Shown one piece after another: positions 1-49,171 of a stretch of 49,171 nucleotides of DNA (positions are counted from its first letter, which is position 1; each line of letters begins with the position of its first letter). The position numbers and the translations under genes were made by a program. The stretch comes from Ruminococcus callidus ATCC 27760 (GTDB lineage: Bacteria; Bacillota; Clostridia; Oscillospirales; Ruminococcaceae). The notes beneath the pieces are model-generated. The model saw only the letters and a list, made by a program, of their open reading frames with translations, was not told the origin of the DNA and searched no databases. The stretch spans positions 20,845 to 70,015 of the forward strand of contig NZ_KI260341.1 of the NCBI RefSeq assembly GCF_000468015.1. The letters run 5' to 3'.

Positions 1-1
1 G

Positions 2-34
2 GGCAATACCGCACAAAGATTGTGCGGTATTGCC
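2..34. repeat. Palindromic repeat copy R1
   Basis: A perfect 15-bp inverted repeat (2-16 with 20-34, 3-nt loop) with arm GGCAATACCGCACAA. It belongs to the dispersed family seen at 35232, 41564 and 49144. It lies just downstream of the leftward ATPase gene, next to copy R2. Confidence 0.8.
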
Positions 35-45
35 ACAGGATTTTT

Positions 46-86
46 TAGGGAAACACTGAATAAAGCTTGTGCAATGCTGTCTTTAC
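46..86. repeat. Palindromic repeat copy R2, overlapping an ATPase stop codon
   Basis: A degenerate copy reading from TAGGGAAACACTG to GCTGTCTTTAC. Its right end supplies the TAA stop (83-85) of the leftward P-type ATPase. Arms pair imperfectly around an AAAGCTT core. Confidence 0.7.
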
Positions 87-2692
87 TTGGATTTCTTTAC
101 AGCTGCAACAATCGCCTTTACGATCTGTACCAGAATCATAGAGCCAAAGCTGAAACCATAAATTGCACCGATCAGTACACCGGACATGCCGTTTTCGATC
201 TGGAACAATCCATGCAGTGCCGGAATCCACAGCACAGCGTTAATGAGTACCATGCCTGCTGCAAACGCCAGAATCGCAAACGGATTATTCCACAGACGCT
301 TGGAAAAGATCACCGGCTTCTCTGCTTTGCAGCTGAAACCGTGGAACAGACGTGCCATGCACAGTGTGGCAAATGCCATGGTCATAGCTGCACCGGCATT
401 GTGTGCTCCCTGATAGAAATAGCCCAGCAGGAACGCACCAATGGTGGCGATACTGATAATCACGCCGGAATAGCCCACCTTTGCCAGAAAGCCCTTGGTG
501 AGGATCGACTCATTCGCCGGACGAGGCTTTCTCTTCATCACGTCATCGGAATGGGGTTCCAGTCCCAGTGCAATTGCCGGCAGAGAGTCTGTCAGCAGAT
601 TGATAAACAGCAGGTGGATCGGAGCAAAAGGCACCGGCAGCCCTGCCAGCGAACAGAACAGCACTGTAATGATACCCGCCAGATTGCCGGACAGCAGGAA
701 CAGAATTGCCTTCTTGATGTTCTCGTAGATATTTCTGCCATTCTTCACTGCCTTGACAATGGTGGCGAAATTGTCGTCCGTCAGAATCATTGCCGCAGCG
801 TCCTTGGAAACCTCTGTACCGGTGATGCCCATTGCCACGCCTACATCAGCCTGTTTCAGTGCCGGTGCATCGTTGACACCGTCACCGGTCATGGCAACGA
901 TATTGCCACGCTTCTGCCATGCACGGACAATGCGAATCTTATGCTCCGGTGTCACACGGGCATAAACCGATTTGTCTGCCACAAAGTCCACCAGCTGCTC
1001 GTCGGTGTAAGCGTCCAGTGCCGCACCCTCTACAGCTTCTTCCGGCTTTTCCAGAATGCCGATCTCCTTGGCGATCGCCGAGGCGGTGACAATGTGGTCA
1101 CCGGTGATCATTACCGGCTTGATTCCAGCAGATCTGCACTCTGCAACTGCCTGTTTGGATTCCTCACGGGGCGGGTCCATTTCGGCAATCAGTCCCAGAT
1201 AGGTCAGGTCGTTTTCGTCCTCAACGCTCAGCGTATCACCGGAAAACGGCTTTGCCGCAAAACAGAGTACACGCAGACCTTGTTTCGACAATTCTTCCAC
1301 CTGTTCCACAATTTCCTGCTTCTCTGCATCAGAACATGTCATGCGGTTCAGCAGCACGTCTGTTGCACCCTTGGTGTACATTTTCCGCACATCACCGTGC
1401 TGGTTCAAAGTAGACATCAGCTTGCGGTCGGAGTCAAAGGGAATCTCGCTGATGCGGGCATGTTCCCCACGCATTTTCTCATCGGACAGCCCGCAGTTCT
1501 GGGCAAACCGCACCAGAGCCGTTTCCGTCGGGTCACCGATCTCAGTACCGTCCTGACATGTGGCATCACTGCACAGCACGGAAGCCAGAATCAGCTCCTG
1601 TTCCTCTGGATTTTCCGGACTGACATCTTCGGCGGCAATGATATGATCCTGCACCACGATTTTCCGGACGGTCATCTTGTTCTGTGTCAGGGTACCGGTT
1701 TTATCCGAACAAATGACGGAAACAGAACCCAGTCCCTCGACTGCCTGTAGCTTTCGCATAATGGCGTGTTCCTGCGACATCTTCTGAGTACCAAACGACA
1801 GCACGATTGTGACAATGGAACTCAACGCCTCCGGAATCGCTGCAACTGCCAGAGCAATGGCAAACATCAGGGAATCCATAACTGCACTGAAATTGATTAC
1901 ATCAACGCGAATCATGCTCAGCACGAACACCAGTGCACAGACGATCATGATACCGATAGAAAGCCGCTTTCCGAACTGGTCCAGTGTGATTTGCAGCGGG
2001 GTTTTCCGAGCCTCTGCGTTCTGGATCAGGGAAGCGATCTTTCCCACTTCGGTCTGCATGCCCACTTCTGTAACCACGTACACACCGCGTCCGTAGGTGA
2101 CAAATCCACCGGAATACACCATATTCTTCCGGTCTGCCAGCGGCACTTCATCTGTAATGGTGTCCAGAGATTTTTCCACATTGGTGCTTTCGCCGGTGAG
2201 GGCACTTTCGTTTGTCTGAAGTGATGCACAGTCGATCAGTCTGCCGTCCGCGGGGATCTGGTCGCCGGCTTCCAGCAGAACTACGTCACCAACAGTGATC
2301 TCCTCTGCCGGCAGGATTGCTGTCTGTCCGTCACGGAGCACCTTTGCCGTAGGCGACGACAGCTTTTTCAGATTGGAGAGCGACTTTTCCGCCTTGACAG
2401 TCTGCACCGTTCCCAGAATCGCATTCATGGTGATTACGGCGATAATGACAATGAAGCTTTCCAGATCGCCGGTAAATGCAGAGATCAGGGCGGCGATGAT
2501 CAGAATAATGACCAGAAAATCCTTGAACTGTTCCAGAAAAATCAGCCACGTCGGCTTTTTTTTCGCCTCTGCAATGGCATTTTTCCCATACTGTTCCAGA
2601 TGTTTCGCCGCAGTTTCCGACGATAGTCCCTCTGGACATGTGCCTAACTCCTGACAGAGTTCTTCGGGTTTCTGCCGATAATGTTCGTTCAT
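83..2692 (-). CDS. P-type cation-transporting ATPase (Ca2+/Mn2+ type)
   Basis: An 869-residue P2-type ATPase predicted to export Ca2+ or Mn2+ across the cytoplasmic membrane. Visible features are an N-terminal cation-ATPase domain, the actuator TGES loop, the M4 ion site PEAL, the phosphorylation motif [10 protein letters not shown] near residue 329, the hinge [17 protein letters not shown], and the M6 segment [13 protein letters not shown]. The ATG at 2692 has AAAGGA nine bases upstream; in-frame codons further upstream fall inside the riboswitch terminator, so they are rejected as starts. The yybP-ykoY element upstream favours manganese export, as known for riboswitch-controlled relatives in Lactococcus and Streptococcus. 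The substrate is inferred, and Ca2+ remains possible. Confidence 0.93.
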
Positions 2693-2742
2693 GTACAACA
2701 TTCCTTTCCTTTGTAGCATACGGGTCGGACAGGCACGGACAG

Positions 2743-2813
2743 AAAAAAACGGCAAGACCATACGGAACCGACAACTCTCCTGTCAAACGTGCTCCGTAAA
2801 AGTCTTGCCGTTT
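2743..2813 (-). terminator. Riboswitch expression-platform terminator
   Basis: Inverted repeat AAACGGCAAGAC (2747-2758) pairs with 2802-2813 and extends through ACGGA/TCCGT. On the minus strand it is followed by seven T. The 5' arm of this hairpin contains the 3' conserved strand of the aptamer (GGCAAGACTTTT), so ligand-bound aptamer and terminator should be mutually exclusive, giving an ON switch. Confidence 0.85.
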
Positions 2814-2895
2814 AGATATGAAGCGGGTCATTTTCTCAAACGACCGTACTGACGCCGCATAAACAGGAGAATCTCCTGCCAGCTACTCTCTTTTA
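2795..2895 (-). ncRNA. yybP-ykoY-type manganese riboswitch aptamer
   Basis: On the minus strand the leader holds the two conserved strands of the yybP-ykoY class: GAGAGTAGC at the 5' side and GGCAAGACTTTT at the 3' side, separated by hairpins (for example the CAGGAG/CTCCTG stem). This class is known to sense Mn2+ and commonly precedes P-type ATPases and other Mn exporters. Assignment is by motif recognition, without a covariance-model search. Confidence 0.82.
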
Positions 2896-2903
2896 CTCTT
2901 AAT

Positions 2904-2932
2904 ATTATACCCAACTTCATGAATCTTGTCAA
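2904..2932 (-). promoter_or_regulatory. Sigma-A promoter of the ATPase/riboswitch transcript
   Basis: Perfect TTGACA (2927-2932) and TATAAT (2904-2909) with a 17-bp spacer. It fires leftward about ten bases before the aptamer begins. Confidence 0.85.
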
Positions 2933-2949
2933 GTAAAAAGAAAAAAGTT

Positions 2950-2991
2950 CACAAAAGAGCCGATGACACGCTTCCGCATCATCGGCTCTTT
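2950..2991 (-). terminator. Terminator of the fumarate reductase operon
   Basis: A 13-bp stem AAAGAGCCGATGA (2954-2966) pairs with 2979-2991. A T-rich minus-strand tail follows. It lies about 35 bp beyond the last gene of the operon. Confidence 0.85.
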
Positions 2992-3023
2992 CTATATGAT
3001 ATTGCTGTCTGTGACAGACGTTT

Positions 3024-4625
3024 TTAGTCGTTTACCTTGCGGGTATAATCCGGCAGCAGCTTCGGAGAAACTTCGTCCGGCTGGATACCAGCGTCAGCCA
3101 GTTCCTTTTCGAACTTTGCAACGTGATCCAGAGTCAGCTTGCCGACTTCAACAGTCTTTGCCTTTGCAGCAGCGTACTTACCAGCGTTACGGCCGAATAC
3201 GATAACGTCCAGCAGGGAGTTACCCATCAGTCTGTTTTCACCGTGTACACCACCAGCAGCTTCGCCGGCAACGAACAGGTTTTCTACGCAGGTCTGGCTG
3301 TCTGTGCCAACCTTGACACCACCGTTCTGGTAGTGCAGAGTCGGATAGATCAGCATCGGCTGCTTCCGAATGTCGATGCCATATTTCAGGAACATTCTCA
3401 GCATTGCCGGAATCCGCTTTTCGATCGTGCCTTCGCCGTGAATAATGTCGATCATCGGAGCGTCCAGCCATACACCCTGACCACCGGTCGGAGTGTCTAC
3501 CTGCTTGCCACGGCGGCATTCACGAATAACGGTAGATGCGGTAACGTCACGAGTTTCCAGCGGGTTCATGAAGACTTCGCCGTCTACGTTTACCAGCTTT
3601 GCACCCAGAGAACGAACCTTTTCGGTAACCAGTGCACCGAAGATCTGTTCCGGGAATGCAGCACCGGTCGGGTGATACTGCAGGGTGTACTGCTCACGCA
3701 GCGGAGCACCCACACGATAAGCCAGCACCAGACCGTCTGCGGTTGCACCGTAGTGGTTGGAAGTCGGGAATCCCTGATAGTGCATTCTGCCTGCACCGCC
3801 GGTAGCAATGATAACAACCTTTGCCTTGGCGATCAGGATCTCGCCGGTTTCCATGTTCATCAGAACGGCACCGGCACAGTGACCCTTGTCGTCCATGATC
3901 AGTTCGATTGCAGAAGTGAAATCCACTACCGGAATCTTACGGTTCAGCACTTCGTCACGCAGGGTACGCATGATCTCTGCACCGGAGTAGTCCTTCGCAG
4001 CGTGCATTCTCTTACGAGAAGTACCGCCGCCGTGGGTGGTGATCATGTTGCCTTCTGCGTCCTTATCGAACTCAACGCCCAGATCCTGCAGCCATTCAAT
4101 GCCCTCCGGAGCCTCGGTAACCAGCTTATAAACCAGTTCCTTGTCCGCAGCAAAGTGACCACCGCCGTAGCAGTCGAGGAAGTGCTGTGCCGGAGAATCG
4201 TTCGGCTTATCCGCAGCCTGAATGCCGCCTTCTGCCATCATGGTGTTTGCATCACCGATACGCAGCTTGGTTACGATCATAACCTTTTCGCCGGCATTGT
4301 CTGCTTCGATCGCAGCAGATGCACCAGCACCGCCGCCGCCGATGATGAGCACGTCGGTTTCATAATCCGGACAGGAAAGATCCGGCAGGTTGTCCTTCAG
4401 GCGGCTGTCAGACTGGAGCATTTTTACCAGTTCCTTCGGAGCCTTTTCGCCCTTGTTCGGACCAACAGTCAGCACGTCGAACTGATCTTCGCGATAGTCC
4501 GGGTGGTTTTCTTTCAGAACCTGATCCTTTTCCTCTGCGGTCATTCTTCTCGGTTCCATTGCAGCATTTTCTGCACGCTTTGCTTCTACCTTCTTAATGG
4601 ATTCCAGCATTTCTTCCGTATACAT
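3024..4625 (-). CDS. Fumarate reductase/succinate dehydrogenase-type flavoprotein, soluble
   Basis: A 533-residue flavoprotein of the FrdA/SdhA/TfrA/NadB superfamily, predicted to reduce fumarate to succinate in the cytoplasm. The FAD Rossmann motif GGGGAGASAA begins near residue 97, and the substrate-site elements are conserved: HPTG at 318, Arg338, His431 in LHYQNGG, and HGENRLMGNSLL with His461 and Arg465. Two oddities stand out. An 85-90 residue charged N-terminal extension precedes the Rossmann fold. The position of the covalent-FAD histidine of membrane Frd/Sdh is Asn127 (ANTMMAEGG), as in NadB-type enzymes, so FAD is probably non-covalent. RBS AAGGAGG lies at good spacing. It is the last gene of the operon. 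No membrane-anchor gene accompanies it. Confidence 0.9.
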   Translation of the reverse strand: MYTEEMLESIKKVEAKRAENAAMEPRRMTAEEKDQVLKENHPDYREDQFDVLTVGPNKGEKAPKELVKMLQSDSRLKDNLPDLSCPDYETDVLIIGGGGAGASAAIEADNAGEKVMIVTKLRIGDANTMMAEGGIQAADKPNDSPAQHFLDCYGGGHFAADKELVYKLVTEAPEGIEWLQDLGVEFDKDAEGNMITTHGGGTSRKRMHAAKDYSGAEIMRTLRDEVLNRKIPVVDFTSAIELIMDDKGHCAGAVLMNMETGEILIAKAKVVIIATGGAGRMHYQGFPTSNHYGATADGLVLAYRVGAPLREQYTLQYHPTGAAFPEQIFGALVTEKVRSLGAKLVNVDGEVFMNPLETRDVTASTVIRECRRGKQVDTPTGGQGVWLDAPMIDIIHGEGTIEKRIPAMLRMFLKYGIDIRKQPMLIYPTLHYQNGGVKVGTDSQTCVENLFVAGEAAGGVHGENRLMGNSLLDVIVFGRNAGKYAAAKAKTVEVGKLTLDHVAKFEKELADAGIQPDEVSPKLLPDYTRKVND

Positions 4626-4639
4626 GATACCGCACCTCC

Positions 4640-5314
4640 TTACTTTTCAATCTCACGATTGTTGTACTTTTCACGAATCTCCGCATCGCTCAGTGCCATA
4701 TTTGCACGGATTGCTTCTTCGCACTTGCCTTCTTCGATTTCCTTGACACGATCTGCCAGATGCTGACATTTCGGTTCAATGTACTTACCGTTCAGGCGGC
4801 GAGCCAGCATTGCAACCTGCGGGTGCGAGATACCAGCCGGACAGCGGGAAGAACATACGCCGCACATAACGCAGTCGAAAGATTCTTCTGCACACTTTGC
4901 ATATTCCGCACGCTGTGCATATGCGATATACTGCATAACGTTCAGACCCTGTGTACAAGCATTGGTACAAGCGTTACAGCCGATGCAGGAATAGATTTCC
5001 GGATAGTTCTTCATCATTACGGTTTCGTCCGGACGAACCTCGTTGATGTCATAGATCTCCTTGATCAGCGGGAAGAACGGCAGCTGTGTGATGTACATGC
5101 CTTCTACCACCTGTGTGGAGCATGCCAGACAGGTGTGCAGTTCTCTGTCACCCTTGATCCGGTAAATTGTTGCACAGGCACCGCAGAAACCATTTCGGCA
5201 GCCGCAGCCGCGAACCAGTTTATAGCCAGCGTATTCCAAAGCCTTCATGATGGTCAGACTGGCAGGAACCTCATACTTCTTGCCCATCACGAACACATTA
5301 ACCATCTGTTCCAT
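4640..5314 (-). CDS. Iron-sulfur subunit, [2Fe-2S] plus two [4Fe-4S], fumarate reductase type
   Basis: A 224-residue electron-transfer protein shaped like FrdB/SdhB. An N-terminal [2Fe-2S] ferredoxin fold has Cys37, 39, 44, 47 and 62; a C-terminal domain has CxxCxxCxxxC at 110-120 and 148-158. Both C-terminal motifs look like [4Fe-4S] sites, whereas respiratory FrdB has one [4Fe-4S] and one [3Fe-4S] there. Methanogen TfrB fuses this module to CCG (HdrB) domains; here the CCG protein is the separate hdrB gene of the same operon. It lies 14 bp upstream of the flavoprotein gene, and I infer that it delivers electrons to it. RBS GGAG at 7 bp. Confidence 0.85.
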   Translation of the reverse strand: MEQMVNVFVMGKKYEVPASLTIMKALEYAGYKLVRGCGCRNGFCGACATIYRIKGDRELHTCLACSTQVVEGMYITQLPFFPLIKEIYDINEVRPDETVMMKNYPEIYSCIGCNACTNACTQGLNVMQYIAYAQRAEYAKCAEESFDCVMCGVCSSRCPAGISHPQVAMLARRLNGKYIEPKCQHLADRVKEIEEGKCEEAIRANMALSDAEIREKYNNREIEK

Positions 5315-5332
5315 GTGAATTCTCCTTTACCA

Positions 5333-6193
5333 TTAATATTCGTTCGGCAGTTCGGACAGCTCATCAAAGCGGAATACCGGACCGTCCTTGCAGACGTACT
5401 TGTCACCGATATTGCAGCGTCCGCACTTGCCGATACCGCATTTCATACGCAGTTCCATTGTGGTATAGACCTGTTCTTCTTGGAAGCCCAGTTCTTTCAG
5501 ACCGTCCAGTGTGAACTTGATCATGATCGGAGGTCCGCAGATCAGAACAGTACGGTTCAGGTCCGGCTTCAGTTCCTTGACATAGTTCGGAATAAAGCCA
5601 ACGTGACCGTCCCAGCCCTCCTGTTCACGGTCGATGGTCAGATCCACCTTGCAGTCCTGACTCCATTCGTCCAGAATTTCCTGATAGTCTACCAGATCGT
5701 CCTTGGAACGGGAGCCGTAAATGATATGCAGAGAACCATAAGCGCCAGGATTCTCACGCTTTTTGTCACGGCAATAGTTGATGACGGAACGCAGCGGAGC
5801 CAGACCGATACCGCCGGCGATAAACAGCAGATCCTTTCCCTTCAGACCATAGTTGCCGTTTTCCGGTGTCGGAACGGTTTCCACCGGAAAGTTCTTTCCC
5901 AGCGGACCTCTGACGGTGACTTCCTGTCCAACGTCCATCATGTGCAGCCAGCTTGTCAGACAGCCGCACTTCTTGATCGAAAATTCCATGAATTCCTTGT
6001 TTGTCGGAGAAGATGTAATGGAGAACATACCTTCGCCAATGCCCGGAATGGAAACCATCGCACACTGACCGGGCATATGCTCGAACAGTTTGTTTCCGTC
6101 CAGACCGACCACGCGGAATGTCTTGACATCGGGAGTATCCTGACGAATGTCAGTTACCACGCCGACCTTCGGAATCAATGCTTCTTGTTTCAT
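5333..6193 (-). CDS. flxA: FlxA-like FAD/NAD(P)H-binding oxidoreductase subunit
   Basis: A 286-residue member of the ferredoxin-NADP reductase/dihydroorotate dehydrogenase PyrK/AsrB superfamily. It has an N-terminal FAD beta-barrel, a nucleotide-binding Rossmann domain with GGIGLAPLRS near residue 130, CGPP before the C-terminus, and a [2Fe-2S] site at Cys252, 257, 260 and 268. In the Flx-Hdr complexes known from Desulfovibrio this subunit oxidises NADH and feeds HdrA. Its ATG overlaps the previous gene's TGA (ATGA), which implies translational coupling. AsrB of sulfite reductase is the closest alternative, but no siroheme AsrC gene is present here. Confidence 0.85.
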   Translation of the reverse strand: MKQEALIPKVGVVTDIRQDTPDVKTFRVVGLDGNKLFEHMPGQCAMVSIPGIGEGMFSITSSPTNKEFMEFSIKKCGCLTSWLHMMDVGQEVTVRGPLGKNFPVETVPTPENGNYGLKGKDLLFIAGGIGLAPLRSVINYCRDKKRENPGAYGSLHIIYGSRSKDDLVDYQEILDEWSQDCKVDLTIDREQEGWDGHVGFIPNYVKELKPDLNRTVLICGPPIMIKFTLDGLKELGFQEEQVYTTMELRMKCGIGKCGRCNIGDKYVCKDGPVFRFDELSELPNEY

Positions 6194-7224
6194 GCGTTAC
6201 CCTCCCCTAAAGTCTTCATGACCTTTACAATGTTCATGGAAATCGGGCAGCTCTTCATGCAGCGACCGCAGCCAACGCAGCCAAATACGCCGTCGTTGTT
6301 TGCCGGATAGTAAACCAGCTTATGCATGAACCGCTGACGGAAACGCTCCAGCTGTGTGGGACGCGGCTGACCGCCGGCTGTCTTGGTAAAGTCAGCGTAC
6401 ATACAGCTGTCCCAGCAGCGGAACCGCTGTACGCCGTGACCGGTGTCATAGTCGCGAATGTCATAGCACTGACAGGTCGGGCACACGAAAGTACAGGTGC
6501 CGCAGCCCAGACATGCTTCTGACAGGCTTGCCCACTTATCGGAACTGAACAGTTCCATCAGCTTATCTCCGCCAAAGGAGTCGGTAGAGAGGTTCTTCAG
6601 CGGCAGCTTTTCCAGAATTGCCTTGGTCTTTGCCTTGGATTCTTCCGCAGCATCGTCTGCGGCATCTTCCAGCATCGGCAAAGAAGCCAGCAGAGCCTCA
6701 CCCTTTTCGGTGTTTGCCTGCATCAGCACTGCATCATCTGTCAGCCAGCAGCTGACATCGCCAGCCGGTTCTGCGGCATCGATACCGAATACCGAGCAGA
6801 AGCAGGTTTCACTGGGCTTGCTGCAGGACATGGTCATTACCACGCCGTGTTCCCGACGGTTCTGATAGTAGGTATCTACCGGTTCCGACAGATACACGCT
6901 GTCCAGGATCTTGAAGCTTGCCGCATCACAGGCACGCACGCCGAAGATCACAAAGTCCTCGCACTCAGTACGAATATCATCGACTTCGATCTTCTTGCCG
7001 TTGACCTTGAAGTTGACCATGTTTTCTACCTGCGGGAAGAAAAAGTCCTTGGCACTGCGGACAGTGTTGACTGCCTCTGCAGCATACTTTGCTTCCGGTG
7101 TCCAGACGCTGTACTTTACACCGCGTTTTTCATCGGTGCCGTCAGCAACCGGCAGATAGAGTTTCTTTGCTTCTGCGATGGCAGCGAACAAAGCGTCCAG
7201 ATTTTCTCGAGATACTTTTTTCAT
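6190..7224 (-). CDS. FlxB-like 4Fe-4S dicluster protein (AsrA family)
   Basis: A 344-residue iron-sulfur protein of the AsrA-like family (4Fe-4S dicluster, C-terminal half). CLGCGTCTFVCPTC and CVGCGRCMKSCP are the two cluster motifs, separated by a conserved RCWDSCMY segment. The N-terminal half has no cluster motif; it resembles the family's nucleotide/partner-binding part. The ATG at 7224 overlaps the upstream gene's TGA by one base (TGATG) and has AAAGGAGG at 9 bp; a GTG one codon earlier is the alternative start. By position it is a wiring subunit between FlxA and HdrA. FlxB versus FlxC naming is by order only. Confidence 0.8.
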   Translation of the reverse strand: MKKVSRENLDALFAAIAEAKKLYLPVADGTDEKRGVKYSVWTPEAKYAAEAVNTVRSAKDFFFPQVENMVNFKVNGKKIEVDDIRTECEDFVIFGVRACDAASFKILDSVYLSEPVDTYYQNRREHGVVMTMSCSKPSETCFCSVFGIDAAEPAGDVSCWLTDDAVLMQANTEKGEALLASLPMLEDAADDAAEESKAKTKAILEKLPLKNLSTDSFGGDKLMELFSSDKWASLSEACLGCGTCTFVCPTCQCYDIRDYDTGHGVQRFRCWDSCMYADFTKTAGGQPRPTQLERFRQRFMHKLVYYPANNDGVFGCVGCGRCMKSCPISMNIVKVMKTLGEGNA

Positions 7225-8198
7225 CACTTGCTGCCTCCTTTATAAACCACATTCGGCTCGCAGTCTTCCTTGGTGAAGTTCACCAGCGGTGCACGGCTGC
7301 CTTCCTCTGCACCAGCCTGATATTCACCATAATAAGTGTTAATATCCTTGATGAACTTCCGGTTCAGCAGGTGCAGCGGAATGTGCTGCGGACATACTCT
7401 GGAGCACTCACCGCAGTCGGTACAGCGACCTGCTACGTGGAATGCACGAATAATGTGGAACATATTTTCTTCGAAGGAGTCTGCTGCTGCCTTCTGGGAA
7501 ACACCAGATGCCGGATTGTCAAAGACGCACTGTTCGCAGCTGCATGCCGGACAGATGTTGCGGCAGGCGTTGCAGCGAATGCAGCGGGACAGTTCCCCAC
7601 GCCAGAATGCGAATCTTTCTTCCGGTGTCATAGCCTCCAGCTTTGCGACCATATCGAAACGACCGGACTCCGGATTTTCCTCACCGTTTTCGCCCAGCAT
7701 CTCATCGTAGACAACAACCTTGTGGCTCTTGCAGACTTCGCAGCGTTCCAGCAGGCAGTCCTTCTTGCTGACAGAAACTTCACCGTACATGGTTTCCGCC
7801 TTTACGGTGTCACCGTCAGTGGTGATGCCCAGAATGCCCTCGGCACCGGCTTCACGTACCTTATCCGGATCCAGCTTGCCGTCACAGGGAACGCCGATGA
7901 TGTAAACGTTTTCCCGCTTGATGCGGTGTTCTGTCAGCAGCTGGTTGAAGCTATAGGAATCACACGGCTTCAGGAAAACCAGTGTCTTGCCCTCCAGCTT
8001 AGACAGTTTGATCAGATACTTCGACAGATTGCTGCCGCAGAAATCGTGATATACAAAATCCTTTTCCAAAGCTTCTGCAGAATCGAACACAGCCGGTGTG
8101 GGATCATAGACAAACTCACCGTTTTTCCAGCCCAGCACACGAACAACTGTACCGTCTGCCAACAGCTCGGAGGCTCTTTTCATCATTTCGCTTTGCAT
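7224..8198 (-). CDS. FlxC-like 4Fe-4S dicluster protein
   Basis: A 324-residue iron-sulfur protein. An N-terminal region of about 200 residues carries KPCDSYSF and GVPCDGK motifs typical of FrhB/HdrA-associated electron-transfer proteins. Two C-terminal cluster motifs follow, CIRCNACRNICPACSC and CTDCGECSRVCPQH. RBS GGAGG lies 7 bp before the ATG at 8198. The start lies inside the end of the MvhD-like gene (16-nt overlap), and its stop overlaps the next start, so the four Flx genes are tightly coupled. The role is predicted electron relay inside the NADH-Hdr complex. No catalytic residues of its own are visible. Confidence 0.78.
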   Translation of the reverse strand: MQSEMMKRASELLADGTVVRVLGWKNGEFVYDPTPAVFDSAEALEKDFVYHDFCGSNLSKYLIKLSKLEGKTLVFLKPCDSYSFNQLLTEHRIKRENVYIIGVPCDGKLDPDKVREAGAEGILGITTDGDTVKAETMYGEVSVSKKDCLLERCEVCKSHKVVVYDEMLGENGEENPESGRFDMVAKLEAMTPEERFAFWRGELSRCIRCNACRNICPACSCEQCVFDNPASGVSQKAAADSFEENMFHIIRAFHVAGRCTDCGECSRVCPQHIPLHLLNRKFIKDINTYYGEYQAGAEEGSRAPLVNFTKEDCEPNVVYKGGSK

Positions 8199-8623
8199 CT
8201 CAGATCCTCCAGTCTTTTGTTCTCGCCCAGTGCAGTGACAGTTTCTACAAACTCATTCATGGTTGCAGCGAACTTTGCACCTTCTGCGGCGGATACCCAT
8301 TCTACACGGGTACGCTCTTTCTCGATACCCAGATAATCCAGCATCGAGAACAGCAGTGTCATTCTGCGGCGGGCATAGTAGTTACCAGTGGTATAGTGGC
8401 AGTCACCCGGGTGACAGCCGCAGAGGATCACGCCGTCTGCACCACGCTGGAATGCACGCAGAATAAAGAGTGGATTGACACGGCAGGAGCAAGGTACACG
8501 AATGATCTTGACATCTGCCGGATAGTTTGAACGGTTTGTACCCGCAAGGTCCGCACCTGCATAAGAACACCAGTTACAGCAGAATGCGACGATTTTCGGT
8601 TTAAATTCCTGATTTACTTGCAT
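8183..8623 (-). CDS. MvhD/FlxD-like hydrogenase iron-sulfur subunit
   Basis: A 146-147 residue protein of the MvhD family, usually about 140 aa, which docks an electron donor onto HdrA. Conserved cysteines are visible: CCNWCSYAGAD (15-19), CSCRVNP (45-47) and CGCHPGDCHY (68-75), ligands of a [2Fe-2S] cluster in MvhD. The start is ATG 8623 with GGAGG ten bases upstream, and it overlaps the 3' end of hdrA by 10 nt. The open frame extends 33 codons further up inside hdrA, but those residues have no family match and no RBS. It links the NADH-oxidising Flx subunits to HdrA. Confidence 0.87.
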   Translation of the reverse strand: MQVNQEFKPKIVAFCCNWCSYAGADLAGTNRSNYPADVKIIRVPCSCRVNPLFILRAFQRGADGVILCGCHPGDCHYTTGNYYARRRMTLLFSMLDYLGIEKERTRVEWVSAAEGAKFAATMNEFVETVTALGENKRLEDLRCKAK

Positions 8624-10614
8624 ATTGCATCTACCTCCGCCATAATCTGACCGGTTGCGAAGCCCTTCAGATCCATTGCACCGGACGGGCATGCAACGGT
8701 ACAAGCACCGCAGCCCTGACATACTGCCTCATTGACAACTGCTACGCGGCGAATCATCGAGCCGTCCTGACGGCGGCTGAAGTCCTTCTCCTCATAAGTA
8801 ATTGCACCGTACGGGCAGACATTTGCACAAGACGAGCAACCATTGCACTTCATGGGATCCGAATGGGATACGCACGGGTTGCAGGACAGCTTGTCCTTTG
8901 CCAGCAGACCGATAACCTTAGAAGCAGCGGCACCAGCCTGTGCAACGGTTTCCGGAATATCCTTCGGTCCCTGACAAACACCGGAAAGGAATACACCGGC
9001 TGTCGGGGATTCTACCGGACGCAGCTTTGCGTGAGCTTCTGTGAAGAAGTCGTTGGTATCCATGCTTGCAGTCAGCATGGTTGCCAGCGGACGGGCACTC
9101 TTGTCTGCTTCGATCGCAGCAGCCAGAACGACCATATCTGCCTTGATGTGCAGCTGTTCGTTGGAGATCAGATCAGAAGCCTGAACATCCAGTGTGCCGT
9201 CAGACTGCGGAGCAACCTTGCCGACCATACCCTTAATATAATGTACGCCATACTGTTCTACGGCACGGCGATAGAACTCATCATAGTTCTTGCCCGGTGT
9301 ACGAACGTCGATGTAGAATACATAGACATCGGTATCCGGATATTTTTCGCGGCACAGCATTGCGTGCTTTGCGGTATACATACAGCAGATCTTGGAGCAG
9401 TATTCCTTACCGCAGCCATGCTGAGAACCGGATTCACGGCTGCCGACGCACTGTACGAATACCAGTGTCTTCGGCTGCTTGCCGTCGGACAGACGCTGCA
9501 AATGACCTTCTGTCGGACCGTCTGCCTTCAGGATCCGCTCGAATTCCAGAGAAGTGACAACGTCCTTGCTCTGGGAATATGCGAATTCGTCATAGCCGTC
9601 AATGTTGATCGGATTGTAACCGGTAGCGGCAACGATTGCACCGTACTTTTCTTCTACGAAAGTTTCCTTCTGCTCGTAGTCGATCGCACCGGCAGAGCAA
9701 ACTGTCGAACACAGACCGCACTTGCCCTTGGTGAGCTTGATGCAGCGTGTGGAGTCCAGAACAGCAACGTTCGGGATTGCCTGTGCAAACGGGATATATG
9801 CAGCGTGACGGTTGCTCAGTCCCAGATTGTAAGCGTCCGGAATGTTCTTTACCGGACACTTTTCCGTACATGCACCGCAGCCGGTACACTTATCCTCATC
9901 GACAAAACGAGCCTTACGGCGAATCTTGACGCTGAAGTTGCCCACGAAACCGGTCACTGCTTCTACTTCACTGTAGGAGTAGATCGTGATCTTGTCGTTC
10001 TGTGCACATTCTACCATTTTCGGTGTCAGGATACAGGACGAGCAGTCCAGTGTCGGGAATGTCTTATCGATCTGTGTCATCTTACCGCCGATGGTCGGTT
10101 CCTTTTCGACGATGTCTACCGGATAGCCGGCTTCTGCAATATCCAGAGCAGTCTGGATACCTGCGATACCGCCGCCGATGACCAGAGCACGCTTGGTTAC
10201 CGGACTTTCGCCGGCGATCAGCGGGGTATTCAGCAGAACCTTTGCAATTGCTGCACGTCCGAGGACGATTGCCTTTGCGGTTGCCTCCGGAATATCCTTG
10301 TGGATCCACGAGCACTGTTCACGAATATTTGCGACTTCCAGCATGTAGGGGTTCAGGCCTGCTGCTGCAACAGTCTTACGGAAAGTTGCCTCATGCATAC
10401 GGGGCGAACATGAACATACAACAACGCCCTCCAGCTGATACTCCTTGATCGCATCTTTGATTATGTTTTGGCCTGCCTCTGAGCACATATAGGGATAGTC
10501 GGTCGCATAAACGACTGCCGGCTCTTTTCCAAGAGTTTCAGCAACAGTTTTTACGTCGACGGTCGCCGCAATGTTCGTACCGCAGTGGCATACAAAAACA
10601 CCTATTCTCCGCAT
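8614..10614 (-). CDS. hdrA: Heterodisulfide reductase subunit A (flavin-based bifurcating)
   Basis: A 666-residue HdrA. Domain order: an N-terminal domain with VCHCG (Cys9/Cys11), an FAD Rossmann motif VIGGGIAGIQTAL from residue 145, an inserted ferredoxin with CTGCGACTEKC at 243-253 and a second CGLCSTVC cluster, and C-terminal ferredoxin motifs at 590-600 and 632-642. HdrA carries the FAD that performs electron bifurcation in methanogen and bacterial Hdr complexes. It is full length with no broken motif. RBS GGAGG at 7 bp. It sits between hdrC and the MvhD-like gene. I infer that it splits electrons from NADH between ferredoxin (low potential) and the HdrBC/fumarate reductase side (high potential). 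Confidence 0.93.
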   Translation of the reverse strand: MRRIGVFVCHCGTNIAATVDVKTVAETLGKEPAVVYATDYPYMCSEAGQNIIKDAIKEYQLEGVVVCSCSPRMHEATFRKTVAAAGLNPYMLEVANIREQCSWIHKDIPEATAKAIVLGRAAIAKVLLNTPLIAGESPVTKRALVIGGGIAGIQTALDIAEAGYPVDIVEKEPTIGGKMTQIDKTFPTLDCSSCILTPKMVECAQNDKITIYSYSEVEAVTGFVGNFSVKIRRKARFVDEDKCTGCGACTEKCPVKNIPDAYNLGLSNRHAAYIPFAQAIPNVAVLDSTRCIKLTKGKCGLCSTVCSAGAIDYEQKETFVEEKYGAIVAATGYNPINIDGYDEFAYSQSKDVVTSLEFERILKADGPTEGHLQRLSDGKQPKTLVFVQCVGSRESGSQHGCGKEYCSKICCMYTAKHAMLCREKYPDTDVYVFYIDVRTPGKNYDEFYRRAVEQYGVHYIKGMVGKVAPQSDGTLDVQASDLISNEQLHIKADMVVLAAAIEADKSARPLATMLTASMDTNDFFTEAHAKLRPVESPTAGVFLSGVCQGPKDIPETVAQAGAAASKVIGLLAKDKLSCNPCVSHSDPMKCNGCSSCANVCPYGAITYEEKDFSRRQDGSMIRRVAVVNEAVCQGCGACTVACPSGAMDLKGFATGQIMAEVDAICK

Positions 10615-10626
10615 TTTTATGCCTCC

Positions 10627-11007
10627 TTATTTGCTGTATTTCCGGAATGCACTGACGATTGCCTGCTGCGGCAAATCGTCGTCCAGCATTTCGGGAATCT
10701 GCTCCGATTTCAGGTGATTCTGTCCCTGCTGACGGATTACCGCCAGTCTGACTGCTTCCACCAGTTTTGCCGGTTCCACGTCACGCGGGCAGCGTTCTAC
10801 GCAGGCAAAGCAGGACAGGCATGTATAAATGGACTTCGATGCCATCAGCTTTTCGATGTCACCTTTTTCCACCATATATACAAACTGATGCGGATGATAT
10901 TCCATTGCATCATAAGACGGACAGGTACCGCTGCACTTTCCGCAACGCATACACTTCAGCGGATTCACGCCGCTGGTCGTCAGAACGAGTTCTTTCAAAT
11001 CTGCCAT
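10627..11007 (-). CDS. hdrC: Heterodisulfide reductase subunit C, 4Fe-4S ferredoxin-like
   Basis: A 126-residue HdrC with two [4Fe-4S] motifs: Cys19, 22, 25, 29 and Cys63, 66, 69, 73, each followed by Pro. In Hdr complexes HdrC conducts electrons from HdrA to HdrB. AAGGAGG stands 7 bp before the ATG. The gene lies 12 bp after hdrB and 12 bp before hdrA. Confidence 0.9.
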   Translation of the reverse strand: MADLKELVLTTSGVNPLKCMRCGKCSGTCPSYDAMEYHPHQFVYMVEKGDIEKLMASKSIYTCLSCFACVERCPRDVEPAKLVEAVRLAVIRQQGQNHLKSEQIPEMLDDDLPQQAIVSAFRKYSK

Positions 11008-11019
11008 TTTCGTTCCTCC

Positions 11020-11802
11020 TTATTTCAGACCGAGTGCTTCCGCCAGCAGCTCGGTAAAGTATACGACCGGCAGATCCGAAACGCCGGAATTCTTCTGGAG
11101 GTTGTACAGACAAAGCGGACATGCGGTGATCACCATTTCTGCACCGTGGTCCTTGGCACTGGCCATCACCTTGTTGCTTCTGGACTCTGCCACAGACTTT
11201 TCGTCCAGTGTCAGATAGCCGCCGCAGCATTCGTTCCGCATCGGATACAGTACCGGTGTTGCACCAATTGCACGGATAAAGTCTTCCAGAATCTTCGGAT
11301 TCTCCGGATTATCCATCTGCATGGTCTTTCCCGGACGGAGCAGAAGACATCCGTAATATGCGGCGATCTTCTTGCCCTTCAGCGGATTTACCACTTTCTT
11401 TTTCAGTTCATCGAAGCCGACCTTGTCCCGCAGTACTTCCAGATAATGCAGAACTTCGGTTTCGCCCTGATACGGCTCTGCCAGCTTCAGATAATTGTTT
11501 GCTTTCAGAACAATGTTGTCATCGGTCTGCATATCATGGTTGACCTGCTTGATGACATTATGACAGGCAGAACAAAGGGTAACCAGAGGCTGTCCCAGTT
11601 CCTTTGCTTTTGCCAGTGCACGAATCGATGAGAGCTTGGTTGCGATCTCATTCTTCGCCATTGGATACACACCGCCGCAGCACTGCCAGTCCGGAAGTTC
11701 TTCCAGAGTAAAGCCCAGTGCTTCAGCAGAGATCCGAGCATAGTGATCGAGGTCTTTCGCCTTGGTCTTCAGTGTACAGCCCGGAAAATAACTGTATGTC
11801 AT
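11020..11802 (-). CDS. hdrB: Heterodisulfide reductase subunit B, CCG-domain protein
   Basis: A 260-residue HdrB with two complete CCG signatures. The first uses Cys9, 41/42, 77 and 80; the second uses Cys152, 192/193, 228 and 231. In characterised HdrB these hold two noncubane [4Fe-4S] clusters where heterodisulfide is reduced. A clostridium lacks CoM-S-S-CoB, so the natural acceptor must differ. The operon contains a fumarate-reductase pair without its own quinol anchor or CCG domain, so HdrB is a candidate electron bridge to it, analogous to the HdrB-like half of TfrB. An unknown disulfide is the main alternative. Confidence 0.88.
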   Translation of the reverse strand: MTYSYFPGCTLKTKAKDLDHYARISAEALGFTLEELPDWQCCGGVYPMAKNEIATKLSSIRALAKAKELGQPLVTLCSACHNVIKQVNHDMQTDDNIVLKANNYLKLAEPYQGETEVLHYLEVLRDKVGFDELKKKVVNPLKGKKIAAYYGCLLLRPGKTMQMDNPENPKILEDFIRAIGATPVLYPMRNECCGGYLTLDEKSVAESRSNKVMASAKDHGAEMVITACPLCLYNLQKNSGVSDLPVVYFTELLAEALGLK

Positions 11803-11851
11803 AGCAAAACTACCTTTCCTTCCTGTTTTTTTGCACCGAAGTGCAGACGGT

Positions 11852-13228
11852 TCACGCCATCTCCTCGGGATGGAATACTTCGTCGAACCGTTCAGCTGTC
11901 AGGAATCCCAGCTCTACGCAGGCTTCCTTCAGCGAGATGTTGTCATGGAACGCCTTCTTTGCAGTTTTTGCAGCATTCTCATAACCGATGTAGGGGTTCA
12001 GTGCGGTTACCAGCATCAGAGAATTGTGCAGGTTATGGTGCATCTTTTCGCGGTTTGCACAGATGCCCACTGCACAGTTCTTATTGAAGGAGACAATGGA
12101 CTCTGCCAGCAGACGTGCAGACTGCAGGAAGTTATACGCACAAACCGGCATAAATACGTTCAGCTCAAAGTTACCCTGAGAAGCTGCCATGCCGACTGCC
12201 ACGTCGTTGCCCATTACCTGAACAGCAACCATCGTTGCCTGTTCGCACTGTGTCGGATTGACCTTGCCCGGCATGATGGAAGAACCCGGTTCGTTTTCCG
12301 GAATGGTGATTTCACCCAGACCATCTCTCGGACCGCTTGCCAGCCAGCGAACGTCGTTGGCGATCTTCATCATATCCGCAGCCAGAGCCTTCAGGGCACC
12401 GTGTGCAAATACGATCTCATCCTTGCTGGTCAGTGCGTGGAATTTGTTGGAAGCGGTGACGAAGTCCTTGCCGGTCAGTTCAGAAACTGCCTTGGCAACT
12501 TCTACATCAAAGCCCTCCGGTGCATTCAGACCGGTACCAACTGCGGTGCCGCCCAGTGCCAGTGTCTTCAGGTACGGCAACGCAGAAACGAGCATCTCGC
12601 GATCACGCTCGAGAGAAGTACGCCAGCCGCTGATCTCCTGCGAGAACTGGATCGGTGTTGCATCCTGCAGGTGGGTTCTGCCGCTTTTTACAATGCCCTT
12701 GTGTTCTTCTTCCAGACGGCGGAAGGTAGCCACCAATTCGTCAATTGCCGGCAGTACCTTATCCTCTACAGCCAGAACAGCAGAGATATGCATTGCAGTG
12801 GGGAATGTGTCGTTAGAAGACTGACTCATATTGACATCGTCATTCGGGTGCAGGATCTTCTTTCCGGCAACTTCATTACCGCGGTTTGCGATAACTTCGT
12901 TGGCGTTCATGTTGGACTGTGTGCCGCTGCCCGTCTGCCATACAACCAGCGGAAAATGCTCGTTCAGGCTGCCGGAGATCACTTCGTCACAGGCAGTGGA
13001 GATTGCAGAAAGCTTCTCCTCTGTCATACGCTCCGGACGGAGCTTGTGGTTTGCCATAGCGGCAGCCTTTTTCAGGATACCGAAAGCGTGTGTGATCTCG
13101 CGGGGCATGGTTTCAATGCCCACACCGATCAGAAAGTTCTCGTGGCTGCGTTCTGTCTGTGCTGCCCAGTACTTATCGGCGGGCACCTTTACTTCGCCCA
13201 TCGAATCGTGTTCAATGCGATACTCCAT
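11852..13228 (-). CDS. fumC: Class II fumarate hydratase
   Basis: A 458-residue class II fumarase interconverting malate and fumarate in the cytoplasm. The family signature GSSIMPGKVNPTQ lies near residue 315, with TGSGTQSNMNANEV and SGRTHLQDATP as the other active-site blocks. The preferred start is ATG 13228, where GGAG is 8 bp away; an ATG two codons upstream is only 2 bp from it. It is the first gene of the operon, 49 bp before hdrB, so fumarate supply and use are co-transcribed. Aspartase is a relative, but the sequence reads as fumarase, and context agrees. Confidence 0.92.
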   Translation of the reverse strand: MEYRIEHDSMGEVKVPADKYWAAQTERSHENFLIGVGIETMPREITHAFGILKKAAAMANHKLRPERMTEEKLSAISTACDEVISGSLNEHFPLVVWQTGSGTQSNMNANEVIANRGNEVAGKKILHPNDDVNMSQSSNDTFPTAMHISAVLAVEDKVLPAIDELVATFRRLEEEHKGIVKSGRTHLQDATPIQFSQEISGWRTSLERDREMLVSALPYLKTLALGGTAVGTGLNAPEGFDVEVAKAVSELTGKDFVTASNKFHALTSKDEIVFAHGALKALAADMMKIANDVRWLASGPRDGLGEITIPENEPGSSIMPGKVNPTQCEQATMVAVQVMGNDVAVGMAASQGNFELNVFMPVCAYNFLQSARLLAESIVSFNKNCAVGICANREKMHHNLHNSLMLVTALNPYIGYENAAKTAKKAFHDNISLKEACVELGFLTAERFDEVFHPEEMA

Positions 13229-13658
13229 GTTCATCTCTCCTATTTTGAAATTTTGATGATGGTGATTGTGTCTGTTTCTGCTGTGCGGCAGAAACGCTTT
13301 TGTGTCCGGTAAAAAGACTGTCCTGCCCTCGGCTGCAGTCCGTCAGTTCGGGCTGCTTGTCCGCAGTCTTTCTGCGGTTCCACAGCCGGATCCCCGTGCC
13401 GATGCAATGCACCCTTTCACGGAAACATACTTTTATGACAGAACAGCCTTTCTTCGCTGTCGGAACCGCTGAAAGCGGCTCCTGATCCCGTCCTGTCCGA
13501 ACGTCATTTTCACGGCGGCACGGCACAAAAAAATCTGCTGTACAACACGGCACAGCACCGCCATAGTGAAACTGTCTGTGACAGTTCCCGACAGAAAAAT
13601 CAAGAATTCTCCCCGAAAGCCGTCGCTTTTCCAGAGAAAAACTACATGATGTACTATC
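13229..13658 (-). promoter_or_regulatory. Long structured 5' leader of the fumC-hdr-flx-frd operon
   Basis: About 430 nt of untranslated RNA between promoter and fumC. Stable hairpins are visible: AACTGTC/GACAGTT (13570-13586), GGAGCCGCT/AGCGGTTCC (around 13463-13483) and GTTTCTGC/GCAGAAAC (13273-13294). I do not recognise a known riboswitch or T-box signature. The length and structure suggest RNA-level control, but the function is unknown. Confidence 0.5.
13527..13557 (-). terminator. Candidate attenuator inside the fumC leader
   Basis: On the minus strand TGCTGTGC, a 6-nt loop and GTACAGCA (one G-U pair) are followed by GA and seven T. It lies about 100 nt after the predicted start of transcription and about 300 nt before fumC. 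That suits premature termination better than end-of-operon termination. Confidence 0.45.
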
Positions 13659-13664
13659 TATGAT

Positions 13665-13693
13665 ATTATAACATATTCCGCCTGATTTTTCAA
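13665..13693 (-). promoter_or_regulatory. Sigma-A promoter P1 of the fumC-frdA operon
   Basis: TTGAAA (13688-13693), a 17-bp spacer and TATAAT (13665-13670), reading leftward. Confidence 0.75.
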
Positions 13694-13747
13694 GGGACAA
13701 TCGCAAATTTTGTATGAACAAGCGGCATAACAGCCTCCGGTGTCGAT

Positions 13748-13788
13748 TCCCGAATGGTAAAATTTCTGTCACACGACACCATTCGGGA
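13748..13788. promoter_or_regulatory. 11-bp perfect inverted repeat upstream of the fumC promoter
   Basis: TCCCGAATGGT at 13748-13758 and its exact complement at 13778-13788, centred about 75 bp upstream of P1 and just downstream of P2. It could be a regulator site or a leader hairpin of the P2 transcript; an overlapping GGTGTCG/CGACACC pair gives an alternative fold. Confidence 0.4.
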
Positions 13789-13806
13789 AATTTCATGTCA
13801 TTTTGC

Positions 13807-13835
13807 ATTATACCATTTCTTTGTGAAAAAATCAA
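13807..13835 (-). promoter_or_regulatory. Possible second promoter P2 of the fumC operon
   Basis: TTGATT (13830-13835), 17 bp, TATAAT (13807-13812), leftward, about 140 bp upstream of P1. Confidence 0.5.
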
Positions 13836-13945
13836 CAGCTTTTGAAACACCTCATGTTTTGCAAAGTTTTTCGCGGAAATACGCTGTTTTTTTGTCATGC
13901 CCCTTTGAAAAAACTTTGTTTCCCGAAACGAGAATGTGGTTTTTC

Positions 13946-13967
13946 ATAGTTAGTATAAGCTAACTAT
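13946..13967. promoter_or_regulatory. Palindromic operator ATAGTTAG-6-CTAACTAT
   Basis: A perfect 8-bp dyad with a 6-bp spacer (13946-13953, 13960-13967), 150 bp upstream of the S24-family regulator. The sequence resembles cI/LexA-like regulator operators; binding by the neighbouring regulator is inferred. Confidence 0.5.
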
Positions 13968-14045
13968 AATTTTACAGAAATCGCAGCCGATTTTCCGCCG
14001 GTTTGAAAAGTTGTCCGGTTTCTTCAAAAAATCTAACGAATCCAC

Positions 14046-14074
14046 TTGTCTTTTCCCGAAAAGCGTGGTATAAT
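14046..14074 (+). promoter_or_regulatory. Promoter of the S24-family regulator
   Basis: TTGTCT (14046-14051), a 17-bp spacer and TATAAT (14069-14074), rightward, about 40 bp before the start codon. Confidence 0.7.
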
Positions 14075-14077
14075 GCA

Positions 14078-14100
14078 GTTGTTCCGAAAAACAGAACAAC
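14078..14100. promoter_or_regulatory. Dyad at the transcription start of the S24 regulator
   Basis: GTTGTTC (14078-14084) and GAACAAC (14094-14100), a perfect 7-bp inverted repeat covering the predicted start site and ending next to the GGAGG RBS. It is a candidate autoregulatory operator or an RBS-proximal hairpin. Confidence 0.45.
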
Positions 14101-14114
14101 GGAGGTATACCCCT

Positions 14115-14753
14115 ATGGAAACATTCCACAACCGGCTGCAGCAGGCGATGCAGCAAAAACACATGACGCAGTCTGACTTGTGTGCCAAAACCGGCATTTC
14201 CCGTTCCACCATGAGCCAGTATTGTTCCGGCTCTTTCCGCCCGAAGGAGAGCAAGCTGCGGCTGCTGGCGAAGGCTCTCGGCGTAAAGGAAGCGTGGCTG
14301 CTGGGCTATGACAGCCCCGAAGAACCGCCTGTTTCATGGGAGGACTATCCCAATCTTCGCCCGATTCAGCTGAAACGCTTTCCGCTGCTGGGTGAGATCG
14401 CCTGCGGCGAACCGATTTTTGCACAGGAAGATCGGGAAACCTTTCTGATCGCTGATGCAGAAATTGCTGCGGACTTCTGTCTGCTGGCACGGGGCGACAG
14501 CATGATCGGGGCACGGATCTACGACGGCGATGCGGTGTTTATCCGCAGCCAGCCCATGGTGGAAAACGGCGAGATCGCGGCTGTAATCATTGACGACGAA
14601 GCCACGCTGAAACGGGTCTACTACGACAGAGAGCACGCACGCTTACAGCTGGTACCGGAAAATCCGGCATACTCTCCGCTGGTCTATGTGGGAGAAGAAC
14701 TGGACAATATCCGCATACTGGGAAAAGCAGTCGGATTCATGAGTATTTTTTAA
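14115..14753 (+). CDS. XRE-family repressor with S24 (LexA/UmuD-like) autoprotease domain
   Basis: A 212-residue two-domain regulator. An N-terminal helix-turn-helix spans about 15-65. The C-terminal S24 peptidase has Ser129 (ARGDSM) and Lys166 (TLKR) as catalytic dyad. The cleavage region LLGEIACGEP has Cys97-Gly98 where LexA has Ala-Gly; UmuD also cuts at Cys-Gly, so self-cleavage is plausible. ATG 14115 has GGAGG 9 bp upstream; the frame extends 23 codons earlier into the promoter. No phage genes adjoin, so it looks like an orphan damage-responsive repressor of the HdiR kind. Targets are unknown; nearby palindromes are candidates. Confidence 0.88.
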   Translation: METFHNRLQQAMQQKHMTQSDLCAKTGISRSTMSQYCSGSFRPKESKLRLLAKALGVKEAWLLGYDSPEEPPVSWEDYPNLRPIQLKRFPLLGEIACGEPIFAQEDRETFLIADAEIAADFCLLARGDSMIGARIYDGDAVFIRSQPMVENGEIAAVIIDDEATLKRVYYDREHARLQLVPENPAYSPLVYVGEELDNIRILGKAVGFMSIF

Positions 14754-14762
14754 GACAAGCAA

Positions 14763-14803
14763 AAAGCGGCAGACAGTTGGGGAAACTGTCTGCCGCTTTG
14801 TTT
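14763..14803. terminator. Bidirectional terminator between the S24 regulator and cls
   Basis: A perfect 16-bp stem (14763-14778 with 14784-14799), 5-nt loop, and T-runs on both strands. It separates convergent genes. Confidence 0.9.
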
Positions 14804-14816
14804 TGGAATTGCAAAA

Positions 14817-16346
14817 TTACAGAAGCGGGCTGATCGTCCGCAGGATCGCCTGCCAGAGCAGACTGTGCCGGCGACGCTTGCAGTCCTGAAGCGTCACACG
14901 GCGGCTTTTCTCAATGGTCACAACGCAGTCCAGCTTCATCTTCTGCAACGCACTGCATTCCACCAGCATCGCCGCACACTCCATGTGCAGGTACAAACTG
15001 CGATAGTCCATGTTGATCGTTCCTACAATGCCGATCCTGTCATCTACCAGATAGCTTTTGGCATGGATAAATCCCGGCGTATACTCATAGATCCGCACCC
15101 CTGCCCGAATCAGCGGCTCATAATAGGAACGGGTGAGAGAATACACCACACGCTTATCCGGAATCCCCGGTGTCACAAGCCGCACATCGACCCCGCGTTG
15201 TGCCGCCATGCAAAGGGCGTGCTGCATTTCGTCATCGATTGCCAGATACGGCGTGAAGATATACACATACTCTTTCGCCTGATACAGCAGATCCAGATAA
15301 ATATCCTGTGCCAGCGTTTCATTTTCAAAGGGCGAGTTGCAGTAGGGCTGCACATAGCCGTCTGTGGGAAACGGTTCCGGATGATACCGGTGTGGCAGGT
15401 ACTTCTTGCAGTTGTCATTGGTGTTGTAGAATGCATTCCACAGTTCCAAACACATCAGCGTAAGGCTGTACACGCCCTCGCCATAGAGCCGCAGTCCGGT
15501 GTCTTTCCAGTGCCCAAACCGCTGTTTCTGGTTGATATACTCATCTGCCAGATTGAAGCCGCCGGTATAGGCAATATAGCCGTCAATGACAGTGATCTTC
15601 CGGTGGTTCCGGTTGTTCATCACCGCGGAAAGTGCCGGTCGGAACGGGTTGAACGTCAGCACATGGATTCCCGCCGCCGCAAGTTCTTTCCGGAAATTCT
15701 TCGGCAGACAGCCCACGCTCCCCAGATCGTCATAGGCGAAGCGTACTTCCACGCCGGCGGCTGCCTTTTCTTTCAGAATGGCTTTGATCGAATCCCACAT
15801 GACTCCCTCTGTCACGATAAAATATTCCATAAAGATATAATGTCTGGCTTTCCGGAGATCCTCCAGCAGTCGGGGAAACGCTTCATCTGCCAAAGAAAAA
15901 TATTCCACCTTGGTATTCTGGTACATGGGAAAACCGCTGCTTTCCAGATAGAAACTGGTTTCCGCCATGCGTACCGGAAACGCCGCCGCAGAACAACCTA
16001 CAGAGGGACGAATCCCGATCACCCGTCTGCCGTGGTGCAGCTGCCGGCGAATCCGCCGCGAGGGACGCTTGTCCCCGAACAGCAGATACATCATTCCGCC
16101 CAACAGCGGAAACGTACCGATAAACAGCATCCAGAGAATTTTATAAGAGGGATTTCCGGACTTGTTGATGATATACAATTCAATCGCCAGACTCAGTCCG
16201 ATAAATGTAATATTGATCCACGTTGCATACTGTGTCAGCCGCAGAAACAAGATCACAAACCACACCAGCTGCAAGACAATCAGGAATCCGATAATTACCA
16301 CTCGGCTGGTCAACATGCTGATCAGTTTTTTCAGCTTTCGCCGCAC
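14817..16346 (-). CDS. cls: Cardiolipin synthase
   Basis: A 509-residue membrane-bound phospholipase-D-family enzyme that condenses phosphatidylglycerol into cardiolipin. Two N-terminal transmembrane helices are followed by two HKD motifs: HRKITVIDGYIAYTGGFN and HAKSYLVDDRIGIVGTIN. The start chosen is GTG 16346 (MRRKLKKL) because AAGGAG lies 9 bp upstream; an earlier in-frame TTG would start inside a palindromic repeat. Length is normal for the bacterial ClsA type. It is monocistronic between a terminator and its own promoter. Confidence 0.92.
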   Translation of the reverse strand: MRRKLKKLISMLTSRVVIIGFLIVLQLVWFVILFLRLTQYATWINITFIGLSLAIELYIINKSGNPSYKILWMLFIGTFPLLGGMMYLLFGDKRPSRRIRRQLHHGRRVIGIRPSVGCSAAAFPVRMAETSFYLESSGFPMYQNTKVEYFSLADEAFPRLLEDLRKARHYIFMEYFIVTEGVMWDSIKAILKEKAAAGVEVRFAYDDLGSVGCLPKNFRKELAAAGIHVLTFNPFRPALSAVMNNRNHRKITVIDGYIAYTGGFNLADEYINQKQRFGHWKDTGLRLYGEGVYSLTLMCLELWNAFYNTNDNCKKYLPHRYHPEPFPTDGYVQPYCNSPFENETLAQDIYLDLLYQAKEYVYIFTPYLAIDDEMQHALCMAAQRGVDVRLVTPGIPDKRVVYSLTRSYYEPLIRAGVRIYEYTPGFIHAKSYLVDDRIGIVGTINMDYRSLYLHMECAAMLVECSALQKMKLDCVVTIEKSRRVTLQDCKRRRHSLLWQAILRTISPLL

Positions 16347-16376
16347 AACATCACGCTCCTTTCCGGAATTGCTTCG

Positions 16377-16409
16377 GGCAACACTGCACAAGCTTTATGC
16401 GGTGTTGCC
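16377..16409. repeat. Palindromic repeat copy R3, in the cls 5' leader
   Basis: GGCAACACTGCA ... TGCGGTGTTGCC, a 12-bp stem with one wobble around an AAGCTT-like core. It begins about 5 nt after the predicted cls transcription start, so the repeat is transcribed as the first part of the cls mRNA. Confidence 0.8.
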
Positions 16410-16421
16410 TTCATCTCTTTT

Positions 16422-16450
16422 AGTATAGCAGATTTTTCGAAAAAAGGCAA
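16422..16450 (-). promoter_or_regulatory. Promoter of cls
   Basis: TTGCCT (16445-16450), 17 bp, TATACT (16422-16427), leftward. Confidence 0.7.
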
Positions 16451-16617
16451 GCCTCACTTTTGGAGAAAAAGTAGGGCGGTTTGCTGATATAAGAAAACGT
16501 ATCGGACGAGAAACTCGTTGACTTCCAGTGGGAATAGAAGATTTCGATGCAGAATTCGAAAAATTTAAAAAAGAATTTGCAGAAAAGCACAAAAATGATG
16601 AAAGCACCTCATTTTGA
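16441..16617 (+). pseudogene. Short decayed coding remnant, unidentified
   Basis: One frame reads as two plausible protein-like blocks, FGEKVGRFADIRKRIGRETR and then, after an in-frame TGA at 16519-16521, VGIEDFDAEFEKFKKEFAE, ending at TGA 16615-16617 inside the palindrome. It has no start codon or RBS. The region is AT-richer than its neighbours. It may be the tail of a degraded gene; the family was not recognised. Confidence 0.3.
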
Positions 16618-16678
16618 ATTCCCAAAAGTTAGACCAAAAAAATCTAACAATTAGGTGCAGTTCAAAATGAGGTGCTTT
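16601..16678. repeat. Nested inverted repeat, mobile-element-like end or terminator
   Basis: The outer arms (16601-16618 and 16661-16678, 18 bp perfect, AAAGCACCTCATTTTGAA) enclose an inner GTTAGA/TCTAAC dyad (16628-16633, 16643-16648) around an A-tract. It sits downstream of galE, where it could end the alpha-galactoside transcript. The nested form also resembles insertion-sequence ends or a MITE. Confidence 0.6.
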
Positions 16679-16724
16679 TTTTCACGTTTAATTTTCACGT
16701 TTAAATGGTAATTCTATGTTTCCT

Positions 16725-17714
16725 TTACTCGGCATAGCCGTCGGGGTGATGCTGGTGCCAGTTCCATGCACTGGCAATGATTTCTTCCAGACTGTCATGT
16801 ACCGGTTCCCAGCCCAACACAGCCTTTGCCTTTTCGCTGGAAGCCACCAGCCGTGCAGGATCGCCGGCACGCCGCGGGGTTTCCACTGCGGGAATCGGGT
16901 GCCCTGTCACCTTGCGGGCAGTTTCGATCACTTCCCGCACAGAATAACCTACGCCGTTGCCCAGATTGAAAATGCTGCTTTCCCCGCCGTTTTGCAGATA
17001 TTGCACTGCCAGAATGTGTGCCTGTGCCAGATCGGTCACATGGATATAGTCCCGAATGCAGGTGCCGTCCGGCGTGTCATAGTCTGTGCCGTAAATGGAG
17101 ATCGCTTCCCGCTTGCCGTTGGGCACCTGTAAAATCAGCGGGATCAGGTGGCTTTCCGGATTATGTGCCTCGCCAATGGTGCCGCTGGCATCTGCTCCGC
17201 AGGCGTTGAAATACCGCAGGGAAACATACCGCAGTCCATGTGCGTTTGCCGTCCAGTGGAACATCTTTTCCATTGCCAGCTTGGTTTCTCCATAAGGGTT
17301 TGTCGGCAGCGTCCGGTCGGTTTCCAGAATCGGAATGTGCTCCGGTTCGCCATAGGTTGCTGCGGTGGAGGAAAAGACGATCTTGTCCACGTGATTTTTG
17401 ACCATTGCCTCCAGCAGCACCCGTGTGCCGCAAAGGTTGTTGTCATAATATTTCAGCGGATTTGTGACGCTCTCTCCCACCAGCGAGTATGCCGCAAAGT
17501 GAATGACTGCATCGATCTGCTCCTGCTGAAACAGATTATCCAGAAATGCAAAGTCGTGCAGGTCGCCCTGATAGAACTTTGCCCCTGCCGGAATGGCTTC
17601 GCGGTGCCCTGTCACCAGATTGTCCGCCACGATCACATCTTCTCCGGCACGCACCAGTTCCAGTGCCGTATGGGAACCGATATATCCGGCTCCGCCCAAT
17701 ACTAAAATACGCAT
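16725..17714 (-). CDS. galE: UDP-glucose 4-epimerase
   Basis: A 329-residue NAD-dependent epimerase, the standard length. It has the N-terminal GGAGYIGS nucleotide-binding motif, SSTAATYG, and the catalytic YGETK (Tyr-x-x-x-Lys). It interconverts UDP-galactose and UDP-glucose. The start is ATG 17714 with GGAG 8 bp upstream, 23 bp after galK. It is the last gene of the alpha-galactoside operon. Its TAA stop falls in the sequence TGTTTCCTTTAC, which matches the end of the dispersed palindromic repeats. Confidence 0.95.
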   Translation of the reverse strand: MRILVLGGAGYIGSHTALELVRAGEDVIVADNLVTGHREAIPAGAKFYQGDLHDFAFLDNLFQQEQIDAVIHFAAYSLVGESVTNPLKYYDNNLCGTRVLLEAMVKNHVDKIVFSSTAATYGEPEHIPILETDRTLPTNPYGETKLAMEKMFHWTANAHGLRYVSLRYFNACGADASGTIGEAHNPESHLIPLILQVPNGKREAISIYGTDYDTPDGTCIRDYIHVTDLAQAHILAVQYLQNGGESSIFNLGNGVGYSVREVIETARKVTGHPIPAVETPRRAGDPARLVASSEKAKAVLGWEPVHDSLEEIIASAWNWHQHHPDGYAE

Positions 17715-17737
17715 TGCAATTGCTCCTTTCCAAAAGC

Positions 17738-19021
17738 TTAAACTCTGACACCGCCCAGCGGACGGACAGAAAGCTTGTGACAGCTGCCCTTTCCGAACAG
17801 CTGGTTCATACACTGACAATATGCCTCGGCTTCTTCCACCGGCACAAATGCCTGAATGGTTCCGGCAAAGCCGCCGCCGTGTACCCGCACAGCACCCTTT
17901 TCACCAAGGAACTGTTTGCTGTACCAGATGCCCAGCGGAATCGCCTGTTCTGTGGGCTTCTGGCAGGAAAACAGATTTTGCAGCAGTTCCGCAGAAGAAG
18001 TGCCGGACTCCCGCACCAGTGCAAAGAATGCGGACAGATCGCCGTCTTCCAGTGCCTTTGTCTCCGCAGTTGCCCGTTCGCTCTCTGCAAAGAAATGTGC
18101 CGCACGGAGAATGGCACGGTCGGAACAGGTCTTTCTCAGCCGCGGAATGGCTTTCCGGAACTGCTCTGCGGAAACCTCCCGCAGGACAGACTTTCCGAAA
18201 TAAGCGGCAACCTGCTTCATCTCTGTCGGAACCGCCACATAATCCGGTGTCAGATCGGCGTGGCTGCCCTTGGTATCTGTGATGCACAGACAGTATCCTG
18301 CTTGTGCAAAGTCAAAGGTGTGCTTCTGTATCACCGGCTTTTCGGTGTCCGCAAAATCGATCCAGACGAAACCGCCTACGGAACTGACCATTTGATCCAT
18401 CAAGCCGCTTTGCTTGCCGAAATATACATTTTCCGCATACTGTCCGATCTTGGCAATTTCCACTGCACCGGCTTTTCCGCCGTTGTCATGCTGGTCGATG
18501 ATCGTTCCCACCAGCACCTCAAACGCTGCCGAGGAGGAAAGCCCGCTGCCGCTGAGCACCTCCGAAGTGGAGTAAGCATCCCAGCCGCTGAGGGATACAC
18601 CCATATCTGCAAATTTCGCAGCGATTCCCCGAATCAATGCCGTGGAAGTGCCTTCCTCCTCCGGCTTCTTTGACAAATCGGAAAGCTGCACCTGAATCTG
18701 GGAATAGCCCATAGATTTCAGCCGGATCACGCCCTCCCGATGAAAACCGACAACGGCGATCACGTCCAGATTCACCGCCGCCGCCAGCACGCAGCCGTGC
18801 TGGTGATCGGTATGGTTGCCGCCGACTTCGGTGCGTCCGGGAGCCGAGAAAATGCCGACTTGTTTCCGCTGGGGATACAGCTTCGCAAATTCGTCCAGTG
18901 CCGCCGCGTACCGTTTCTTCTGGTGCACCAGCATGTCTGCATCGTCACCATACAACTGTTTCAGCTTCTTGTCCAGCTTTCCCGCTTTCAGTGTTTGTTT
19001 CCACTCTGCAACTGTCATCAT
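17738..19021 (-). CDS. galK: Galactokinase
   Basis: A GHMP-family kinase of about 427 residues that phosphorylates galactose released by the upstream alpha-galactosidase. Signature blocks are GRTEVGGNHTDHQHG near residue 65 and the ATP-binding GSGLSSSAAFEV. An ATG three codons upstream (19030) is also possible, but AGAGG is only 2 bp from it, so 19021 is preferred. The N-terminus is about 40 residues longer than E. coli GalK, which is common among clostridial homologues. With galE it makes a Leloir pathway lacking galT in this window. Confidence 0.94.
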   Translation of the reverse strand: MMTVAEWKQTLKAGKLDKKLKQLYGDDADMLVHQKKRYAAALDEFAKLYPQRKQVGIFSAPGRTEVGGNHTDHQHGCVLAAAVNLDVIAVVGFHREGVIRLKSMGYSQIQVQLSDLSKKPEEEGTSTALIRGIAAKFADMGVSLSGWDAYSTSEVLSGSGLSSSAAFEVLVGTIIDQHDNGGKAGAVEIAKIGQYAENVYFGKQSGLMDQMVSSVGGFVWIDFADTEKPVIQKHTFDFAQAGYCLCITDTKGSHADLTPDYVAVPTEMKQVAAYFGKSVLREVSAEQFRKAIPRLRKTCSDRAILRAAHFFAESERATAETKALEDGDLSAFFALVRESGTSSAELLQNLFSCQKPTEQAIPLGIWYSKQFLGEKGAVRVHGGGFAGTIQAFVPVEEAEAYCQCMNQLFGKGSCHKLSVRPLGGVRV

Positions 19022-19070
19022 CGTTCGCATATCCTCTCATTTCATTTTTCCCGTACTGTGCGGAATTTCC

Positions 19071-21257
19071 TCAAACTTCTGTAAAGTGCATGGATACCGG
19101 CGTATAATCGCCCCATGCCTTCGGCAGCAGCACGCCGCCTACCATGAGTGCCGCACCGGTGTAGACTTGTTCCGTGCCGTCCAGCCGGTACTGCTTTTCT
19201 GCACACAGTCCCCGCAGCTTCACCTGATGCCGCAGGGTGTTGGCTTCGGCGTGGAAGATCATGCCCTGCACCAGTATCTCGCTGCCGTCCTGTGCCGCAA
19301 ATGCCCAGATCGCTTCTGCATCGGTCATGGGGTTGGTCAGACGGTAGTACCTGCCGTTGTGGATCAGCGGGCCATAAGCCTTGAACTGCTGAATTTGCTC
19401 TGTCACAGCCTGCTTTTCCGCATCAGACAACAGATTCAAGTCCAGTTCATAGCCGAAGCTGCCTGCCATAGCCGTCACCGCACGGGTTTCAAACGGCGTG
19501 ATGCGACCGGTCTGGTGGTTCGGCACGGTGGAAACGTGAGAGCCCACTGCGGAAACGGGATAGAAGAACGATGTGCCGTACTGGATCTTTGTCCGTTCGC
19601 GGGCATCGGTATCGTCACTGCACCAGATCTGCGGGCAGTAGTACAGCATACCGGCATCAAATCTGCCGCCGCCGCCGCTGCAGCCCTCAAAGAGTACTTC
19701 CGGAAACGCCGCCGTCAGCCGTTCCAGCAGGGCGTACAAGCCAAGCACATAACGGTGAGGCATCTCTCCCTGCCGGTCTGCGGGCAGAGTCTGGGTGTAC
19801 CAGTCGCTGATGCTGCGGTTCATGTCCCACTTGACATAGGAAATGTCTGCACTGTGCAGCACTTCGCTCATGACACGGAACAGGTACTCCTGTACTTCCG
19901 GATTGGTCATATCCAGCACCAGCTGATACCGTCCCCGCATCGGCGAACGCTCCGGAATTCGAATTGCCCAGTCCGGATGTGTCCGATAGAGGTCGCTGTC
20001 CTCGGAGATCATCTCCGGCTCGAACCAGATGCCGAACCGCATACCCATCGCCTTGATCTTCTCCACCAGATCGTGCAGTCCGCCGGAGAGTTTTTTCTCA
20101 TTGACGAACCAGTCCCCCAGACCGGAACAGTCGTCGTCCCGCTTGCCGAACCAGCCGTCGTCCAGCACCAGCATATCCACGCCGAGGCGTGCAGCTTCTT
20201 CGGCAATGTGCAGGATCTTTTCCGTATCGAAGCCGAAATAGGTGGCTTCCCAGTTGTTGATCAGCACAGGACGTTCTGCCAGCTGATACTTGCCGCGGCA
20301 GATGTGTTCCCGAATTGCCCGATGAAACTGGTGGGACAAAGTTTCCAGTCCGGTGCTGCTATAGGACAGCAGCACTTCCGGTGTGGCAAAACACTCCCCT
20401 GCTCCCAGCTCCCAGCGGAACAGGTCGGGGTGGATTCCCATGACTACACGCACCTGCCCCAGCTGGTCGCACTCGATCTTGGTCTGGTGGCTGCCGCTGT
20501 AGACCAGAGCCGCCCCCACGCAGGCACCGGAGGTTTCCGTGCAGTCCGGTGTGCAGAGCAGCACGGTGGGATTCTGGTGATGACTGGACGTACCGCGGGT
20601 GCTGGAACTCTCCTGAATGCCGTGGAGCAGCGGACGGCGTTCTGCCTGCCGTTCCATGGCGTGTCTGCCGTAGAAGTGTATCCACTCCCAGCTGCCCTGT
20701 CCCATGTCCAGACAAAGGCTTGCCGCCTTGGTCAGTGTCACCGGTGCTTCGCCCAGATTGCGGATCTCTGCACAGCGTGTCACAATGTCCAGTTCCGGCA
20801 GCACGCCGTATTTCAAAGTCACTTCCACCGCAGAAGCCGTATCCCGCAGAACCACTTCCAGTGTTTCCGCTTCGTCCTCTCCGGCATACAACGCCGGCAG
20901 ACCGGCAATGGCATACTTGCCCTGTTTCACCGTGTGGCTGTAGTACCGCAGATCCAGTGCACAGCTGCCGTCAGCGTGTACCGCCTCCACTGCCGGCACC
21001 CGAAAATCGCCTATGCCTGCTCCGGCATATTCCAGCGGCAGGGTGTCCAGCGAATAGGTGCGGTCATTTCCGGCATCATGGGGATTTCCGGAAAAGCCTA
21101 CGTCCGGATAGTCCTGCAAATAGGACATGTCACAGCCAGTCTTTGCACCGTACCAGAGATGCCGCAGGACCCCGTAGGTGTCCGCCTGCATCTGGTACAT
21201 GGTATGCTTCGTTTCCAGTGTAAAAATTCGCTTTTCTGTATTGATCTTGATTGCCAT
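19071..21257 (-). CDS. Alpha-galactosidase, glycoside hydrolase family 36
   Basis: A 728-residue GH36 enzyme removing terminal alpha-1,6-galactose from melibiose or raffinose-type sugars. It has no signal peptide, so it acts on imported sugars in the cytoplasm. Visible blocks are VLDDGWFGKR, FGIWFEPEM, KWDMNRSISD (nucleophile Asp) and CSGGGGRFD ... WCSDDTD (acid/base Asp). ATG 21257 has GGAG 8 bp upstream. The gene follows the two permease genes after a 120-bp gap holding a strong hairpin, and precedes galK by about 50 bp. Confidence 0.95.
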   Translation of the reverse strand: MAIKINTEKRIFTLETKHTMYQMQADTYGVLRHLWYGAKTGCDMSYLQDYPDVGFSGNPHDAGNDRTYSLDTLPLEYAGAGIGDFRVPAVEAVHADGSCALDLRYYSHTVKQGKYAIAGLPALYAGEDEAETLEVVLRDTASAVEVTLKYGVLPELDIVTRCAEIRNLGEAPVTLTKAASLCLDMGQGSWEWIHFYGRHAMERQAERRPLLHGIQESSSTRGTSSHHQNPTVLLCTPDCTETSGACVGAALVYSGSHQTKIECDQLGQVRVVMGIHPDLFRWELGAGECFATPEVLLSYSSTGLETLSHQFHRAIREHICRGKYQLAERPVLINNWEATYFGFDTEKILHIAEEAARLGVDMLVLDDGWFGKRDDDCSGLGDWFVNEKKLSGGLHDLVEKIKAMGMRFGIWFEPEMISEDSDLYRTHPDWAIRIPERSPMRGRYQLVLDMTNPEVQEYLFRVMSEVLHSADISYVKWDMNRSISDWYTQTLPADRQGEMPHRYVLGLYALLERLTAAFPEVLFEGCSGGGGRFDAGMLYYCPQIWCSDDTDARERTKIQYGTSFFYPVSAVGSHVSTVPNHQTGRITPFETRAVTAMAGSFGYELDLNLLSDAEKQAVTEQIQQFKAYGPLIHNGRYYRLTNPMTDAEAIWAFAAQDGSEILVQGMIFHAEANTLRHQVKLRGLCAEKQYRLDGTEQVYTGAALMVGGVLLPKAWGDYTPVSMHFTEV

Positions 21258-21277
21258 ATCCAACACTCCTTCAGGAT

Positions 21278-21341
21278 ACAGAAAACCGTATGACATTGCA
21301 GTTCCATTCTTCGAATCTTGTCACATCATACGGTTTTCTGT
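21278..21341 (-). other. Intercistronic hairpin between transporter and catabolic genes
   Basis: A perfect 16-bp inverted repeat ACAGAAAACCGTATGA (21278-21293, 21326-21341) with a 32-nt loop. No run of T follows on the minus strand, so it looks like an mRNA-stabilising or processing element that sets transporter against enzyme expression. The left end lies 20 bp from the alpha-galactosidase start. Confidence 0.6.
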
Positions 21342-21377
21342 CTATTCTCTATTCTACGAAATTTATGAAAAACTTCC

Positions 21378-22226
21378 TTAACCCTTTACTGCACCATTGG
21401 CAATGCCGCCGATGATCTGCTTCTGACAGAAGATGTAGAAGATCAGGATCGGGATCAGTGCCAGCAGGTAAGAAGCAAACGCCAGATTGTAGTTCGTGCC
21501 GAACTGTGTCTGGAAGTTCAGCTGTGCCAGCGGCAGGGTGGTGTCTTCGCTGCTGGACATGATCACCAGCGGTGTCATGACATCGTTCCATGTGCCCAGA
21601 GCCGTCAGAACTGCCACGGTAGCATGCATCGGCTTCATCATGGGGAAAATGATCGTCCAGTAGGTTTTCCATGTGGAAGCACCGTCAATGTTTGCAGCTT
21701 CTTCCATTGCCAGCGGAACGTTTTTCAGATAGCCGCTGTACAGCATGACGTTCATGGGCATATAGAATACCAAGTACAGAATGATAACGCCCAGACGGTT
21801 GTCCAGTCCCATAATGGCGGTCTGCTTGACCAGCGGCATCATCAGAATGGCAAAGGGAACGAACATACCGCTGACGATGTAAAAGTAGATCAGCTTATAG
21901 CCCTTTTTCCGTGCCATGTTTCTGCCAATGGCATAGCCTGCCATAGAGTGGAGCAGCACTGCCAGCACAATGGTCACTGCGGTAATCAGAAAGCTGTTGC
22001 CCAGCGAGTGCCAGAAGTTTGTCACACGCATTGCCTCGGAGAAGTTGCTGAAATTCCATGTGCTGGGGAACGAGAGTGCTCCGGCAATGTCATTTGTCAT
22101 TTCGGTAGGGCTCTTGAATGCGATTATGACGGTCATGTACAACGGGAACAATACCGTCAGGCAGCCCAGAAACAGCAGTACGGTCAGAAGTACATTGGTA
22201 CCGCCGATTTTATGTGTCTTTTTCAT
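21378..22226 (-). CDS. Sugar ABC transporter permease (MalG-like)
   Basis: A 282-residue inner-membrane permease with six predicted helices and the binding-protein-dependent transport EAA loop (MEEAANIDGASTWKTYWTII). It pairs with the adjacent permease to form the channel of a CUT1-type alpha-galactoside importer. Its ATG overlaps the previous stop (ATGA). No ATPase gene is in the cluster; CUT1 systems commonly share a housekeeping MsmK/MsiK ATPase encoded elsewhere. Confidence 0.92.
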   Translation of the reverse strand: MKKTHKIGGTNVLLTVLLFLGCLTVLFPLYMTVIIAFKSPTEMTNDIAGALSFPSTWNFSNFSEAMRVTNFWHSLGNSFLITAVTIVLAVLLHSMAGYAIGRNMARKKGYKLIYFYIVSGMFVPFAILMMPLVKQTAIMGLDNRLGVIILYLVFYMPMNVMLYSGYLKNVPLAMEEAANIDGASTWKTYWTIIFPMMKPMHATVAVLTALGTWNDVMTPLVIMSSSEDTTLPLAQLNFQTQFGTNYNLAFASYLLALIPILIFYIFCQKQIIGGIANGAVKG

Positions 22227-23104
22227 AGCTGTTCCTCCTTCTTACCGGTAATCTTCATCTGAATGATCGAGAATGCCACAATAACAATAAAGAATACTAC
22301 GGCGTTTGCACTCTGGAATCCGAACTGTCCGCCGTCCATACCGTTTTTGTAGATCAGGTAGGAAATGGACTCGGTACTCTGTGCAGGACCGCCCTTGGTC
22401 AAAGACATGATCTGGTCGAATACCATCATCATGTTCTTGGTGCTGAGAATCAGGTTAATGGAGACGAACGGCAGCAGCATCGGGAAAGTCAGCTTCCAGA
22501 ACTTCTGCCACGGGTTTGCACCGTCGATCATGCCGGCTTCGTAGATGTCCGCCGGAACGGTCTGCAAACCGGAAATGTAGATGATCGTATTCATTGCGAC
22601 TGCCTGCCATACGCCGACAACCAGCACGCCGATCCACGCGTATCTCTCACTGGCAAGAATACTGTTTTCCAGAAAGCCGATGTGCATTGCCTTGCCCACA
22701 GCCGGAATGATGTAGGTAAAGATAAAGCTGAAAATATAACCGACGATCAGTCCGCCCAGAATATTCGGGACAAAGTACACGCCGCGGAGCAGGCTCTTGC
22801 AGCGGATCCTGCTGTTCAGCCCCATTGCCAGCAACAGGCTCAGACAGTTGATGAGAATGGTTCCGGCAATCGCATACTTGAATGTGAACAGGTAGGAGTG
22901 CAGGACACGTTCATCAGAAAACAGGTCGATATAATTTCGCAGTCCCACGAAATCAAAGGTACCATAGCCGCGGTAGTTGGTGAAGCTGTAAACTGCACCG
23001 GTGATCAGCGGCAGGGTGTTAAACAGGAAGAACAGAATGACAATCGGAATGGTCATTGCCAGATAGGTTCGATTGTTGCTGCTCAATGCTTTTCTTTTGC
23101 TCAT
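22223..23104 (-). CDS. Sugar ABC transporter permease (MalF-like)
   Basis: A 293-residue permease with six predicted helices and the EAA loop (IYEAGMIDGANPWQKFWKLT). It is the partner of the downstream permease. Start ATG overlaps the binding-protein stop (ATGA), which couples translation and keeps subunit amounts balanced. The N-terminus is short and cytoplasmic, as in Gram-positive oligosaccharide permeases. Confidence 0.92.
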   Translation of the reverse strand: MSKRKALSSNNRTYLAMTIPIVILFFLFNTLPLITGAVYSFTNYRGYGTFDFVGLRNYIDLFSDERVLHSYLFTFKYAIAGTILINCLSLLLAMGLNSRIRCKSLLRGVYFVPNILGGLIVGYIFSFIFTYIIPAVGKAMHIGFLENSILASERYAWIGVLVVGVWQAVAMNTIIYISGLQTVPADIYEAGMIDGANPWQKFWKLTFPMLLPFVSINLILSTKNMMMVFDQIMSLTKGGPAQSTESISYLIYKNGMDGGQFGFQSANAVVFFIVIVAFSIIQMKITGKKEEQL

Positions 23105-24396
23105 GATGCATTCTCCTCCTCATATTTTTGTACTTTCGCGATCAGGTCGCGGTTATACCGTTTCCATTCCTTATCGAAACGCTTCAGGAACTTGGCGGTG
23201 GAGTCACTGCTGTCGTCCATGAGATAAGTCTGTACCATTGCGTCCACGCTCATCTCACTGGGATAGTGGTGGTCATGGAAGTCGGACATTCTGCCCTCAT
23301 CGATATAGGAACGCATACCGTCCAGCATCGACGGCAGAGTGAAGTCGCCGTCCTTACAGGGCACTGCGTTCTGGTTGTCCAGATAGATCTGAATGGTTTC
23401 ATCATCATACAAGAACTTCAGTACTTCATAAACAGCATCTTTGTGCTTGGTTTCTTTCATCACGCAGAACTGCAGGTCAACACCGGAGTTCAGCACGTTA
23501 TCCGCTTCATCCTCATTTGCAGGGAATACAAACGAGTCAATGTTCATATCCGGATTTACCGACTGAATTTGCGGCACCGCATAGCTGCCGATGGGATACA
23601 TTGCCGATTCGCCACGTGCAAAAGCAGTGCAGGCATCGTTATAGCTGTACGCATAGGGATTCGGTTCTGCGTAATCCAGCAGGACCTTGTCCTTTTCGGC
23701 AACTTCCTGATATGCGTCCGTAAAGGTCGTCTTTCCGGCGTTGACATCGCTGCAGGTGGACGGAGAGGACAAACCTACTGCCAGTGCATTCCACGGTGCC
23801 ATACAAGTCCATGTGTCCTTATATCCCAGATACAGCGGGTACACATCAGAGGTGTTCTGAATGGTTTCACACAGGTCGGTGAATTCGCTCCATGTGGCAG
23901 GGATCTCCCAGCCGTTCTCCTCGAACATATCCTTGTTGTACAGGATTCCGGCACAGTTTGCCACATAAGGCAGTCCGTATACCCCGTCTTTCGGAATGAA
24001 CTCCAGTTCATCTACAATGTCCAGATATGCCGGTTTGATGCCTGACACGCCCTCAAAATCGGAAACATCCAGAAACATATCTGCGTCCAGAAAGTTGGAG
24101 TAGTTGATGTCGCCGCCGATACCGATAATGTCCGGATAATCCCCGCGGATAAACCGTGTTTTCAGCACAGTCATGGCTTCATTGGGCGATTCAATGGTCA
24201 GATGAATATCATCATGGGTCGCGTTAAAGCGTTCCTCCATTTCCTCGAAAGCCGCAACAGCTTCCGGTTTATACTGTACCATTGTCACTTCCGTTTTCCC
24301 GTCATTTTTCGATGTACCTGCACAGCCGGACAGCGGCAGTGTGGACAATACGGCACCTGCCAAAATCAGGCTGCTGACTACATGCTTTCTTCTCAT
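23101..24396 (-). CDS. Extracellular sugar-binding lipoprotein of the ABC importer
   Basis: A 431-residue solute-binding protein of the family-1 oligosaccharide type. A lipoprotein signal ends with the lipobox LSGC (Cys25), so it is tethered outside the membrane. ATG 24396 has GGAGG 8 bp upstream; the frame runs 28 codons further up through the promoter, so that extension is rejected. It is the first gene of the operon, and its neighbours (GH36, galK, galE) point to raffinose, stachyose or melibiose as ligands, although the exact sugar cannot be read from sequence. Confidence 0.92.
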   Translation of the reverse strand: MRRKHVVSSLILAGAVLSTLPLSGCAGTSKNDGKTEVTMVQYKPEAVAAFEEMEERFNATHDDIHLTIESPNEAMTVLKTRFIRGDYPDIIGIGGDINYSNFLDADMFLDVSDFEGVSGIKPAYLDIVDELEFIPKDGVYGLPYVANCAGILYNKDMFEENGWEIPATWSEFTDLCETIQNTSDVYPLYLGYKDTWTCMAPWNALAVGLSSPSTCSDVNAGKTTFTDAYQEVAEKDKVLLDYAEPNPYAYSYNDACTAFARGESAMYPIGSYAVPQIQSVNPDMNIDSFVFPANEDEADNVLNSGVDLQFCVMKETKHKDAVYEVLKFLYDDETIQIYLDNQNAVPCKDGDFTLPSMLDGMRSYIDEGRMSDFHDHHYPSEMSVDAMVQTYLMDDSSDSTAKFLKRFDKEWKRYNRDLIAKVQKYEEENAS

Positions 24397-24444
24397 GTGA
24401 TCTTCCTCCTTTTCGGGTAAAACCCTGTGTTTTTTGCTGCTTTT

Positions 24445-24474
24445 ATTATAACATACCAATATGCAACTGGTAAA
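24445..24474 (-). promoter_or_regulatory. Promoter of the alpha-galactoside operon
   Basis: TTTACC (24469-24474), 18-bp spacer, TATAAT (24445-24450), leftward. One operator copy fills the spacer. The weak -35 box suits an activator-dependent promoter. Confidence 0.65.
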
Positions 24475-24550
24475 TACCACAAATCAACTTATTTCATACC
24501 ATTTTGCCGCTTTTCCCGCAAATATCAAAAAACAGGTTGCATTTTGGTAT
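24453..24550. promoter_or_regulatory. Three putative AraC-regulator operator copies
   Basis: Motif GTTGCATWTTGGTAT occurs on the minus strand at 24453-24467 and on the plus strand at 24536-24550. A weaker minus-strand copy (11 of 15 matches) is at 24496-24510. Starts are 43 and 40 bp apart, about four helical turns. The outer copies overlap the two divergent promoters. Confidence 0.55.
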
Positions 24551-24565
24551 ATTTCGTGCTATAAT
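24537..24565 (+). promoter_or_regulatory. Promoter of the AraC-type regulator
   Basis: TTGCAT (24537-24542), 17 bp, TATAAT (24560-24565), rightward. The -35 box lies in the operator motif, which suggests autoregulation. Confidence 0.7.
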
Positions 24566-24636
24566 GAGTATCATATGAACAACAAAAAACATGAATGGTA
24601 CAAGTTCAGATGAAATTTATGACAAGAGGTAATATT

Positions 24637-25518
24637 ATGCAGAATTTGATCTTTTCAATTTTTCCCAATCAGAACTTTGTAGACCTCGGCTTGTTCCAGT
24701 TCGGGTGGGAACGCTGTACACCGGCACACTCTTTCGGACCGGCTGCGAGAAACCACTATCTGTTTCACTATATTCTATCCGGCACCGGCACCCTGATGGC
24801 AGACGACAGCAAGGGTGTCACCCAGACCTACTCGATCAAAAGCATGCAGGGGTTCATGATCTTCCCCAATCAGATCACCACCTATGTTGCCGACAAGCAG
24901 CTGCCGTGGGAATACGTCTGGCTGGAATTCGACGGACTCCGTGTGAAGTCCCTGCTGGACACCATCGGACTTTCGCTGGACAAACCGGTCTATCATGCCA
25001 GGAACAAAAGCCTGCGGGAGGACATGGCAAACGAAATGCTGTACATCTCCCGCCACAAAGATGAGTCGCCTTTTCATCTGATCGGGCATCTCTATCTGTT
25101 TCTGGATTATCTTCTGCGTTCTGCGGCAGATGAACAGCTGGAACACGGCAGCAAACTGCGGGAATTCTACATTCACGAGGCACTGACCTACATTGAACAC
25201 AACTTTCAAAATGAGATCACGATTGAAGATATTGCCGGTGTCTGCGGACTGAACCGCACTTATTTCGGCAAAATTTTCAAGGAAGCACTGGGGAAAACGC
25301 CACAGGAATTCCTGCTGAATTACCGCATGCTCAAAGCGGCAGAGCTGCTGAAGCTGACCAGCCTTTCTATCGGGGATGTTGGTCTGGCAGTGGGGTATGC
25401 CAACCAGATGCACTTTTCCAGAGCATTCAAGAATAACTACGGCATTTCCCCCAGAGAATGGCGGTATCAGAACCATATCAACAATACCGTTGACAGCGAC
25501 GAAGAACATACACAATAA
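24637..25518 (+). CDS. AraC-family regulator of alpha-galactoside use
   Basis: A 293-residue regulator with an N-terminal cupin-like sugar-sensing domain (about 15-150) and two C-terminal helix-turn-helix units (about 195-285; IEDIAGVCGLNRTYFGKIFKE and the GYANQMHFSRAFKNNYGISP block). It is divergent from the importer operon, as MsmR/RafR-type activators are. ATG 24637 has AGAGG 7 bp upstream; an earlier in-frame ATG at 24595 has no RBS. It is expected to activate the leftward operon when alpha-galactosides are present. Confidence 0.9.
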   Translation: MQNLIFSIFPNQNFVDLGLFQFGWERCTPAHSFGPAARNHYLFHYILSGTGTLMADDSKGVTQTYSIKSMQGFMIFPNQITTYVADKQLPWEYVWLEFDGLRVKSLLDTIGLSLDKPVYHARNKSLREDMANEMLYISRHKDESPFHLIGHLYLFLDYLLRSAADEQLEHGSKLREFYIHEALTYIEHNFQNEITIEDIAGVCGLNRTYFGKIFKEALGKTPQEFLLNYRMLKAAELLKLTSLSIGDVGLAVGYANQMHFSRAFKNNYGISPREWRYQNHINNTVDSDEEHTQ

Positions 25519-25520
25519 AA

Positions 25521-25558
25521 AAACGAGCCTGTTTTCAACTGAAAAAACAGGCTCGTTT
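25521..25558. terminator. Bidirectional terminator between the AraC and MATE genes
   Basis: A perfect 15-bp stem AAACGAGCCTGTTTT (25521-25535) with 25544-25558, flanked by A- and T-runs, between convergent genes. Confidence 0.9.
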
Positions 25559-25562
25559 CTTG

Positions 25563-26954
25563 TTATGCAGAGGGCATTGTCTTTTTCCGGAAAGTTCGCA
25601 GCAGAATCGGAACAGACACCACAGCTGTAATGCATTCCGCCAGCGGGAACGCCCACCAGACCAGTTCTGCACCGCGTTCATACATCAGAAACAGCAGACA
25701 AAACGGAATCGGCAGCACAAGCAGACGAAGCAGTGCCAGCAGCAGCGGCGAAAACACACAGCGAAAGCCCTGCAAGATGCCCTGTATCAGCACAGTGATT
25801 CCCATAAACACATAGCCCAGCGTACAGATACGCATAGACCGCATGCAAAGCTGCTGCACTTCCCTACTGCCGTCGCTCTGGAACAAACCGGAGATCAGTG
25901 CTGCAAACAGCTGAAACAAAACTGTCACTATAAGCATCAGTCCGGCGGCGTACAGCAGCCCGTAGCGAACACACTGCCGCAGACGTGCTTTTTCCCGTCT
26001 GCCGTAATGAAACGCCACCACAGTAATCAGCGTGTTGCTCAAGCCGAACGCTGCAAAAAGGGCAAATTGCTGAATCTTATAATAAATGCCATAGGCAGCC
26101 TGCAATGGCTCCGCCAGATCTCCCTGTGTGCCGAATACCAGATTCACAAACAGCACCATAACAGAAAGCAACCCCTGCATCACTGCGGCAGGAATCCCGA
26201 TGGCGTAGATGCCGCGAATCAGTCCCCACCGAGGACGAATGCGTTTCCAGTCCTGCCGAATCTCCCGATCCCACCGGTAGTGAAACAGCATTGCCATGAC
26301 CAGTGACGCTACCTGTCCCACAACGGTTGCCACAGCAGCACCGACAACGCCCATATCCAATCCAAAAATAAACAGCGGATCCAACAGGATATTCAACGCG
26401 GCACCAGTGATTTGTGCAATTGTGGAAAGATTCGTGCGACCGGTTCCCTGCAAAAAACGTTCATAGACAGTATAACCGATACTGCCAAAGGAACCCATAC
26501 AGCAGATTCGCAGATACTGTTCACCCATTTCCTGCCGGAGAGCATTCCCGTTTGCCTGCATGGCGATAAACGGCTTCGTGCCGAAAATGCCGAACAGCAG
26601 AAAAACGGCATAGATGCAGATCGCCAGAAAAATTCCGTTTCCGGCAATACAAGCCGCCTTTTCCGAATTTCGCTCGCCCAGTGTCTTGGAAAGCAGGGCG
26701 TTGATGCCAATGCCGGTGCCCACGCCAACAGCCACGATCAGCAGCTGAATGGAATAGGAATCCGTCAGAGCAAGCACGGCAGTGGCTCCATTCTTCATAT
26801 GGCTGACAAAAACGGTGTCTACAATATTGTACACCGCCTGCAATACCATAGAGAGCACCATGGGCATTCCCATGCTTAGGATCAGGGTGCGGATTGGAAA
26901 ATCCGCCAGTTTGTTCGGGGTTCCGGTTTGTGTCGCCGAGTGATTTTCTTGCAT
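25563..26954 (-). CDS. MATE-family multidrug/metabolite efflux transporter
   Basis: A 463-residue integral membrane protein with twelve predicted helices and the two-fold repeated architecture of MATE exporters (opening PIRTLILSMGMPMVLSM, then QAVYNIVDTVFV). It uses an Na+ or H+ gradient to expel organic cations or metabolites. ATG 26954 has GGAGG about 10 bp upstream. It is downstream of the hom terminator and has a palindromic repeat in its 5' region; I found no convincing promoter, so read-through from hom is possible. Confidence 0.9.
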   Translation of the reverse strand: MQENHSATQTGTPNKLADFPIRTLILSMGMPMVLSMVLQAVYNIVDTVFVSHMKNGATAVLALTDSYSIQLLIVAVGVGTGIGINALLSKTLGERNSEKAACIAGNGIFLAICIYAVFLLFGIFGTKPFIAMQANGNALRQEMGEQYLRICCMGSFGSIGYTVYERFLQGTGRTNLSTIAQITGAALNILLDPLFIFGLDMGVVGAAVATVVGQVASLVMAMLFHYRWDREIRQDWKRIRPRWGLIRGIYAIGIPAAVMQGLLSVMVLFVNLVFGTQGDLAEPLQAAYGIYYKIQQFALFAAFGLSNTLITVVAFHYGRREKARLRQCVRYGLLYAAGLMLIVTVLFQLFAALISGLFQSDGSREVQQLCMRSMRICTLGYVFMGITVLIQGILQGFRCVFSPLLLALLRLLVLPIPFCLLFLMYERGAELVWWAFPLAECITAVVSVPILLRTFRKKTMPSA

Positions 26955-26979
26955 GATTTCTAAACCTCCAAAAGTCAAT

Positions 26980-27014
26980 GGCGACACTGCACAAAGCTTT
27001 ATGCAGTGTTGCCC
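26980..27014. repeat. Palindromic repeat copy R4, upstream of the MATE gene
   Basis: GGCGACACTGCACAAAGC ... GCAGTGTTGCC, a compact hairpin with an AAGCTTTATG centre, 25 bp before the MATE start codon. Confidence 0.8.
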
Positions 27015-27025
27015 AATATATGCAA

Positions 27026-27070
27026 AAACGGCGTAAACCCAGTCAGATTCTAACTGGATTTACGCCGTTT
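27026..27070 (-). terminator. Terminator of pheB-hom
   Basis: An 18-bp stem AAACGGCGTAAA... (27026-27043 with 27053-27070) with one G-U pair on the minus strand and a T5 tail (complement of 27024-27028). Confidence 0.85.
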
Positions 27071-27143
27071 CGCTACACGTTATCAATTTATTTTATCACA
27101 CCGCACCGAAAAATGCAAGTGTTTTTTACAAAAAATGTTACAG

Positions 27144-27182
27144 CAAAGCCGTCAGGCGGGCTTTATGCAGTGTTTCCTTTAC
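27144..27182. repeat. Palindromic repeat copy R5, supplying the hom stop codon
   Basis: AAAGCCGTCAGGCGGGCTTTATGCAGTGTTTCCTTTAC, identical in its core to copy R9. The left arm is decayed (TGTTACAGCAAAGCC). Its CCTTTAC end contains the TAA stop of hom (27179-27181). Confidence 0.75.
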
Positions 27183-28414
27183 GCTTCGTCGTCCAGAACC
27201 GGAATACGGGACAGGATCTCCACGCCTTCCTTTGCCAGCTTCTGCTTGAATGCCTCTGCGGTCTTCTGGTCGCAGCCGCTGATCATGCAGCCGTTTTCTC
27301 TGGTGTTCAGCAGCTTTACGCCGACTTCATCTGCGATCTTGGCAAATACACCGCTGCCGCAGGGAGAAGTCCGGTAGCAGCGTGCTGCAAAGAAGTCGTC
27401 GATGGGAGCCACGAAGTCTGCTCCTTCTTCTGCCGGTTCCCAGCTCTGGGATTCTACTGTATCGGTCTGCTTTACCTCGTCGATCAGGTCACCCAGTACG
27501 GCACTGGCAGTCGGCAGCTTGCCGGCACCACGGCCATAGAACATGGTCTTGTCCACACCGTCGCCCCATACCATGACAGCGTTGAACACGCCGTTGACAT
27601 GGGAAATCAGGCTCTCGTTCATGACAACCATAGGCATCACTGTAGGCAGGATCTTTCCGCTTTCCAGACGCTTTACCGCACCAATCAGCTTCACTGCACC
27701 GCCGAAATCCTGTGCCAGCTGCACGTCTTCCAGTGTGATGTTGCGGATACCCTTGGTGTATACCTGTTCCGGATATACATGCTTGCCGAATACCAGCGAG
27801 GACAGAATGCAAATCTTCCGGCAGGCATCGCCGCCGTCAATGTCTGCGGAGGGGTCACGCTCTGCATAGCCCAGCTTCTGTGCCAGTGCCAGTGCATCAT
27901 CAAAACGCATCTTGTCACAGAACATCTTCTCCAGAATGAAGTTGGTGGTACCGTTCAGAATGCCGGCAACTGCGGAGATGTCATTGGCAGCCAGACAGGT
28001 GTGCAGCGGACGAATGATCGGGATCGCACCGCCGACGCTGGCTTCGAAGAAGAAGTTCACGTGATGTGCCTTTGCCACCTGCAACAGAATGTCGCCTTTT
28101 TCAGCAACCAGCTGCTTGTTGGAAGTGGCAACGCTCTTGCCGGCTTCCAGACAACGGCGAACGAAGTCAAACGCCGGATTGACACCGCCCATGCACTCTG
28201 CCACGTAGCCGACCTCCGGATCGTCGAGAATCACCTGAATGTCGTGTACCACGTGGTCACCGTACGGATCATCCGGAAATTCCCGCAGATCCAGAATATA
28301 TCCTATTTCCAGCTCTGTGCCGGTATTTTTTTCGATTTTCTTCTGATTGCGGTAGAACAGTTCCACAACACCGGAACCGACTACGCCATAACCCAATACT
28401 GCAATTTTCTTCAT
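27179..28414 (-). CDS. hom: Homoserine dehydrogenase
   Basis: A 411-residue NAD(P)H-dependent enzyme reducing aspartate semialdehyde to homoserine for threonine and methionine. It has the N-terminal Rossmann motif GYGVVGSG, the substrate block NGTTNFIL, and the signature GYAERDPSADIDGGDACRK. The C-terminal ACT domain of longer homologues is missing; the adjacent pheB gene encodes a separate ACT-domain protein. The final codon and stop lie within a palindromic repeat. Confidence 0.95.
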   Translation of the reverse strand: MKKIAVLGYGVVGSGVVELFYRNQKKIEKNTGTELEIGYILDLREFPDDPYGDHVVHDIQVILDDPEVGYVAECMGGVNPAFDFVRRCLEAGKSVATSNKQLVAEKGDILLQVAKAHHVNFFFEASVGGAIPIIRPLHTCLAANDISAVAGILNGTTNFILEKMFCDKMRFDDALALAQKLGYAERDPSADIDGGDACRKICILSSLVFGKHVYPEQVYTKGIRNITLEDVQLAQDFGGAVKLIGAVKRLESGKILPTVMPMVVMNESLISHVNGVFNAVMVWGDGVDKTMFYGRGAGKLPTASAVLGDLIDEVKQTDTVESQSWEPAEEGADFVAPIDDFFAARCYRTSPCGSGVFAKIADEVGVKLLNTRENGCMISGCDQKTAEAFKQKLAKEGVEILSRIPVLDDEA

Positions 28415-28459
28415 TACTTTACTTCCTCCAAGTTTCAGCAGACTTTAAAAATCCGCCGT

Positions 28460-28903
28460 TTATTCGCCGGACAGGAGCCGCACCTCTACAACGCCCTGCA
28501 GGGCAGAGATCTTGTGCGTAATGTCAATGGGATTTGCCATACCCTCGCCCATTTTCAGGGACAGAGAAACCTGTGCCACGCCGTCCACCGGAATGTTCTG
28601 GTTGACAGTCAGGATATTGGCACGCATGCTATATAATGTAGTCAGCACATTGGAAAGCACGCCTGCCTCGTCCCGCAGCGTTACCGAAAAGTTGACGATC
28701 TGCTGTGTCATCTTGTCATCATAGGCAAACACACAATCCCGATATTTATAAAAGGCACTGCGTGAGATCCCCATACGTTTGCACGCCGAGGAAAAGCTGC
28801 GTTCGGTCTTGTCGGCGACCAGCTTTTTGACTTCCAGCACCTTTCCGAAAATTTCCGGAAGCACTGCGGTATCTACTACAATATATCGTGTCCGTTTGTC
28901 CAT
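28460..28903 (-). CDS. pheB: ACT-domain protein, UPF0735/PheB family
   Basis: A 147-residue protein with a short HTH-like N-terminal part (MGISRSAFYKYRD) and a C-terminal ACT domain (VNFSVTLRDEAGVLSNVL...) that would bind an amino acid. Family members start with a YIVxxxVLPE block, which fixes the start at ATG 28903 even though the RBS is weak; an open frame continues 58 codons upstream through the promoter. It lies 45 bp before hom, the usual clostridial arrangement. I infer a role in feedback or regulation of homoserine/aromatic synthesis. Confidence 0.88.
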   Translation of the reverse strand: MDKRTRYIVVDTAVLPEIFGKVLEVKKLVADKTERSFSSACKRMGISRSAFYKYRDCVFAYDDKMTQQIVNFSVTLRDEAGVLSNVLTTLYSMRANILTVNQNIPVDGVAQVSLSLKMGEGMANPIDITHKISALQGVVEVRLLSGE

Positions 28904-29059
28904 GTTCCTGTCTGCACAGTATCGAAAGCATGCTTCTGTGACAAAGCCTGCCCTCCGGCTGCGTTTCTCCTCCTCTTTCCGCAAAATGCAGGACCCTTTG
29001 CCGATCCCGCAGCAAACAGTCCGTGTACAAAAAACAATTGTACTTATATCAACTATATA

Positions 29060-29088
29060 ACTATACCATGATTTCACCTGTTTGTCAA
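29060..29088 (-). promoter_or_regulatory. Promoter of pheB-hom
   Basis: Perfect TTGACA (29083-29088), 17 bp, TATAGT (29060-29065), leftward, with a leader of about 150 nt containing a purine-rich AAAGAGGAGGAG tract. Confidence 0.8.
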
Positions 29089-29278
29089 GGGCAATCTACT
29101 GTTTTTTCTGCGAAAACAGATTTTTTTTCCTTTTTGATGTATCCGCCGCCTGTGCCGGCACCCCACAGAATCCCGAATATGATTCTTTCAAAAAAAGCCG
29201 TTTTTTTCTTTTTTTTGATAGGAAAACAGATTTTTTCATTTTGAAATCAAGGCAATTGCAGAATCGACGGAAAAGCAC

Positions 29279-29307
29279 TTGACAAAGTCAGAAAATTCGA
29301 GTATGAT
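29279..29307 (+). promoter_or_regulatory. Promoter of the glutamine synthetase transcript
   Basis: Perfect TTGACA (29279-29284), 17 bp, TATGAT (29302-29307), rightward. The leader to the synthetase is about 280 nt. Between this promoter and the divergent pheB promoter (29089-29278) lies T-tract-rich DNA with two copies of GAAAACAGATTTTTT (29112, 29222) and no gene. Confidence 0.8.
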
Positions 29308-29342
29308 AATATTGTCAACGGAACACAGAGGGATTTCACCTC

Positions 29343-29510
29343 ATGCGTTTCCGGCAAATGATTGTGACAAGGAGAGCCGACTTGAAGAACAGACAGCAGC
29401 AGGACGAACAGCATATGCCCCAGAAACAGGGGGATATTTTCCGACAGATGCCGATGCAGAGTTCTCAAAGCGGTTCGAAGATGATACGTGAAACAAAGGC
29501 GTTTCCATGA
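29343..29510 (+). CDS. Putative glutamine-rich leader peptide or small protein upstream of glutamine synthetase
   Basis: A 55-codon frame lies wholly inside the glutamine synthetase leader. ATG 29343 has GAGGG ten bases upstream; stop is TGA 29508-29510. Ten of 55 residues are Gln (positions 5, 18, 19, 20, 23, 27, 29, 35, 39, 42), including a QQQ run, and six are Met. No known family was recognised. The stop region holds alternative pairings GAAAC/GTTTC/GAAAC (29490-29516), as expected of attenuation by translating ribosomes. It might instead encode a small synthetase-binding protein, or be a chance open frame in purine-rich RNA. Translation is unproven. Confidence 0.45.
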   Translation: MRFRQMIVTRRADLKNRQQQDEQHMPQKQGDIFRQMPMQSSQSGSKMIRETKAFP

Positions 29511-29542
29511 TGAAACCGGTACAAACAGACTGAAGCTTGTAC
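29490..29542 (+). promoter_or_regulatory. Alternative hairpins at the end of the leader peptide
   Basis: GTTTC (29501-29505) can pair with GAAAC either upstream (29490-29494) or downstream (29512-29516); the stop codon lies between. A separate hairpin GTACAA/TTGTAC (29519-29524, 29537-29542) follows. Stems are short, so support is modest. Confidence 0.35.
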
Positions 29543-29592
29543 AGAAAACGGTGAACCATGAAAATGCTTTTTATTTTTAGGAGGTAATTATC

Positions 29593-31686
29593 ATGTCCAA
29601 AAATGTTGCTGAGTACTTTGCATGCGACGTCTTCAATGACGAAGTCATGAAGGCAAGACTCCCGAAGCCGGTTTATAAGGCAATGACCAAGACCCGCAAA
29701 ATGGGGACTCCGCTGGATCCCACCTATGCAGATGTGGTTGCAAATGCCATTAAGGACTGGGCGATCGAGCACGGTGCCACACATTACACCCACTGGTTCC
29801 AGCCGATGACCGGTTCTACTGCTGAAAAGCACGATTCCTTTATCAGCCCCACTGACAACGGCATGGTAATTATGAACTTCTCCGGCAAGGAACTGGTCAA
29901 GGGCGAACCGGACGCTTCTTCTTTCCCGTCCGGCGGTCTGCGTGAAACCTGCTCTGCAAGAGGCTATACCGCATGGGATCCGACTTCCTACTGCTTCGTC
30001 AAGGAAGGCTCTCTGTATATCCCGACCGTATTCGTTTCCTACACTGGTGAAGCACTGGACAAGAAAACACCGCTGCTGCGTTCCATGGATGCTCTGAGCC
30101 AGCAGGCAGTCCGCATTCTGCGTCTGTTCGGCAACACCACCGCAACCAAGGTCACCTCTACCGTAGGTCCGGAACAGGAATACTTCCTGATCGACAAGAA
30201 GATGTACGATCAGCGTGAAGACCTGATTATGACCGGTCGTACCCTGTTCGGTGCAATGCCGCCGAAGGGACAGGAACTGGACGACCAGTATTTCGCAAAC
30301 CTGAAGCCCCGCGTTGCTGCTTACATGGCTGATCTGGACGAGGCTCTGTGGAAGGTTGGCGTATTCGCTACCACCAAGCACAACGAAGTTGCTCCGGCAC
30401 AGCACGAAATGGCTCCGGTATTCTCCACCACCAACATTTCCACCGACCAGAACGAACTGGCAATGGAAGTTATGGAAAAGGTTGCCCTGAAACACGGTCT
30501 GGTCTGCCTGCTGCACGAAAAACCGTTCGCAGGTGTCAACGGTTCCGGTAAGCACAACAACTGGTCTATGGCAACCAACGACGGACAGAACCTGCTGGAT
30601 CCGGGCTGCACACCGATGGAGAACATGCAGTTCCTCACCTTCCTGTGTGCAATCATCAAGGGTATTGATGAATATGCAGATCTGCTCCGCATCAGTGCTT
30701 CCTCTGCCGGCAACGACCACCGTCTGGGTGCAAATGAGGCTCCGCCGGCAATCATCTCCATTTTCATGGGCGAAGAATTACAGGGCGTTCTGGACGCACT
30801 GGAAGCAGGCACTTCCTACAAGAGCGAATCCAAGGTATTCGAGATCGGCGTAGACGCTCTGCCGGACTTCCCGAAGGATTCCACCGACCGGAACCGGACT
30901 TCTCCGTTCGCTTTCACCGGCAACCGTTTCGAATTCCGTATGGTTGGTTCTTCCGACAACATCGGCTGCCCGAACTCTCTGCTGAATGCCATTGTTGCCG
31001 GCGAACTCTCTGACATCGCCGACAAGATGGAAAGCGTTCCGGCTGACAAGTTCGATGACGAGCTGAAATCGCTGCTGGTTTCCATTATCAAGGAACACAA
31101 GCGTATCATCTTCAACGGCAACGGCTATTCCGACGAATGGGTCGCTGAAGCAGAAAAGCGTGGTCTGCCGAACTTCAGATCCACTGTTGACTGTGTTCCG
31201 CACTATGCAGATGCCAAGAATGTTGCTCTGCTCCAGAAATTCGGCGTACTGTCCGAAAAGGAAATCAAGGCTCGTATGGAAGTCCTGCTGGAAAACTATG
31301 CAAAGACCATCAATATTGAAGCCCTGACCATGATCGACATGACAAAGAAGAAGTATATCCCGACCTGCATTGCCTACACCAAGGAACTGTGCGATGCTGC
31401 CGCAGTGAAGCAGTCGCTGGACATCTGCTCCTGCGTCGAAAAGGAACTGGCAGAAAAGGTCAGCAGCCTGACAAAGGCAGCTTATGAAGCTACCGAGAAG
31501 CTGGAGGCTGCTGTAGCTGCTGCCGCCGCAAAGGATGACTGCGTACTGTCTATGGCAAAGTCCTATCGGGAAGATGTCATTCCGGTAATGGACGATCTGC
31601 GTGCCGCTGTGGACGCTCTGGAAGTTATCACACCTTCTGAAAAGTGGCCGGTACCGGCATACAGCGACATCATCTTCAATGTCTGA
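29593..31686 (+). CDS. glnN: Type III glutamine synthetase
   Basis: A 697-residue GSIII, the class of about 700 aa found in Bacteroides, cyanobacteria and ruminococci. It makes glutamine from glutamate, ammonia and ATP in the cytoplasm. Conserved catalytic blocks are visible: STVGPEQEYFLIDK, NGSGKHNNWSM and AGNDHRLGANEAPPA. AGGAGG lies 8 bp before the ATG. It is monocistronic apart from the leader reading frame, with its own promoter and a strong terminator. Codon use is strongly biased (for example CTG, AAG), consistent with high expression. Confidence 0.96.
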   Translation: MSKNVAEYFACDVFNDEVMKARLPKPVYKAMTKTRKMGTPLDPTYADVVANAIKDWAIEHGATHYTHWFQPMTGSTAEKHDSFISPTDNGMVIMNFSGKELVKGEPDASSFPSGGLRETCSARGYTAWDPTSYCFVKEGSLYIPTVFVSYTGEALDKKTPLLRSMDALSQQAVRILRLFGNTTATKVTSTVGPEQEYFLIDKKMYDQREDLIMTGRTLFGAMPPKGQELDDQYFANLKPRVAAYMADLDEALWKVGVFATTKHNEVAPAQHEMAPVFSTTNISTDQNELAMEVMEKVALKHGLVCLLHEKPFAGVNGSGKHNNWSMATNDGQNLLDPGCTPMENMQFLTFLCAIIKGIDEYADLLRISASSAGNDHRLGANEAPPAIISIFMGEELQGVLDALEAGTSYKSESKVFEIGVDALPDFPKDSTDRNRTSPFAFTGNRFEFRMVGSSDNIGCPNSLLNAIVAGELSDIADKMESVPADKFDDELKSLLVSIIKEHKRIIFNGNGYSDEWVAEAEKRGLPNFRSTVDCVPHYADAKNVALLQKFGVLSEKEIKARMEVLLENYAKTINIEALTMIDMTKKKYIPTCIAYTKELCDAAAVKQSLDICSCVEKELAEKVSSLTKAAYEATEKLEAAVAAAAAKDDCVLSMAKSYREDVIPVMDDLRAAVDALEVITPSEKWPVPAYSDIIFNV

Positions 31687-31741
31687 TCGCTCAAATCTAA
31701 AGTAATTACTGCAAAGAGTGGTTTACCTCCCATTCTTTGAG

Positions 31742-31783
31742 AAACCGTCTGTATTCCTATTTGCGGAATACAGGCGGTTTTTT
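31742..31783 (+). terminator. Terminator of glutamine synthetase
   Basis: A 16-bp stem AAACCGTCTGTATTCC (31742-31757) with 31765-31780, one wobble, followed by six T. Confidence 0.92.
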
Positions 31784-31794
31784 GCGTTTTGCCC

Positions 31795-31823
31795 TTGACA
31801 ATTCCACTGCACTGTGCTATACT
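31795..31823 (+). promoter_or_regulatory. Promoter of the PIG-L/YfhO operon
   Basis: Perfect TTGACA (31795-31800), 17 bp, TATACT (31818-31823), rightward. Confidence 0.8.
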
Positions 31824-31832
31824 AATATTGCA

Positions 31833-31859
31833 AACTGTTGTACGACATATACAACAGTT
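31833..31859. promoter_or_regulatory. 10-bp palindrome at the transcription start of the PIG-L operon
   Basis: AACTGTTGTA (31833-31842) and TACAACAGTT (31850-31859), a perfect dyad with a 7-bp spacer placed over the predicted start site. It looks like a repressor operator; the regulator is unknown. Confidence 0.5.
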
Positions 31860-31891
31860 GAAACAGTCATAGCAAGGGAGTTGCGTTTTCT

Positions 31892-32647
31892 ATGAAATCA
31901 CATCGCATCAAGTTTCAAAAAATTCTCGCCGTGCTTCTGGCGATTCTGGCACTGGTGGGCGGACTGTTCGGGCTTTGCCGTGCAGTCGCCTCTGCACGTG
32001 CCTATGATATTGCACCGCTGACTGACGAACGGCTGGCAGAACTGGATCTGACCGGCATCACCCACCTGATGATCGTGGCACACCCCGACGACGAAACCCT
32101 CTGGGGCGGTGCTCACATCGCAGACGGCGGGTATCTGGTGGTGTGCATTACCAACGGATATAACGCCACCCGTTCCGCAGAGTTTCAGGCAGTCATGCAG
32201 GCTTCGAACAATGTGGGGCTGATCTTGTCCTATCCGGACAAAGTCGCCGGCAAACGGGACGACTGGACACATGTTCGTTCCCAGATACAAACAGACCTCG
32301 AAAAAGTTATGACCTATCAGCCGTGGGAGGACATCGTCACCCATAACGCCAAGGGCGAATACGGACACATTCACCACAAGATGACACACCAGATCGTCAC
32401 CGCCCTGTACGATGCCAACCAATTGCAGGAACCGCTGTACGTCTTTGGAAAGTACTACTGTGCAGTAACGCTGCCTGACGTACAGGACAGCCTGACACCG
32501 ATCTCCGATGACGCACTGCAACAAAAGGAAGCCCTGCTACAGCTGTACACTTCGCAGGCACATACCATTCAGAATCTGTCCCACATGAACCCCTATGAGA
32601 TGTGGACACAGATTCGCGGAGGAAGCACTGATGACGACAACACGTAA
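31892..32647 (+). CDS. PIG-L/LmbE-family N-acetylglucosaminyl deacetylase, membrane-anchored
   Basis: A 251-residue zinc-dependent deacetylase. An N-terminal transmembrane segment (about 10-30) is followed by the family motif AHPDDETLWGG and a downstream EYGHIHH block that completes the metal site. Family members remove N-acetyl groups from GlcNAc-containing glycolipids or small molecules. It overlaps the next gene by 17 nt, so the two are translated together. The substrate is inferred to be a cell-surface glycan because of the membrane anchor and the partner. Confidence 0.88.
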   Translation: MKSHRIKFQKILAVLLAILALVGGLFGLCRAVASARAYDIAPLTDERLAELDLTGITHLMIVAHPDDETLWGGAHIADGGYLVVCITNGYNATRSAEFQAVMQASNNVGLILSYPDKVAGKRDDWTHVRSQIQTDLEKVMTYQPWEDIVTHNAKGEYGHIHHKMTHQIVTALYDANQLQEPLYVFGKYYCAVTLPDVQDSLTPISDDALQQKEALLQLYTSQAHTIQNLSHMNPYEMWTQIRGGSTDDDNT

Positions 32648-35234
32648 AAAGACACTGCTGCACTGCGGAATTCTGACAGGGATTCTGGGGGCTGTAGTGC
32701 TGCTGATCTTTCTGGTGCACCCCGGCTGTGTATACGGGGCACAGACGGACTGGAGCAACCAGCACTTTGCCATTCCGGAATACTTCCGCACCCGTTTCTA
32801 TGCCACCGGTAATCTCTTTCCCAATTTCGCCATGCAGCTGGGCAGCGGACAGAATATTTTCAATTTCGCCTATTACGGGCTGTACAGTCCGGTGATCCTG
32901 CTGTCCTTTGCGTTCCCGTGGCTGTCTATGGCGACGTACCTGCAAATCTCCAACATCCTGCTGACGCTGCTCAGTGCATTTCTCTGCTATTTCTGGCTGC
33001 GGAAATGGTTCGTTCCCAATCTGTCCCTTTTTATGGCAGTGCTCTACCTGCTGGCGGCACCGGTCATCTTCCACAGTCATCACCACATCATGTTCGTGAA
33101 CTACTTTCCCTTTTTGTTCTGGGCATTGTTCGCCGTGCATCATGCTCTGGAGAAACGGTGCAGTCTTTCACTGATCGCAGCATCTGCCTGCATTCTCCTC
33201 ACCAGCTTCTTTTTCAGCGTAGGAGCCTTTTTCGCGATTCTCATCTACGCCGTTTTTCTCACCCTGCACCAGCATCATGTACACCTGTTCCGGCAGCTGA
33301 TGCGGACAATTGGCATCACCTGTCTGCATTTGCTGCTGGGAGCCGTTCTCGCCGCGTTTCTGCTGCTGCCGGTGGCATGGACCCTGCTACACGGCAGAGA
33401 TGTTTCCGGCAGTTCTCAGAGCCTCTGGAGCCTTCTGATGCCCGGCATGCACTTGAATTATCTGACATACAGTCCCTTTTCCATTGGCATGACCTCTTTC
33501 AGCATTCTGGCGATCTGTGCCATGCTTTGCTTTCCGCAAAGGGCATACCGGTTTCTCGCCGGTATCTTTGGCGTGATTCTGGCGTGTCCTCTGCTGCTGT
33601 ACCTCATGAACGGCACGATGTATCTGGATCCCAAGGCATACATTCCCCTGCTGCCACTGCTGCTGTTGCTGTGCGGATTCTTCTGGAAGACCTTACTGTC
33701 CCACCAGATTGCCCTGCGTTCCACGCTGCTGCTGTTTTCCGCAGTGCTGGGTATGGGTATCCTGTCCCAGACCGGAACCGATGCAGAGCGAATTGCAGTG
33801 ATTCTGAACGGGCTTTCGATGCTGGCGGCATTCCTGTTCTATTTCCGCCGGCAGAATGCCAAGCCTTCCGGAAACGCCTCCACAAAAATCCTGCTGATCC
33901 CTACGCTGGCATTCAGCACCGCGACCTGTCTGACAGTCAATCTCTGTGACACCTACATGTCCAAGGAAGATGTCAGCATTGTCTATTCCTCGGAGATTCA
34001 AACACTGACAGATCAGATTGCAGCAGAAGACGACGGCTTTTACCGCATTTCCAACGAGTACCACGCCGGCGACACAGTAAACCGCATCTGGGGCAGCAAT
34101 TACTACCGGAGTTCCGTCTATTCCTCTGTCCACAATGCCGCATTTTCCGACTTTTATTTCCGGCAGACCCACAACGAAAACGGCATTCGGAACGCCGCCA
34201 TGATCGTACAGTCCAAGAATCCGGTTTTTGGCATTCTCATGGGAGAAAAATATCTGATCAGCCAAAAGCCCATTACCCGTTACGGATTCCGGCAGATCGG
34301 ACAGGATGGAGCGTATCTGCTGTACGAGAACACACTTGCCTATCCCATCGGCTTCGCCACCTCCAACATCATGACTACCGAGGAACTGAAAGGACTTCGT
34401 TATCCCAATCAGCTGGAAGCACTGCTGGAAAATGCTGTAGTCAATGCCGCAGACCTGCCGGAGGATTCCACATTCCACGCCAAGCAGCCGGACAGCATTC
34501 ATCAGATTGCCCCGTCCTATACTGCCACGGCATACAGTGACAAACAGATCACCGCCATTGGTGACAACAAGTATTATGTGCACAGCAAAACGGACTTCTC
34601 GGTAACGGTCACACTCGATGAGCCGATCGATGATCTGCTGCTGCTGAAATTCCACGTGGACAATCACCTCGGGAACGGCACCACCACCGGCGACGTGGCA
34701 ATTACCATTAACGGTATCCGCAACAAGCTGACAGACCCCCAGTGGAAGTACCAGAACAATAACAACAACTTCCAGTACACGCTTTCCTCCGACAAGCCCA
34801 TTCAGAAGCTGAAACTGAAATTTTCTGCCGGCGATTATGTCATTTCCAAACCGGTGATGTACACCATGGAATATCAGGTGCTGGAGGACACCTCCGCGGA
34901 AATCAGCCCGTGGCAGCTGCACCACGACACCCTCGGTGATGACACCATGGCTGGCAGCATTCAGGTGAAGCAGGACGGCTGGTTCGTGCTGGCAGTCCCC
35001 TATGACACCGGCTTTCACGTCACCGTGGACGGAAAGGAAGCCGCCTATTCCCGCACAGACACAGACTTTCTGGGATTCCCGATCACACAGGGAGAGCATC
35101 AGATCAGCATCACCTATACAGCTCCGCTGGCAAAAGCCGGCAAGTACTGCTCCGCCGCCGGAATTTGCTTGACGCTGCTGTTTTTCACCGGAAACTGTTG
35201 GCTGCGGCGGCGAAAACAAAAACAACATTCCTAA
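32631..35234 (+). CDS. YfhO-family membrane glycosyltransferase-like protein
   Basis: An 867-residue protein: about eleven to thirteen hydrophobic helices in the first 400 residues, then a large extracytoplasmic beta-rich domain with a final helix and a basic tail. This is the YfhO architecture (GT-C-like), which in Bacillus and Listeria is tied to glycosylation of teichoic acid or lipid carriers. ATG 32631 has GGAGG 8 bp upstream, inside the PIG-L gene. With PIG-L it forms a two-gene envelope-glycan cassette. Its TAA stop (35232-35234) is the first triplet of a palindromic repeat. Confidence 0.85.
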   Translation: MTTTRKKTLLHCGILTGILGAVVLLIFLVHPGCVYGAQTDWSNQHFAIPEYFRTRFYATGNLFPNFAMQLGSGQNIFNFAYYGLYSPVILLSFAFPWLSMATYLQISNILLTLLSAFLCYFWLRKWFVPNLSLFMAVLYLLAAPVIFHSHHHIMFVNYFPFLFWALFAVHHALEKRCSLSLIAASACILLTSFFFSVGAFFAILIYAVFLTLHQHHVHLFRQLMRTIGITCLHLLLGAVLAAFLLLPVAWTLLHGRDVSGSSQSLWSLLMPGMHLNYLTYSPFSIGMTSFSILAICAMLCFPQRAYRFLAGIFGVILACPLLLYLMNGTMYLDPKAYIPLLPLLLLLCGFFWKTLLSHQIALRSTLLLFSAVLGMGILSQTGTDAERIAVILNGLSMLAAFLFYFRRQNAKPSGNASTKILLIPTLAFSTATCLTVNLCDTYMSKEDVSIVYSSEIQTLTDQIAAEDDGFYRISNEYHAGDTVNRIWGSNYYRSSVYSSVHNAAFSDFYFRQTHNENGIRNAAMIVQSKNPVFGILMGEKYLISQKPITRYGFRQIGQDGAYLLYENTLAYPIGFATSNIMTTEELKGLRYPNQLEALLENAVVNAADLPEDSTFHAKQPDSIHQIAPSYTATAYSDKQITAIGDNKYYVHSKTDFSVTVTLDEPIDDLLLLKFHVDNHLGNGTTTGDVAITINGIRNKLTDPQWKYQNNNNNFQYTLSSDKPIQKLKLKFSAGDYVISKPVMYTMEYQVLEDTSAEISPWQLHHDTLGDDTMAGSIQVKQDGWFVLAVPYDTGFHVTVDGKEAAYSRTDTDFLGFPITQGEHQISITYTAPLAKAGKYCSAAGICLTLLFFTGNCWLRRRKQKQHS

Positions 35235-35250
35235 GGCAATACCGCACAAA
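35232..35250. repeat. Palindromic repeat half-copy R6, containing the YfhO stop codon
   Basis: TAAGGCAATACCGCACAAA matches the left arms of R1 and R12. The right arm is absent and is replaced by an unrelated terminator hairpin. The leading TAA is the stop of the rightward YfhO gene. Confidence 0.65.
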
Positions 35251-35258
35251 TATTTTCA

Positions 35259-35296
35259 CACCGCATTTGCAGCACATGCTGCAAGTGCGGTGTTTT
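35259..35296. terminator. Shared terminator between the YfhO and HTH genes
   Basis: A 15-bp stem CACCGCATTTGCAGC (35259-35273) with 35278-35292, one wobble, then TTTT. It ends at the stop codon of the convergent HTH gene. Confidence 0.88.
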
Positions 35297-35510
35297 ATCG
35301 GTTCATCTCCCGCTTGTCCGTCCGGTTCAGAAGATAGTCCACCGACACCTGATAAAAATCGGCAATGCGTACCAGCACTTCCGTGGGAATGTCATGCCCG
35401 CCGGACTCGTAATAGCTATAGGTTCGCTGGCTGATGAACAGCACCTTTGCCATGTCCGTCTGTGTCATGTCCATGTCCTCCCGTAAGTTCCGAATGCGAA
35501 TATACTGCAT
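35295..35510 (-). CDS. Small XRE-family HTH regulator
   Basis: A 71-residue protein consisting only of a Cro/C1-type helix-turn-helix (MTQTDMAKVLFISQRTYSYYE) followed by a short dimerisation tail with DFYQVSVDYLL. AAGGGTG lies 7 bp before the ATG. It is divergent from the lipoprotein gene, and two direct repeats lie between them, so it probably controls that promoter and its own. Confidence 0.88.
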   Translation of the reverse strand: MQYIRIRNLREDMDMTQTDMAKVLFISQRTYSYYESGGHDIPTEVLVRIADFYQVSVDYLLNRTDKREMNR

Positions 35511-35549
35511 AAAATATCACCCTTTCAAGAATATGGTTTTATTTTATGC

Positions 35550-35587
35550 TAGAACAAAACATTCTATTGACTTTTAGAACAAAACAT
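35550..35587. promoter_or_regulatory. Direct-repeat operator TAGAACAAAACAT x2
   Basis: Two identical 13-bp copies at 35550-35562 and 35575-35587, exactly 25 bp apart. One lies in the spacer of the lipoprotein promoter and the other just upstream of its -35 box. It is the likely binding site of the divergent HTH protein. Confidence 0.6.
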
Positions 35588-35595
35588 GCTATAAT
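35567..35595 (+). promoter_or_regulatory. Promoter of the lipoprotein operon
   Basis: TTGACT (35567-35572), 17 bp, TATAAT (35590-35595), rightward. Confidence 0.8.
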
Positions 35596-35653
35596 GAGAT
35601 TGTTCCATTTTGGAAAAAAGGGAAACATCATCAAAAAAGGAGGATATTACAAC

Positions 35654-36547
35654 ATGAAACACAAATGGCTTGCGGGACTGCTGCTCATCGCAATGCTCGG
35701 GGCAATGGGCGGCTGTTCCGGTGCCGGAAACAGCAGTGCTTCCCAGAAGGCGGAGGAATCTTCTGCCAAGGAAAGCAGTGCCGCAGAGGAGAGCAGCGAT
35801 GCGGAAGAATCCCAAAACGAGGACAGCAGTGATGCAGAAAAAAGCGACAACGCTGCTGACGAATCAAAGGTATTGTTCGAAGACAGCACTGTCCGAATCA
35901 CCTACACCGGCACTGACGAAGAAAGCTGGATGGGCAAAGGGCTGAAAGTCACCATTGAGAATCTGTCCGACAAAAACATTTCCGTTCAGACCAGAGAAGC
36001 TTCCGTCAATGGCGTCATGGACGATCCGTATTTTTCCTGCGATGTGGCTTCCGGAAAAACGGCAAATGACACGATCTATTTTTCCACCAAGGACGAACTG
36101 GGAACCGTTGAACTTTCATTTCACATTTTCGACAGTGACACGTTCGATACCATTGCCGACACCGAAAAGGTCACGCTCGTTATTGATGACTGCATCACCA
36201 GCGAAAAAACAGAAGCTGACAAGATCTATGAAGTCAACGGCGTAGTCGTTTCCTATGCCGGCAAGGTGGACGACGACATCTGGGGCACGGAATTCCAATT
36301 TCTCATCGAGAACAACGGCACGGAAACATACACCGTTCGTGCGGAAAACATTTCCATTGACAATACGATGTACGACGGTTCGATGTATGCCGAAGTAGCA
36401 GCCGGCAAATATGCCAACGAAACCATGTCGTTCATCGGCGAGGAGTTGCCGGCAGAAATGAATGAGTTGGAATTCAAGCTGGTCATCAGCAACAGCAGTT
36501 ACGAAACCGTAGCGGAATCTGATCCGATCAAGGTTTCCATACAGTAA
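35654..36547 (+). CDS. Lipoprotein with duplicated beta-domain, function unknown
   Basis: A 297-residue lipoprotein. The signal ends in the lipobox MGGC (Cys21). A Ser/Glu/Asp-rich linker (about 22-75) is followed by two homologous domains of about 100 residues; each contains an IEN(L/N) strand, a SVNGVM or SIDNTM turn, a VA(S/A)GK(T/Y)AN(D/E)T block and a closing KV(T/S) strand. This internal duplication resembles immunoglobulin-like DUF4352-type surface domains. AGGAGG is 10 bp from the ATG. It is probably an envelope sensor or ligand-binding protein; no catalytic motif is seen. Confidence 0.8.
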   Translation: MKHKWLAGLLLIAMLGAMGGCSGAGNSSASQKAEESSAKESSAAEESSDAEESQNEDSSDAEKSDNAADESKVLFEDSTVRITYTGTDEESWMGKGLKVTIENLSDKNISVQTREASVNGVMDDPYFSCDVASGKTANDTIYFSTKDELGTVELSFHIFDSDTFDTIADTEKVTLVIDDCITSEKTEADKIYEVNGVVVSYAGKVDDDIWGTEFQFLIENNGTETYTVRAENISIDNTMYDGSMYAEVAAGKYANETMSFIGEELPAEMNELEFKLVISNSSYETVAESDPIKVSIQ

Positions 36548-36570
36548 TCAGAAAGCAGAGGTATTTTATC

Positions 36571-36981
36571 ATGGCAAAAGGACAAAAAACGATTTACAAA
36601 AACAGTGCAGTCATTCTGCGGCTGGTTCTGGGCATTCTCTCCATTGTAATTTCCGCAGTGGTAGGATTCCAGTCCTGTGCTGCCGGCATCGGCGAAGCCA
36701 TTTCCGAAGCAGAAAGTTCCAGCGGTGCTGGCGGACTGTTCACAGGATTTTTCCTGCTGGCAGCCGGCATTGTCGCAATTGCTGCCAGAAAGACCAAGGG
36801 CGGCACTATTGCATCGATCATCTTATACGCATTGGCTGCTATTTTCGCCTTTGCAAACCTGAGTGAAAACTTCGGCGATCTGGTCGTATGGGCAGTGCTT
36901 TCCGTAATTTTCGCAGTGGTACTGGTAATCACCCTGTTCCTGAAAGAAAAGGATTCTTCTGACGAAACCACAAAGGAATAA
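36571..36981 (+). CDS. Small four-helix membrane protein, unknown
   Basis: A 136-residue protein with about four hydrophobic helices, a Ser/Gly-rich loop after the first and an acidic C-terminal tail (KEKDSSDETTKE). It lies 24 bp after the lipoprotein gene with an AGAGG RBS and shares its terminator, so the two form an operon controlled by the small HTH protein. No family assigned. Confidence 0.75.
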   Translation: MAKGQKTIYKNSAVILRLVLGILSIVISAVVGFQSCAAGIGEAISEAESSSGAGGLFTGFFLLAAGIVAIAARKTKGGTIASIILYALAAIFAFANLSENFGDLVVWAVLSVIFAVVLVITLFLKEKDSSDETTKE

Positions 36982-37001
36982 TTCTTCTTTCCGCATATAC
37001 A

Positions 37002-37038
37002 AAAAACGCTGTGCAATTCTTCGTTGCACAGCGTTTTT
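37002..37038. terminator. Terminator after the lipoprotein operon
   Basis: A perfect 15-bp stem AAAAACGCTGTGCAA (37002-37016) with 37024-37038, 7-nt loop and T-run on the plus strand; it also carries A/T runs suited to the minus strand. Confidence 0.9.
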
Positions 37039-37047
37039 CTTTTTCAA

Positions 37048-37093
37048 ACAACATCGCACAAAACCGTCAGGCGTATTTTATGGGTGCTGCATT
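37048..37093. repeat. Palindromic repeat copy R7, just past the pnp stop
   Basis: AACATCGCACAAAACCGTCAGGCG ... GGTGCTGCATTTTC. It keeps the CCGTCAGGCG centre of R5, R9 and R10, with more diverged arms. Six bases separate it from the pnp stop codon. Confidence 0.65.
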
Positions 37094-37098
37094 TTCAC

Positions 37099-39222
37099 TT
37101 ATTCTGTTTCCTGCTGCTTCCGGCGGGCTTCCAGTTCTTCCAGAGCGTCTTTGCGGGACAGGCTGATCTTGCCGTCTTTGATGTCCATGACCTTTACGAT
37201 AATGGCATCACCTACGGAAACCACGTCCTCTACCTGTTCTACCCGTTCCTTGTCCAGCTTGGAGATATGTACCAGACCGTCGCGTCCCGGTGCAATTTCT
37301 ACAAAGGCACCGAACGGCTTAATGGAAACGACCTTGCCCTTATAGATCGAGCCGACTTCCGGATCAATGGCAATGGTTTCGATCATCTGGTATGCCTTGC
37401 GGCAGCCCTCCATGGAAATGCCGCTGATAAATACGTGACCGTCCTCGTTGACATCGATCTTCACGCCGCACTCTGCGGACATTTTCTGGATCACCTTACC
37501 GCCCTGACCGATGACATCACGGATCTTGTCAGTCGGGATCTTGATCTGGAGCATCTTCGGTGCGAATTCGCCCACGGTATCTCTCGGAGCCGGAATTGCC
37601 TTGAGCATGATCTCGTCCAGAATGTACAGACGGGCTTTCCGTGTCTTTTCAAAGGCTTCGGCAATGATTGCCGGTGTCAGACCGTCTACCTTAATATCCA
37701 CCTGAATGGCAGTGATACCCTTCTTGGTACCGCCAACCTTGAAGTCCATATCGCCGTAGAAGTCTTCCAGTCCCTGAATATCTACCATAGTCTTGAACTC
37801 ATCGCTGTTCGGCAGTGTGATCAGACCGCAGGAAATACCGGCAACCGGTGCGTGAATCGGCACGCCTGCGTCCATCAATGCCAGTGTCGAACCGCAAATC
37901 GATGCCTGTGAGGTAGAGCCGTTGGAGGACAGCACCTCGGACACCAGACGCATAGCATACGGGAATTCCTCCACTGTGGGCAGCACCGGAATCAAAGCAC
38001 GTTCTGCCAGTGCACCGTGACCGATCTCACGCCGTCCCGGGCCGCGGCTGGGCTTGGTTTCGCCTACGGAGTAGGACGGGAAATTATACTGATGCATGTA
38101 ACGCTTGGAGGTTTCCTCGTCCAGACCGTCCAGCTTCTGGCTGTCGCTGACCGGTCCCAGCGTAGCAACTGTCAGCACCTGTGTCTGACCACGGGTGAAC
38201 AGACCAGTACCATGTACACGGGGCAGCACGCCGACTTCCGCAGCCAGCGGACGAATCTCGTCAATGCCTCTGCCGTCCACACGCTTGCCCTCATAGAGCC
38301 ATGCACGGACAATTTTCTTCTGAATCAGATACAGGATCTCATCGATCATGCCAGTTTCTTCGCCGCAGACAGCATCAAATGTTTCGTGTACGGCATCAAT
38401 GATCGGACGCAGACGGGCATCACGTTCATTTTTATCATTGGTATCCAGTGCGTGTTCTACCTGCTCATGTACCATAGCATCGATATTTTCGAACAGTTCC
38501 TGATCGACCTCGTGTGCCTCGAATGTGAACTTTTCCTTGCCGATCTTCGCCTGAATCTCGGAAATAAAGGCAACCATTTTCTTGATTTCTTCGTGACCAG
38601 TCAGAATTGCCTGCAACATGGTATCTTCCGGCACTTCGTTCGCACCGGCTTCGATCATGACGATCTTGTCCTTGGTACCGGCAACTGTCAGGTGCAGGTC
38701 ATTGTGCTGCCGCTGTTCCAGTGTGGGGTTCAGCACGATCTCGCCGTCTACCAGACCAACACTGATGCCGGCGATCGGTCCGTTCCACGGAATATCGGAG
38801 ATCGACAGAGCGATAGAAGTGGCGATCATGCCTACAATATCCGGTGCACAGTCCGGATCCACTGCCATAACTGTCATGACTACAGAAACGTCATTCCGCA
38901 TAGACTTCGGGAACAGCGGACGAATCGGACGGTCTACCATACGGGAAGTCAGGATCGCCTTTTCAGAGGGCTTTCCCTCCCGCTTGGTGAAAGAGCCGGG
39001 AATCTTGCCTACGGAATACATACGTTCTTCGTAGTCTACTGACAGCGGGAAAAAGTCGATTCCCTCTCTGGGCTTGGCACTGGCTGTGACATTCGCCATA
39101 ACAACGGTATCACCGTAGCGTACCCAGCAGGAACCGTTGGACAGTGCACAGGTTTTTCCGGTTTCTACCGAAAGGGGTCTTCCGGCAAATGTAGTTTCAA
39201 ATCGCTGTACATTTTCAAACAT
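37099..39222 (-). CDS. pnp: Polyribonucleotide nucleotidyltransferase (PNPase)
   Basis: A 707-residue phosphorolytic 3'-5' exoribonuclease acting in RNA decay. Two RNase PH-like domains (the first has FFPLSVDYEERMYSVGKIPGSF; the second has GTGLFTRGQTQVLTVATLG) are followed by KH (VIGQGGKVIQKM) and S1 (YKGKVVSIKPFGAFVEI) domains. The chosen start is ATG 39222 (MFENVQRF), matching the family; the frame runs 48 codons further up through the rpsO-pnp spacer. It is downstream of rpsO, as in most bacteria. Confidence 0.96.
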   Translation of the reverse strand: MFENVQRFETTFAGRPLSVETGKTCALSNGSCWVRYGDTVVMANVTASAKPREGIDFFPLSVDYEERMYSVGKIPGSFTKREGKPSEKAILTSRMVDRPIRPLFPKSMRNDVSVVMTVMAVDPDCAPDIVGMIATSIALSISDIPWNGPIAGISVGLVDGEIVLNPTLEQRQHNDLHLTVAGTKDKIVMIEAGANEVPEDTMLQAILTGHEEIKKMVAFISEIQAKIGKEKFTFEAHEVDQELFENIDAMVHEQVEHALDTNDKNERDARLRPIIDAVHETFDAVCGEETGMIDEILYLIQKKIVRAWLYEGKRVDGRGIDEIRPLAAEVGVLPRVHGTGLFTRGQTQVLTVATLGPVSDSQKLDGLDEETSKRYMHQYNFPSYSVGETKPSRGPGRREIGHGALAERALIPVLPTVEEFPYAMRLVSEVLSSNGSTSQASICGSTLALMDAGVPIHAPVAGISCGLITLPNSDEFKTMVDIQGLEDFYGDMDFKVGGTKKGITAIQVDIKVDGLTPAIIAEAFEKTRKARLYILDEIMLKAIPAPRDTVGEFAPKMLQIKIPTDKIRDVIGQGGKVIQKMSAECGVKIDVNEDGHVFISGISMEGCRKAYQMIETIAIDPEVGSIYKGKVVSIKPFGAFVEIAPGRDGLVHISKLDKERVEQVEDVVSVGDAIIVKVMDIKDGKISLSRKDALEELEARRKQQETE

Positions 39223-39347
39223 AATTCGAAATTCCTTTCCTGATTCCAATCCTTCGAATTCGCAAAAAGCCCTATGCTCTCTCCTCGCCTTTTGCAAAGC
39301 ACACGGCTTCCTGCGAATACCTGAATTTGGAATCGATTTCATACACA

Positions 39348-39384
39348 GAAAGGCAGACAAAGCCACTGGCTCTGTGCTGCCTTT
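39348..39384 (-). other. Hairpin in the rpsO-pnp intergenic region
   Basis: Near-perfect stem GAAAGGCAGACAAAGCC (39348-39364) with 39368-39384 (one bulge), 3-nt loop. No long T tail follows. In other bacteria the equivalent hairpin is where RNase III and PNPase control pnp mRNA; a longer ATTCGCA/TGCGAAT pairing nearer pnp may extend the structure. Confidence 0.6.
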
Positions 39385-39404
39385 CCTTTTTCAATCGTTG
39401 TTTC

Positions 39405-39671
39405 TTACTTACGGATACCCAGCTTCTCGATAACCGCACGATAACGGTTAACATCCTTCTTCTTCAGGTAGTTCAGCAGGTTTCTTCTGTGACCAACCAT
39501 CTTCAGCAGACCACGTCTGGAGTGGTGGTCGTTCTTGTGGGACTTCAGATGAGCAGTCAGATCGTTGATTCTCTTCGTCAGGATCGCGATCTGTACTTCC
39601 GGAGAACCAGTATCGTTCTCGTGGGTCCGGTTTTTCTCGATGATTTCTGTTTTTTCTTCTTTCAACAGCAT
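39405..39671 (-). CDS. rpsO: 30S ribosomal protein S15
   Basis: An 88-residue S15, standard length, binding 16S rRNA early in small-subunit assembly. The conserved [17 protein letters not shown] and [18 protein letters not shown] blocks are intact. GAGGTG lies 7 bp before the ATG. Transcribed ahead of pnp from its own promoter; the leader is probably a feedback site. Confidence 0.98.
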
Positions 39672-39785
39672 GTTCTTTCACCTCATTCAATATTTCATCA
39701 ATGCACATAGAAAGAGGCAGGTGACTTCCCGACGGGACAAAGCATGCACCCCTGCGGGCTTACTCCAAATTCCAAGTACATGACA
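39672..39785 (-). promoter_or_regulatory. Structured rpsO leader
   Basis: About 115 nt with nested pairings: TCCC/GGGA (around the GTC loop) enclosed by GCAGG..GTG with CACCTGC. Firmicute rpsO leaders often hold an S15-binding structure that represses translation; this one is a candidate by position and structure only. Confidence 0.45.
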
Positions 39786-39791
39786 AAATAT

Positions 39792-39820
39792 ATTATATCA
39801 CATCTTTTTCGATTTGTAAA
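39792..39820 (-). promoter_or_regulatory. Promoter of rpsO-pnp
   Basis: TTTACA (39815-39820), 17 bp, TATAAT (39792-39797), leftward. Confidence 0.75.
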
Positions 39821-39836
39821 GTGCTTATTTTGTGAA

Positions 39837-40802
39837 TTAAGAAATAATTTTTCCTTTTCCCTTGTGCGAACGTCCGCCGGAGCTTTTGCCGCCGGATTTC
39901 TTTGCCGGCTCGATCGGTTTTTCCTCGCCGCCGCGGTCCTCGAACACGGTTTCCTCCTCGTCTGTCACGGTCTGTGCCAGTTCCGGATTGACCTCGCCCC
40001 GCTGTTCATAGTAGGGATTGATGATGTACTTCTGAATGACCGGATAGGACTGGAACGTAATCACCAGACCCAGCCAGGAAGCCGGCATTACCGGCAGCAG
40101 GAACAGCAGGATCATGGAATACCGGATATTCACGAACATCAGCACCAGCACGTAGACCGCAATGACTGCTGCCAATACCAATATGGTGATGATGTTGGTT
40201 TTCAGGGCAACTACCGACAGTGCCAGCGAATTTTTCAGCACGTTTTTCAGGGAAAGATTCGTGGAAACCAGCATCGGGAAAATGTAAAAGTTCATAAGCA
40301 GTGCAATAACACCGATACTCAGGGTAATGGCAAACAGCACATAAAACATCTTGCTGCCGGTCTGTTCGATCAGGCGGGGATACACGTAAAATGCCGCCGA
40401 GATGCAGCACGCCAGCACACAGTCCAGCACGCCGACAATACAGGCATGCTTGAATTCTGTGCGGAACGTGTGGAAAAATTCATGTGCCAGAAACGTAGGC
40501 TTTTCCATGATAAAATTTTTCAGGATTTTCGTATGTGCCGCCGTTGCCGGACCGATGATCACTGCAAACAGCACCAGACATGCCGCCGCCAGAATGGTTC
40601 CCAGCTGGGAATCCACCGCAAAAAACAGGGCGACTGCACCGATCACCGGCAAAAAGCTGAGAAAGTACAGCAGGTTCAGTTCAAACAGTTTCCAGAACTT
40701 TCTGCCGAATATCTCAAAAAAGCGGAATATTCCTTTTTTCTTGGGGGCATTCTTCGCGATACCGGAACCGGCACGCTCGTAATGATTTCCGAATAATCCC
40801 AT
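39837..40802 (-). CDS. DUF624/YesL-like membrane protein
   Basis: A 321-residue protein with five to six hydrophobic helices, a family-typical N-terminal FFEIFGRKFWKLFELNLLYFL and GPATAAHTKIL segment, and a long basic/acidic cytoplasmic tail rich in Lys, Gly and Ser. YesL-family proteins are often encoded near carbohydrate transporters, but there are none beside this one. ATG 40802 has AAGGAAG 7 bp upstream. Molecular function unknown. Confidence 0.75.
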   Translation of the reverse strand: MGLFGNHYERAGSGIAKNAPKKKGIFRFFEIFGRKFWKLFELNLLYFLSFLPVIGAVALFFAVDSQLGTILAAACLVLFAVIIGPATAAHTKILKNFIMEKPTFLAHEFFHTFRTEFKHACIVGVLDCVLACCISAAFYVYPRLIEQTGSKMFYVLFAITLSIGVIALLMNFYIFPMLVSTNLSLKNVLKNSLALSVVALKTNIITILVLAAVIAVYVLVLMFVNIRYSMILLFLLPVMPASWLGLVITFQSYPVIQKYIINPYYEQRGEVNPELAQTVTDEEETVFEDRGGEEKPIEPAKKSGGKSSGGRSHKGKGKIIS

Positions 40803-40863
40803 AGACAAACTTCCTTTCTTCAAGCTGCTTTCCGTGAAAAAAGCAGCATACATCTTTTATTCC

Positions 40864-40893
40864 GGCAGCACCGCACAGATCTATGCAGTGCTA
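40864..40893. repeat. Palindromic repeat copy R8, supplying a TAG stop
   Basis: GGCAGCACCGCACAGATCTATGCAGTGCTA: the arms GGCAGCACYGCA / TGCAGTGCT pair around AGATCT. Its right end provides the TAG stop (40891-40893) of the SpoIIM-like gene. Confidence 0.7.
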
Positions 40894-41478
40894 CATTTCA
40901 ATTGCATAAAACAACGCACTATATAACAGCGTATGCAGTACCAGCAGCACCAGCAGTACGACAAAACGGGCACAGTACATTCGCAGCTGGTGGCACATCT
41001 GATCTGTTGGTTCGTCCCGAAATCCATAATCAGTGAATTTTCCAGAGAACCGCAGGGACTCCCGCGATGCCACCGCCAGCAGTGCCGAAACCGGCACAAA
41101 ATAAATCAGCAGGAGCACACTCCGCACCAGCACATTTCCGGAGCCGCACTGCATTTGCAAGGCACCGCCCATACAAACGCCGTAAGTCAGCAGCAGCAGC
41201 CATACAAAAGGCTGTCCCACCGCGGAAAACCCCAGCAGGAAAAAGGTCATCAGAAACAGCAAAATGTTCCCGATGCTCCCCAGCCAGAGGGCTGCCAGAC
41301 TAGACCGTTTTTCCAGAAACATGCCCAGAAAACACGCCCACGAGGTGGGAACGCCGTCATACTGCCACCGCAGCATGACAATCCCCAGTGCTGCCCCCAG
41401 CAAAACGCTGCCGAACAGCAGGCAGAACAACCGTTGTTTTCGCTCCGTTGTTGTCAATGTCGTTCGCTTTCGGATCAT
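40891..41478 (-). CDS. SpoIIM-like integral membrane protein
   Basis: A 195-residue membrane protein with about five helices. The LLGFSAVGQPFVWLLLLTYG segment resembles the core of stage II sporulation protein M, which takes part in septal peptidoglycan removal and engulfment. Length is close to SpoIIM (about 200). It lies downstream of proC, not in a sporulation cluster. Another small membrane family is possible, so the assignment is tentative. Confidence 0.55.
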   Translation of the reverse strand: MIRKRTTLTTTERKQRLFCLLFGSVLLGAALGIVMLRWQYDGVPTSWACFLGMFLEKRSSLAALWLGSIGNILLFLMTFFLLGFSAVGQPFVWLLLLTYGVCMGGALQMQCGSGNVLVRSVLLLIYFVPVSALLAVASRESLRFSGKFTDYGFRDEPTDQMCHQLRMYCARFVVLLVLLVLHTLLYSALFYAIEM

Positions 41479-41563
41479 TGCAGATCTCTCCTTTGCTTTG
41501 CAAATTGGCTTGTACCTGCTTTATCCTATGCGAAAGGCACACCGGTTATGAATGCCGGGGCTT

Positions 41564-41616
41564 TAGGCAACACCGCACAAAGCCGTCAGGCGGGCTTTGT
41601 GCAGTGTTGCCTTTAC
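41564..41616. repeat. Palindromic repeat copy R9, the most complete copy
   Basis: A 20-bp arm AGGCAACACCGCACAAAGCC pairs, with one mismatch, with the right arm around the loop GTCAGGCG. The right end CCTTTAC contains the proC stop codon TAA (41613-41615). Left end is TTTAGG. Confidence 0.88.
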
Positions 41617-42413
41617 TTAGACAGTTCGTATGCACGCTTAGTGCAGCTGTCGCAGGCGTTCTGCACTGCGTCCAGCATTTTGCCCTCATACAGCTGATCC
41701 AGACCGGCAAGCGTAGTGCCGCCCGGAGAGGACACCTGACGGATCAGCTCGTCGATGGAGTAACCGGAATCGGTGATCATCTTTGCCGAACCGATCAGCG
41801 ACTGCACAAACAGTTCCTTGGCAGACTGTTCCGGCAGTCCCACTTTGGCAGCATAATCCAGAAAGCCCTTGGCGAACAGATAGATAAATGCCGGACTGCT
41901 GCCGTTAATGGCAATGACTTCTTTCATCTGCTCCGGTGCAATGACCGCAGTCATGCCGCAGCTGCCGAAGATATTCCGCACCACTGCAAATTCTGCATCA
42001 CTGACGGAATCATCTTTTGCCAGTGCCGTGGCACCCTCTCCCAACAGCAGCGGGGTGTTGGGCATTGCCAGAACCACCTTTGCAAAAGGCTTTGTCAGCT
42101 TCCGGATAAACTCCGCACCGATTCCGGCAGCAATGGACACCAGAACTGTCTGTTCCGTTACAGCATCCGCGATCTGCGGCAGCACTTCCTCGAATTTCTG
42201 AGGCTTGATCGCCAGAAAAACATACCGGCTCTTTTCCACCACTTCTGCGGCACTTTTACACTTCTGCACACCGCAGTCTGCCAGAGCGTCCACTTTTGCT
42301 TCCGTGGGGTTATAGGCGAACAGTTCTGCTTCCGGCTTCATATCGCTTCCGGCAATGCCCCGCAAAATGGCACTGCCCATATTGCCGGCACCAATAAAAC
42401 CAATGGTATTCAT
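41613..42413 (-). CDS. proC: Pyrroline-5-carboxylate reductase
   Basis: A 266-residue NAD(P)H-dependent enzyme for the last step of proline synthesis. It has the N-terminal GFIGAGNMGSAI motif, MPNTPLLLGEGATAL, and the C-terminal signature VSSPGGTTLAGLDQL. Full length. It is transcribed from its own promoter. The stop codon lies inside palindromic repeat R9. Confidence 0.96.
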   Translation of the reverse strand: MNTIGFIGAGNMGSAILRGIAGSDMKPEAELFAYNPTEAKVDALADCGVQKCKSAAEVVEKSRYVFLAIKPQKFEEVLPQIADAVTEQTVLVSIAAGIGAEFIRKLTKPFAKVVLAMPNTPLLLGEGATALAKDDSVSDAEFAVVRNIFGSCGMTAVIAPEQMKEVIAINGSSPAFIYLFAKGFLDYAAKVGLPEQSAKELFVQSLIGSAKMITDSGYSIDELIRQVSSPGGTTLAGLDQLYEGKMLDAVQNACDSCTKRAYELSK

Positions 42414-42473
42414 GAATCTTTCCCTCTTTCAATTTTGCCGTTTTTTCGAAAATACGACATTTTTCATGGATAT

Positions 42474-42502
42474 ATTATACTGCAAAACAATAAAAAATGC
42501 AA
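42474..42502 (-). promoter_or_regulatory. Promoter of proC
   Basis: TTGCAT (42497-42502), 17 bp, TATAAT (42474-42479), leftward; leader about 60 nt. Confidence 0.75.
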
Positions 42503-42520
42503 GTCCTCAGCGTATATTTC

Positions 42521-42594
42521 TAGGGAAACACTGCATAAAGCTTGCAAGCAGATTGCGTGCAAAGCCGTCAGGCGAACTATGCAGTGTTTTCCTA
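42521..42594. repeat. Palindromic repeat copy R10, with enlarged centre
   Basis: 17-bp arms TAGGGAAACACTGCATA (42521-42537, 42578-42594, one mismatch) enclose 40 nt that includes two AAAGC motifs and GCCGTCAGGCG, as if two copies had recombined. It lies between the proC promoter and the pfkA terminator. Confidence 0.78.
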
Positions 42595-42596
42595 TA

Positions 42597-42629
42597 AAAG
42601 AAAAAGTGGACGCACTCTCGCACGCCCAC
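42597..42629 (-). terminator. Terminator of pfkA
   Basis: Minus-strand GTGGGCGTGC-GAGA-GTGCGTCCAC (two G-U pairs) with a T5CT4 tail. Confidence 0.85.
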
Positions 42630-42658
42630 CCCTCTTTTATCAAGCGTCTACACGCCGA

Positions 42659-43621
42659 TCAAAATGCAATATCTTCTGCGATCTGGTGCAGTTTTCCATC
42701 ATACGGCTTTTCCATAGACAGAGCTTCCTGAATGTCAAAGTCTACGATCTTGCCGCCCTGCATACCGACAACACGGTTACCGATGCCCTGTTCCAGCAGT
42801 TCTACAGCATAGTAGCCCATTTCTGTTGCTGCTACACGGTCGCGGACTGTCGGAGAACCACCACGCTGTACGTGGCCCAAAATGGTCGCACGGGATTCGA
42901 TACCAGTCTTTTCCTGGATCAGCTTGCAGATCTCTTCGGAATGACCGATGTTTTCTGCAACAACGATAATGAAATTCTGCTTGCCTCTTGCCTTGAATTC
43001 CATCATCTTCTTCGCGATCTTGTCCAGATCATAGGGCTTTTCCTTAGTGATGATCTCCAGTGCACCGGAAGCCACGCCGGTATTCAGTGCAATGTAACCA
43101 GCACCACGACCCATAACCTCAACAACGCTGCAGCGATAGTGAGACTGGCTGGTATCCGACAGCTTGTCCATCAGTTCCATTGCAGTGTTCATTGCGGTAT
43201 CATAACCAATGGTGTAATCTGTGCAGGCAATATCGTTGTCAATGGTACCCGGCAGACCTACACACAGAATGCCGTGTGCAGACAGATCTGCGGCACCGCG
43301 GAACGAACCGTCACCGCCGATAACGACCAGACCTTCCAGACCGTACTTTTCACAGGTAGCCTTTGCTTTCAGAACACCCTGTTCGGTGCGGAACTCTGCA
43401 CTTCTTGCGGTGTACAGCATAGTACCGCCGCGGCTGATGATTCCTGCTACACTCATTTCGTCCATCGGCTCAATATCGTCTTCCAGCAGACCACAGTAGC
43501 CACGCTTTACGCCATATACTGTCATGCCCTTTTTCAGAGCTGCACGGACAACGGCACGTACCGCTGCATTCATGCCCGGGGCATCGCCGCCGCTTGTCAA
43601 TACACCAATCGTTTTAATCAT
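42659..43621 (-). CDS. pfkA: ATP-dependent 6-phosphofructokinase
   Basis: A 320-residue PfkA, standard length, catalysing the committed step of glycolysis. ATP site GVLTSGGDAPGMNA, GGDGSFRGA, and the substrate/catalytic block PGTIDNDIACTDYTIG (the TIDND aspartate) are intact. GGDGS has Gly in the ATP-type position, arguing against a PPi enzyme. ATG 43621 has GGAG 9 bp upstream. It follows dnaE, the common Firmicute order, but has its own promoter. Confidence 0.96.
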   Translation of the reverse strand: MIKTIGVLTSGGDAPGMNAAVRAVVRAALKKGMTVYGVKRGYCGLLEDDIEPMDEMSVAGIISRGGTMLYTARSAEFRTEQGVLKAKATCEKYGLEGLVVIGGDGSFRGAADLSAHGILCVGLPGTIDNDIACTDYTIGYDTAMNTAMELMDKLSDTSQSHYRCSVVEVMGRGAGYIALNTGVASGALEIITKEKPYDLDKIAKKMMEFKARGKQNFIIVVAENIGHSEEICKLIQEKTGIESRATILGHVQRGGSPTVRDRVAATEMGYYAVELLEQGIGNRVVGMQGGKIVDFDIQEALSMEKPYDGKLHQIAEDIAF

Positions 43622-43713
43622 AAACGTATTCTCCATTCCGCCGCATGGCAAAATTTTGAAACGGCTGCACAGCACATTCGCTGCTTATGCTTTCACCATT
43701 CCATTCCTATTCT

Positions 43714-43741
43714 ATTATACTGATATTTCAGAGGTTGTCAA
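43714..43741 (-). promoter_or_regulatory. Promoter of pfkA
   Basis: TTGACA (43736-43741), 16 bp, TATAAT (43714-43719), leftward. Confidence 0.75.
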
Positions 43742-43798
43742 GTGGTATTCGAAAAAGTTAACAAGTCCCATACATATTTTATCAAAAAATCACAACAG

Positions 43799-43820
43799 CT
43801 GTATTCAGTGTTTCCTTTAC
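43799..43820. repeat. Palindromic repeat half-copy R11 beyond dnaE
   Basis: CTGTATTCAGTGTTTCCTTTAC, the right arm only. Its TAA is in frame with dnaE, six codons past the actual stop. Confidence 0.6.
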
Positions 43821-43837
43821 TGCCGAACCTGTTGCAG

Positions 43838-46800
43838 TTACGCCGGCGGCAGAAATCCCACCTGCTCCGGCGAAACCACGGCACAGAGTGCGGCATAGGA
43901 TTCCGAATTCACCGCCACCGCCTGTCCACCGCGGGGAGAGAGCATCTTCTTCCGGTCTGTCAGGTAAAAGCAGACCGGCACATTTCCCGCATGCTGTCCG
44001 ATCACTGCCAGCAGCTGCTGTAATTCCGCCGTCTGGCGGGAATCGATCTTCACGCAGAGCCGCCCCTGCGGCAACGTCCGGAAAAAGGCTTCTTCCTGCA
44101 ATACGCTGTTGCACAGCACACTGACGGCGTTTTCTTTCTGGGAAATTTTCCCACGGAGATACAGCACCGCGTCCTGCTGCAAGTACGGCTTTACAGAATT
44201 GTACAGGGCAGGAAATACCACGCAGTCCGCCGAACCGCTTTGGTCTTCACAGGTGAGAAAACACATGGTTTCCCCTTTTTTGGTGGTGTGCTGCTTGACA
44301 TGCTGTAGCGTAACGATCAGCAGTACTTTCCCACCGTCCGGCTGTTCCGACAGTGCAGCCGCCGGCGTGGCACGGCAAAGCTGCCGCAGCCACTGGGACT
44401 GTTCCAGCGGGTGACCGGAGAGATACAGCCCCAGACTTTCATGTTCCAGCTGCAATAGTGCAGAGCGTTCCAGTTCCGGCAGCGACGGAATCGGCGTTTC
44501 CCGCACGGCTTCGCTCTCGCCGCCGAACAGGTTCATCTGTCCGGTCACAATGCTGCTGCGTTCCTCGCGGCAGTCCATCAGCACCTGTTCCTGATACTCC
44601 AGCATCTGCCGGCGGTTCAGTCCCAGACCGTCCAGAGCACCGCAGCGAATCAGGCTGTCCAGTGCCTGTTTGTTCAGTCCCAGCGGCAGCATACGCCGGC
44701 AGAAATCTGCCAGGCCGGTGAATTTTCCGGCTTTCTGCCGCTGCTCCGTCATCTTCTGGATCAACCCCTGCCCCAGCCCTTTTACTGCCAGCAGTCCGAA
44801 CCGGATATGCTCACCGCAGCGAAGAAAATCTGCTGTGCTCTCGTTCACATGAGGCGGCAGCACCTTTACGCCGGCGTTCTGACAGGCGGTGAGGTATTCC
44901 ATGGTTTTCCCCGTATCACCCATGACACTGGTGAGCAGTGCCGCCATATCGTCTGCGAAATAGTGCACTTTCAGATAGGCAGTCTGGTACGCCAGATAGG
45001 CATAGGAAACCGCATGTGCTTTATTAAAGGCGTAATCCGCAAACACAGCGATCTCATCGAAAATCGCGTTGGCAGTTTCCACCGGTACACCATTTGCCAC
45101 TGCCCCGCAGCAGGGAGAACTGCCGTCGGAGCCGTCGCTGCCGTAAATGAATGCCTGCCGTTCCCGTGCCATGACATCCTGCTTTTTCTTCGCCATAGCA
45201 CGGCGGACAATGTCGGCTCTGCCATAGGAATAGCCGGACAGCACCCGACAGATCTCCATGACCTGTTCCTGATAGACCATGCAGCCGTATGTGGGACGCA
45301 GGATCGGTTCCAGCAGCGGGTGGGCATAGACGATCTTCTCCGGATTCCGCCGGTTTTCCAGATAGAGGTCAATGGACGAACGCGGTCCGGGACGATACAG
45401 GGACAGGGCAATGGTCAGGTCCTCCAGACAGGTGGGCTTCAGCCGCATCAGCACGTGCCGCATACCGGCACTTTCGAACTGGAACACGCCGGTGGTATCT
45501 CCGCGGGAAAGCATGGCATAAACTGCCGCATCGTCCAGCGGGATCGCATCTATGGAGAATGCCGGTTCATACTTCTGAACGGCACGGACACAGTCCCAGA
45601 TAACTGTCAGGTTCCGCAGCCCCAGAAAATCAAATTTCAGCAAGCCCATAGTTTCCAGAACGCCCATGGGATACTGGGTGATGACGGTTTCCTCATTTCG
45701 CTGCAGCGGCACCAAATCAGTGATCGGCACCGCAGAGATCAACACGCCGGCAGCATGGGTAGAAGCGTGCCGCGGCATGCCCTCCACCTGCATTGCCATA
45801 TCGATCAGCTTTTTTGCTGTAGAATCGGTTTCATACAGTTTCCGCAGGTCTTCCCCGTCCTTGCCCTCCATGGATTCCGCAATGCTCTTTCGGGAATCGA
45901 TAGACTTTGCAATTTTGTCGCACAGCCCGTAGGAAATCCCCATTGCCCGTCCGGTATCCCGAATGGCTCCCCGTGCCTTCATCAGGTCGAAAGTGATGAT
46001 TTCCGACACCCGATCGGCACCATAGCGGGAGATCACATACTCCTTGACACGCTGTCTGCCCTCTACGCAGAAATCAATGTCAAAATCCGGCATGCTGACA
46101 CGCTCCGGATTCAGGAAGCGTTCAAACAGGAGCTGGTATCGTAGCGGGTCGATCTGGGTAATGCCCATACAGTAGGCACACAGACTTCCCGCACCGGAAC
46201 CACGCCCCGGTCCAACGGGAATGTCGTGACTTCTGGCGAAATTGATATAGTCCCACACGATCAGGAAGTAATCCACGTATCCCATTTGGGTAATCACAGA
46301 GATCTCCATACGCAGCCGTTCCAGCACCTCCGGTGACGGGTGCTCTCCGTAGTGCTTCTTCAAGCCGTTCATGCAAAGCTGTAGGAACAGCTTCCGGCAG
46401 TCCGCCACGCCCTCCATGGAAAATTTCGGGAGATAGATCTGTCCCTCCTGAAATTCCACGTGACATCTTGCCGCAATTTTTGCTGTGTTGGTCACTGCCT
46501 CCGGCACATCGGCAAACAGTGCCGCCATTTCTGCCGTAGATTTCAGATAAAACTCCGGCGTTTCAAAGTGCATATGCTCCGGATCGTCCAGCGTTTTGCC
46601 GGTCTGGATACACAGCAGCACTTCCTGCATGGCAGCGTTTTCCCGTCGGAGATAGTGGGCATCGTTGGTGGCAGCCAGCGGGATTCCCGTTTCTCTGGAA
46701 AGCCGCAGCAGCAGGGGCAGGTTTTGCAGTTCCTCCCGAATCTGGTGGTTCTGGATCTCCAGATAGTAGTTGCCCTTGCCGAACAACTGCTGATACCGCA

Positions 46801-47293
46801 GGGCAGTCGCCTTTGCCGCGGCATAGTCCCCTGCCGACAGCAGACGGGGCACTTCTCCAGCCAGACAGCCGGACAGACAAATTAAACCCTCATGATAGCG
46901 GGAGAGCAATTCCCAATCCACACGGGGCTTTTGATAGAAGCCTTCCAGACTGGCAAGCGAAACCAGCTTGACCAGATTCTGATAGCCCTTTTGGTTTTCA
47001 CAGAGCAGGATCAGGTGGTGACTTCTGCTGTCCAGCCGGTGCTCCCGATCGTGACGGGTACGCCTTGCCACATAGACCTCACAGCCCAGAATCGGCTGGA
47101 TTCCGGCTTTTTTGGCAGCCTGATAAAACGGCATCACGCCATACATCACGCCGTGGTCAGTCAAAGCGACCGCAGTTTGTCCCATTGCCCTGACCTGTTC
47201 GATCAGTTCCGGAATCCGACAGGCACCATCCAGCAGGCTGTATTCGCTGTGGACGTGGAGATGTACAAAAGCATTTTCAGGCATCTGCGGCAC
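43838..47293 (-). CDS. dnaE: DNA polymerase III alpha subunit, DnaE type
   Basis: A 1151-residue replicative polymerase. It has an N-terminal PHP domain (HLHVHSEYSLLDG), the catalytic palm with PDFDIDF near residue 400, fingers and beta-binding region, tandem HhH, and a C-terminal OB fold. GTG 47293 is chosen because GAGGAG is 10 bp upstream, and it overlaps whiA by 17 nt. A Ser/Gly/Asp/Cys stretch (GSDGSDGSSPCCG) interrupts the normally short linker before ANGVPVETANAIFDEI. A second in-frame TAA follows 18 nt after the stop, inside repeat R11. Confidence 0.96.
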   Translation of the reverse strand: MPQMPENAFVHLHVHSEYSLLDGACRIPELIEQVRAMGQTAVALTDHGVMYGVMPFYQAAKKAGIQPILGCEVYVARRTRHDREHRLDSRSHHLILLCENQKGYQNLVKLVSLASLEGFYQKPRVDWELLSRYHEGLICLSGCLAGEVPRLLSAGDYAAAKATALRYQQLFGKGNYYLEIQNHQIREELQNLPLLLRLSRETGIPLAATNDAHYLRRENAAMQEVLLCIQTGKTLDDPEHMHFETPEFYLKSTAEMAALFADVPEAVTNTAKIAARCHVEFQEGQIYLPKFSMEGVADCRKLFLQLCMNGLKKHYGEHPSPEVLERLRMEISVITQMGYVDYFLIVWDYINFARSHDIPVGPGRGSGAGSLCAYCMGITQIDPLRYQLLFERFLNPERVSMPDFDIDFCVEGRQRVKEYVISRYGADRVSEIITFDLMKARGAIRDTGRAMGISYGLCDKIAKSIDSRKSIAESMEGKDGEDLRKLYETDSTAKKLIDMAMQVEGMPRHASTHAAGVLISAVPITDLVPLQRNEETVITQYPMGVLETMGLLKFDFLGLRNLTVIWDCVRAVQKYEPAFSIDAIPLDDAAVYAMLSRGDTTGVFQFESAGMRHVLMRLKPTCLEDLTIALSLYRPGPRSSIDLYLENRRNPEKIVYAHPLLEPILRPTYGCMVYQEQVMEICRVLSGYSYGRADIVRRAMAKKKQDVMARERQAFIYGSDGSDGSSPCCGAVANGVPVETANAIFDEIAVFADYAFNKAHAVSYAYLAYQTAYLKVHYFADDMAALLTSVMGDTGKTMEYLTACQNAGVKVLPPHVNESTADFLRCGEHIRFGLLAVKGLGQGLIQKMTEQRQKAGKFTGLADFCRRMLPLGLNKQALDSLIRCGALDGLGLNRRQMLEYQEQVLMDCREERSSIVTGQMNLFGGESEAVRETPIPSLPELERSALLQLEHESLGLYLSGHPLEQSQWLRQLCRATPAAALSEQPDGGKVLLIVTLQHVKQHTTKKGETMCFLTCEDQSGSADCVVFPALYNSVKPYLQQDAVLYLRGKISQKENAVSVLCNSVLQEEAFFRTLPQGRLCVKIDSRQTAELQQLLAVIGQHAGNVPVCFYLTDRKKMLSPRGGQAVAVNSESYAALCAVVSPEQVGFLPPA

Positions 47294-48194
47294 GTTTTCT
47301 CAACTCCTCTGCAAAAGCGGCGATTTTCTGAAAGCGGTGGTTGACACCGGAACGCCCGATAGGTTCGGACAGCAGTTCTCCCAGTTCTTTCAGACTAAGT
47401 TCCGGATTTTCCAGCCGCAGTTCTGCCAGTTCCTGTAGTTCCGGAGAAAGTGCCTCCAGCTGCCCGCACTGGGTGATCCACTGAATGTCCTGTATCTGCC
47501 GTATGGCGGCACCGACGACCTTGTTGATATTGGCCTCGTCGCAGTTCCGCACACGGTTCGCCTTGTTCCGCATATCCTTGCGGATCTTGATATTCATCAG
47601 GGCAATGGTGCACTGCTGGGCACCCATATAGGTGAGGGTGTCCTCGATGTGCTCGCTGTCTTTCAGGTACAGCACGTACATGTTTTTCCGCAGCAGCTGA
47701 CCGCCGCTGATGCCGATGCTCCCCAGCAGCTTTTGCAGGTCGGAGCAGAGCAGTTCCGACGGCGTGTTGAATTCCAGATGATATTCCTTGTTGGGGTCGA
47801 TCATGCTGCCGCAGCCGAAAAATACGCCTGCCAGAAAAGCACTCAGGCTGTTGTTCACCAGATTGGAAAGACGGATCTCCCGCTTTTCCGGACGAATGTG
47901 ATAGACCTCACAAATGCGGCTGATCTGTGCCGCATCGGTAATGGTATAGCTGACCATGGACTGGTCGCCGCCGCGGGAGATCGTCCGCACATCGGGCTGC
48001 AATTCTGTCCGGAACACCGCACGGAACAGCATGGGCATCAGCCGTGCGAACACCGGACTTTCGCTTTGCAGCACCACTTGTTCTTGGGTAAAAATGCGGG
48101 AATACAGCAAAATGCCGTACAGACAGGCAAACTGCCGGTCGCGGTCGGTGATGCTTCTGGCGATCTCTTCCCGCACATCATTGGAAAATGACAC
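47277..48194 (-). CDS. whiA: WhiA-family regulator
   Basis: A 305-residue WhiA: an N-terminal LAGLIDADG-like fold and a C-terminal helix-turn-helix (LSLKELGELLSEPIGRSGVNHRFQKI). Known WhiA proteins influence cell division and sporulation in Gram-positives. GTG start at 48194 with AAGGA close upstream. It lies 15 bp after rapZ; the usual yvcK gene between rapZ and whiA is absent. Confidence 0.93.
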   Translation of the reverse strand: MSFSNDVREEIARSITDRDRQFACLYGILLYSRIFTQEQVVLQSESPVFARLMPMLFRAVFRTELQPDVRTISRGGDQSMVSYTITDAAQISRICEVYHIRPEKREIRLSNLVNNSLSAFLAGVFFGCGSMIDPNKEYHLEFNTPSELLCSDLQKLLGSIGISGGQLLRKNMYVLYLKDSEHIEDTLTYMGAQQCTIALMNIKIRKDMRNKANRVRNCDEANINKVVGAAIRQIQDIQWITQCGQLEALSPELQELAELRLENPELSLKELGELLSEPIGRSGVNHRFQKIAAFAEELRKRAADA

Positions 48195-48209
48195 GGTTTC
48201 CTTTTCTCC

Positions 48210-49103
48210 TTATGGTCGGTCCTTTCCAATATCGCGATGCTGTTTCACAACATGCATGCCCTTGGAAATGAGGTAGTCCCCTATCAGTTCAGTAAATGTG
48301 ATCGAACGGTGCTTGCCGCCGGTGCAGCCAAATGCGATCACCAGACGGCTCTTGCCCTCCTGAATGTACAGCGGGATCAAAAAATCCAGCAGATCTTTGA
48401 GTTTTTCCAGCAGCGTGCGGGACTGCTCAAAGGACATGACATATTCCTGCACGCACTTTTCACAGCCGGTATGATGCCGCAGTTCCGGAATGTAGTACGG
48501 ATTCGGCAGGCAACGCACATCAAACACCAGATCGGATTCCGTAGAAACGCCGTACTTGAATCCGAAAGAAGTCACCTTAATGGACATGGAGTCAGAGGAA
48601 TTGTCCAGAAAGATCTCCCGAATCTGTTCTTTCAGCTGCGAAGCCGAGAAATAGGACGTTTCAATATAATAATCCGCAATGCCCTTCACGCGGAGCAGCT
48701 GCTCCCGTTCGTAGGCAATGGCATTGTGCAGACAGCCCCCGAACCGTTCGTCCAGCGGGTGCTTCCGGCGGGTTTCCTTATACCGCTTGATGATGACTTC
48801 GTCCTCGGCTTCGATATAGAGGATCTTCACATCCAGATCTGCCTGCTGCTTCATCTCCAGCAGTGTCCGATAGGCATCTGTGAACATATCGCCGGAACGC
48901 AGGTCTGCGGCAATTGCCAGCTTTTGCAGGTGGTTTTCTGACTCCCTGCAAATCTCCACAAATTTCCCGATCAGCTGCGGCGGCAGATTATCGATACAAT
49001 AATACCCGATGTCCTCCAGAACGTCCATTACCACAGACTTTCCCGAACCGGACATTCCGGTCACTACCACCACATGCATTCTCACATTTTCCTGTTCCTG
49101 CAT
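48210..49103 (-). CDS. rapZ: RapZ-family nucleotide-binding protein (YvcJ)
   Basis: A protein of about 297 residues with an N-terminal P-loop GMSGSGKS and the C-terminal FGCTGGKHRS block of the RapZ/YvcJ family. These proteins bind nucleotide and, in E. coli, sense glucosamine-6-phosphate and direct small-RNA decay; the Firmicute role is less defined. ATG 49103 has AAGGA about 10 bp upstream; ATG 49079, which begins at the conserved MHVVVVTG, is an alternative. Confidence 0.93.
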   Translation of the reverse strand: MQEQENVRMHVVVVTGMSGSGKSVVMDVLEDIGYYCIDNLPPQLIGKFVEICRESENHLQKLAIAADLRSGDMFTDAYRTLLEMKQQADLDVKILYIEAEDEVIIKRYKETRRKHPLDERFGGCLHNAIAYEREQLLRVKGIADYYIETSYFSASQLKEQIREIFLDNSSDSMSIKVTSFGFKYGVSTESDLVFDVRCLPNPYYIPELRHHTGCEKCVQEYVMSFEQSRTLLEKLKDLLDFLIPLYIQEGKSRLVIAFGCTGGKHRSITFTELIGDYLISKGMHVVKQHRDIGKDRP

Positions 49104-49143
49104 ATGCTCCACGTCCTTCCTACACACTTTTCAACAATTTCCT

Positions 49144-49171
49144 TAGGCAATACCGCACAAAGAGCGTCTGG
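49144..49171. repeat. Palindromic repeat copy R12, cut by the window edge
   Basis: TAGGCAATACCGCACAAAG followed by AGCGTCTGG: the left arm and the start of a GCGTCTGG centre. The rest lies outside the window. Confidence 0.65.

Follow-up and report, generated by a model that had tools for sequence, protein, structure and literature searches.

A conserved ten-gene operon predicted to encode an NADH-driven, electron-bifurcating fumarate reductase in Ruminococcus callidus

Succinate-producing anaerobes that lack quinones need a means to conserve the energy of fumarate reduction, and the locus described here raises the question of whether a single operon of Ruminococcus callidus ATCC 27760 could provide it. 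Within the stretch of DNA analysed (49,171 nucleotides, hereafter the window), ten genes, all of them open reading frames, lie on the minus strand from position 13228 to 3024 in the order fumC-hdrB-hdrC-hdrA-mvhD/flxD-flxC-flxB-flxA-frdB-frdA, as an earlier reading of the sequence (the original prediction) had stated and as the reading frames and family matches bear out. Judging from sequence, we think it likely that this operon encodes a cytosolic, quinone-free NADH:fumarate and ferredoxin oxidoreductase.

Gene content, boundaries and conservation of the operon

The first gene, fumC (11852..13228), encodes a class II fumarate hydratase (TIGR00979, 700.9 bits, cut-off 664.75). Its reading frame opens at an ATG at 13234, but the spacing to an AGGAG motif is only 2 nt there versus 8 nt for the ATG at 13228, so the originally proposed start at 13228 is reasonable. 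The product of hdrB (11020..11802) has two CCG domains with ten cysteines (PF02754; matched HdrB structures), and that of hdrC (10627..11007) two four-cysteine [4Fe-4S] motifs, with TIGR03290 as its best NCBIfam match (66.0 bits, below the cut-off of 160). They are followed by hdrA (8614..10614), for the flavin-based bifurcation subunit (5odc_A, E=1.4e-197, residues 3-663), and by mvhD/flxD (8183..8623; PF02662, 187.8 bits), the start of which we place at 8623, correcting the original prediction. The iron-sulfur protein FlxC (7224..8198) was recognized from 4Fe-4S dicluster matches, a sub-cut-off FrhB_FdhB_C match and its position in the operon; FlxB (6190..7224, with a GTG at 7227 as an alternative start) from Fer4_22 and from matches, under the cut-offs, to sulfhydrogenase beta and AsrA-like proteins; and the FAD/NAD(P)H-binding subunit FlxA (5333..6193) from PF00175, PF10418 and PF00970. 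A FlxABCD-HdrABC set is thus present, with its seven subunit genes together, the cysteine motifs of HdrB and HdrC in place and HdrA at full length. The last two genes are frdB (4640..5314), with a [2Fe-2S]-type domain and two [4Fe-4S] motifs identified by conserved cysteines and domain-wise fold matches, and frdA (3024..4625), for a fumarate-reductase flavoprotein (PF00890; top fold match 1kf6_A). Overlaps between genes occur as predicted, at four of the nine junctions (1-16 nt), but the genes do not mostly overlap, the other five junctions being gaps of 12-49 nt.

Upstream, a candidate promoter (TTGAAA-N17-TATAAT, with TG before the second hexamer; 13665..13693, minus strand) lies about 440 nt before fumC. 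The promoter region of the original prediction is thus matched by a consensus sequence, which is weak evidence, since the scan found 20 such sites with 11.3 expected from shuffles of the region. The terminator holds as a prediction, with a hairpin at 2950..2992 on the minus strand and U-rich sequence after it, the folding energy being -29.8 kcal/mol (z -7.7); the list from a simple terminator scan did not include this hairpin (about 2992-2950). That the leader holds a known RNA element was rejected, as an Rfam scan across the window at gathering thresholds returned zero matches. Rex-like sites precede fumC in two of 50 loci, against 0.65 expected, none being found in the window, and rex-like genes occur in 11 of the 80 homologous loci, with one confirmed by family models; the case for control of the operon by Rex is suggestive only.

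The original prediction had proposed a search for the same gene order in relatives, and this order is kept in all 80 closest homologous loci (56 of them complete), so it is preserved beyond chance. Among sampled genomes, FrdA of the window's family was found in 38 of 197 for the order and in 54 of 391 for the class, making the operon common in this bacterial group; Eubacterium coprostanoligenes ATCC 51222 (locus L057) and Ilyobacter polytropus DSM 2926 (L130) are named carriers. FrdA and the matching HdrA clade occur together in 37 genomes of the order sample, one without the other in a single genome each way, and neither in 158; the corresponding figures for the class sample are 53, one, one and 336. 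Three of the four one-sided genomes reflect contig ends and one is real, G179, which keeps frdBA alone and in whose genome no FlpD/MvhD was found.

Active-site and cofactor residues and the putative electron path

The genes, their cofactor cysteines, the fumarate-site residues and the conservation of the operon are direct observations. FrdA is extended by about 88 residues at its N terminus and, by alignment, has no E. coli-type C-terminal domain. Its best score is against TfrA of the methanogen TfrAB enzyme (350.4 bits, cut-off 718 not reached), with 293.9 bits against TIGR01812 (curated cut-off 567.3, likewise not reached). The substrate-site residues match those of fumarate reductase and succinate dehydrogenase flavoproteins: H318, E335, R338, R359, H431 and R465 are invariant in 137 of 137 alignment rows and T334 is kept in 134. 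It could be argued that FrdA acts on another unsaturated acid, given that His198-Gly199 replace the aligned Arg-Phe of E. coli FrdA and Arg-Glu of NadB, and that L175, which is among the most distant homologues, adjoins an MmgE/PrpD gene. Six of the seven key residues are invariant, however, and T334 nearly so, and class II fumarase, aspartase or class I fumarase is encoded beside frdBA across lineages, so we regard this option as the least probable of all. The catalytic residues, together with the varying neighbour genes, support fumarate as the probable substrate. Identification of FrdA as L-aspartate oxidase was rejected (NadB 281.7 bits, cut-off 452.75), Gly199 occupying the position of a NadB Glu that we take to be an active-site residue; a separate NadB-like gene is present at G000:C5.

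The position of the histidine that binds FAD covalently is occupied by Asn127 in 136 of 137 rows. Loss of this histidine in E. coli FrdA reportedly abolishes succinate oxidation without abolishing fumarate reduction, and the substitution argues for fumarate reduction, rather than succinate oxidation, as the probable activity here. Bifurcating enzymes are reversible in principle, and reduced ferredoxin could drive succinate oxidation to yield NADH (confurcation). With asparagine at this site, and with neighbour genes that make fumarate or malate or resemble transporters, such reverse operation seems to us very improbable.

FrdB is a protein of 224 residues in which C39, C44, C47 and C65 and the cysteines of C110-120 and C148-158 are conserved in 131-132 of 132 rows. 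Its earlier description as SdhB-like applies loosely, as it falls under the family cut-offs of both TIGR00384 (SdhB/FrdB; 31.9 bits, cut-off 88) and TfrB (31.7 bits, cut-off 385); SdhB was not among the fold matches listed for its predicted model (pTM 0.62), which excludes nothing. Family models detect two CCG domains in HdrB and none in FrdB, in agreement with the prediction that the CCG protein is separate here. HdrB itself, whose best NCBIfam match is SdhE (145.3 bits, far under the cut-off of 500), keeps C9, 41, 42, 77, 80, 152, 192, 193, 228 and 231 in 72 of 72 alignment rows, and might therefore still be able to reduce a disulfide. Two co-expressed enzymes might then communicate via a soluble thiol, with HdrB as the site where Flx-Hdr reduces a disulfide, and reoxidation of the resulting dithiol serving fumarate reduction by FrdAB in the manner of methanogen thiol:fumarate reductase; PMC7282089, too, has Flx-Hdr electrons going to ferredoxin "and thiols". 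However, without a CCG domain no site for thiol oxidation is known in FrdAB by itself, so this route would need the thiol to go back to HdrB. FrdBA and Hdr genes also co-occur in the samples of the order and the class, a linkage that is looser beyond the class. We therefore hold the thiol route to be unlikely, if the foremost of the alternatives.

In the remaining Hdr subunits, eight HdrC cysteines are kept in 70 of 70 rows and 28 of the 35 HdrA cysteines are invariant in 71 of 71. Relatives of FrdBA do occur beside a lone NuoF-type subunit, so that NADH might feed FrdBA without HdrA, both electrons going to fumarate and none to ferredoxin. Against such a non-bifurcating NADH:fumarate reductase stands a full-length HdrA that aligns to bifurcating structures over some 660 residues and whose retention would otherwise have little reason; we consider this reading distinctly improbable, and electron bifurcation appears, from the sequences, to be the best explanation.

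In the bifurcating scheme, FlxA would oxidise NADH, and the electrons would reach the FAD of HdrA by way of FlxB, FlxC and MvhD. There the pair would be split, one electron going to ferredoxin and the other via HdrC, HdrB and FrdB to the FAD of FrdA, where fumarate would be reduced to succinate. The net reaction would be 2 NADH + fumarate + oxidised ferredoxin -> succinate + reduced ferredoxin, with FumC as the source of fumarate, and Rnf could convert reduced ferredoxin to an ion gradient (RnfC was found in the genome, over its cut-off). We infer formation of a complex, this direction of flow, bifurcation and a direct transfer from HdrB to FrdB, with no free disulfide as the acceptor. The original proposal of Flx-Hdr bifurcation to fumarate thus agrees with the gene linkage, cysteines, fumarate-site residues, neighbours and missing menaquinone markers, and is weakened by the existence of FrdBA without Hdr, in G179 and in most of the loci read outside the class.

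Neighbouring genes and alternative partners of FrdBA

The gene that would supply fumarate differs by lineage, being fumC, aspartase (L130) or class I fumarase (L137); the hydratase at L138 was left out of the fumarases, since it scores as a tartrate dehydratase. In 27 of 48 loci, fumC is preceded by a malate dehydrogenase gene. NCBIfam calls three tested copies of it L-LDH, over the cut-off, but lactate dehydrogenase was rejected because the specificity residue is Arg, presumably the malate type, in 30 of 30 readable copies (26 read by pattern and four by eye; a 31st is truncated). An AspT-family transporter gene follows frdA within 400 nt in 44 of 69 loci, on the same strand in 43; in the window, the gene in this place encodes a cation ATPase and is served by a promoter of its own, and no transporter is found there.

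A quinone-linked enzyme was rejected, as none of the ten genes encodes a membrane anchor and the genome of the window lacks two menaquinone markers (no MenD match over the cut-off and no PF02621 match), which fits the original prediction of an enzyme needing no membrane or quinone. Across 18 genomes, MenD-like matches occur in 14, every one under the cut-off, and PF02621 exceeds its low cut-off in five (G024, G178, G179, G304 and G455).

Outside the class, HdrB adjoins FrdBA in at least seven of 20 loci read, a lower bound, as some stretches end nearby. Loci L170 and L171 are compact hdrC-hdrB-frdB-frdA clusters with no HdrA within the sequence stretches read, which ties HdrB to FrdB. Other relatives adjoin NuoF or a cytochrome b, and some have no evident partner; in principle, FrdBA therefore does not depend on Flx-Hdr. 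The stretches covered for L166 and L168, where FlxAB was not matched, end inside the cluster, and those for L165, L167 and L174 extend less than 3.3 kb upstream of frdBA. We give an even chance to the idea that FrdBA would be a portable cassette for fumarate reduction in the cytosol, one that uses each lineage's electron source. It would combine FrdA, with its N-terminal extension and no covalent FAD, with FrdB, in which a [2Fe-2S] domain of the complex-I/hydrogenase type would be joined to a dicluster domain resembling HdrC. The sources would be bifurcating Flx-HdrABC, HdrABC plus MvhD where FlxAB was not matched in the vicinity, HdrCB by itself, NuoF, or a cytochrome b of the iron-sulfur kind. 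In the window, FrdB would dock on HdrB, whose disulfide-cleaving clusters would act as a wire.

Comparison with known systems

A preprint by Koendjbiharie and van Kranenburg (2019) is reportedly an earlier source on the succinate operon of Pseudoclostridium thermosuccinogenes. The original prediction knew of no such exact combination, yet it had already been reported in that species (PMC7282089, 2020), where fumarate reductase is assumed to be coupled to ferredoxin reduction via Flx-Hdr. By locus tag, that operon has fumarate hydratase first, followed by the seven Flx-Hdr genes and the pair for fumarate reductase; next comes a hypothetical protein that may be a succinate transporter, where the window has the cation ATPase. 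The window holds the same blocks in the same order in one operon, under the same bifurcation proposal, a likeness of gene content at the level of these blocks, as given in the text. In favour of the bifurcating reading, the same source gives, under CO2 limitation, a rise of about 4-fold for the operon and a fall of about 2-fold for Rnf, changes that did not reach significance for every subunit; against it, the effects of H2 and Na2S on succinate that it cites conflict. A bifurcating succinate operon is thus not new as an idea, and in the open-access literature searched, the 2019-2020 proposal had no published assay that we could find.

Plasmid pILYOP01 of I. polytropus (Fusobacteriota; ILYOP_RS13115-13070) matches the window in all nine hdr-flx-frd genes and in their order, with FrdA 64% identical; it differs in having aspartase in place of fumarase and in coming from another phylum. 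FlxABCD-HdrABC of Desulfovibrio vulgaris, reportedly presented in the title of Ramos et al. (2015) as an NADH dehydrogenase/heterodisulfide reductase linked to ethanol metabolism, shares Flx and HdrABC with the operon and, to our knowledge, has no FrdAB. For TfrAB of methanogens, a CCG part belongs to the TfrB model, the C-terminal half of which is matched by HdrB, whereas in the window the CCG protein is separate from FrdB. Quinol:fumarate reductase FrdABCD has the covalent-FAD histidine and membrane anchor genes, both missing here. As described in PMC2680327, the Wolinella E-type enzyme (SdhABE, 8-methylmenaquinol:fumarate reductase) shares a second [4Fe-4S] cluster instead of [3Fe-4S] in its B subunit and a ten-cysteine partner, but is membrane- and quinol-linked, unlike the window operon. 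The rTCA cluster of tubeworm symbionts (flxABCD-hdrABC, tfrAB and korABCD; PMC6315080), for which a complex was suggested, likewise has Hdr-Flx genes interspersed with fumarate reductase, a likeness by description only, and differs in its TfrAB homologues, autotrophic context and korABCD.

If the bifurcating reading is true, a common, uncharacterised enzyme links succinate formation to ferredoxin, and hence to Rnf or hydrogen, and the natural variants (HdrCB-FrdBA, FrdBA-NuoF and FrdBA alone), with the named carrier strains, make it directly testable. What is new relative to these systems is the breadth of the operon and the partner swapping of FrdBA outside the class, with HdrCB without HdrA nearby, NuoF or cytochrome b.

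Conservation of the operon

The operon is real and well conserved, and is best read as in the original prediction, which saw in it an NADH-driven Flx-Hdr complex whose HdrA bifurcates electrons between ferredoxin and, via HdrB and FrdBA, fumarate; we consider it probable that a bifurcating fumarate reductase is encoded. Ten genes recognised by family matches (fumC, hdrB, hdrC, hdrA, mvhD (flxD), flxC, flxB, flxA, frdB and frdA) occupy minus-strand positions 13228–3024, with four of the nine junctions overlapping and five having gaps of 12–49 nt. A strong predicted hairpin lies 3′ of frdA, and the next gene, for a P-type cation ATPase, has its own perfect consensus promoter (2932–2904). The window belongs to contig C57 of a draft genome (3.1 Mb, 97.8% complete), and the nearest named relatives of its FrdA among the matches listed bear the title uncultured Ruminococcus (88–89%).

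Searching named genome contigs with FrdA gave 587 confirmed relatives, of which the best 80 were kept; in all 80 of these loci the retained genes keep their order, with all ten present in 56, an interruption by a contig end in 19, and a start at hdrB, with no fumC directly before it, in five (L026, L041, L053, L062 and L065). In whole-genome samples, FrdA of the window's family occurs in 38/197 genomes of the order (in G103 and G134 split into two pieces) and 54/391 of the class Clostridia. The next FrdA matches in the order sample share 30–41% identity; G000:C5, which was examined among them, is NadB-like. HdrA of the corresponding clade (≥54% identity) is found in 38 order and 54 class genomes, counts that exclude the more distant HdrA hits: G096 (48%) in the order, and G218 (46%), G232 and G260 (42–43%, partial) in the class. 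The two proteins co-occur in 37 order and 53 class genomes (Fisher p = 9e-38 and 2e-63, nominal values because the genomes are related); 36 and 47 of these genomes, respectively, have them on a single contig.

Four genomes have one protein without the other; in G142, G228 and G266 a contig end explains this. The genuine exception is G179, a 1.2 Mb genome with frdBA alone (L134, 3025–5660): the 14 kb examined at this locus contain no hdr or flx genes, and searches of the genome gave neither HdrA, at the threshold used, nor FlpD/MvhD. Its frdBA adjoins a gene for a small, 108-aa membrane protein with no Pfam match, which looks similar to one 3′ of frdA in L039. In two other genomes, whether by error, decay or otherwise, frdA is frameshifted near residue 310 at nearby, not identical, positions (L135, ~10870; L136, ~10570). 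Two metagenome bins titled Spirochaetaceae (L051) and Bacteroidaceae (L079) carry the operon with FrdA 73–75% identical to the window's, and these taxon labels may be wrong.

A leader of ~430 nt (13240–13660) separates a candidate promoter from fumC and contains a terminator-like hairpin (13557–13536), making attenuation possible. Two relatives (L055 and L057) have the inverted repeat TTGTTATTTTTTTAACAA, which we take to be of Rex type, 93–95 nt 5′ of fumC, and rex-like genes occur near the operon in 11 of the best 80 of 587 relatives.

Cofactor and substrate sites of the subunits

Aligned with E. coli FrdA, all 137 FrdA rows (partly non-independent) keep H318, E335, R338, R359, H431 and R465, and 134 keep T334, all residues of the substrate site. 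The position of the covalent-FAD histidine is Asn127 in 136/137 rows (His in L068) and also in 20/20 further rows from outside the class; E. coli FrdA without this histidine loses succinate oxidation and keeps fumarate reduction. The C-terminal region of E. coli FrdA is unmatched in this alignment; at its N-terminus the window's FrdA has ~88 additional residues that are predicted to be ordered (block pLDDT 85–97). The whole model (pLDDT 82, pTM 0.86, low confidence at residues ~127–135) has E. coli FrdA (1kf6) as its top fold match (TM 0.67). L174–L176 have Phe, not His, at the residue aligned with FrdA 198.

FrdB, which scores far under the SdhB and TfrB cut-offs, carries a [2Fe-2S] motif together with two full four-cysteine motifs, conserved in 131–132 of 132 rows and in 19/19 from outside the class. 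Domain-wise, its model (pLDDT 80, pTM 0.62) matches complex-I/hydrogenase [2Fe-2S] domains and the dicluster domain of HdrC or RnfC (HdrC 8rvu: Z 11.2, rmsd 2.4, 87 residues aligned; CODH close at 10.4). Because HdrC partners HdrB, the HdrC-like domain hints that FrdB may dock on HdrB. All ten HdrB cysteines are kept (72/72 rows; 7/7 outside the class), and its best score is to SdhE of 8-methylmenaquinol:fumarate reductase, with CoB-CoM HdrB just behind, both far under cut-off. HdrA aligns over 660 residues with that of the methanogen hydrogenase-Hdr complex (5odc), including the cysteine-rich site close to the bifurcating FAD and an adjacent lysine.

Alternative partners of FrdBA and substrate supply

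In the phylum sample FrdA occurs in 39/398 genomes, 38 of them outside the class (50–61% identity). Among 20 loci from 19 genomes outside the class, selected from 40 FrdA places, HdrB lies beside FrdBA in at least seven, some stretches ending close by. L172 has a complete Flx-Hdr set; L161 and L164 have HdrABC, an extra HdrA and an MvhD part, with no FlxA/FlxB match found within the stretch; in L166 and L168 the cluster with HdrB continues past the stretch end. Compact hdrC-hdrB-frdB-frdA clusters occur in L170 (4296–7925) and L171 (4331–7991), with no HdrA found within the stretch; in L171, class I fumarase and a gene for a TRAP transporter lie alongside. L163 has pyruvate carboxylase at the FrdBA locus, and in L176 frdA is directly followed by a gene (3227–4213) for an iron-sulfur protein with 4Fe-4S and cytochrome b561-type domains, resembled at its start by a protein in L175. 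Within the class, L138 has frdB-frdA before hdrB. On Pseudomonadota replicons from the plasmid collection, frdB-frdA precedes a NuoF-type subunit (Cupriavidus L131, 7351–10923, adjoined by DctA; L132, 7257–10829, and L133, 7264–10867, the other hosts being Paraburkholderia and Pseudoroseomonas), possibly forming a soluble NADH-linked C4-dicarboxylate enzyme. Given these varied neighbours, FrdBA therefore looks like a movable unit.

The substrate-supplying enzyme near the operon also varies among relatives: class II fumarase, its relative aspartase, or the unrelated class I fumarase. Ilyobacter (L130) has aspartase (681.5 bits, over the subfamily cut-off of 510 and under the aspA equivalog cut-off), and L166 an aspartase-like lyase 55% identical to it. 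Class I fumarase occurs in L137, with a DASS transporter downstream, and outside the class with both subunits in six of the 20 loci (L159, L162, L165, L169, L171 and L177) and as a single subunit in L164 and L167. Among the 48 loci with sufficient DNA, 27 carry malate dehydrogenase 5′ of fumC; L062, L065 and L144 have it directly 5′ of hdrB. An AspT-type permease gene, assigned to that family from one member, lies within 400 nt 3′ of frdA in 44/69 loci and is co-directional with it in 43; succinate exporters belong to this family. The window genome has a homologue (56%) on another contig.

Energetics and comparison with known systems

Profile searches of 18 genomes (17 with the operon, plus G179) gave no MenD match at cut-off, nor did the menaquinone marker PF02621 match in the window genome; RnfC exceeded its cut-off in 16/18, including the window genome. 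Ferredoxin has a midpoint of −420 to −500 mV. With fumarate at +33 mV and NADH at −320 mV (PMC5861303), bifurcation from NADH to fumarate and ferredoxin would therefore be exergonic, by roughly −49 to −33 kJ per mol in our own arithmetic.

We found no report of a purified enzyme of this kind in the open-access literature searched. Fumarate reduction is said to have been linked with Hdr-Flox in Desulfovibrio by Meyer et al. in 2014 (cited in PMC5861303). In E-type complexes (PMC2680327), a B subunit bearing a second [4Fe-4S] cluster is paired with a subunit that has ten cysteines, the same pattern as in FrdB and HdrB here. The idea is not new: PMC7282089 describes a ‘succinate operon’ of P. thermosuccinogenes with genes for fumarate hydratase, Flx-Hdr (seven), fumarate reductase (two) and possibly a succinate transporter, and presumes that the fumarate reductase is coupled to ferredoxin. 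Under CO2 limitation that operon was up ~4-fold and Rnf down ~2-fold, neither significantly for all subunits (same paper). A comparable complex has been suggested for tubeworm symbionts (PMC6315080). What is added here as evidence is the distribution, the variants and the testable predictions.
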